Source of the DNA: an uncultured Asticcacaulis sp.
Lineage (GTDB): Bacteria; Pseudomonadota; Alphaproteobacteria; Caulobacterales; Caulobacteraceae
Assembly (NCBI GenBank): GCA_936940865.1
Contig: CAKZJB010000162.1
Coordinates: 1 to 37,841 of the forward strand
Direction of reading: 5' to 3'
DNA: 37,841 bases
Notes under the pieces: generated by a model
What the model was told of the DNA's origin: nothing
Seen by the model: the letters and a program-made list of their open reading frames with translations, nothing else
Database searches by the model: none
Part shown: positions 1-37,841 of the stretch, in pieces
How the letters are laid out: the number at the start of each line of letters is the position of its first letter
Position numbering within the stretch: the stretch's first letter is position 1
Translations under genes and position numbers: made by a program

Positions 1-698
1 GGCGCTGCCGCGGCAGGTTTACCGGCCGGCGCAGCCGGGGCAGTGGCGGCTGCGGGCTTGCCGGCAGCGGGAGTCGCCGATGCGGCGGCAGACCCCGATG
101 CGGCGCCGCCAGCCGCGGGTGCGGCACCGGCGGCGCGCGACGGATCGGGCGCGGGGATGGCATAGCCGGTCGAGCCCTGGCTGCGCAGGTAGGCGATCAG
201 GTTGACGCGGTCTTCCGGCTTCTTGACGCCGGCAAAGGTCATCTTGGTGCCCTTGACCCACTTTTGCGGGCCGCCGAGGAACATGTAGAGCTGGTCATAG
301 GTCCAGTTCGGCGACTCCTTGGCGTGGGCCATCATGGCGTCGGAATAGCTCATGCCCGGATGCGAGGCGGTCGGACGGCCGACCACGCCCCACAGGTTCG
401 GGCCCGTCATGTTCGGGCCGCCCTGGGCATTGTTATGGCAGCTGGTGCACTTCTTGAAGACCGCTTCGCCGGCGGCGACATCGGCCTTCGGCAGCACCGT
501 ACCCCAGTCGGGCGGTGTATCTGCGACAGCGGCCCCGCCGCCTTCTCCGCCCGTGTCGGCCACTTCGATGGCGTAGCCCGGCTTGGCCGCCTCATGATTC
601 TTGATCAGCATGCCGGCGCCGATGCGCACACCCATGATGACGAGGCCCGTCGCAAGACAGGCTCCGAGAATCTTGTTCAGAGTAAGGTCACCGCTCAT
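1..698 (-). CDS. membrane-anchored c-type cytochrome (C-terminus cut by window edge)
   Basis: Electron carrier of the respiratory chain, held on the periplasmic face by an uncleaved N-terminal helix (about residues 8-32). The class I heme site is complete: CTSCH at residues 84-88 supplies the two thioether cysteines and His ligand, and GTKM near residue 153 supplies the distal Met. The architecture resembles the CycM type that passes electrons to terminal oxidases. From about residue 185 to the window edge the protein is an Ala/Pro/Gly/Lys low-complexity tail, longer than usual for this family. The ATG is preceded by an AGGG-type ribosome site. Divergent from pheA. Family is clear; the exact electron partner is inferred. 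Confidence 0.85.
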   Translation of the reverse strand, partial: MSGDLTLNKILGACLATGLVIMGVRIGAGMLIKNHEAAKPGYAIEVADTGGEGGGAAVADTPPDWGTVLPKADVAAGEAVFKKCTSCHNNAQGGPNMTGPNLWGVVGRPTASHPGMSYSDAMMAHAKESPNWTYDQLYMFLGGPQKWVKGTKMTFAGVKKPEDRVNLIAYLRSQGSTGYAIPAPDPSRAAGAAPAAGGAASGSAAASATPAAGKPAAATAPAAPAGKPAAAA

Positions 699-1111
699 GT
701 CGCCCTGATACCCTTTTGAATCAAAACGGCGCCAGCTTGTAAGGCTCCGCCGCCCCTGTCAATGGCGGGATTTGTCCCGCCTTATTCATAACGCTTCTAT
801 TCGGCTCTCTGACACGCCACCGCCAAAGACGCAAGCAGGCTTTTGTGAGGCGGCCGCGAAATAGGGCGGCGGCGCGGCAAAAGGTCGCATTATGCAGGGC
901 GCTCAAGCGCCGCGCGGGCTTTCGCGCAAACATGCGCGGCGGGCGGTCGCCCTTGCCTCGGCAAGAAGGCCTCGGGAGTTCGCGCACGATCGCATCCGAT
1001 TCGCGCTCGCGGCTGAATATCCTTGCCAAACACGCCCGGCTTTGAAAAAGGAAACCGCCCGCCGATATTGGCGGACATCAGAAAATATTCGGAAAGCGAG
1101 CGTAAAGACCT
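699..1111. other. gene-free stretch between cytochrome c and pheA
   Basis: This 413-base divergent region should hold the promoters of both neighbours. It contains a perfect 7-bp hairpin (764-770 with 775-781, loop TTTG) followed by TTATT, and one copy of a two-block GC-rich intergenic repeat (901-957). Open frames across it are short, lack family similarity I can recognise and overlap each other, so I call no gene here. Confidence 0.5.
901..957. repeat. two-block GC-rich intergenic repeat, copy 1
   Basis: Block one (GCTCAAGCGCCGCG, 901-914) is identical to 15584-15597. Block two (938-957) differs by a few bases from the 20-mer at 15619-15638 and 12946-12965. The blocks lie 21-23 bases apart in both full copies, and all copies are intergenic, which suggests a small dispersed repeat rather than chance GC-rich similarity. 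Confidence 0.4.
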
Positions 1112-1975
1112 ATGTCTACTGCCAATCAACGCAAGATCGCCTATCAGGGCGAGCCCGGGGCCTTCAGCCATCAGGCGTGCAAGCGTTGGTTCGGCGACTT
1201 TATCCCGACGCCCTTTCCCACCTTCGAAGCGGCGTTTGCCGCCGTCACCTCGGGCGAATGCGAACTGGGCATGATTCCCATCGAAAACTCGGTCGCCGGC
1301 CGCGTCTCCGACGTCCACCACCTCTTGCCGCATTCGGGCCTGAAGATCATAGGCGAACGCTTCCTGCCGATCGAAATGAACCTGATGGCGGTCCCCGAAG
1401 CCAAACTCGAAGACATCAAGGTCGCTGCGTCGCACGCCATGGCGCTCCTCCAGTGCCGCAATAGCTTACGCGAACTCGGCATCACCGCCGAAGTCTTCCA
1501 CGACACCGCCGGCGCCGCCCGCTCGCTGTCGCAGACGCGCGAACTCGACCGCGCCGCCATCGCGCCGGAAGTCGCCGCCGAACTCTACGGCCTCAAAATC
1601 CTCCGGCGGAACATGGAGGATGCGCGCCACAACACGACGCGTTTCCTGGTGCTGACGACCGAGGACCGCGTTACCACGCCCGACCCCAGCGTCGAGTGCA
1701 TGACCAGCTTCATCTTCCGCGTGAGGAACATCCCGGCCGCGCTCTATAAGGCGCTGGGCGGCTTCGCCACCAACGGCGTCAACATGACCAAGCTCGAATC
1801 CTACATCGAGAACGGCGTCTTCGCATCGACCGTCTTCTACTGCGACGTCGAAGGCCGGCCCGCCGATCCGCCGCTAAGGCGCGCCCTCGAAGAGCTCCAC
1901 TTCTTTGCCGTCGACGTCGAGATTCTCGGCACCTATCCGCTCGATCCGTTCCGCCACCAGGATCCCCGGACATGA
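1112..1975 (+). CDS. pheA: prephenate dehydratase
   Basis: Converts prephenate to phenylpyruvate in phenylalanine synthesis. The 287-residue protein is the monofunctional form, without a chorismate mutase domain. It opens with the catalytic-domain motif YQGEPGAFSHQA (residues 11-22) and carries the family Thr-Arg-Phe motif at 176-178 (NTTRFLVL). A C-terminal ACT domain (about 197-275) has the phenylalanine-binding ESYI segment at 229-232, so feedback inhibition by phenylalanine is expected. The stop codon overlaps the slyX start (ATGA), which implies translational coupling. The ribosome site is weak, but the start matches the usual N-terminus of the family. Confidence 0.95.
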   Translation: MSTANQRKIAYQGEPGAFSHQACKRWFGDFIPTPFPTFEAAFAAVTSGECELGMIPIENSVAGRVSDVHHLLPHSGLKIIGERFLPIEMNLMAVPEAKLEDIKVAASHAMALLQCRNSLRELGITAEVFHDTAGAARSLSQTRELDRAAIAPEVAAELYGLKILRRNMEDARHNTTRFLVLTTEDRVTTPDPSVECMTSFIFRVRNIPAALYKALGGFATNGVNMTKLESYIENGVFASTVFYCDVEGRPADPPLRRALEELHFFAVDVEILGTYPLDPFRHQDPRT

Positions 1976-2178
1976 ACGAGGAAGACCGCATCGTCGCGCT
2001 GGAGGAAATGGTGGCGCACCAGGCGAAGACCATCGACGAACTGTCCGACCAGCTGGCCGAACAGTGGAAGATGGTCGACCGGATGCGCCGCACCCTCGAA
2101 ATTCTCAGCGAGCGCCTGATCGGTCTTGAGGAACGGACGACCGAAGCGGCGCCGGTCACCAAGCCGCCACACTACTGA
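1972..2178 (+). CDS. slyX: SlyX family protein
   Basis: A 68-residue, highly charged, heptad-patterned protein predicted to be one long coiled coil (about residues 3-52). It ends in the KPPHY tail typical of SlyX. The molecular role of SlyX is not established. The start codon lies inside the pheA stop (ATGA), so it is probably translated with pheA. It converges on ccmG with only six bases between the two stop codons. Confidence 0.85.
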   Translation: MNEEDRIVALEEMVAHQAKTIDELSDQLAEQWKMVDRMRRTLEILSERLIGLEERTTEAAPVTKPPHY

Positions 2179-2184
2179 TAGCGG

Positions 2185-2724
2185 TTATTGCAGCTTTTGG
2201 CCCTTGGTCACGGCGGCATAGACGCTGTCGACCGATTGCGGCACCACCGGTCCCGGGATCTTGCCGCTGATCGTGCCGTCGGGTTGCACGACAAAGGTCT
2301 CGGGCACGCCGGAAATCCCAAGCGCCAGCGCCATCTTGCCGTCAGGATCGCTCAGCGTGTGCACATAGGGATCGTCGTGCTGGTTCAGGAAGTTGCGCGT
2401 GTCCTTTTCCGCGTCCTTCCAGGCAATGCCGATGATCGGCACGCCCTTGGCCTTCAACGCCATCAGCTGCGGATTTTCCGACAGGCAAGGCACACACCAC
2501 GACGCGAACATGTTGACCAGAATGGGGCCCTTGTAGCCTGCCGCCAGGGTCTTAAGATCGTAGGACGCCCCGTCATCGAGATCGGTCAGTACAACCGCGG
2601 GCACGGACTGGCCGACCATGGCCGTCGGTTCGTACCGGTCCTTTTTGTGGAAGTTGAACCAGGCCAGCACGGCCAAAAGACCGGCAAACAGCGCCAGCGG
2701 CAAAAGAGCCAGGACGCGCTTCAT
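2185..2724 (-). CDS. ccmG: periplasmic thiol:disulfide oxidoreductase CcmG/DsbE
   Basis: Keeps apocytochrome c cysteines reduced for heme attachment in system I cytochrome c maturation. The 179-residue protein has an N-terminal membrane anchor (about 4-23) and a thioredoxin fold with the CcmG-type active site WCVPC at residues 76-80. A conserved cis-proline loop (GISGVPETF) lies downstream. The start overlaps the ccmD stop as ATGA, so ccmC-ccmD-ccmG form a tightly coupled unit. Its length is normal for the family. Confidence 0.95.
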   Translation of the reverse strand: MKRVLALLPLALFAGLLAVLAWFNFHKKDRYEPTAMVGQSVPAVVLTDLDDGASYDLKTLAAGYKGPILVNMFASWCVPCLSENPQLMALKAKGVPIIGIAWKDAEKDTRNFLNQHDDPYVHTLSDPDGKMALALGISGVPETFVVQPDGTISGKIPGPVVPQSVDSVYAAVTKGQKLQ

Positions 2725-2888
2725 CTGCGCTTGTCCTCCGCGGCCGCCTGCAAGCCCTCGAGCTGCTTTCGGCGCGTAGCGTTGGCCCGCAGCGACATCA
2801 GGATAAGCGCGCCGATGGCGATCACGCTGGCACCGTAGGCGCCCCAGACGAAGACCGCATATTTTCCCATGTCGAGGTCGAGATGCAT
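2721..2888 (-). CDS. ccmD: heme exporter protein CcmD
   Basis: A 55-residue protein with one transmembrane helix (about residues 9-30) followed by a basic tail (RANATRRKQ). This is the standard CcmD layout; in the family it helps release holo-CcmE from the CcmABC complex. It begins MHLDLDMGKYAVFVWGAYG, the MGxYAxYVWxAYG-like family signature, starts eight bases after ccmC and overlaps ccmG by four bases. A much longer reading in the same frame runs back through ccmC and is not real. Confidence 0.9.
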   Translation of the reverse strand: MHLDLDMGKYAVFVWGAYGASVIAIGALILMSLRANATRRKQLEGLQAAAEDKRR

Positions 2889-2896
2889 TGGAAGCC

Positions 2897-3616
2897 TTAA
2901 TTGAAGGTCAGTCGGATGCGCAACGCGCGGTACCTGCGCATCAGGATCTCGCTGTCGAGCCGCACCAGGAACAGCCACGCCGTCAGCACATGGTAGGCCG
3001 CAACCATGACGAACAATGGCCACAGCATGGCCGGAGCAATCGTCGGGCCGCCCTTGACGAAGATCGAATCGCCCTGGTGCAGGCTGTTCCACCACTGCAC
3101 CGAAAAGTGCACGATCGGCAGGTTGACCAGGCCGACCATGGCCAGGATCGCCGTCGATTTCGCCGCGCGCGGCTCGTCCTCGATCGAGGCGTGAAGCGCG
3201 ATATAGGCAACGTAGAAGAGAAACAACACCAGTTCGGACGTCATGCGGCCGTCCCATTGCCACGGCGTACCCCACATCGGCATGCCCCACAGCGCCCCGG
3301 TCAGAAGCGCCAGGCCGGTAAAGACGGCGCCCACCGGCGCGATGGCTTTCGCGGCGGCATCGGCCAGGGCATGGCGGAAGATCAGGCCGAAGAAGCTGGC
3401 GACGCCCATGGCGGCATAGATCAGAAGGCCCATCCAGGCCGCCGGCACATGGATATACATGATCCGGACCGTATCGCCCTGCTGGTAGTCTTCTGGCGAC
3501 ATAAAGGCCAGGACCAGCCCCCAGGCCAGCAGCACGGCGGCGACGCCCGCCAGCCACGGCCGCAGCGGCCGCGCGATGATGTTGAAGCGTTCGGGGTTGG
3601 CCAGCCAGGTGATCAT
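2897..3616 (-). CDS. ccmC: heme exporter membrane protein CcmC
   Basis: Presents heme to the chaperone CcmE in cytochrome c maturation. The 239-residue protein has six predicted membrane helices. The tryptophan-rich WWD segment WGMPMWGTPWQWD spans residues 110-122. The two conserved periplasmic heme-ligand histidines appear as H56 (IHVPAA) and H180 (NSLHQG). It is the first gene of a ccmC-ccmD-ccmG unit. ccmE, ccmF and ccmH are not in this window and must lie elsewhere. Length and motifs are fully typical. Confidence 0.95.
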   Translation of the reverse strand: MITWLANPERFNIIARPLRPWLAGVAAVLLAWGLVLAFMSPEDYQQGDTVRIMYIHVPAAWMGLLIYAAMGVASFFGLIFRHALADAAAKAIAPVGAVFTGLALLTGALWGMPMWGTPWQWDGRMTSELVLFLFYVAYIALHASIEDEPRAAKSTAILAMVGLVNLPIVHFSVQWWNSLHQGDSIFVKGGPTIAPAMLWPLFVMVAAYHVLTAWLFLVRLDSEILMRRYRALRIRLTFN

Positions 3617-3736
3617 GGGACGGACATAAGGGGTTTGCGAACAGGCGGCAAGAGGCCCGCGCCGCGGCCAGCCGCCGCGTTAACGATTTGATTCCAAACC
3701 TTCAGTAGTTTCAACGCCATACTGGGGAGCCTAAGC

Positions 3737-4039
3737 ATGCTTTCGAACTATCCGGTTCTGGGCGGCGTCTTTGTCATCGCCTTGTCGATCTATTATTTCG
3801 AGGTCCGCGAGGACTGCCGATGGATGGCCGTTCCGGCCGCCCTTTTCACCGCCGGCCTTGTCGCCCTGATCCAGCACGCCGTTCCCGACGCCACCGCTGC
3901 GCGCCTGCTTATCCAGGCGGCTGTGCTGATCATGGTCGGCGGCAGCATTCCGGTACGTTACTGGTTCGGCGTCAAGAATGCCCGCCGCGAGCGCTATCGC
4001 GAACACCGGCTGAAAACGGTCAAGCTTATTCCCTGGTAA
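3737..4039 (+). CDS. small membrane protein of unknown function
   Basis: A 100-residue protein with three probable membrane helices (about residues 5-22, 29-48 and 58-76) and a strongly basic C-terminal tail (RRERYREHRLKTVK). I do not recognise the family. It is preceded by a GGGGAG ribosome site at good spacing. It sits on the opposite strand between the ccmC and ccmB units, and this placement gives no clear functional hint. The minus-strand frame across it looks like a shadow. Confidence 0.65.
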   Translation: MLSNYPVLGGVFVIALSIYYFEVREDCRWMAVPAALFTAGLVALIQHAVPDATAARLLIQAAVLIMVGGSIPVRYWFGVKNARRERYREHRLKTVKLIPW

Positions 4040-4040
4040 G

Positions 4041-4715
4041 TCAGCTCAACGCACTCTTCAGCGCCGCCCCCATCGCGACCGGTGCAAGCGCCAGCGCGAA
4101 CAGGGCGTAGGCAGCCAGGAACGCCAGGGCCTGCCACGGCGAGCCGTGCGTCTGCACGGCCTGCATCAGCCCGGCGCCGAATATGACCGGCGGCACATAG
4201 AACGGCAGCACCAGCAGCGCCATCAGCACGCCGCCCTTGCGCGTGCCGAGGCTTAAGGCCGCGCCGATGCCGCCGATAAAGGCAAAGCTGAGCGAGCCGA
4301 GAAGCGCCGAAAGCAGCGCCATCAGCGCCGTTTGCGGCGCGGCCCCCAGGATGATCATCACCACTGGCGTCGCCAGCGACAGCACAAGGCCCGTGCCCAG
4401 CCACTGGCTGAGGCATTTCAGGCCGGCGATGGCTTCGAGCGGCAAGGGACCGAGACGCAGCACGTCGAAAACACCGTCGTCGAAATCGCGCTCGAACAGC
4501 CGTTCCAGCGACAGCAGGCTCGACAGGGCGAGACATAGCCAGGTCAGGCCCGGCGCGATCCGCGTCAGAACCGCCTGGTCGGGCCCAAGGCTCAAGGGGA
4601 TCATCGCCATCAGGGTCAGGTAGAAGCCGATGCCGAGCAGAGGACCGCCACCGCGCGTCAGCGCAAGGCCAAGGTCGCGCTTGATCAGGGCGATTATGGG
4701 AGACGGACGGGTCAT
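4041..4715 (-). CDS. ccmB: heme exporter permease CcmB
   Basis: Membrane subunit of the CcmAB ABC module that drives release of holo-CcmE in cytochrome c maturation. The 224-residue protein has six predicted membrane helices and the CcmB N-terminus IALIKRDLGLALTRGGG. I set the start at 4715, with GGGAG eight bases upstream. The open frame continues 56 codons further, but that part is translated palindromic repeat (His/Pro/Cys-rich) and is not coding. It follows ccmA on the same strand, yet 243 bases containing the repeat separate them, which is unusual because ccmA and ccmB are normally adjacent. Confidence 0.93.
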   Translation of the reverse strand: MTRPSPIIALIKRDLGLALTRGGGPLLGIGFYLTLMAMIPLSLGPDQAVLTRIAPGLTWLCLALSSLLSLERLFERDFDDGVFDVLRLGPLPLEAIAGLKCLSQWLGTGLVLSLATPVVMIILGAAPQTALMALLSALLGSLSFAFIGGIGAALSLGTRKGGVLMALLVLPFYVPPVIFGAGLMQAVQTHGSPWQALAFLAAYALFALALAPVAMGAALKSALS

Positions 4716-4737
4716 TGCGTGGCTCCCACGGCCATCT

Positions 4738-4942
4738 TGCACCTCCCCGTGCGAAGCATGGGGAGGGGGACCGCACGACCGAAGCTTTGCGCACGCAAAG
4801 GTGAAGGACGTGTGGTGGTGGGGGTTCTTGCTTTGCTGAGGGCCAGGAGGCTGGAAAGCCGGTAAGTACCCCCACCACCGCACCTCACCGCTTCGCGGTT
4901 CGAGCGGTCCCCCTCCCCATTCGTCTCGAACGAGGAGGTGCC
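4738..4942. repeat. structured palindromic intergenic element, copy 1
   Basis: Second copy at 25224-25448. The ends are imperfect inverted repeats (GCACCTCC at the left, GGAGGTGC at the right). Inside, a perfect 17-bp arm (4759-4775 with 4904-4920) flanks two local hairpins: 4785-4791 with 4794-4800, and an ACCGC/GCGGT hairpin around 4887-4899. A central GGTGGTGGGGG arm starting at 4813 pairs with sequence ending near 4879. The same helices occur in copy 2 with different hairpin sequences. It lies between ccmA and ccmB, so their shared transcript would carry it. Confidence 0.8.
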
Positions 4943-4958
4943 AGAAAGCGCAAGATAA

Positions 4959-5600
4959 TTACACAACTGCCGCCTCCCGCTCTGCCAGGGTCGGCCGCGT
5001 CAGGCGCAGCGTCCGCGTTTCGAATGGCAGAGGATCGTGGACCGCCGCGATCAGCATGCCGCCGTCCTTTAAATGATCGCGCATCAGCTCGCCGATCAGC
5101 GCCCGGTGATCCGCGTCCAGCGGCGCCATCGGCTCGTCCAGCAGCCACAGCGGCCGGCTGGCCATCAGCAGCCGCGCGCACGACAGCCGGCGCTTCTGAC
5201 CCGCGGAAAGATACCGCGTCTCGAGATCGAGCAGGGGCCTGAGCTTCAGCGCGTCGACCGCTCGCGACCCATTGCCGCCAAGATAGCCCGCCTGAAAATC
5301 AAGCTCCTGCGCCACGGTCCGCGACGGCGAAAGCGCATCGTGATGCCCCAGTAAATGGATGTAACGCGCCTGCGCATCCTCGTTTTCGAGCGGCTGGCCG
5401 TTATGGGAAAAGGCGATCGTCCCGGCATGCGGCGGCACGAAGCCCGCCAGGGTTCGCAAAAGCGTTGTCTTGCCGACACCGTTTTCGCCCGTCAGGCTTA
5501 ACGCTTCTCCCGGCAAAATTGTAAAATCCAGTCCTGAAATCAACAGGTTATACCCTTTTTTCAGGGCCAGCCCGTTAACCTTTACGTGCAGTGGCATCAA
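4959..5600 (-). CDS. ccmA: heme exporter ATPase CcmA
   Basis: ATP-binding subunit of the CcmAB transporter of system I cytochrome c maturation. The 213-residue ABC ATPase has Walker A GENGVGKTT (38-46), an LSAGQKRR signature (131-138), Walker B LWLLDEP (151-157) and a switch histidine near 188 (AAVHD). The short length and signature are typical of CcmA. The start is at 5600 or at the adjacent ATG at 5597. It is divergent from acnA. The next gene of the unit, ccmB, is displaced downstream by the inserted repeat. Confidence 0.93.
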   Translation of the reverse strand: MMPLHVKVNGLALKKGYNLLISGLDFTILPGEALSLTGENGVGKTTLLRTLAGFVPPHAGTIAFSHNGQPLENEDAQARYIHLLGHHDALSPSRTVAQELDFQAGYLGGNGSRAVDALKLRPLLDLETRYLSAGQKRRLSCARLLMASRPLWLLDEPMAPLDADHRALIGELMRDHLKDGGMLIAAVHDPLPFETRTLRLTRPTLAEREAAVV

Positions 5601-5740
5601 AAAAACCCTTCGCGGCGCAAGGCTTCATAGACGAATGCCGCCAACATGTTTAGAAGGCATTTTTGCCGCCTTCAGGAACTCAGCCTGCGCGACCAAGAAA
5701 CCCTGTGCGTCCTTTGTCCACGCGCGATTTCTGAAATGAC

Positions 5741-5761
5741 GGTCCGCCATGGGGGCGGACC
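5741..5761 (+). promoter_or_regulatory. leader hairpin upstream of acnA
   Basis: A perfect 8-bp stem (GGTCCGCC with GGCGGACC) and a five-base loop, ending about 30 bases before the acnA start. There is no U-tract, so it is not a terminator. A 5'-UTR structure or protein-binding site is possible; no function is established. Confidence 0.35.
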
Positions 5762-5791
5762 TGCGGCACAGCGAAAGGACAGCCTTCACCG

Positions 5792-8491
<2,700 letters not shown>

Positions 8492-8515
8492 GCGACACCT
8501 CCGAGTACAAAACGG

Positions 8516-8551
8516 AAAGCCCCTTTGGTCTGCCAAAGGGGCTTTTTATTT
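8516..8551 (+). terminator. intrinsic terminator of acnA
   Basis: Perfect 13-bp stem (AAAGCCCCTTTGG, 8516-8528, with 8533-8545), loop TCTG, then TTATTT. It lies 25 bases after the acnA stop. Confidence 0.9.
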
Positions 8552-8575
8552 GGGTTGACGCTGCGATCTTTTCTT

Positions 8576-8632
8576 TTCCCCACTTGAGGGGGAGAAGGTG
8601 GCCCGAAGGGCCGGATGAGGGGTTTACGGTCC
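8576..8632. repeat. REP-like GC-rich intergenic element
   Basis: Contains the hairpin GGCCC-GAA-GGGCC (8600-8612) between CCCCACTTGAGGGGGAGAAGG and GATGAGGGG. This pattern resembles short palindromic repeats commonly scattered between alphaproteobacterial genes. Only one copy is visible in this window, so its repeat nature rests on recalled similarity. Confidence 0.4.
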
Positions 8633-8660
8633 CTTCGGCGCGCGAGTCTGTCGGCGACTT

Positions 8661-8693
8661 ATACCAACGATCATAAAGAATGACCGTTGGTAT
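8661..8693. repeat. 33-base palindromic repeat, copy A
   Basis: Arms of 14 bases (ATACCAACGATCAT and ATGACCGTTGGTAT; 13 of 14 pair) with loop AAAGA. A second copy lies at 29777-29809. Both are preceded by CTT and followed by TGG or TAG, and the second has the complementary loop TCTTT. Confidence 0.7.
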
Positions 8694-8706
8694 TGGCCTT
8701 CGCCAC

Positions 8707-8741
8707 AAAAAAAACGGCGCCCTTGTCACGGACAAGGGCGC
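8707..8741 (-). terminator. minus-strand intrinsic terminator with no annotated gene upstream
   Basis: Perfect 11-bp stem (8717-8727 with 8731-8741, loop ACG), followed on the minus strand by CCG and eight T residues (8714-8707). No minus-strand protein gene lies upstream, since DUF2794 is on the plus strand. It therefore implies a short untranslated transcript. Confidence 0.8.
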
Positions 8742-8842
8742 AGGTTTCAGGGGTATGGGGAGGAAACATGCCGGCCAGTCGCCATGAGGTCCCCGGGGGC
8801 TGGGGGGGCTGTTCAGGGGAGGAACCAGCACAACGTCTGGCC
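8707..8842 (-). ncRNA. candidate small RNA with two CUCCCC-loop hairpins
   Basis: Read on the minus strand, this shows a hairpin with loop CTCCCCT (8829-8808; seven base pairs, one bulged G). A second hairpin GTTTC/GAAAC with a C-rich loop (8767-8744) follows, then a perfect 11-bp terminator stem and eight T residues. Paired hairpins exposing anti-Shine-Dalgarno CUCCCC loops before an intrinsic terminator resemble known alphaproteobacterial sRNAs (the CcsR/cuckoo type of Rhodobacter; C-rich loops as in Caulobacter GsrN). The 5' end is uncertain; CATAGT near 8855 could be a -10 box. No homologue was checked. Confidence 0.45.
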
Positions 8843-9021
8843 GACATTCAGACTATGACGGCGCGAAAAGGCGCTGAAATGGCCGCTTCGTGTTCACATT
8901 GGGGTATTTTCGTCGCCGCGCGATAAAGATTGTGGCGAAAAATATAAACGAATTTACTTGGGCCGATAACGGGCGTAGCCTCGGTTTACCAGTAACGTAC
9001 GAGTTGGAAACCCGAACCGCA

Positions 9022-9369
9022 ATGAGCATTCAGGATTTCAGCGGCGCATCATCCGCGCCTCAGCCCGCAAAAGGCCCTGTCTTCTTCGAACGCAAGGAAC
9101 TGGAACTGATCCTGAGATTGTATGGACGAAAGGTGGCGTCCGGTGACTGGCGCGACTATTCGATCGATGCGCTGGGGGATGCGGTTGCCTTCTCGATCTT
9201 TCGCCGCACCTCGGAAGCCCCCCTGTATCGGATTGAAAAGCGCCCGGCCCTCGCGCGCAGGCAGGGCGCGTTTGCCGTCTTCAACCAGTCCGGCATGGTT
9301 TTGAAACGCGGCCGCGAACTGGCGCCGGTGCTGGCCGTGCTCGACAGGACGAAGTTCGACGTGATCTGA
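9022..9369 (+). CDS. DUF2794 family protein
   Basis: A 115-residue cytoplasmic protein matching the alphaproteobacterial DUF2794 family. The recognisable core is FFERKELELILRLYGRKVASGDWRDYSID followed by AVFSIFRR-like and LYRIEKRPALARRQGAF segments (about residues 20-85). The function is unknown. I chose the ATG at 9022 because homologues start shortly before the core and GGAAA lies upstream; the frame is open further left but has no credible start there. It is followed by a bidirectional terminator shared with the next, convergent gene. Confidence 0.85.
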   Translation: MSIQDFSGASSAPQPAKGPVFFERKELELILRLYGRKVASGDWRDYSIDALGDAVAFSIFRRTSEAPLYRIEKRPALARRQGAFAVFNQSGMVLKRGRELAPVLAVLDRTKFDVI

Positions 9370-9370
9370 A

Positions 9371-9400
9371 AAAACCCCGGAGGTCGCCCTCCGGGGTTTT
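9371..9400. terminator. bidirectional intrinsic terminator
   Basis: Perfect 13-bp stem (AAAACCCCGGAGG, 9371-9383, with 9388-9400, loop TCGC). T-rich tails occur on both strands, so it can end both the DUF2794 gene and the converging Bax-inhibitor-family gene. Confidence 0.9.
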
Positions 9401-9424
9401 GTTATTATTGAATTTCAACCGGTC

Positions 9425-10189
9425 TTAGCGGCGGCCGCCCATGAGGCGCAGCAGGCTGAGGAACAGGTTGATGAAGTTGATGTACAGGTTCAGCGCGCCA
9501 TAATAGGTCATGGCCGCCAGCCCGCTGTAAGAGCCTTCGAGCTGGTAGTAGATGCTCTTGAGCTGCTGCGTCTGATAGGCGATCAGGCCCGAGAAGATCA
9601 GAACGCCCAGCGCCGAGATGGCCAGCGACATGATGCCGCTTTGCAGGAAAATGTTGACCACGCTGGCGATGATCAGGCCGAACACGGCCATCATCAGGAA
9701 GCTGCCCCAACCAGACAGATTGGCCTTGGTGACATAGCCGGCGAGGCTGAGGGCGCCGAACGCACCCGCGGTCACGAAGAAGGTCGTCGCCAGCGAAGCG
9801 CCGGTATAAAGCAGGAAGATCGAGGACAGCGAGACGCCCATAACCGCCACGAACACCCAGTAGAAGATGGCCATGGCCGCGACATTGAAGCCGCGCATGA
9901 AGACGCCGGAGAAGAAGGACAGCCCCAGGGGCGCCAACGCGAATACCCAACCCAGCAGCGTGTAGCCCATGCGCCCGTCAAGCGTACGTTGGTATAGCAG
10001 ATCGATCAGGACCGGCGAATGCGCCACAGCCCAGGCCATGCCGCCCGTGACGAGAAGGCCCAGCGCCATCTTCTGATAGATGCCGATAAGAAAGTTGCGC
10101 AGACCCTTGTCCATCGGAACGGCCTGAGCGCGATCCTTCGCGCCGGCCCTGGACTGGCCCTGTGTGATTTGACCGTCGATGTCAGCCAT
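9425..10189 (-). CDS. Bax inhibitor-1/YccA family membrane protein
   Basis: A 254-residue inner-membrane protein with about seven transmembrane helices of the BI-1/YbhL/YccA family. Eukaryotic and Bacillus members act as pH-dependent calcium leak channels, and some bacterial members interact with FtsH. A basic N-terminal region (residues 1-30) precedes LRNFLIGIYQKMALGLLVTGGMAW, the typical first helix. The C-terminus AALNLYINFINLFLSLLRLMGGRR-like segment is a family hallmark. The start at 10189 has AGGGATT upstream; the frame is open 51 codons further, but those lack family similarity. The physiological role here is not known. Confidence 0.9.
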   Translation of the reverse strand: MADIDGQITQGQSRAGAKDRAQAVPMDKGLRNFLIGIYQKMALGLLVTGGMAWAVAHSPVLIDLLYQRTLDGRMGYTLLGWVFALAPLGLSFFSGVFMRGFNVAAMAIFYWVFVAVMGVSLSSIFLLYTGASLATTFFVTAGAFGALSLAGYVTKANLSGWGSFLMMAVFGLIIASVVNIFLQSGIMSLAISALGVLIFSGLIAYQTQQLKSIYYQLEGSYSGLAAMTYYGALNLYINFINLFLSLLRLMGGRR

Positions 10190-10353
10190 GACAGAATCCC
10201 TGTTGGTGTAATGCAAGCTCCCAAACGAAGCCCGACTGCACTGTAATATGGGCCTGGGGCAAAGCTGTGGCAAGGGGAATCGGATTACGGTCTTTTCACT
10301 TAACTTGCCGGTCCGGCGGCGGTAGATTGGTGACTTCCGCACGGAGCCTGCTC

Positions 10354-10863
10354 ATGCGTCCCGTCGTTTCCGCCCTGCTCTTCATCCTGACCCTGCCGGC
10401 CGCAGCCCTGGCCCAGAGTCCGGGTAGCTGTACATCGCCTGAAAGCCATCAGTTCGATTTCTGGGTCGGCAGATGGGAGGTCTTTCCGGCGGCCCATCCG
10501 GAAACGAAAGTCGCCGATAGCCTGATCGAAAAGCTCTATGGAGACTGCGCCGTCCGCGAGAACTGGATGCCGCTTACAGGTTCAGGCGGAGGCAGCTTCA
10601 GCGCCTGGGTTCCGGACAAGAAGACCTGGCGCCAGACCTGGGTTGCCGCCGGCGGTTTCGCCGACTTCACCGGCGGCTGGAACGGCAAGGCGATGGTCAT
10701 CGAAGGCGTCTGGCCCCAGCCCGGCCATCCCGACCAGATCACCCGCATGACCTATACGCCGCGCCCGGACGGCAGCGTCGAGCAGGCCGGCCAGACCTCG
10801 GACGACGGCGGCAAGACGTGGCAGCCCGGCTTCGATTTCATCTATATCCACCCGAAACCGTAG
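10354..10863 (+). CDS. secreted DUF1579-like protein
   Basis: A 169-residue protein with a clear signal peptide (MRPVVSALLFILTLPAAALA, cleavage before QSPG), so periplasmic or secreted. The mature part starts with HQFDFWVGRWEVFPA and later has W-rich beta-strand segments (WRQTWVAAGGFADFTGGWNG). This resembles DUF1579-type lipocalin-like domains of unknown function. I preferred the ATG at 10354 over a frame beginning 29 codons earlier because it gives a canonical signal peptide and has CGGAG upstream. Confidence 0.7.
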   Translation: MRPVVSALLFILTLPAAALAQSPGSCTSPESHQFDFWVGRWEVFPAAHPETKVADSLIEKLYGDCAVRENWMPLTGSGGGSFSAWVPDKKTWRQTWVAAGGFADFTGGWNGKAMVIEGVWPQPGHPDQITRMTYTPRPDGSVEQAGQTSDDGGKTWQPGFDFIYIHPKP

Positions 10864-10905
10864 GCGCTAAACTCGGGCATCGACGCCAGACCGATTTGAG
10901 ACCCG

Positions 10906-11733
10906 ATGTTCCGTTCCGCCCTCTTTATCCCCTCCGCCAATGTCCGGGCGCTGGCAAAGGCCCGCGAAATCGATGCCGACGCGCTGATCTTCGACCTTGA
11001 GGACGCGGTCGGAGAGAGCGAATGGGCCGGTGCTTTGGCCGCCCTTGTCTCGACGCTCGAAGCCGGCGGCATGAAGTCGCCCGCCATCCTGGTGCGTATC
11101 CATCCCCTGCATCTCGACGCCACCGCCGATGCGCTGAACCATCTGGTGCGCAACAGGGCAATCGGCGGCATCGTCGTTCCCAAGGTCGAAACGCCGGACA
11201 CCCTCCATCGCGTGCGAGAGGCTTTTCCGCGCGCCCAGGGCCTGTGGGCCATGGTCGAGACGCCGCTGGGCGTGGCGCGGCTCGGCGACATTGCCGCAAT
11301 GGCCGGACACGTGCCGCTGAAGGGCCTGATCGCCGGGCCGAACGACCTCCGCAAGGGCCTGCGCACCCGCCCCATGCCCGACCGCCAGGACATCCTGTTC
11401 GCCCTGTCGCAAATCGTGCTGCACGCGCGGGCGCATGGCCTGGTCGCGCTCGACGGGGTCTACAACCAGTTCCTGGACGAAGCGGGCTTCGCGGCCGAAT
11501 GCCGCCAGGGACGCGATCTCGGTTTTGACGGAAAGACCCTGATCCATCCTGCGCAAATCGCGGGCGCCAATGCCGCCTTTTCGCCGTCGGAGGACGAGAC
11601 CGCCTGGGCCCGGGCCGTGGTCAAGGCGTTCGAAGCCAGCGAAGCCGGCGTCATTTCGGTAAACGGGGAAATGGTCGAGCGCCTGCATCTCGAACAGGCG
11701 CGCGAAATCCTGAATTATCTGCGCGACAAATAG
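10906..11733 (+). CDS. CitE-like CoA ester lyase (HpcH/HpaI aldolase family)
   Basis: A 275-residue TIM-barrel enzyme of the citrate lyase beta-subunit-like family. Members cleave or hydrolyse acyl-CoA esters such as malyl-CoA and citramalyl-CoA with Mg2+. Visible motifs are FIPSANVRALAKA at the N-terminus, FDLEDAV (about 25-31; acidic metal ligand), the VPKVET strand, MVETPLGV (metal-binding Glu) and GFDGKTLIHPAQI near 205-217. No citrate lyase alpha or gamma subunit gene is nearby, so it is a stand-alone enzyme. The precise substrate cannot be told from sequence. Its 3' end overlaps the converging zapE by 19 bases. Confidence 0.85.
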   Translation: MFRSALFIPSANVRALAKAREIDADALIFDLEDAVGESEWAGALAALVSTLEAGGMKSPAILVRIHPLHLDATADALNHLVRNRAIGGIVVPKVETPDTLHRVREAFPRAQGLWAMVETPLGVARLGDIAAMAGHVPLKGLIAGPNDLRKGLRTRPMPDRQDILFALSQIVLHARAHGLVALDGVYNQFLDEAGFAAECRQGRDLGFDGKTLIHPAQIAGANAAFSPSEDETAWARAVVKAFEASEAGVISVNGEMVERLHLEQAREILNYLRDK

Positions 11734-12821
11734 TCTTCCGAGCGCATCTCTTCCAGGCGCGACACGGTGCGTTCGAATTCGAAGGCGCCATCGCCCGACG
11801 GATAGAGACTGGCCGGTTCGGCTTCCGCCAGGATCACCGTCTTGGTCGAAGCTTCGTACAGTGCGTCGATCAGCGTGACGAAGCGCCGCGCCTCATTGCG
11901 GTTGGCGGGCGACAGCAGCGGCACGTTTTCGATGAAGACGGTCGTGAAACGTTCGGCGATGGCCAGGTAGTCGGCCGGGCCGTTGGCCTCGCCGCACAGT
12001 TCGGCGAAGGTGGCGCGCAGGATCGGGCCGGCGGCGCGTTTGAGCACCAGCTTGCGCTCATTGACCGTCAGGACCGCCTCGTGCTCGCTGACCAGCCTGG
12101 TCATGTCGGCCCACAGGGCGTTGAAGCCGGCGATCTGATCCGGAGCGGTAGACGGGAAGAAGTAGGTCTTGGCGCCGCGCAGGCGATCGAGGCGGAAATC
12201 CTTGGGCCCCGCGACCTCGAACACCGTGCACCGTTCCTTGATCATGTCGATGAAGGGCGCGAACAGGTCGCGGTTGAGGCCATTCTTATAGAGGTCTTCG
12301 GGCGGGCGGTTCGACGTCGCCACCAGCACGACACGGCGTGCGAACAGGGCTTCGAACAGGCGGCCCAGGATCATGGCGTCGGCGATGTCCGTGACCTGAA
12401 GTTCATCGAAACACAGCAGGGCCGAGCGTTTGGCGATCAGCTTCGCCACCGGCGGGATCGGATCGTCACCCTTGTGCGTGCCGAAAACCTTTTTACGCGT
12501 TGCAGCATCGCTTTCGCGCCATTTGCGGATCAGGTGGTGAACTTCCGACATGAAGGCGTGGAAGTGGATGCGGCTCTTGGAATGGACGTGCGCGTTGCGG
12601 AAGAAGATGTCCATCATCATGGACTTGCCGCGGCCCGGCGGCCCCCACAGGTAGAGGCCGCACACCCGGGGCCGCATTCCTAACAGGCCGCGCCAGAATG
12701 AGCGGCTCATGCGGATCTTGCGTTCCAGGTGATAAAGGACATCGATCGCGGCCTTCTGCGCCGCATCGGGCGTCAGCTCTCCGGACTTGACCAGCCGTTT
12801 GTACTCTCCGCGGATACCCAT
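11715..12821 (-). CDS. zapE: cell division ATPase ZapE (AFG1-like)
   Basis: A 368-residue AFG1/ZapE-type P-loop ATPase. In bacteria ZapE associates with the FtsZ ring, and in mitochondria AFG1 aids turnover of respiratory complex subunits. Walker A is GPPGRGKS (60-67). Walker B lies in ALLCFDELQVTDIADAM, and the sensor region is VLVATSNRPPEDLYKNGLNR, a strong ZapE/AFG1 signature. The start is supported by AAGGA five bases upstream. Its 3' end overlaps the CitE-like gene on the other strand. In Caulobacterales and relatives zapE often sits by TCA genes such as mdh, which is not present here. Confidence 0.93.
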   Translation of the reverse strand: MGIRGEYKRLVKSGELTPDAAQKAAIDVLYHLERKIRMSRSFWRGLLGMRPRVCGLYLWGPPGRGKSMMMDIFFRNAHVHSKSRIHFHAFMSEVHHLIRKWRESDAATRKKVFGTHKGDDPIPPVAKLIAKRSALLCFDELQVTDIADAMILGRLFEALFARRVVLVATSNRPPEDLYKNGLNRDLFAPFIDMIKERCTVFEVAGPKDFRLDRLRGAKTYFFPSTAPDQIAGFNALWADMTRLVSEHEAVLTVNERKLVLKRAAGPILRATFAELCGEANGPADYLAIAERFTTVFIENVPLLSPANRNEARRFVTLIDALYEASTKTVILAEAEPASLYPSGDGAFEFERTVSRLEEMRSEDYLSRR

Positions 12822-12945
12822 AGAGTCCTTGATATGCGTGGCCCGTTGCGGACCGTCGCCCCACCTTCTGTTTCAGCTCAAACGCCGCATGGCTCGCCGC
12901 CCATGGAAGCGCTCTAACGCTTCGCTCCTTGAGAACAAGCCGGCA

Positions 12946-12965
12946 GCGCGCGGTCGCGCTTGCCA
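12946..12965. repeat. 20-base GC-rich repeat block
   Basis: Identical to 15619-15638 and similar to 938-957. Here only the second block of the two-block repeat is clear. It lies in the 261-base gap between zapE and the FAD oxidoreductase gene, which otherwise shows only a TATATAG promoter-like stretch near 12990. Confidence 0.4.
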
Positions 12966-13063
12966 ACGACGATAGATCGCCGCTGGAGTTATATAGGGTC
13001 GCTTTTACCCGAGATCATAAAAAATGGCGTTAAAAATTGCTGCGGCTGCGTAAAGAGTCGAAG

Positions 13064-13091
13064 CGGCTGTGGGATTTGGACATCACAGCCG
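13064..13091 (-). terminator. weak terminator overlapping the oxidoreductase stop codon
   Basis: An 8-bp stem (CGGCTGTG with CACAGCCG, 12-base loop) spans the minus-strand stop codon at 13083. The downstream tract (CTTCGACTCTTT) is only moderately T-rich, so this is a weak or leaky terminator at best. Confidence 0.4.
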
Positions 13092-13928
13092 TTTCGCAAT
13101 CTGTTTGGCCACCTGGACGCCATGCGCCGCCGACGTCGTGACGCAAGGGTGCCAGAAGTCTGTGACCTCGCCACAGGCAAAGACATTGGCGACATTGGTT
13201 TCGCCGAAGCGGTCGACCTCGACATAGCCGTCCCGGCGCTTGAGATCGAGGCCCGCCGGCACCACGGCTTCAAAACCATACTGGATTCCAAAACAGTGAA
13301 AATGGCGGCCATTGACCGTCATATCGGATTGCCGGGCATCATAGGCGCCGACATTGACGGGAATACCGGGCACCAGGTCCTGCAACAGCTTTTGTGCACG
13401 CGGAACGCCCCGCGAAAACACCGTCACCCGGCCGCCGCGGTCGCGGACGAAACGCGCCTGATCGAAGGCATTGTCTCCGCCGCCCAGAATCGCCACGGCG
13501 CGACCCTCGACGTCCAAGGCTTCCATGGGCTCGCCGGGACCGATGGCGACGGTCTCAGACGGCGTGAAGCCGCCGGTGCGCGGCGTCGAACCGGTGGCGA
13601 TGACGACAAAGCGGCCATGGACATCGCCTTCCGACGTCGTCACGCGGAAACCGTCGCCGTCGCGCGTTACCGCCAAGACCGGCCGGCCGACGCGCAGTTC
13701 GGCGCCGACATCGACGGCGTGCCCGGCGATCGACGCCGCCACCTCTTGGCCGGTCTTGCCCTGTACGCCGGGTATCCAGAGGTTTTCATACGGGCTGCGT
13801 GTCTGCAGGCCGCCCAGAATGCCCGACGCTTCCAGAAGCAGGGAATTGACCCCCAGCTTGGTCAGCCAGATGGCGCAGGACAGGCCCGAGGGACCGCCGC
13901 CGACGATGATGACGTGATACCGTTCCAT
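13083..13928 (-). CDS. FAD-dependent pyridine nucleotide oxidoreductase (thioredoxin reductase-like)
   Basis: A 281-residue two-dinucleotide-domain flavoprotein. The FAD site GGGPSGLSCAIWL (about residues 9-21) lies near the start, the nucleotide-binding GGGDNAFDQA in the middle, and the closing FAD motif FACGEVTDFWHP near the C-terminus. The redox-active CxxC of thioredoxin reductase is absent: the site reads IATGSTPRTGGF. It is therefore more likely a ferredoxin/flavodoxin-type or otherwise specialised reductase. I prefer the start at 13928, just before the first beta strand; an in-frame ATG at 13973 would add 15 residues. It is divergent from the receiver gene. Substrate unknown. Confidence 0.82.
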   Translation of the reverse strand: MERYHVIIVGGGPSGLSCAIWLTKLGVNSLLLEASGILGGLQTRSPYENLWIPGVQGKTGQEVAASIAGHAVDVGAELRVGRPVLAVTRDGDGFRVTTSEGDVHGRFVVIATGSTPRTGGFTPSETVAIGPGEPMEALDVEGRAVAILGGGDNAFDQARFVRDRGGRVTVFSRGVPRAQKLLQDLVPGIPVNVGAYDARQSDMTVNGRHFHCFGIQYGFEAVVPAGLDLKRRDGYVEVDRFGETNVANVFACGEVTDFWHPCVTTSAAHGVQVAKQIAKRL

Positions 13929-14039
13929 GACGACGGCGTACCGCTTTGCGGGCCGATCTGCAACTTTTGCCATCGCCTTTTAGACTTCGCTAACCGGCCG
14001 CGCCTATAACGCGGTTATCATTAACCGGGGCGATGATAG

Positions 14040-14432
14040 GTGAAGTTCCTGTGCGTTGAGAACAGTGCCACGCAGCGGCACATGATCGACCTGATGCTGG
14101 CGGCGACCGGCATCGACATCGACTTCGCGGCGACCGGCGCCGAGGCGCTCGAAGCCTTCCAGACCACGGAATACGACATGGTTTTGACGGATGTCGACCT
14201 GCCCGACATGCCGGGTCTTCAGGTCGCGCACGAAATCCGTCAGACCGAAGACGGCTTCCATCTTGGTTATACGCCCATCCTGTTTCTTGGGCGGCTCGAT
14301 GACGGTGCCGAACCCGGCGACGGATGCCTGCCAAAACCTTTCACCGCCGATGGCCTGAAGGCCGCGGTCGACAGGATTCTCTATGTGGCGCGGGGCTCGG
14401 GCCTTGAGGGGACGTTGCGCGCCGCGCGGTAA
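14040..14432 (+). CDS. single-domain response regulator with degenerate receiver
   Basis: A 130-residue CheY-like receiver starting at GTG (MKFLCVENSATQRHMI). The phospho-accepting aspartate is D51 in LTDVDLPDMPG, and the conserved lysine is K99 (CLPKPF). The usual acidic pair is reduced to E7-N8, and the conserved Thr/Ser switch residue is glycine (G84 in PILFLGR). Metal binding and phosphorylation-driven switching may therefore be altered. No output domain or partner kinase is adjacent. The upstream bases contain ATAAC-GCG-GTTAT and a TTAA element. Function unknown. Confidence 0.8.
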   Translation: MKFLCVENSATQRHMIDLMLAATGIDIDFAATGAEALEAFQTTEYDMVLTDVDLPDMPGLQVAHEIRQTEDGFHLGYTPILFLGRLDDGAEPGDGCLPKPFTADGLKAAVDRILYVARGSGLEGTLRAAR

Positions 14433-14551
14433 AACGCGACCCGGGATAAAGCAAACCGACAGTTTGCCCTTGTCATTTCAGGAAAAAAGCGCCATGTGCG
14501 CGCGGTCGCGGTCATGATGCCGCGGTAATCAAAGCTCCTGGAGTGAAGACT

Positions 14552-15580
<1,029 letters not shown>

Positions 15581-15583
15581 TCC

Positions 15584-15638
15584 GCTCAAGCGCCGCGGGG
15601 CTCGCAGCATCAGCGGCGGCGCGCGGTCGCGCTTGCCA
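15584..15638. repeat. two-block GC-rich intergenic repeat, copy 2
   Basis: Block one (15584-15597) is identical to 901-914 and block two (15619-15638) is identical to 12946-12965. It is followed by a perfect 7-bp hairpin (AGATCGC-GAT-GCGATCT, about 15638-15654). Confidence 0.45.
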
Positions 15639-15668
15639 GATCGCGATGCGATCTGGAGAATGATTAAC

Positions 15669-15710
15669 GGCCGGCGGACCGCAGGGTTCGCCGGCCTTCT
15701 TCTTTTTGGG
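15669..15710 (+). terminator. intrinsic terminator downstream of asd
   Basis: A 12-bp stem with one mismatch (15669-15680 with 15685-15696, loop GCAG), followed by TTCTTCTTTTT. It ends just eight bases before the rarD start. Confidence 0.8.
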
Positions 15711-15717
15711 ACTCGTC

Positions 15718-16617
15718 ATGACCACGGATACCCCCAATCCCCGCCTGCCGGTCCTGCTGGCCGTCGCCTGCTATTTCGCCTGGGGCATCGTACCGCTCTT
15801 CTATGCGCCGATCCATGCCTTTGGCGGCGGCGCCATCGAGATTATCGCCCACCGCTCCGTGTGGGCCTTCGTCTGGGCGGGCGGCTTGGTCTTCGCCACC
15901 AAACAGTGGCCGGACGTTAAAGCGGCCCTGATGAAGCCCTACATGCGCTGGATGCTGCTGGTGACGTCGCTGCTGGTGGCGACCAACTGGGGCGTCTATG
16001 TCTGGGCGGTGACCAACGGTCATACGATCGAGTCCGCCTTGGGCTACTATCTCAATCCCCTTCTCAACATGGCGGCGGGCGCGATGCTGTTCCGCGAGCG
16101 CATCGACAACTGGGGTAAGGCGGCGATCGGCTTGGCGGTGGTCGGCGTCGCCATTCAGGCCGCCGCTATCGGCCAGGTGCCCTGGGTGGCGCTGATCCTG
16201 GCGGGCACCTTCGGCAGCTATGGCATCCTGCGCAAACAGCTGCATGTGCCGGCGCTGGCGGGGCTGTTTATCGAAACGGCGTACCTGTTCCTGCCAGCGC
16301 TGATCTACATCGTGTGGTTCGAGACGACCAGCCAGGGCCATTTCCTGAAGGCGCCGACGAACGCCTTCTGGTTCCTGCTGACCGGGCCGGTGACGGTGCT
16401 GCCGCTGGTGCTGTTCGCGTTTGCAGCGCGAAGGCTGCCGCTGTCGACGCTGGGCTTTATCCAGTTCATCGGCCCGACCTTGACCTTCCTGATCGGCCTG
16501 ATGCAGGGCGAGCCGTTCAGCGTGCTTCGCGGCGTATCGTTCGTCTTTATCTGGCTGGGCGCGGCTGTCTTCGCCTTCGGCGCCTGGCGGCGGTTGCGAG
16601 CGGTGAAGATCGCCTGA
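15718..16617 (+). CDS. rarD: EamA-family transporter RarD
   Basis: A 299-residue inner-membrane protein with about ten transmembrane helices (two EamA repeats) of the RarD type. Its natural substrate is not established, although E. coli RarD is linked to chloramphenicol sensitivity. Diagnostic stretches are CYFAWGIVPLFY and EIIAHRSVWAF in the first repeat, NWGVYVWAVTNGHTIESALGYYLNPLLN in the middle, and LGFIQFIGPTLTFLIGL in the second. The ATG at 15718 is preferred over an upstream TTG. The terminator of asd ends eight bases before, so its promoter must overlap that hairpin or it depends on read-through. It ends two bases from the converging hydrolase gene. Confidence 0.92.
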   Translation: MTTDTPNPRLPVLLAVACYFAWGIVPLFYAPIHAFGGGAIEIIAHRSVWAFVWAGGLVFATKQWPDVKAALMKPYMRWMLLVTSLLVATNWGVYVWAVTNGHTIESALGYYLNPLLNMAAGAMLFRERIDNWGKAAIGLAVVGVAIQAAAIGQVPWVALILAGTFGSYGILRKQLHVPALAGLFIETAYLFLPALIYIVWFETTSQGHFLKAPTNAFWFLLTGPVTVLPLVLFAFAARRLPLSTLGFIQFIGPTLTFLIGLMQGEPFSVLRGVSFVFIWLGAAVFAFGAWRRLRAVKIA

Positions 16618-16619
16618 GC

Positions 16620-17744
16620 CTACAGGCTCTTATACACCGCGTCGATCAGCTTCACCGGACGCGGGTCGCCGATCAGGTAGGACGACTGCTTGTTCATGAC
16701 GTAGGCCGCCGACAGCTTGCGGTCGGGATCGGCCATGGCGCACGACCCGCCCCAGCCCGAATGGCCGAGCGCCCGGTCGTTCGGGCCGTAGATATGGATG
16801 CCGCGATTGCGCAGGTACCCCGCCGCCCACGACAGCTTGTACGGCAGGACGCGGTCCTGGCCATAGACGCGTTCGCGCGTCGCCTGGCCGAGCGTCGTGA
16901 CCGACAGGATGCGGTCCTTGCCGAAATAGCCGCCCGACGCGATGATGCCCATGAATTGCGCCAGCGCCAGAGCGGTGCCGTGGGCGTTGGCCGACGGAAT
17001 TTCCATGCGCCGCCAGTCGCCCGACCCGCGCCCGGCCGGGGCCGAACCCTTGTCGAGGAAGGCCGACTGCTTGATCTTGTCGATGGTGCCAAGGTCCGGC
17101 GCCGAGGTCGGCTTTTGCATCGTGGCGATGCGGCCTTCCTCGGAATCGGGCGTGCCGATCATCAGGTCGAGGCCGTACTTTTTGCCGAAATCGTCGCGCA
17201 GAGCGGTGCCCAGCGACCGGCCGTCGACGCGGCGGAAGACTTCGCCCAGCATGTAGCCGCCGGTGATCGGGTGGTAGCCCGAGCCCTGGCCCGGCGTCCA
17301 CAACGGCGCCTGTTTGGCCAGGGCCGCCAGGGTCGCCTGAACGTCGAACCAGATCGACGGGTCCTGCGCCGGCACGAAGCCCGGCAGGCCGCCCTGGTGC
17401 GAGATCAGCTGCCCGACCGTGATGCGCGACTTGCCGTTTTCACCGAATTCCGGCCAGTAGTGCGCCACGGGGAGTTCGTAGTCGAGCGAGCCCTTATCGA
17501 CCAGGCGCGCGATCAGCGTCGCCATTACGGCCTTGCCGGTCGAGAAGATCGGAGTCAGCGTCCGGTCGTCGAACGGCTTTTGTCCGTCGCGATCGGCCGC
17601 GCCCCCCCAGATGTCGAGCACGGTTTCACCGCCGACCACGACCGAAAAGCGCGCCCCGCGCTCTCCGCCGCCGGCGAAATTCTCGGCGAAGGCGTCCTTT
17701 ACCTTCGCGAACCTGTCCGGACAAATACCGCTGATTTCGACCAT
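16620..17744 (-). CDS. serine hydrolase, beta-lactamase/EstB family
   Basis: A 374-residue serine beta-lactamase-fold hydrolase, most like class C/EstB-type esterases rather than a true beta-lactamase. The catalytic SxxK is STGK at residues 68-71. The tyrosine motif is Y157 (GYHPITGGYMLG), and the third motif is HSG at 328-330 (GHSGWGGSCAMADP). There is no signal peptide, so it is probably cytoplasmic and an esterase or peptidase. AGGAG lies seven bases before the start. Substrate not predictable. Confidence 0.88.
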   Translation of the reverse strand: MVEISGICPDRFAKVKDAFAENFAGGGERGARFSVVVGGETVLDIWGGAADRDGQKPFDDRTLTPIFSTGKAVMATLIARLVDKGSLDYELPVAHYWPEFGENGKSRITVGQLISHQGGLPGFVPAQDPSIWFDVQATLAALAKQAPLWTPGQGSGYHPITGGYMLGEVFRRVDGRSLGTALRDDFGKKYGLDLMIGTPDSEEGRIATMQKPTSAPDLGTIDKIKQSAFLDKGSAPAGRGSGDWRRMEIPSANAHGTALALAQFMGIIASGGYFGKDRILSVTTLGQATRERVYGQDRVLPYKLSWAAGYLRNRGIHIYGPNDRALGHSGWGGSCAMADPDRKLSAAYVMNKQSSYLIGDPRPVKLIDAVYKSL

Positions 17745-17789
17745 GAATGCGCTCCTGCGAGTCGTGTGTAGAATCCGCAGACGCTTGCG

Positions 17790-18260
17790 TCAAAGGGGAA
17801 GAGCGCTTTCGCCTTCCGGCCGCCGCGGCCGTTGCTTTGCGGACACCGATTTTATGACCAGCCGCCCAGGCGCCGTCCCGTTAAGTGGGACCTTGGCCGT
17901 CGTCACTGCCTGGTCGATCAGGGCGGAGATGTAAGGATTATCGAGATCGTCGGCCGATGCCAGCGTGATATGCCGCACGACTTTGCCGGACCACTTCAAC
18001 CGCTTGTCCGGATCATCGAGCGTGTGGCCCTGCAGGAAGAAAAAGTTCACCCAGCGCGGATAGAGCGCGACCGACAGGATGGCCTGCGACGCCTTTTCCG
18101 ACGGCGCGAAGCCGACGGCGAGGGCGTTGTAATTGTCGTAGACCAGAACCACGGCTTCGGGCAGGCGCGCACGCAACCGGGCAATGGCGTCCCGCCCGAT
18201 GGCCGCGATTTCGGGCCTATAGCGTTCGAGAAAGGTTTCGAGCTGGGCCTCCGGGTCCAC
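17790..18260 (-). CDS. DUF1801 domain protein
   Basis: A 156-residue small alpha/beta protein of the DUF1801 (YdhG-like) family. The N-terminal helix is MDPEAQLETFLERYRPEIAAI-like, the beta-core is EAVVLVYDNYNALAVGFAPS, and YPRWVNFFFLQGHTLDDPDKRLKWSGKVVRHI is the family hallmark (about residues 67-98). Function unknown. It starts with GTG three bases after the stop of the iron-sulfur fusion gene, so the two are co-transcribed and probably translationally coupled. The C-terminal 20 residues are basic and likely disordered. Confidence 0.82.
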   Translation of the reverse strand: MDPEAQLETFLERYRPEIAAIGRDAIARLRARLPEAVVLVYDNYNALAVGFAPSEKASQAILSVALYPRWVNFFFLQGHTLDDPDKRLKWSGKVVRHITLASADDLDNPYISALIDQAVTTAKVPLNGTAPGRLVIKSVSAKQRPRRPEGESALPL

Positions 18261-18263
18261 GTT

Positions 18264-20255
18264 TCAGACCCCGTCCGCCTCGAAGCCGGCTGCGCGATGG
18301 CTACCGTCGCAGAACGGCTTGCTTTTCGAGTGCCCGCAGCGGCACAGCACCGCGCCTTCGACGCGTTTGACGACGCGGCCCGTGCCGGCGCAAATTTCGA
18401 GATTTCCCGTAATGCGCAGGGGCCCATTACGCTGCGGATCGACCGCCAGCGGACCGTTGCGCACCTCCAGCGGATCGAGACTGATCGTGTCGGGCTCGCC
18501 CGAGGCGGCAAAGCCGGCGTCGTGGTGCGAACCGTCGCAATAAGGCTTGTTCTTCGACTGGCCGCAGCGGCAGAAGGTGGCGCGATAACCGATGAATTCG
18601 CCGGCGACCGTCATCGGCGCATTGATGGCGTTGGGGCCGTTTTCCCGGATGCGCATCATGTTGACTTCCGGCGCCGTCTCATCGGCCCGCGTCTTGCCGC
18701 GATAGGCGATTGCGCCCGACGGACAGTCGTGGGCGATGCGCACCAGCAGATCAGCATCGCTTTCATCCGGGTGCAGCCAAGGGCCGGCGACATTGGCGAT
18801 AAAGGTCTTCGGCGCACCGGTGACGCAGAAGCGCGAGTGGATACAGCGCTTCATATCGACCACAAGGGTGAGGTCCTGGCCTTCGACGATTTCCGGCCCC
18901 GAATTGGAGCCTTCGGTGCTGGCTGCGGCCTCGGTCTTGAGCGAATCGGACTTCGCCGGTGCTTCGGGTCGTTGATCGGGTGTGTCCACTGCGCCCTCCT
19001 GAACGTGAAATCTTTCGAGCGCCTGGCCCAGATTGACGTGAATGGTCTCGAGACTCGATACCGCCCGGGCGACCCGTGGCGTCTGCGCCAATGCCTTGCC
19101 GCCTTCGGCCAGGTCGGCGATCCGCCCCCTCAGCACCTCGAAAACGGCCGGACAGGATTTGGGCGCGACCAGCGTGCGCAGGGTCGCGAAGCTCAGGCCT
19201 GCATTGCCGTCGTCGCTGTCATTGGCCTTGAGACGCGCCAGTTCGCGCGCCAGCGGATCGAGCGCCATCATCATGTCGATGGCCGTATTGATCATCAGCC
19301 GCTTTTCGATGACGTCGGTGGCGGCGAAACCCTGCACCAGAAAACGCAGCATGTGGTTATAGACTGCGTTGCCAAGATCCAGCACCTGGCGCGCGTCCTC
19401 GCGCTCGATCCATACCCGGTCTTCCGGGTTCTGGATCGGCTTGCGCATGACCGGGTTCGACGCCACCGGATGCGCCGGCGTGAAGCCCGGATCGCGTTCA
19501 AGGATCGCGTCGTACGATTCGCGGATCTTGACGAAGCGCGCATAGTGGCAGCCGGCGCTGTTGTTCGAAGCCCCCTCGCCCTGTTCGACGATCGTCTCGA
19601 TGGCGCGGCACGCCGAATTCAGATCGGTGATACGCACCAGCCCGGTGAGCGTCAGGATGTTCGGGCAGACCTGCAATTTCGGGTCGCCGCAGAACAGGGC
19701 GTCTTCGCCCATTTCAACCGACAACTGCTTCAGCGCATCCTCGACCGAGCGATAAAGATGGCCGACCGTGCGATAGTCCTGCGCCGAGGGCATGAGCCGG
19801 ATGCCGCGAAGGGCGCGCGAATAGACCGGACGCTGGTCGAAGCCACGGCCGTCCGGCTCGTCGCTGCCTTCGGGCCGTTCGAGATAGATGAAGTGCTGCA
19901 AGGTATCGCGGTTGAACGGCGCCAGCCGCACCTGGAGGTCGGCCGGATGATAGCCGTCGGCGACCGGAAAGTTCGGCCGGTGCAGATGCGCCACACCGCC
20001 CAGCGCATTCATCAGGTTCGAGACCAGCGTCAGGTGCGTCATCTCGTCGATGGCGACGTCGACCATGGCGCGCTGCCAGCCGCGGATTTCCTTTTGCAGC
20101 TCGGGATCGATACCGTCATCGGGCTCGGTCTTCAGCGACCAGGCGGCATAGAGATAGCAGCACATCAGATTGTGCTCGATCTCGGCCGCCTCGCTCAGCG
20201 TGTCGAGCAGTTGTTCGCGGTGGCGGATGATGATCGGCGGTTCTTCAGCGGCCAT
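18264..20255 (-). CDS. ferritin-like / ferredoxin-like / double CDGSH iron-sulfur fusion protein
   Basis: A 663-residue multi-domain protein. Residues 1-340 are ferritin-like, of the VioB/iminophenyl-pyruvate dimer synthase type, with candidate iron ligands E25, E27, H28, E71 and H74 and the family stretch TIVEQGEG (221-228). Residues 420-458 are a Ser/Glu-rich linker. Residues 460-520 form a divergent mono-cluster ferredoxin domain with C471, C477 and C511 (CPSGAIAY). Two CDGSH [2Fe-2S] motifs follow: C562, C564, C573, H577 and C638, C640, C649, H653. No signal peptide, so cytoplasmic. GGAG lies upstream of the start. A redox or oxygenase role on an unknown substrate is my inference. Confidence 0.88.
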   Translation of the reverse strand: MAAEEPPIIIRHREQLLDTLSEAAEIEHNLMCCYLYAAWSLKTEPDDGIDPELQKEIRGWQRAMVDVAIDEMTHLTLVSNLMNALGGVAHLHRPNFPVADGYHPADLQVRLAPFNRDTLQHFIYLERPEGSDEPDGRGFDQRPVYSRALRGIRLMPSAQDYRTVGHLYRSVEDALKQLSVEMGEDALFCGDPKLQVCPNILTLTGLVRITDLNSACRAIETIVEQGEGASNNSAGCHYARFVKIRESYDAILERDPGFTPAHPVASNPVMRKPIQNPEDRVWIEREDARQVLDLGNAVYNHMLRFLVQGFAATDVIEKRLMINTAIDMMMALDPLARELARLKANDSDDGNAGLSFATLRTLVAPKSCPAVFEVLRGRIADLAEGGKALAQTPRVARAVSSLETIHVNLGQALERFHVQEGAVDTPDQRPEAPAKSDSLKTEAAASTEGSNSGPEIVEGQDLTLVVDMKRCIHSRFCVTGAPKTFIANVAGPWLHPDESDADLLVRIAHDCPSGAIAYRGKTRADETAPEVNMMRIRENGPNAINAPMTVAGEFIGYRATFCRCGQSKNKPYCDGSHHDAGFAASGEPDTISLDPLEVRNGPLAVDPQRNGPLRITGNLEICAGTGRVVKRVEGAVLCRCGHSKSKPFCDGSHRAAGFEADGV

Positions 20256-20377
20256 CAGCTATCGCTCCGGGGACGTCCTTGATCGATTAATTCCTTCCGT
20301 GCGCAACGGGGACGGAAGACACCTATAACACCACGCCCAGCCGCGTACAGGCCGCCGGATAGCCGGGTTGACACGAG

Positions 20378-20692
20378 TCACGCAATCGTGTCGCGCAGCC
20401 ACGCTTCATAGGCCGCATTCACCCATAATACGGGCTGCGCCAGGATCTCCGGCACCTCGTAACTGTGGTGTTCCTTCACCACGGCTTCGATCGCCGGAAG
20501 CCTGGCCGTCAATGTCTTGGCGGTCAAGATGATCTCGGCCGAGGTTTCGATCTCACCCTGCCAGACATAGGTGCTGGAGATGGGGTGCGACTGCACGCAC
20601 GCCGCTAGCCTTTGCTCGACGAGAAACCGGGCCAGCGCCTGCGCTTCAGCGTCCGACCCGCAGGCGATGGAAACAGTGACGATATCGGTCAT
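20378..20692 (-). CDS. cutA: divalent cation tolerance protein CutA
   Basis: A 104-residue member of the CutA1 family, small trimeric ferredoxin-fold proteins that bind copper and other ligands and were first linked to metal tolerance in E. coli. Recognisable segments are LAACVQSHPISSTYVWQGEIE (about 30-50) and the C-terminal HHSYEVPEILAQPV motif. I chose the ATG at 20692, which gives the usual family length; an in-frame ATG at 20704 would add four residues. It is divergent from the radical SAM gene. Confidence 0.92.
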   Translation of the reverse strand: MTDIVTVSIACGSDAEAQALARFLVEQRLAACVQSHPISSTYVWQGEIETSAEIILTAKTLTARLPAIEAVVKEHHSYEVPEILAQPVLWVNAAYEAWLRDTIA

Positions 20693-20775
20693 GCGCCCCA
20701 GCATAACGATCACTTTATCACCACGCCAGCCTTGGCCGTTGACTTCGCCACCTCGGAACATATCATGAACGCGCT

Positions 20776-22008
20776 ATGAAGCGTACCCTGAAAGACAAAC
20801 TGGCCATCCTGTCCGACGCGGCGAAATACGACGCCAGTTGCGCGTCGTCGGGCACGACGAACCGTAATTCGGTCAAGTCGGGCGGACTGGGCTCGACCGA
20901 AGGCTCGGGCATCTGCCACGCCTATGCGCCGGACGGGCGGTGCATTTCGCTGCTCAAGATCCTGATGACCAATTTTTGCATCTACGACTGCGCCTACTGC
21001 ATCAACCGGTCGTCGTCCAATGTCGAGCGGGCCCGTTTCACGCCTGAGGAAGTGGTCTGGCTGACGCTCGAATTCTATCGCCGCAACTATATCGAAGGCC
21101 TGTTCCTGTCGTCGGGCATCATCCGCAATTCCGACTATACGATGGAGCAGATGGTACGCATCGCCCGGAACTTACGCGTCGAGCATAATTTCCAGGGCTA
21201 TATCCACCTCAAGACCATCCCAGAGGCCTCGGCGCACCTTATCGAACAGGCCGGACTGTTCGCCGACCGGCTGTCGATCAATATCGAGCTGCCGACCGAT
21301 GCGGGCGTCGAAAAGTTCGCGCCGCAGAAGCACCCGGCCAATATCCGACGGTCGATGGGCGAGTTGAAAAGCCATATCGACGCTGCCTCGGAGCCGACCC
21401 TGCGCACGAAGCAACGCAAACGTTTCGCCCCCGCCGGCCAGAGCACGCAAATGATCATCGGTGCCGATACGGCCACCGACGCCACCATCCTCGGCACCAG
21501 CGCCGGGCTTTATGGCAAATACCAGCTCAGGCGCGTCTACTATTCTGCCTTTTCGCCCATTCCGGACGCCTCGTCGCTATTGCCGCCGGCCAAGCCGCCC
21601 CTGATGCGCGAACACCGTCTTTATCAGGCCGACTGGCTCTACCGTTTCTACGGTTTCGGAATCGAGGAGATCGTCGCGGCGAGGCCGGACGGTATGCTCG
21701 ATCTCGAGGTCGATCCGAAACTGGCCTGGGCGCTCGGCAACCGCGACCGCTTTCCGGTCGATATCAATACGGCCGAGCGCGAGATGCTGCTGCGCGTGCC
21801 GGGCTTCGGCGTGCGCACGGTCGATGCGCTGATTGCCGGCCGCGTCCATACGCGCATGGGGCTCGATGATCTGAAGCGGCTCAAGGTGTCGCTGAAAAAG
21901 GTCAAGCCGTTCATCGTCGCCAACGGCTGGACGCCGCTGAAGGTGCTCGACCGCGCCGACCTGCGCACCCTGTTCGCGCCTGAGCCGCGGCAACTGGTGC
22001 TGCTATGA
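20776..22008 (+). CDS. putative DNA modification/repair radical SAM protein
   Basis: A 410-residue radical SAM enzyme of the family annotated as putative DNA modification/repair (TIGR03916-like). The SAM-cluster motif is C68-IYD-C72-AY-C75, within MTNFCIYDCAYCINR. Additional N-terminal cysteines (C22, C47, C56) could bind another cluster or metal. A helix-hairpin-helix DNA-binding element lies at about 327-360 (PVDINTAEREMLLRVPGFGVRTVDALIAGR). The gene overlaps the next by ATGA; the two are a conserved pair. The chemistry is unproven. The HhH supports action on DNA. Confidence 0.9.
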   Translation: MKRTLKDKLAILSDAAKYDASCASSGTTNRNSVKSGGLGSTEGSGICHAYAPDGRCISLLKILMTNFCIYDCAYCINRSSSNVERARFTPEEVVWLTLEFYRRNYIEGLFLSSGIIRNSDYTMEQMVRIARNLRVEHNFQGYIHLKTIPEASAHLIEQAGLFADRLSINIELPTDAGVEKFAPQKHPANIRRSMGELKSHIDAASEPTLRTKQRKRFAPAGQSTQMIIGADTATDATILGTSAGLYGKYQLRRVYYSAFSPIPDASSLLPPAKPPLMREHRLYQADWLYRFYGFGIEEIVAARPDGMLDLEVDPKLAWALGNRDRFPVDINTAEREMLLRVPGFGVRTVDALIAGRVHTRMGLDDLKRLKVSLKKVKPFIVANGWTPLKVLDRADLRTLFAPEPRQLVLL

Positions 22009-22805
22009 GAACGATACGTTTGCGTGGCCGTGGTGATTTCGAGGAGTGGCGCTTGGCGGCAAGGGGCCTGTTGGCGGACGGCGTCCCCCCCGAAGCCATT
22101 GCCTGGACGACGGAGGATGGCGGCGACCTCTTTGGGGGGAGCGAAACGCCATCTCCAGCGCCCGCCGCCTTCTCCGTCCCGAAGGCTTTCGTTGACCTAA
22201 CGCAGGACATTATCTGCCATAGCGATCCGGCGCGGTTCGCCCTGGCCTATCGCCTGCTGTGGCGGCTGCAATCCGAAAAGCATCTGTTCGAGATCGCCTC
22301 CGACACGGACGTTACGAGGGCGCGCTTGATGGCCAAGTCGGTGCATCGCGACGATCACAAGATGCGCGCCTTTGTCCGTTTCAAGGAGATCGGAAGCAAA
22401 GGCCCAAGACGGCGCTTTATGGCGTGGTTCGAGCCCGACCACTTCATCGTCGCCCGCGCCGCCCCGTTTTTCCAGCGCCGCTTTACCGACATGGACTGGA
22501 TCATCGCCACGCCGAAAGGCACGGCGGCATGGGACGGCGAGCACCTGACAACCCGTGAAGAGCTCGCCGAAAATCCAGATCTCCACGACGATGCCGACAG
22601 TCTGTGGCGCACCTATTACTGCCATATTTTCAACCCGGCGCGGCTCAAGGTGAGGGCCATGCAAAGCCAGATGCCGAAAAAATACTGGAAAAACCTGCCA
22701 GAAGCGGAGCTTATTCCAGACCTGATCGCGGAGGCCGAAACCCGAACCGGACAAATGATCGCTGGGCGCAATCGCGATCAAGTGCCGGCCAGGCGGCCGC
22801 GTTAG
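22005..22805 (+). CDS. DUF4130 / TIGR03915-type putative DNA metabolism protein
   Basis: A 266-residue partner of the upstream radical SAM protein, sharing an ATGA overlap. Family hallmarks are KSVHRDDHKMRAFVRFKEI (about 108-126), YLAWFEPDHFIVARAAPFFQRRFTDMDW-like core sequence and HDDADSLWRTYYCHIFNPARLKVRAMQSQMPKKYWKNLPEA (about 198-238). In many bacteria this domain is fused to a uracil-DNA glycosylase domain; here the protein ends soon after the DUF4130 core, so the glycosylase half is missing. Predicted DNA repair role by association; no biochemical function is established. Confidence 0.87.
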   Translation: MRTIRLRGRGDFEEWRLAARGLLADGVPPEAIAWTTEDGGDLFGGSETPSPAPAAFSVPKAFVDLTQDIICHSDPARFALAYRLLWRLQSEKHLFEIASDTDVTRARLMAKSVHRDDHKMRAFVRFKEIGSKGPRRRFMAWFEPDHFIVARAAPFFQRRFTDMDWIIATPKGTAAWDGEHLTTREELAENPDLHDDADSLWRTYYCHIFNPARLKVRAMQSQMPKKYWKNLPEAELIPDLIAEAETRTGQMIAGRNRDQVPARRPR

Positions 22806-22837
22806 AAGGCGTGCAGTAAAGCCAAAAAGGAGGCGGG

Positions 22838-23665
22838 GTGAGTTTACTGCGCAAGATCGTCTGGTTCATCGAGGGGCATCTGAACCGCAATATCGGATTG
22901 GGCGAGATCGCCCGGGCAGTCGGTATCGGCCGGTTTCACGCCACGCGTTTGTTCGGCGCCATGACCGGCCAGCCTCTTATGGCCTATGTCCGTGCAAGAC
23001 GCCTAAGCGAAGCCGCAAAGGTGCTTATGGGCGGGGCCGATATTCTGGATACGGCCCTGGGTGCCGGCTACGGATCGCACGAAGCGTTTTCGCGCGCCTT
23101 CCGCGCCCAGTTCGGCCTGTCTCCCAGCGCTTTACGCGACCCGGCCGCCAGCCGGACCCTCAAACTTGTGGAGCCCTATCCAGTGACCGACACCCATTCA
23201 CTTCCCGACCAGACCCCGCGCAAGGTCAGCGCACCCGGCCTCAGCTTTGCCGGCATCAGCGGCCACTATTCCGTCCGCGACGTTTCTGGAATTCCCGGAC
23301 AGTGGCAGCGTTTCCGCCCATATATAGGCAATATCGACGGCCAGAAGGGCCGCGTGACCTACGGCATCTCGTACAATTTCCAAAGCAAGGAAGATTTCGA
23401 CTATATGTCCGCCGTCGAGGTCCAGCCGGGCAGCACGGCGCCCGACGGCCTGACGACGTTGACCACGCCGGCGCATACTTACGCTGTCTTTACCCACGAA
23501 GGCCATGTCAGCGGCGTGTCCGACACCTGGCGGCATATCTATGACCGCTGGCTGCCGGCGTCGGGCCTGCACATGGCGCACGCTGCCAGCTTCGAACGCA
23601 TGGACGAACGCTTCGACGGCTCAACCGGCAACGGTATTGTCGAAATCTGGATTCCTGTGATGTGA
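22838..23665 (+). CDS. AraC-family transcriptional regulator with GyrI-like effector domain
   Basis: A 275-residue regulator. The AraC-type double helix-turn-helix is at the N-terminus (residues 1-105; IGLGEIARAVGIGRFHATRLFGAMTG, then DTALGAGYGSHEAFSRAFRAQFGLSPSALR). A GyrI-like small-molecule-binding domain follows (about 125-275, closing with NGIVEIWIPVM). It starts with GTG behind a strong GGAGG site. It lies 32 bases after the DUF4130 gene, so it may be co-transcribed with the repair pair and could regulate it, which is inference only. It is followed by a clear terminator. Confidence 0.9.
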   Translation: MSLLRKIVWFIEGHLNRNIGLGEIARAVGIGRFHATRLFGAMTGQPLMAYVRARRLSEAAKVLMGGADILDTALGAGYGSHEAFSRAFRAQFGLSPSALRDPAASRTLKLVEPYPVTDTHSLPDQTPRKVSAPGLSFAGISGHYSVRDVSGIPGQWQRFRPYIGNIDGQKGRVTYGISYNFQSKEDFDYMSAVEVQPGSTAPDGLTTLTTPAHTYAVFTHEGHVSGVSDTWRHIYDRWLPASGLHMAHAASFERMDERFDGSTGNGIVEIWIPVM

Positions 23666-23672
23666 CGAAAAG

Positions 23673-23704
23673 CGGCGCTTCCCGCGAAGGAAGCGCCGTT
23701 TTCT
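23673..23704 (+). terminator. intrinsic terminator after the AraC-type regulator
   Basis: Perfect 10-bp stem (CGGCGCTTCC with GGAAGCGCCG, six-base loop) and a TTTTCT tail, starting seven bases after the stop codon. Confidence 0.85.
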
Positions 23705-23726
23705 CTTCGGTGCCGATGACCGTCTT

Positions 23727-25118
<1,392 letters not shown>

Positions 25119-25184
25119 GTCTTAATTCCGGTTGCAATTGCGATGACCGGCTTATACCGGCTTGGCTGGCAGCATGCAATAAAG

Positions 25185-25204
25185 ATATAAAGATATCTTT
25201 ATAT
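25185..25204. promoter_or_regulatory. operator-like perfect 20-bp palindrome upstream of ahcY
   Basis: ATATAAAGATATCTTTATAT is a perfect inverted repeat 67-86 bases upstream of the ahcY start, and a further AAAGATAT half-site (25181-25188) precedes it. ArsR-family SahR regulators control ahcY in many Proteobacteria through AT-rich palindromes of this kind, so an S-adenosylhomocysteine-responsive repressor is my best candidate. The match to the SahR motif is from memory. Confidence 0.65.
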
Positions 25205-25223
25205 GGCGAACGTTATGCGGACT

Positions 25224-25448
25224 TTGCACCTCCCTGTCGCGCAGCGATGGGGAGGGGGACCGCACGAATTAACCCTTGCAAAGCAAGGGTTAATGAGATG
25301 TGGTGGTGGGGTTTCTTGCTTTCTTTGGGGCCTCCGAGCTGTTAAGGAAGCAAGAAACCCCACCACCATATCTCGCCAGCGCAAGCGCTGTCTCGTATGG
25401 TCCCCCTCCCCATGCCCTCCGCTCTGCTCCGAGCACGGGGAGGTGCAA
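25224..25448. repeat. structured palindromic intergenic element, copy 2
   Basis: Copy 1 is at 4738-4942. Perfect 11-bp terminal inverted repeats (TTGCACCTCCC/GGGAGGTGCAA). Inner arms are a 15-bp perfect pair (25247-25261 with 25399-25413) and a 20-bp perfect pair (25302-25321 with 25348-25367). Local hairpins lie at 25269-25293 (11-bp stem, loop AAA) and about 25377-25390 (CAGCGC-AA-GCGCTG). Further TCGC-GCA-GCGA and TGCT-CCG-AGCA hairpins lie near the ends. Confidence 0.85.
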
Positions 25449-25502
25449 TAGACTTGCCTAGCGGCCCGCGACCATGAGATAGCGGACCCAAGGAGACTAT
25501 CC

Positions 25503-26498
25503 ATGGCCGACACTTCGCTACCGATCGCTACCGTTCGCAACGACTGGACCAAGGCGGAAATCGCCGCCCTGTTCGACCTGCCGTTCATGGAACTGGTCTT
25601 CCAGGCGGCCAGCGTCCATCGCCGCCATTTCGATCCCAGCGAAGTCCAGCTGTCGCAGCTTCTGTCGGTCAAAACCGGCGGCTGCGCCGAAAACTGCGGC
25701 TACTGCTCGCAGTCCTCGCATTTCGACACGGGGCTGAAGGCGTCGAAGCTGATGCCGGTCGAGGAAGTATTGTCCGCCGCGAAGGCCGCCAAAGATGGCG
25801 GTGCGCAGCGCTTCTGCATGGGCGCGGCGTGGCGCGAACTCAAGGACCGCGACCTGCCGGCGCTTGAGGCGATGATTTCGGGCGTCAAGGCGATGGGCAT
25901 GGAAACCTGCGCCACGCTCGGCATGCTCAGGCCCGACCAGGCCGAACAACTGAAGGCCGCCGGCCTCGACTATTACAATCACAACCTCGACACCTCGCCG
26001 GAATATTACGACCAGATCGTCACCACGCGCACCTATCAGGAGCGCCTTGATACCCTGCAGGCGGTGGCCGACGCCGGCATGAAGACGTGCTGCGGCGGCA
26101 TCATGGGCTTAGGCGAATCGCGCGAAGACCGGGTGTCGTTCCTGCACCAGCTGGCCACGCTGCCGAAGCACCCCGACAGCCTGCCCATCAACAACCTGGT
26201 CGCGGTCGCGGGCACGCCACTGGGCGAAAAGGCGCACGCAGAAGGCGGAATTTCCGGCATCGAGTTCGTGCGCACGGTCGCCGTGGCGCGTATCGTCTGC
26301 CCGAAGTCTATGGTCCGCCTGTCCGCCGGCCGCACCGAGATGAGCGAAGAGCTGCAAGCCCTGTGCTTCCTGGCCGGCGCCAACTCGATCTTTGTCGGCA
26401 ACCAGCTTTTGACCACACCGAACCCGGAACGCGGCACCGACGCCCACCTGATGGCGGAACTGGGCTTGAAAGCCATGTCCGCAACGGCTTTGTCGTAA
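25503..26498 (+). CDS. bioB: biotin synthase
   Basis: Radical SAM enzyme that inserts sulfur into dethiobiotin, the last step of biotin synthesis. The 331-residue protein has the SAM-cluster cysteines C61, C65 and C68 ([13 protein letters not shown]). The [2Fe-2S] sulfur-donor site is indicated by [11 protein letters not shown]-like and [11 protein letters not shown] segments and the conserved arginine in [16 protein letters not shown] lies just upstream. No other bio genes are nearby, so bioB is isolated from the rest of the pathway here. The structured repeat stands directly upstream. Confidence 0.98.
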
Positions 26499-26552
26499 AA
26501 TTTCATCGAACGGCGATTGGCGCAAATCGTGGGACCGTGATACGTGTGTCCC

Positions 26553-28076
26553 ATGAATACCCATATGAAAACCAAGGCCGCACCGGCGGCCAATCCCGGC
26601 GCGCTTACGGCGGCCGACGCCGTCAAAACCCTGACCAGGCTTTTCAACGCCTCGGTGACGGCGCTGCAGGAAGACCTTCACGCCTATCTCAAGGACCGCA
26701 CGCGGCCGTCGCCCGAAAAGCGCGCGGCCGGCCGCTACTGTTACCCAAAGCTGACCGTCGTCTGGAAAGGCGTCCAGGACCCGGAGGACGACACGACCGT
26801 CTTCACGCCGCGCCACCCCCAGGTCAACCGGGCCTTTGCCCGCTTTTCGCGCCCGGGCTCCTATTCCAGTTCGATTACCCGCCCGGACCTGTTCGGCAGC
26901 TATATCGAAGAGCAACTGGAGCTTCTGGTCCGCGATTACGGCGCCGAATGCTTCGTCGGCCTGTCGGACCAGGAGATCCCCTACCCCTACGTCCTCGACG
27001 GCGCGGGGCTTGACCTCAATTCGGTGTCGGCGCTCGACCTCACCCGGCATTTTCCGGCGACCGAACTGGCATTGATCGGCAACGAGGTCGCCGACGGGCT
27101 GGAACTGATCGACGAGGACGGCAATCGCCCGCTGGCCCTGTTCGACGGCCTGCGCACCGATTTCTCGCTGGCGCGCCTGAAGCACTATACCGGCACGCCG
27201 GCCGAACACACCCAAAGCTATATCCTGATGACGAACTACAATCGCTATGTCGATGTCTTCGTCACCTATGCGCTGGAACAGCTGAAGAAGCCCGACAGCC
27301 CCTATTCGGCCCTGTCGTGCTGCGGCAACTTCCTGATTACCAGGGACACCCCCAATCCGGACGAGCTGATCGCCAATTCGCCGTGGCGCAAGCACCAGAT
27401 GCCGGCCTATCACCTGCTGGCGCCGGGTCGCCAGGGCATCAGCCTGGTCAATATCGGCGTCGGTCCGTCGAACGCCAAGAACATCACCGACCACCTGGCC
27501 GTGATGCGCCCGCACGTCTGGTTGATGATCGGACACTGTGGCGGGTTGCGCCCCTCGCAGAGCATCGGCGACTATGTCCTGGCCCACGCTTACTTACGCG
27601 ACGACCACGTGCTCGACGACGTCCTGCCGCGGGAAATCCCCATCCCCGCCATCGCCGAAGTCCAGCAGGCCATGCATTCGGCCGCGGTGCGCATCACGGG
27701 CGAGGACGGCGACGCCCTGAAAAAGCGCCTGCGCACCGGCACGGTCGTAACCACCGACGACCGCAACTGGGAACTGCGCTACACCTCCAGTTCATTGCGC
27801 TTCTCACAGTCGCGCGCCGTCGCCATCGACATGGAAAGCGCGACCCTGGCCGCCCAGGGCTACCGTTTCCGCGTGCCCTACGGCACGCTGCTCTGTGTGT
27901 CGGACAAGCCGCTGCACGGCGAGCTCAAGCTGCCGGGCCAGGCCAACCACTTCTATGAGCGCGCCATCCGCGAGCATATCGATATCGGGATCGAAACCGT
28001 GGGTATCCTGCGCGATTTCGGCTCGCGCCTGCATTCGCGCAAGCTCAGGGCCTTCGATGAGCCGCCGTTCCGATGA
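26553..28076 (+). CDS. amn: AMP nucleosidase
   Basis: Cleaves AMP to adenine and ribose 5-phosphate, regulating the adenylate pool. The 507-residue protein has the N-terminal AMP nucleosidase regulatory domain (about residues 20-190) and a C-terminal nucleoside-phosphorylase-type domain. That domain shows IGVGPSNAKNITDHLAVMRP followed by WLMIGHCGGLRPSQ, and VAIDMESATLAAQG supplies the ribose-binding Met/Glu. VSDKPLHGELKLPGQANHFY is typical of Amn. I chose ATG 26553; a GTG at 26544 is possible. It lies 54 bases after bioB and may be transcribed with it. Confidence 0.95.
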   Translation: MNTHMKTKAAPAANPGALTAADAVKTLTRLFNASVTALQEDLHAYLKDRTRPSPEKRAAGRYCYPKLTVVWKGVQDPEDDTTVFTPRHPQVNRAFARFSRPGSYSSSITRPDLFGSYIEEQLELLVRDYGAECFVGLSDQEIPYPYVLDGAGLDLNSVSALDLTRHFPATELALIGNEVADGLELIDEDGNRPLALFDGLRTDFSLARLKHYTGTPAEHTQSYILMTNYNRYVDVFVTYALEQLKKPDSPYSALSCCGNFLITRDTPNPDELIANSPWRKHQMPAYHLLAPGRQGISLVNIGVGPSNAKNITDHLAVMRPHVWLMIGHCGGLRPSQSIGDYVLAHAYLRDDHVLDDVLPREIPIPAIAEVQQAMHSAAVRITGEDGDALKKRLRTGTVVTTDDRNWELRYTSSSLRFSQSRAVAIDMESATLAAQGYRFRVPYGTLLCVSDKPLHGELKLPGQANHFYERAIREHIDIGIETVGILRDFGSRLHSRKLRAFDEPPFR

Positions 28077-28102
28077 TTTTGACTGGGCTGGGAGGTTCGG
28101 TC

Positions 28103-28138
28103 AAAAAAGGAGCGGGATGCAGATACGCATACCGCTCC
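28103..28138 (-). terminator. minus-strand intrinsic terminator with no annotated gene upstream
   Basis: On the minus strand a 7-bp stem (GGAGCGG/CCGCTCC) is extended by ATGC/GCAT across one mismatch, with a six-base loop, and is followed by six T residues (28108-28103). No minus-strand gene precedes it: pabB starts at 28274 on the plus strand. It points to a short transcript arising in the amn-pabB gap. On the plus strand it lacks a U-tract, so it is a poor terminator for amn. Confidence 0.7.
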
Positions 28139-28273
28139 AGGGACAATCAATGGACCTCCATCCATAGGGTTTCGAATGCTGCGTTCGGCCTGGCGAATGC
28201 CTTGAATGCGGCAGTGAAATCCTGATATCAGTGTGCGCTCGCACCTGGCCACAATCGAATCAAGTTGCTGTGA

Positions 28274-29665
28274 ATGTTGCCGTTTTCGGCTCACATCCCG
28301 TTTATCCACACCCGCGAAATACCGTCCGGGGCGGATATCTTCGGCCGGCTGGCTGGATGGTTCGAACACAGGGGCGCGGCTGCATTCGTCTCGGGTGGAC
28401 CGGCGGCGCATTTCAGCTATCTGACGGCCGAACCCGCCGCCGAAGCGGTGCTGGGCTACGCCGATCCGCGCGACGCGGAAATCTTTCTCAAGGATGCAAC
28501 GGCCTTCGTACGGCCCCGGGATCATTGTCCGGGACTGCCGCCGTTCACGGGCGGCGTGGTCGGTCTGGCGGGGTTCGAACTGGGGCTGCGGCTCGAGAAC
28601 CTGAAGCGCCGGCCATTCCGTATCGAAGGACGCGGCGCCTGGCCCGATCTGGTTGTCAGGCTTTACACGGCCGTGCTGGCTTTCGACCACGCAAGGAACA
28701 CGCTGACCGCCATCGGCCGGGGACAGACCGGCGACGCTGCCCGCGCAGCCTGCGACAGGCTGGTCGCGCTTTACGACGCCACCCCCGACCGGATGACTCC
28801 AAAGGACGCGCTGTCGGACGTAGCCTTGCGGCTCGAGACGCCTGACGAGGTGCACGAGGACAAGGTGGCGGCCATTGTCCGTCAGATCCACGCCGGCGAC
28901 CTTTTTCAGGCCAATCTGGCGCGCGGCTGGACCGGGCGGCTGAAACCGGAGGTGACGCCCGGCGATGTCGCGGCCGCCCTGCATGCGCGCGGCCCCGCCC
29001 CGTTCGGCGCCATGCTTCATCTGGGCGGGCGCGCCATCGTGTCGAACAGCCCCGAGCGCTTCATCCGCCTCGACGCCGGCGGGCGCATGGAAACCCTGCC
29101 GATCAAGGGCACGCGCCCGCGCGGGTCAACGCCTGAAGCGGACGCGGCCCTTGCCGCCGAACTGCTGGGCAGCGCCAAGGATCGCGCTGAAAACCTGATG
29201 ATCGTCGACCTGATGCGCCACGACCTGTCGCGCGTCGCCGAGATCGGCAGCGTCCGTGTGCCCCGGCTGAACGGACTGGAATCCTACGCCAATGTCCATC
29301 ACCTGGTCTCGACCGTGACGGCGCAGCTGGCGGAAGGGCGGACGGCGGCCGATGTGCTTGCGGCATCCTTCCCGCCGGGCTCGATCAGCGGTGCGCCCAA
29401 GGTGCAGGCCATGAAGGTGATCGCGGAAATGGAGGCGGCGCGCGGCCCCTACTGCGGCTCGCTGTTCTTCATCGACGCCGGCGGGGCCATGGATTCGAGC
29501 GTGCTGATCCGGACCCTGGCTTTCGAACGCGACGAGGCGGATCGCTGGCAGTTCCGCGCCGCGGCGGGCGGAGGCATTGTGGCCGACAGCGATCCGCGCG
29601 AGGAGCGCATCGAAACGGAAACCAAGCTATCCTTGATACGCACGGTGCTGGAAGGGCGGACCTGA
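28274..29665 (+). CDS. pabB: aminodeoxychorismate synthase component I
   Basis: Makes 4-amino-4-deoxychorismate for p-aminobenzoate and folate synthesis. The 463-residue chorismate-binding enzyme carries PIKGT at residues 276-280; the lysine distinguishes PabB from TrpE (PIAGT). Other family motifs are QIHAGDLFQANLARGW, VSNSPERF, ENLMIVDLMRHDLSRV and PPGSISGAPKVQAMKVI. It ends in the expected AAGGGIVADSDPREERIETETK region. The ribosome site is weak. The glutaminase partner PabA is not in the window. Confidence 0.94.
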   Translation: MLPFSAHIPFIHTREIPSGADIFGRLAGWFEHRGAAAFVSGGPAAHFSYLTAEPAAEAVLGYADPRDAEIFLKDATAFVRPRDHCPGLPPFTGGVVGLAGFELGLRLENLKRRPFRIEGRGAWPDLVVRLYTAVLAFDHARNTLTAIGRGQTGDAARAACDRLVALYDATPDRMTPKDALSDVALRLETPDEVHEDKVAAIVRQIHAGDLFQANLARGWTGRLKPEVTPGDVAAALHARGPAPFGAMLHLGGRAIVSNSPERFIRLDAGGRMETLPIKGTRPRGSTPEADAALAAELLGSAKDRAENLMIVDLMRHDLSRVAEIGSVRVPRLNGLESYANVHHLVSTVTAQLAEGRTAADVLAASFPPGSISGAPKVQAMKVIAEMEAARGPYCGSLFFIDAGGAMDSSVLIRTLAFERDEADRWQFRAAAGGGIVADSDPREERIETETKLSLIRTVLEGRT

Positions 29666-29668
29666 ATT

Positions 29669-29689
29669 CCAAACGTCACAGACGTTTGG
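29669..29689 (+). other. hairpin after pabB
   Basis: Perfect 9-bp stem CCAAACGTC/GACGTTTGG with loop ACA, three bases after the stop codon, followed by a second GCGTGC/GCACGC hairpin. There is no T-tract, so it could stabilise the mRNA end or support factor-dependent termination. Confidence 0.4.
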
Positions 29690-29776
29690 CGCGTGCGGCT
29701 GCACGCTGCCGCCAGGGCGATGCGTCAAAGAGTGTGAGCGGCTTTTGGCATAAACATCGCAACAAAACAAAAGCTT

Positions 29777-29809
29777 ATACCGACAGTCATTCTTTATGAC
29801 CGTTGGTAT
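29777..29809. repeat. 33-base palindromic repeat, copy B
   Basis: Arms ATACCGACAGTCAT and ATGACCGTTGGTAT (12 of 14 pair), loop TCTTT. It matches copy A at 8661-8693 with the loop in the opposite orientation. Its right end touches the minus-strand stop codon of the TadE-like gene (29809-29811). Confidence 0.7.
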
Positions 29810-30369
29810 TAGTTGGTGTTGGTGACCGCCTGACCGTTGCGCGGATGGTGGAAGAAGGTGTCGGTGAACTTCGACGTGCCGGGCAGGAAGTTACCGATCG
29901 GCGAGTCGTAATCGTACTCGACTTCGGTCATCATCAGGCTTTCGTTGGCGGCTATCTGGTCGGTTGTGATAGTGGGAATCGGAGTATTCTTGGCGTAAGG
30001 CGTCATATATTTCGCCTGGCTCCAATTGACGTAGGCCTTGCCATCCGTCCCCATCGTGACCGAAGTCAGGCGCATTTTGAGATTGGTGCTGGTGTCGAAG
30101 GGCTGCATCATGCTGGTGCCGATGGCCCACAGGTCGGCGATATTGGCGTCGGTCAGGTTTTCCGACTGGGCCGCCAGGTCGCCGATGGTCGCCGCCAGAT
30201 GCGAGGTGCGGCGCGACGCCATCATGCCGAGCGTCAGCTCGGCCAGCGCCAGGTATATCATGATAAGTATCGGCGCGATCAGCGCGAATTCGACGGCGGA
30301 CACGCCACGACGGTCGGCGATGAAGCCGCGGAGCCGGACCATGTCTGCGAGACGGCGGAGAATTCCCAT
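29809..30369 (-). CDS. TadE-like minor pseudopilin
   Basis: A 186-residue TadE/TadG-type pseudopilin for the Flp pilus. The basic N-terminus and RRGVSAVEFALIAPILIMIYLALAEL (about residues 20-45) give the prepilin-peptidase site and membrane helix. The rest is a periplasmic domain. It follows another TadE-like gene by 12 bases, in an operon divergent from pilA. Position matches the pair of pseudopilin genes (cpaJ/cpaK in Caulobacter naming, from memory). The stop codon abuts a palindromic repeat. Confidence 0.85.
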   Translation of the reverse strand: MGILRRLADMVRLRGFIADRRGVSAVEFALIAPILIMIYLALAELTLGMMASRRTSHLAATIGDLAAQSENLTDANIADLWAIGTSMMQPFDTSTNLKMRLTSVTMGTDGKAYVNWSQAKYMTPYAKNTPIPTITTDQIAANESLMMTEVEYDYDSPIGNFLPGTSKFTDTFFHHPRNGQAVTNTN

Positions 30370-30381
30370 CAGCCCCTCTCC

Positions 30382-30933
30382 CTAAAACGGCTCGTTACGG
30401 AAGACGACCTTGGATGAAATCACCGCATCCTTGTTGCCGAGCGTCGACAGGCCGGCCTGGAGAAGCGGCGTGAACAGCGGCCATTCGTAATAGGCGCGCA
30501 CCAGCTGGATCTTGGTGCCCCCGCCGATGTTGTAGGCGAAGTTCGCCGTATCGAACTGGCCGTTCTTGATCAGGTCGGTCGTCGGCACCTGGGCGAAACT
30601 GTCATAGGTCTGGACGTCGACGTGCAGGCTCGACGGACAGGTTGCCGCCAGCCAGCCCATATTGTCGCAAACCTTCTGGGTGAAGCTTGCAGCGGTGGAG
30701 TTGCTCTGCGTCATGATGCCGGTGCGGATCTGGCGCGCCGTAATATCGGTGGCGTGGTCGAGCGTCACCGACAGCACGATGACCATGGCCAGTTCGAAGC
30801 AGGCCAACAGCAGAAAGACAAGGGGGAAGGCCACAAGGGCGAATTCGACGGCAACGGCGCCCTTGCGCTCGTCGGCAAAGCGGCGATGAAGTCGAAAGAT
30901 GTCGAAGGTGCGGCGGCCGGCCTGCATCGGCAT
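30382..30933 (-). CDS. TadE-like minor pseudopilin
   Basis: A 183-residue TadE-family protein. The processing region RKGAVAVEFALVAFPLVFLLLACFELAMVIVL (about residues 23-54) contains the TadE-type glycine-to-hydrophobic junction with Glu at the fifth mature position. Two cysteines in the periplasmic part (KVCDNMGWLAATCPS) may form a disulfide. It is second of three genes transcribed away from pilA and is predicted to act as a minor pilin or assembly factor. An alternative start lies two codons downstream (30927). Confidence 0.87.
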   Translation of the reverse strand: MPMQAGRRTFDIFRLHRRFADERKGAVAVEFALVAFPLVFLLLACFELAMVIVLSVTLDHATDITARQIRTGIMTQSNSTAASFTQKVCDNMGWLAATCPSSLHVDVQTYDSFAQVPTTDLIKNGQFDTANFAYNIGGGTKIQLVRAYYEWPLFTPLLQAGLSTLGNKDAVISSKVVFRNEPF

Positions 30934-30994
30934 TCCTTTGAGGTGCGTGACGTCACCTTACAAGGCCAGCCTCAATAGTCCGTTAATCGGGCGC

Positions 30995-31480
30995 TTATTG
31001 CGTCATCGCCGCGGCCGGAGCCATCGCCGCCGGGGCTGACGGAAGGGACGGCGAAGGCGCCTGGGACGTATTGTTGTCGCCGACATCCTGGGCCACGCAG
31101 ACGTTCGAGCACACCATCAGGCTGGGCTTGAGCCCCTTATAGACGGTGATGGCGCCCTGCTGAACGCCGCTGACCACGACCTCGCCGTCGAACAGGGGCT
31201 TGCCGTCACGGCCTGTGATGGTGACCGCGCTGTTGCCGAAACCCTTGCCCAATATATAGACGGTGCGCGAGTCGACGACGTTGACGTCGGCGATGTCGGG
31301 ATTGCCGACGATGACCGAGCCCGCCGGGGCCGACAGCGTGACACGCATTACGTGGTTCTTCTCGACGACGACGCGCTGGCCGGCAACGGCCGGGAAGGCG
31401 GCGACGCTCACGGCGGCGATGGCTGCGGCGAGCAAGGCCTTGCGGAATAGGATCGCACGAAAATCGGTCATGAAGGACAT
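30995..31480 (-). CDS. stand-alone secretin N-terminal-domain pilus assembly protein
   Basis: A 161-residue exported protein with a signal peptide (residues 1 to about 34, ending FPAVAG). One pilus-assembly N-terminal domain of the type found at the front of CpaC follows (about 36-100: VVVEKNHVMRVTLSAPAGSVIVGNPDIADVNVVDSRTVYILGKGFGNSAVTITG). The tail contains a cysteine pair (VCSNVCVAQD) and an Ala/Pro-rich end. It is the first gene of the operon divergent from pilA. It may bind the secretin or periplasmic pilus parts. An ATG at 31471 is an alternative start. Corresponds by position to Caulobacter cpaI (from memory). Confidence 0.82.
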   Translation of the reverse strand: MSFMTDFRAILFRKALLAAAIAAVSVAAFPAVAGQRVVVEKNHVMRVTLSAPAGSVIVGNPDIADVNVVDSRTVYILGKGFGNSAVTITGRDGKPLFDGEVVVSGVQQGAITVYKGLKPSLMVCSNVCVAQDVGDNNTSQAPSPSLPSAPAAMAPAAAMTQ

Positions 31481-31672
31481 CCGTCTTATCTGGCGTCTTT
31501 GAAGAGTCTGGCGCGCACCCTGGCGAGCCGGCGCCCGCAGCTTAGACAGCGAGGCATGAGGGCAGCGTTAGGAAACAGGGTAAAGAAGATTTCTTTAAAA
31601 ATGCTGAATGAAATATTAAGGAGAAAATTCTCCATTTAATTCAAAATCTACAATGAATAATTTGAATTAACC

Positions 31673-31686
31673 TTAATGCCGGTTAA
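31673..31686. promoter_or_regulatory. candidate CtrA box (TTAA-N6-TTAA)
   Basis: TTAATGCCGGTTAA, preceded by another TTAACC at 31667. The CtrA consensus is TTAA-N7-TTAA, so this is one base short. Its place about 175 bases upstream of pilA, a known CtrA target in Caulobacter, supports the assignment. Confidence 0.4.
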
Positions 31687-31780
31687 ATATAAACAACGAT
31701 TAACTGTAGAAAAATCTCACGAATACATAAATATTTACTTCGGATTAATCATTGGGCGCTAAATTGGCCCTGTGTTCGGG

Positions 31781-31834
31781 AGCAAACCTGCAGTGACGCT
31801 GGTCTCACCCGATACCAGACGACTACGGTTTGCT
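31781..31834 (+). promoter_or_regulatory. structured pilA leader
   Basis: AGCAAACC (31781-31788) pairs with GGTTTGCT (31827-31834), enclosing a CTGGT/ACCAG hairpin (31799-31803 with 31814-31818). The GGAG ribosome site at 31851-31854 lies 16 bases further on. The structure is immediately upstream of the pilA translation signal and could affect mRNA stability or translation. Confidence 0.4.
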
Positions 31835-31860
31835 TTAGCAATTAGTTCCAGGAGATCTAC

Positions 31861-32025
31861 ATGACCAAGTTCCTCAACCGCTTCGCCAAGGATGAATCGG
31901 GCGCCACCGCCATCGAATATGGCCTGATCGCCGCCCTGATCGCCGTCGCCCTGATTTCGATCCTGACGACCCTGGGTTCGAACCTGTCGGGCACCTTCAA
32001 CAAGGTCGCTTCGAAGGTCGGCTAA
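31861..32025 (+). CDS. pilA: Flp-type major pilin PilA
   Basis: A 54-residue Flp prepilin. The leader MTKFLNRFAKDESG ends in glycine (G14), where the prepilin peptidase cuts. Mature ATAIEYGLIAALIAVALISIL has the conserved Glu at position 5 and the adjacent Tyr. The hydrophobic helix drives polymerisation. GGAG lies seven bases before the start. It is too short for many gene callers but unmistakable. A terminator hairpin follows, so pilA can be expressed in excess over the downstream pilus genes. Confidence 0.97.
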   Translation: MTKFLNRFAKDESGATAIEYGLIAALIAVALISILTTLGSNLSGTFNKVASKVG

Positions 32026-32081
32026 TCCCCGCGCAAGCGGCCAGCGCCCGGCCCCCCGGACGCAGGACTCCAGATCCGACT

Positions 32082-32115
32082 GGGCCGCAGACTTCCGAAG
32101 TCTGCGGCCCTTTTC
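32082..32115 (+). terminator. intrinsic terminator/attenuator between pilA and second pilin
   Basis: Perfect 12-bp stem GGGCCGCAGACT/AGTCTGCGGCCC with loop TCCGA, then TTTTC. The short T-tract suggests partial termination, letting some transcription continue into the second pilin and cpaA. Confidence 0.8.
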
Positions 32116-32135
32116 ATTTCCAGGGAAAATCACCC

Positions 32136-32306
32136 ATGCTGCGCAGGTTCCTGAAGGACGAGAGCGGTGCCACCGCCATCGAATACGCCTTGATCTGCGC
32201 GCTGGTTTTCCTGTGCGTCGTCACGGCGCTCTATACCTACCGCGACTCCATGGCCACCATGTTCGGCCGCATCGGCACGGCCGTCACCGGAGCAACCGGC
32301 GGTTAA
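32136..32306 (+). CDS. second Flp-family pilin
   Basis: A 56-residue prepilin paralogous to PilA. The leader MLRRFLKDESG is followed by ATAIEYALICALVFLCVVTALYTY, with the same processing site, Glu5 and Tyr6. It differs by two cysteines in the membrane helix (C21 and C27), a YRDSM segment and a Gly-rich end. AGGGAAAA lies upstream. It sits between the pilA terminator and cpaA. Probably a minor or alternative Flp pilin; easily missed because of its size. Confidence 0.9.
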   Translation: MLRRFLKDESGATAIEYALICALVFLCVVTALYTYRDSMATMFGRIGTAVTGATGG

Positions 32307-32384
32307 CCCTGTCCTGCTACAGGAACCGGGAGCCTTCGTTTTTATTCTTTCGCGCATTACGGAATGCGCTCGAGGACACCGCCC

Positions 32385-32891
32385 GTGCTGATTCCCCTTC
32401 TCTTCGCCCTCGTCTATCCCGCCTGCCTGCTGTGGGCCGCGAAGAGCGACATAGACAGCATGACCATTCCCAATCGCCTTACCCTTGGCCTTGCCGCCGC
32501 CTTCGTGCCGGCGGCGCTTCTGCTGGGCCTTACGCCGGAACAGTGGGGCGTGCACCTGGGGCTGGCCTTTGCGGGGCTTGTCGCCGGCATGATACTTTTC
32601 GCCTTGCGCGTCATGGGCGGCGGCGATGCCAAACTGATCGCCGCAACCCTGATCTGGCTGGGCAGCGACGGCGCCCTGGCCTTCCTTGTCTATACGGCGC
32701 TGGCCGGCGGTGCGCTGACGCTGGGCCTGTTGTGGGCCCGCCGCAACGTCGCCCAGTTCGCCCATAGCCTGCCCGCCTCGATCGGCCGTCACCTCGAAGC
32801 CAAGGGCGATATACCGTACGGAGTCGCCATCTGCGCCGGCGGCCTGCTGGCCATTTCGCACAGCGACCTGCTGCCGCTGCTGCACCTGTAA
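32385..32891 (+). CDS. cpaA: prepilin peptidase CpaA
   Basis: Aspartic protease that removes the leader from Flp prepilins in the inner membrane. The 168-residue polytopic protein has the two catalytic aspartates: one in KSDIDSMTIPN (D22/D24 region) and D81 in the GxGD-type motif MGGGDAKL. It lacks the N-terminal cysteine domain of large type IV peptidases, as usual for CpaA/TadV. I chose GTG 32385 because GAGGA lies eight bases upstream; an in-frame ATG at 32364 would add seven residues. Confidence 0.93.
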   Translation: MLIPLLFALVYPACLLWAAKSDIDSMTIPNRLTLGLAAAFVPAALLLGLTPEQWGVHLGLAFAGLVAGMILFALRVMGGGDAKLIAATLIWLGSDGALAFLVYTALAGGALTLGLLWARRNVAQFAHSLPASIGRHLEAKGDIPYGVAICAGGLLAISHSDLLPLLHL

Positions 32892-32967
32892 CGGGCCACC
32901 GCGCGGCGGCCCGGCCAGGGCATCGTCTTCAGAAAAAATCCGAAGATCTCGGTTCTTTAGGCTGACG

Positions 32968-32981
32968 TTAACTAACCTTAA
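32968..32981. promoter_or_regulatory. candidate CtrA box upstream of cpaB
   Basis: TTAACTAACCTTAA, again a TTAA-N6-TTAA arrangement, 72-85 bases before the cpaB start, in a 161-base gap. The repetition of the same spacing at the pilA promoter suggests shared control and a separate promoter for cpaB onward. Confidence 0.4.
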
Positions 32982-33052
32982 GCCAACATCGCCAGACTTT
33001 CTCTCGAACCGAGTCCCTGAGAATCAGGGCCGGGACATCAAGGACCAGGTGG

Positions 33053-33967
33053 ATGAAGACGTCACGATACGTCGTTTTAGGCATAGCGGCGATTGCCGGC
33101 ATCCTGCTGTTTTTCCTCGTGCGCGGCCTGATCTCGGGCAAGACCACGACACAGGCCACCGCGTCCGCCACCGTAGCCGCGCCGCCGCCGGTCGCCGTGG
33201 CGCACGTCCTGGTCGCCGCCCGCGCCATCAAGGCCGGCACGCACCTTTCCGAGGACGACCTGACCTGGCAGGATTGGCCGGCCAACACGGTCAACGCCGC
33301 CTATATTACGGACAAATCCACGCCTTCGGGCGCGCCGGCCGCCGGCACCGAGGAAGCCGCCGCCAAGATCGTCAAGACCGGCCAGGACGTGGCTGGCGCC
33401 GCCCAGCGCCTGATCGGTCCCGGAGCCAAGGCCGCCTATATCGGCGGCGTGGCCCGCGAAGACCTGCAGCAGGGCGAACCCATCCTCGATGCCAAGATCG
33501 TCCGCGCCGACGCCGGCGGCTTCATGGCCGTCATGCTGCAGCCGGGCATGCGCGCCATCGCCGTCCCGGTCAGCGTCGACAATACAGCCGGCGGCTTCAT
33601 CCTGCCGGGCGACCATGTCGACATCCTGGTAACCCACCAGATTCCGCGCGCCGGAGGCGGCGGCAATATCGACAGCGTCCAGCCCGTCCTGCGCAACATT
33701 CGCGTCCTGGCCATCGACCAGCAGGTCAAGAGCGAAAACGACAAGCCCAACATGATCGGCGCCACGGCAACGCTGGAGGTAACGCCCACGGACGGGCAGG
33801 CCCTCGTCCTGGCCAAGGCGTCCGGCACCCTGTCCCTGCTGCTGCGCTCCTATGCCGACCTGCAGGGCCCCTCCGGCGTCGTCAGCCCGACGCCCGCCGG
33901 CGACATTCAATCGAGCGTCCGCGTATTCCGCAACGGTCAGACCTCGGAGGTCCTGGTATCGCGATGA
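33053..33967 (+). CDS. cpaB: Flp pilus assembly protein CpaB
   Basis: A 304-residue CpaB/RcpC protein with an N-terminal membrane anchor (about 6-24) and a SAF-type domain (VPPPVAVAHVLVAARAIKAGTHLSEDDLTWQDWP-like region, residues 42-78). Further on is MQPGMRAIAVPVSVDNTAGGFILPGDHVDILVT, the family signature. It acts in the periplasm with the secretin and may help its gating or assembly. The stop overlaps the cpaC start (ATGA). The start is supported by AGGTGG close upstream. Confidence 0.95.
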   Translation: MKTSRYVVLGIAAIAGILLFFLVRGLISGKTTTQATASATVAAPPPVAVAHVLVAARAIKAGTHLSEDDLTWQDWPANTVNAAYITDKSTPSGAPAAGTEEAAAKIVKTGQDVAGAAQRLIGPGAKAAYIGGVAREDLQQGEPILDAKIVRADAGGFMAVMLQPGMRAIAVPVSVDNTAGGFILPGDHVDILVTHQIPRAGGGGNIDSVQPVLRNIRVLAIDQQVKSENDKPNMIGATATLEVTPTDGQALVLAKASGTLSLLLRSYADLQGPSGVVSPTPAGDIQSSVRVFRNGQTSEVLVSR

Positions 33968-35514
33968 TCCCCCGCACCGTAACGACTAATAAAGTTCGCC
34001 GTCCCCACATCTTAACCATGAGCGCCGCGATTCTGTTCGCGGCCTCAGCCGTATCGGCTTCGGCGGCGCCCGTGCCGTACGTCCCCTCGCCGTCGGCCAT
34101 GCGCGTCACCACACAGACCGCGCCGGTCAGGACGCAGGTGATGAACCTGGCCAAGGGCCGTTCCGCCGTGATCGACCTGCCGGCCGACGCCAGCGACGTC
34201 TTCGTGTCCAACCCGGCCGTCGCCGACGCCGTGCTGCGTACGCCGCGCCGCATCTTCGTGCTGGGCGTCGCCCCCGGCCAGTCGGACGCCATCTTTTTCG
34301 ACGCCATGGGCCGCCAGATTCTCAACCTGTCGATTCGCGTCGAAGCGGCAACGGATACCCTTTCGGACACGATTCATCGCCTGTTCCCGCAGAGCCAGGT
34401 CGAAATCCAGAGTCTGAACGGTCATATCGTGTTGTCCGGCATGGCGCAGAACACCGCGGAAGCCGACGAAATCGGCCGCCTGGCCCAGACCTATGTCGAC
34501 AAGCCGGAAAACGTGCTGAACCTGATGTCGATCGCCGGCAAGGACCAGGTGACACTGAAGGTGCGCATCGTCGAGGTCAACCGCTCGACCATCAAGCAGA
34601 TCGGTCTCGGCACGGACATCACCTACAATTTCGGCACGCAGTCCTATTCCTTCGGGCGAAGCAACAGCTGGGGCGCCAACGGCAAGTACTACGGCGGCAC
34701 CGGAGGCTGTTATAACCAGAACAGCGTCGTGACCGGCACATTGACCCAGGACGCGAACGGAACGACCACCAGCGGGTCGACCACGATCACCAACACGTCC
34801 AGCACCACCCAGAATCTCTCTTACGGCACCAAGAACGCCAGCTGCCTGGAGGCCTTCGAACGCACGGGTCTTGCCCGTACGCTGGCCGAGCCGACCCTGA
34901 CGGCCATTTCCGGCGAGTCCGCCAAGTTCCTGGCGGGCGGCGAATTCCCGGTCCCCGTCGGCCAGGACAACCAGGGCCGGGTCACCGTCGAATTCAAGCC
35001 CTTCGGCGTCGGCCTGGGCTTCACGCCGGTCGTTCTGTCGAGCGGACGCATTTCGATGCGCATTTCGACGGAAGTGTCCGAACTGACCAACGTCGGCGCC
35101 CTGACGCTAAGCTCGACCCTGACCATTCCGGGCCTGACCGTGCGCCGTGCCGAAACGAGCGTGGAGATGCAATCGGGCTCGTCGCTGATGATCGCGGGCC
35201 TGCTGGAATCGAAATACAAGCAGGCGATCGATTCGCTGCCCGGGCTTACCACCCTTCCCGTCCTGGGCTCGCTGTTCCGCTCGCGCGACTTCCTGAACGA
35301 TGAAACCGAAATGGTCGTGATCGTCACGCCCTATATCGTTACGCCTGCCGACCCGAACGCGATGCAAACCCCCGCCGATAACCTTGCCCTACCAAGCGAC
35401 ATGTCTTCGGTCTTCATGGGTAATCTCAACAAGGTCATCAACAAGGCCGCCGACGGCCAGTCTCCCCCAGCGGCTCCGGCCTACCGCGCGCCCATCGGCT
35501 ATGTGATCGAATAG
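33964..35514 (+). CDS. cpaC: Flp pilus secretin CpaC
   Basis: Outer-membrane pore of the Flp pilus. The 516-residue protein has a signal sequence (about 1-40), a pilus-assembly N-terminal domain (RSAVIDLPADASDVFVSNPAVADAVLRTPRRIFVLG), a BON-like domain (about 125-180) and the secretin core. The core includes LAEPTLTAISGESAKFLAGGEFPVPVGQ, VEFKPFGVGLGFTPVVL and SSLMIAGLLESKYKQAIDSLPGLTTLPVLGSLF. A Ser/Thr/Asn-rich segment with two cysteines (about residues 242-295) interrupts it. The start overlaps cpaB by four bases; the frame extends far upstream through cpaB, but that part is a shadow. Confidence 0.96.
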   Translation: MIPRTVTTNKVRRPHILTMSAAILFAASAVSASAAPVPYVPSPSAMRVTTQTAPVRTQVMNLAKGRSAVIDLPADASDVFVSNPAVADAVLRTPRRIFVLGVAPGQSDAIFFDAMGRQILNLSIRVEAATDTLSDTIHRLFPQSQVEIQSLNGHIVLSGMAQNTAEADEIGRLAQTYVDKPENVLNLMSIAGKDQVTLKVRIVEVNRSTIKQIGLGTDITYNFGTQSYSFGRSNSWGANGKYYGGTGGCYNQNSVVTGTLTQDANGTTTSGSTTITNTSSTTQNLSYGTKNASCLEAFERTGLARTLAEPTLTAISGESAKFLAGGEFPVPVGQDNQGRVTVEFKPFGVGLGFTPVVLSSGRISMRISTEVSELTNVGALTLSSTLTIPGLTVRRAETSVEMQSGSSLMIAGLLESKYKQAIDSLPGLTTLPVLGSLFRSRDFLNDETEMVVIVTPYIVTPADPNAMQTPADNLALPSDMSSVFMGNLNKVINKAADGQSPPAAPAYRAPIGYVIE

Positions 35515-35522
35515 GTGACGTC

Positions 35523-36224
35523 ATGATTTTCCATCTTTCCGCGATCCGTTCCCGCTCTGGCCTTACCGCCACGCTTTCGCTCTGCATTCTTTCGCTGTCG
35601 GCCTGCGCGGAAGGCCCCGCTGGCCGCACCGCACAGGCGCCGGCAGCGGTCCTGCCGACCGAACAATATCCGCTGCGCGCCGAAACCAGCACCGATGCGA
35701 TCAACCTGCGTGTCAATCCGAACGGTCTCTCCGAAAACCAGCGCCGCGCGCTCGACCGCCTTGCCGATCGCGCCAGCTGGGTGGACGGAGAGCCGCTCAC
35801 CCTGGAAATCGTGACCAGCGGCACCCCGGCCGCCATCGCCTCCGGCCGCGCCATCAGCGCCTACCTCGTCGCCCATCGCGTGTCCGAGGATACGGTCTCG
35901 TCGACGAACCGGCGCGACCAGCCCGACGATATAGTGACGATCAACATCGTCAGTTACCAGGCGCATGTCTATGAATGCAACCGGTCATGGGAAAACGTAG
36001 CGGCTTCCGCGCGCAACACGCCATACAAGAACTACGGCTGCGCCATTACATCGAATTTGGCCGCCCAGATCGCCGATCCGCGCGATCTCTATAGCCCCGC
36101 GCCGCCAACGCCCGCCGACACCGCACGCAAATCCGCCGTGCTCGAGCGCTATCGCAAGGGTGAAAAGACAGGCGCGGACACGGACGACAACGCCAAGGGC
36201 ACCGTCTCCCAGGCGATCCAGTAG
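35523..36224 (+). CDS. cpaD: Flp pilus outer-membrane lipoprotein CpaD
   Basis: A 233-residue CpaD/TadB-neighbour family protein that accompanies the CpaC secretin. The signal peptide ends in a lipobox (LSAC, lipidated Cys28). The family region includes LNPNGLSENQRRALDRLADRASW-like sequence and YECNRSWENVAASARNTPYKNYGCAITSNLAAQIADPRDLYSP, with the conserved NYGCA-SNLA-ADP pattern. It starts eight bases after cpaC with AGGTGA upstream and is followed by cpaE after nine bases, so it belongs to one operon. Confidence 0.94.
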   Translation: MIFHLSAIRSRSGLTATLSLCILSLSACAEGPAGRTAQAPAAVLPTEQYPLRAETSTDAINLRVNPNGLSENQRRALDRLADRASWVDGEPLTLEIVTSGTPAAIASGRAISAYLVAHRVSEDTVSSTNRRDQPDDIVTINIVSYQAHVYECNRSWENVAASARNTPYKNYGCAITSNLAAQIADPRDLYSPAPPTPADTARKSAVLERYRKGEKTGADTDDNAKGTVSQAIQ

Positions 36225-36233
36225 GTATAGGTC

Positions 36234-37718
36234 ATGCCCAATCCCGCAAAGCATAACGATCCCTTCGACAGCTTCGACGATCTCGATGACGATTTCGTCA
36301 CTGACTACTCGCCGCTCCGGGTCGACAATGGCGCTCCCGTCCACGACCTGGGTGAGCCGGCGACGCCGGATATCGATCCGGCCCTGGGGAACCCGTACGA
36401 AACGCCGATCGGACGCGATCCGTTTGCCGACGACTATAGCGCGCCCGCGCCTGAAACGCGCATGAGCGCCTTCGCCAGCACGCCGGCCGCAGGGCCTGCC
36501 TATGCCATGGGCGACGACGATATCGGCGCGATTTCGATTCCGCGCATCGGCATCCACTTCTTCCCGGACTCGGAAGAGACCTTGCAGGCCTGCGACACGG
36601 CGGCGCTGGACCGCCGCATGACGCGCGCCCAGTGCATGGTCAAGCGCGGCGGCATCTTCGAGGCGATCGACACCTACCGCAACGAACCGACGCCTTCGCT
36701 GATCTTCGTCGAGACCATGGCGCGCGGCCGCGACATGCTGGACCAGCTGGGCCAGCTGGCCGAAGTCTGCGACGCCGCGACCAAGGTTGTCGTCATCGGC
36801 GCCCACAACGACATTTCGCTCTACCGCGAACTGATCCGCCAGGGCGTCAGCGAATACATGGTCGGCCCGATCCAGCCGCTGCAGCTGATCAAGACGGTCG
36901 CCTCGCTGTTCAACGATCCGGAAACGCCGTTCGTCGGCCGCGCCATCGCCTTCGTCGGCGCCCGAGGCGGCGCCGGTTCGTCGTCGATCGCCCACAACTT
37001 CGCCTTCAACCTGGCCGAAGCCATGCAGGCCAATACGGTCATCGTCGACTACGACCTGCCGTTCGGAACCGCCGGCCTCGACTTCAACCAGGACCCGCTG
37101 CAAGGCCTGGCCGATGCGCTCAACGAACCGGACCGCGTCGACGCCGTGCTGCTCGACCGCATGCTGACCAAGTGCTCGGACCGCCTGTCTCTGTTCTCGG
37201 CGCCGGCCACGCTCGATCAGGATTACCTGGCCGACGCCGAGGCCTTCGAGGACGTCACGCGCAAGGTGCGTTCGGTCGCCCCCTTCATCGTCATGGACCT
37301 GCCGCACGTATGGACGCCATGGCTGAAGCGCAGCCTGATCGCCGCTGACGACGTGGTCATCGTGGCGACGCCGGACCTGGCATCCCTGCGCAACGCCAAG
37401 AACATCATCGACCTTCTGAAGGGCGCGCGTCCCAACGATTCCGCGCCCAAGCTGGTGCTGAACCAGATGGAGATCCCGGGACGCCCGGAAATCCCCGTCA
37501 AGGACTTCACCGCCGCGCTCGGAATCGAGCCCAGCTGCCTCATCCCGTTCGATCCCAAACTGTTCGGCCAAGCGTCGAACAACGGCCAGATGATCGCCGA
37601 GATCGGCCAGGGCGGCAAGGTCGCCGAAAGCCTGAACCAGTTGACGGCTGCCATTACGGGCCGCACCCCCGAGGTCAAGGCCAAGCCGTCCTTCCTGTCC
37701 AAACTCTTCAAGAAGTGA
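36234..37718 (+). CDS. cpaE: Flp pilus localisation/assembly ATPase-like protein CpaE
   Basis: A 494-residue protein with an acidic disordered N-terminus (about 1-100), a receiver-like domain (about 103-230) and a MinD/ParA-like domain (about 235-480). In Caulobacter CpaE marks the pole where pili assemble. The P-loop position reads GARGGAGSSSIAHN (242-255): the Walker A lysine and the signature lysine are both absent, so ATP hydrolysis may be lost or altered. The Walker B-like FIVMDLPHVWTPW is present. It is closely spaced with cpaD and cpaF. Confidence 0.93.
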   Translation: MPNPAKHNDPFDSFDDLDDDFVTDYSPLRVDNGAPVHDLGEPATPDIDPALGNPYETPIGRDPFADDYSAPAPETRMSAFASTPAAGPAYAMGDDDIGAISIPRIGIHFFPDSEETLQACDTAALDRRMTRAQCMVKRGGIFEAIDTYRNEPTPSLIFVETMARGRDMLDQLGQLAEVCDAATKVVVIGAHNDISLYRELIRQGVSEYMVGPIQPLQLIKTVASLFNDPETPFVGRAIAFVGARGGAGSSSIAHNFAFNLAEAMQANTVIVDYDLPFGTAGLDFNQDPLQGLADALNEPDRVDAVLLDRMLTKCSDRLSLFSAPATLDQDYLADAEAFEDVTRKVRSVAPFIVMDLPHVWTPWLKRSLIAADDVVIVATPDLASLRNAKNIIDLLKGARPNDSAPKLVLNQMEIPGRPEIPVKDFTAALGIEPSCLIPFDPKLFGQASNNGQMIAEIGQGGKVAESLNQLTAAITGRTPEVKAKPSFLSKLFKK

Positions 37719-37729
37719 GCTGATCACCC

Positions 37730-37841
37730 GTGTTTGGCAAACGTCCGTCGGATCAAGACAGTAACCGCACCGCCCCCCAGGCGCCGCGGCCCGCATCCGC
37801 GGCTGTCGCCGCCGCGCGTGAGGCTGCCCGTGGCGAAGCCG
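37730..37841 (+). CDS. cpaF: start of CpaF pilus assembly ATPase (cut by window edge)
   Basis: A GTG-initiated frame (MFGKRPSDQDSNRTAPQAPRPASAAVAAAREAARGEA) begins 11 bases after cpaE and is open to the right edge. Only the disordered, Ala/Pro-rich N-terminus is visible. The assignment rests on the MFGKR-type beginning and on gene order, since cpaF normally follows cpaE; no catalytic motif can be seen. Confidence 0.7.
   Translation, partial: MFGKRPSDQDSNRTAPQAPRPASAAVAAAREAARGEA

Follow-up and report, generated by a model that had tools for sequence, protein, structure and literature searches.

A ferritin-like domain joined to a ferredoxin and two CDGSH domains, and a probable second origin of the pairing in other bacteria, suggest a self-powered redox enzyme

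What does a bacterial protein do that carries a ferritin-like domain, a mono-cluster ferredoxin domain and two CDGSH domains in a single chain? The question is raised by a gene on a 37,841-nucleotide stretch of DNA from an uncultured Asticcacaulis sp. (contig CAKZJB010000162.1, assembly GCA_936940865.1), which was analysed at its full length and is called the window here. A 2018 survey mentions that CDGSH occurs together with Fer4_19 and with a Ferritin-like domain in bacteria, and in the passages available gives no function for the proteins combining CDGSH and Ferritin-like domains (PMC5859297). A characterised Ferritin-like/CDGSH protein is not found among the matches listed from the open PMC literature. 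In this study, we describe the window protein as a member of an uncharacterised family which, judged by its sequence, has an unusual combination of cofactors. We revise its set of candidate metal ligands, follow its relatives across bacteria and weigh what the combination may be for.

The features of the locus are collected in Table 1. The domain inventory given in an earlier note on this DNA is confirmed by Pfam. PF12902 matches residues 20-245 with 150.5 bits against a curated cut-off of 22.3, Fer4_19 matches residues 458-519 with 48.8 bits against 24, and zf-CDGSH matches as two stretches with 97 against 29.5. The residue numbers of the note all agree with the translation of the ORF. Its VioB-type label for the N-terminal domain holds as far as kinship through PF12902 is concerned. 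Against the VioB profile TIGR04492, however, the window protein scores 77.5 bits where the equivalog cut-off is 1250, over profile positions 598-928 only; it is therefore a PF12902 relative and not VioB. In the whole-chain AlphaFold2 model, built from 48 sequences (mean pLDDT 88.2), the sole stretch below 50 comprises residues 422-451, between the helical N-terminal part and the Fe-S part. Predicted alone, the N-module reached a mean pLDDT of 89.7 and a pTM of 0.91. The window protein and 47 full-length homologues form an alignment of 48 rows, in which 139 positions are conserved to at least 95%.

Table 1. Positions in the window of the 663-aa gene, its parts and the adjoining gene
Feature	Position	Strand	Basis
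663-aa gene: PF12902 ferritin-like, Fer4_19, CDGSH, CDGSH	18264..20255	-	ORF with ATG start; Pfam; homologue alignment
N-terminal helical module, residues 1-420; core E27, E71, H74, E126, Y168, E227, H237	18996..20255	-	AlphaFold2; conservation
Low-confidence linker, residues 422-451; the break of split versions falls within or close to it	18903..18992	-	pLDDT <50; split genes
Fer4_19 three-Cys mono-cluster domain (C471, C477, C511)	18699..18884	-	Pfam; conservation
First CDGSH motif region (C562, C564, C573, H577)	18522..18605	-	Pfam; conservation
Second CDGSH domain (C638, C640, C649, H653)	18294..18428	-	Pfam; conservation
DUF1801-like gene, 3 bp downstream of the 663-aa gene	17790..18260	-	Pfam, 25.0 bits, below the cut-off of 27.2

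Concerning the Fe-S module, every cysteine and histidine named in Table 1 for the Fer4_19 and CDGSH sites is present in 48/48 full-length rows, and the pattern CxC-x8-C-x3-H occurs twice in each of the 48. The site in Fer4_19, a domain which we take to be the same as DUF1271, reads C-[I/V]-H-[A/S]-R-x-C...C-P, with H473 and R475 beside it in 48/48 rows. At position 474, 31 of the 48 rows have Ala and the other 17 have Ser. Since Ala or Ser thus replaces the middle Cys of CxxCxxC, the three Cys probably hold a [3Fe-4S] cluster or a site-differentiated [4Fe-4S] cluster completed by a ligand other than Cys. The two CDGSH motifs, judged by their 3Cys-1His ligands, would hold [2Fe-2S] clusters. The host genome encodes no other Fer4_19 and no other CDGSH protein above the curated cut-offs, and rubrerythrin and manganese catalase are without a match in it at 1e-10.

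A C-terminal module of this order is known from the type 7 CISDs, defined in 2011 as DUF1271 with one or two CDGSH motifs; the window protein has the order of their subtype DCC, DUF1271 followed by two CDGSH motifs, as given in the available passages of PMC3174974. Unlike the window protein, subtype DCC is without an N-terminal ferritin-like module, and the word ferritin is absent from the main text of that paper (PMC3174974). A CDGSH gene is also named in a figure legend on AlkB regions in a paper on the diiron protein AlkB (PMC11854999, available part).

Which residues of the N-module may bind metal? E27, H28, C32, E71, H74, H121, E126, Y168 and E227 are invariant in the 48 full-length rows and H237 is kept in 47/48; position 25 is Glu in 43/48 and Ala in 5/48. 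Across 28 PF12902 proteins of several partner classes, E27, E71 and H74 are kept in every row having the position, E126, Y168 and H237 in 28/28 and E227 in 27/28. Since L129 as called is without its N-terminus, n is 27 at the first positions of this wider set, where H28 is His in 17/27 and E25 is Glu in 15/27. C32 and H121 occur almost exclusively in the Fe-S clade of Pseudomonadota and Myxococcota, the Streptomyces protein having neither. Of the diiron ligands proposed in the earlier note, E27, E71 and H74 stand as part of the core, but E25 and H28 vary family-wide and were dropped. E126, Y168, E227 and H237, absent from its list, are further conserved candidates. The conserved Glu/His core comprises four Glu and two His as candidate metal ligands, of which three had been named before. 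Four Glu and two His are also the usual make-up of ferritin-like dimetal sites.

The best match to the N-module by both fold and profile is CC_0557 of Caulobacter (PDB 3hl1), the sole PDB entry with a Foldseek E value below 0.001. It is a 317-residue chain with a structure at 1.95 A, whose profile match covers the N-module only, with 17-18% identity in the Foldseek alignment, and the seven core positions agree in the profile alignment. Two weak matches to the PF12902 profile, at positions 6-87 and 277-335, come from the 306-aa 'bacterioferritin' of PDB 9viw (chain A); such a double match may point to ferritin-like halves repeated within the N-module. PF02915 (rubrerythrin) and PF05067 (manganese catalase) are without a Pfam match in the window protein at E 0.001. 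By hhalign, rubrerythrin gave a probability of 0.4%, with only 7 sequences, chosen from 14 loci, in the profile. Manganese catalase gave 15% over 46 columns, E27, E71 and H74 lying opposite Glu, Glu and His of the catalases in a profile of only 3 sequences chosen from 8 loci. A family link to either was rejected as too weak to bear an argument.

Relatives of the VioB/RebD type share the PF12902 domain. It has identical core residues in the two VioB-type rows examined, H28 being Leu in both. Unlike the window protein, this pair has a large extra N-terminal region, and the one that was scanned, L094, has no Fe-S domain by Pfam. VioB is described in the available part of PMC9705886 as having catalase activity with haem b and no structure, 3hl1 being the best template. 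A haem cofactor would suit a protein in which the ferritin-like domain is without redox-active metal and provides binding or a scaffold for an Fe-S redox carrier. We hold this for very improbable, as six carboxylate and His positions of the dimetal-bundle kind are conserved across 28 divergent proteins.

Scanning one genome per species yielded 334 related stretches, of which the best 80, making up 78 distinct loci, were analysed. The full chain, defined by a best alignment starting at residue 20 or before and ending at residue 655 or later, is present in 47/78 loci with 44-72% identity; its hosts, by record titles and tree families, are Alpha-, Beta- and Gammaproteobacteria and Myxococcota. 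Another 27/78 loci align through the Fer4_19-CDGSH2 module alone, L055 among them being truncated at a contig end, and the C-module therefore also serves elsewhere. The other four are L039 and L040, both at contig ends, L045, which is split, and L047, full-length with a broken alignment. In the C-module tree, which left out L018, L032 and L039, L035 is tagged 'alone' by the length filter despite its full length, and the start of L055 coincides with a contig end. PF12902-type genes are rare, being found in 12/398 genomes of the phylum and 9/385 of the class in even samples, and the fused form in 2 genomes of each sample (G000 with G448 or G452). Among 61 genomes of relatives the window protein was matched in 9, of which 8 belong to the 25 genomes of the same genus, host included; one of the 8, G012, is matched through its N-part alone, and no Fe-S module was matched there.

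Both modules also occur as separate, adjacent genes. With starts as called, the two genes overlap by 29 bp in G018 and by 4 bp in G055, and are separated by 24 bp in L045, a MAG whose split could be an error. The split form of G018 groups among the fused Asticcacaulis rows in the C-module tree. A further arrangement is found in Actinomycetota. In Streptomyces NBC_01483, a PF12902 gene overlaps a CDGSH-Fer4_19-CDGSH gene by 4 bp (starts as called); both parts are adjacent in three further Streptomyces plasmid records, and Nonomuraea has the same parts in a single 581-aa chain. The order is thus Ferritin-CDGSH-Fer4_19-CDGSH, as against Ferritin-Fer4_19-CDGSH2 in the window protein. The Fer4_19 scores of the Streptomyces and Nonomuraea proteins, 22.6 and 19.6, lie below the Pfam cut-off of 24, and the label combines these weak matches with position; the Streptomyces protein also shares the pattern C-I-H-A-x-x-C...C-P-S-G. 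PLSDB tables list no gene at these sites (L140:2997-4742 in Nonomuraea, L095:5938-7736 in Streptomyces). A second PF12902 gene of Nonomuraea has no adjoining Fe-S module.

A tree built from 45 N-modules places the two Fe-S classes on separate branches. A single clade for both was rejected with p-AU 2.9e-5 (45 rows, 21 Fe-S against 24), in a test made after the pairwise identities had been seen and with long branches flagged. Because the classes are on different branches and one clade is rejected, Fe-S domains were most likely linked to PF12902 on two occasions, in different orders.

The earlier note had described the gene as coupled to DUF1801. The DUF1801-like gene proved to be a local neighbour only: by tblastn at 1e-3, the DUF1801, CutA, beta-lactamase, radical SAM and DUF4130 neighbours in the window have no match in 159 other loci, where the C-module, as a positive control, gave 99 hits. 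Operon logic was therefore not built on them. Within the window, CutA lies upstream of the 663-aa gene, and a divergent radical-SAM/DUF4130 pair (20776-22805; TIGR03916, TIGR03915) is named for putative DNA modification/repair. Across the fused loci no reductase or other neighbour is conserved, as counted with a codon-usage gene caller; L064 and L070, with no gene called at the match, are absent from this survey. The CutA neighbour could be taken to favour iron or Fe-S handling (ferroxidase, cluster storage or transfer), in which the CDGSH domains would give clusters rather than electrons, and CDGSH domains are reported to transfer electrons as well as clusters (PMC5859297, available passages). 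This appears improbable, since CutA is conserved in 0/159 other loci and the identified partners of PF12902 relatives in the sampled loci are oxidases or MNIO enzymes.

In 7/47 full-length loci (L008, L010, L011, L013, L014, L017 and L076), the gene is immediately preceded, in the same orientation, by an outer-membrane efflux gene; in L013, whose efflux identities were checked with Pfam and NCBIfam, the two are 8 bp apart. An RND permease and adaptor are also present in 6 of these 7, L010 being cut by a contig end. As all 7 loci are Sphingomonadales, the pairing is possibly one event. At L073:218-8633, a Fer4_19-CDGSH2 gene that lacks the ferritin-like part is likewise preceded by efflux genes, namely two RND permease-like ones and an outer-membrane one, an arrangement shared with the full-length gene in Sphingomonadales. 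A phage role and a defence role were rejected, with no match in 50,697 phage records and 0 families among PADLOC models at E 0.001. The efflux genes would fit a substrate-specific diiron oxygenase or oxidase which acts on a small molecule, draws on the Fe-S module as its dedicated donor and has its product exported in some hosts. PF12902 relatives are indeed found in oxidase or biosynthetic settings (VioB-type with FAD oxidoreductases, GMC, LodA). Nevertheless we regard this as rather unlikely, given the restriction of the efflux loci to one order and the absence of a conserved biosynthetic partner around the fused genes.

What accompanies PF12902 where the Fe-S module is missing? The phylum and class samples contain 21 distinct PF12902 loci, the two contig-end pieces of the host counted as one protein. 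Three are Fe-S fused, five have a GMC oxidoreductase neighbour (L113 assigned by its likeness to L112), three a LodA neighbour and four an MNIO (PF05114) neighbour; four have a Tat-like signal (L130, L131, L133 and L134, labelled by eye) and two have unassigned or other neighbours (L115 and L118). A GMC, LodA or MNIO gene hence adjoins 12/18 sampled non-Fe-S loci (8 GMC/LodA, 4 MNIO). Additional GMC cases occur on Rhizobium, Agrobacterium and Methylobacterium plasmids, and VioB-type PF12902 genes adjoin FAD oxidoreductases. In fungi, ferritin-like (PF12902) genes are reported near lodA/lodB-like genes (PMC4417212, available part). The 648-aa gene beside L115 was considered as a VioB-like N-part and rejected, having no match to the N-part of L094 and a blank Pfam result. 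The host itself carries, at the contig ends C69/C100 (L121:6957-7413 and L136:8-3363), a second and apparently broken PF12902 protein followed by MNIO (PF05114) and DUF2063; the PF12902-MNIO pairing is also seen at L119, L132 and L135. A 2025 paper on the MNIO landscape, which deals with MNIO partners, makes no use of the word ferritin in its main text (PMC12452194).

Near the fused genes these partner classes were not detected. With 15 seeds, 0 of 270 neighbours within three genes of the 47 loci matched at 1e-4, and the same seeds recovered their own classes in non-Fe-S loci as a positive control. The nearest miss was a GMC seed against a neighbour in L006 (5e-4, 28% over 102 residues). This correlation fits an Fe-S module that replaces an oxidase partner of PF12902. 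Partnership with an oxidase or an Fe-S module is no general rule for PF12902, because 4/18 non-Fe-S loci are Tat-like and the neighbours of 2/18 are unassigned. Besides these two classes, the N-module of G012 and the second Nonomuraea gene, both without matched Fe-S, count against such a replacement.

Rubrerythrin joins a ferritin-like dimetal site and a fused rubredoxin iron electron donor in one chain and reduces O2 or peroxide. It serves here as a working analogy only, since it belongs to another family, has rubredoxin where the window protein does not and shows no profile similarity. Along these lines, our main reading, to which we give a probability of roughly 45%, is a self-contained, probably cytosolic dimetal oxidoreductase whose Fe-S module would feed a dimetal site for O2 or peroxide reduction. 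The PF12902 bundle would hold a site of four Glu and two His (E27, E71, H74, E126, E227 and H237), probably diiron or dimanganese. The C-terminal module, whose ligands are seen, would hold one three-Cys cluster and two CDGSH [2Fe-2S] clusters. Its electrons would cross the flexible linker to the dimetal site for the reduction of O2 or peroxide, much as the fused rubredoxin centre serves rubrerythrin. Peroxide or O2 reduction, or an oxidation that helps in handling stress, would be the most likely role, rather than iron storage.

For a dimetal oxidoreductase we count the invariant Fe-S ligands, the Glu/His core of 28 proteins and its agreement with 3hl1, and the predicted helical module and linker. 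Further points are the linkage on two branches, the adjacency of the split genes, the oxidase and MNIO partners near non-Fe-S loci with none near fused ones, and a host without other Fer4_19 or CDGSH and without a rubrerythrin or manganese catalase match. Against it we count the hhalign values (rubrerythrin 0.4%, manganese catalase 15%), the Tat-like loci and those with unassigned neighbours, G012, the C-module-only loci, the lack of a conserved reductase neighbour and the sub-cut-off Fer4_19 scores of Actinomycetota. The idea of the earlier note, an electron-transfer chain feeding the ferritin-like site, gains support at the level of sequence, and the second Fe-S linkage of Actinomycetota, with its different order, strengthens it. 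This probable second origin in other bacteria suggests a self-powered redox enzyme.

The domain combination itself was already noted in part in the earlier literature. The ligand set and the second, differently ordered linkage are absent from the available passages of PMC5859297. New here are this second linkage, the revised ligand set and the partner-class pattern, with no earlier report among the matches listed from the open PMC literature.

With both modules in one chain, the window protein is a test case for PF12902 chemistry and for CDGSH function in bacteria, and the same chain lets a CDGSH-driven dimetal site be tested. PF12902 recurs beside oxidases (FAD oxidoreductases of VioB-type clusters, GMC, LodA) and MNIO enzymes, and the Actinomycetota form offers an independent comparison. 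We tentatively propose that the CDGSH clusters may be dedicated to relaying electrons to a ferritin-like dimetal enzyme, an arrangement evolved twice with different domain orders and powering PF12902 chemistry. If this is true, the Fe-S module would supply reducing power to a domain that elsewhere often lies beside an oxidase or an MNIO enzyme.
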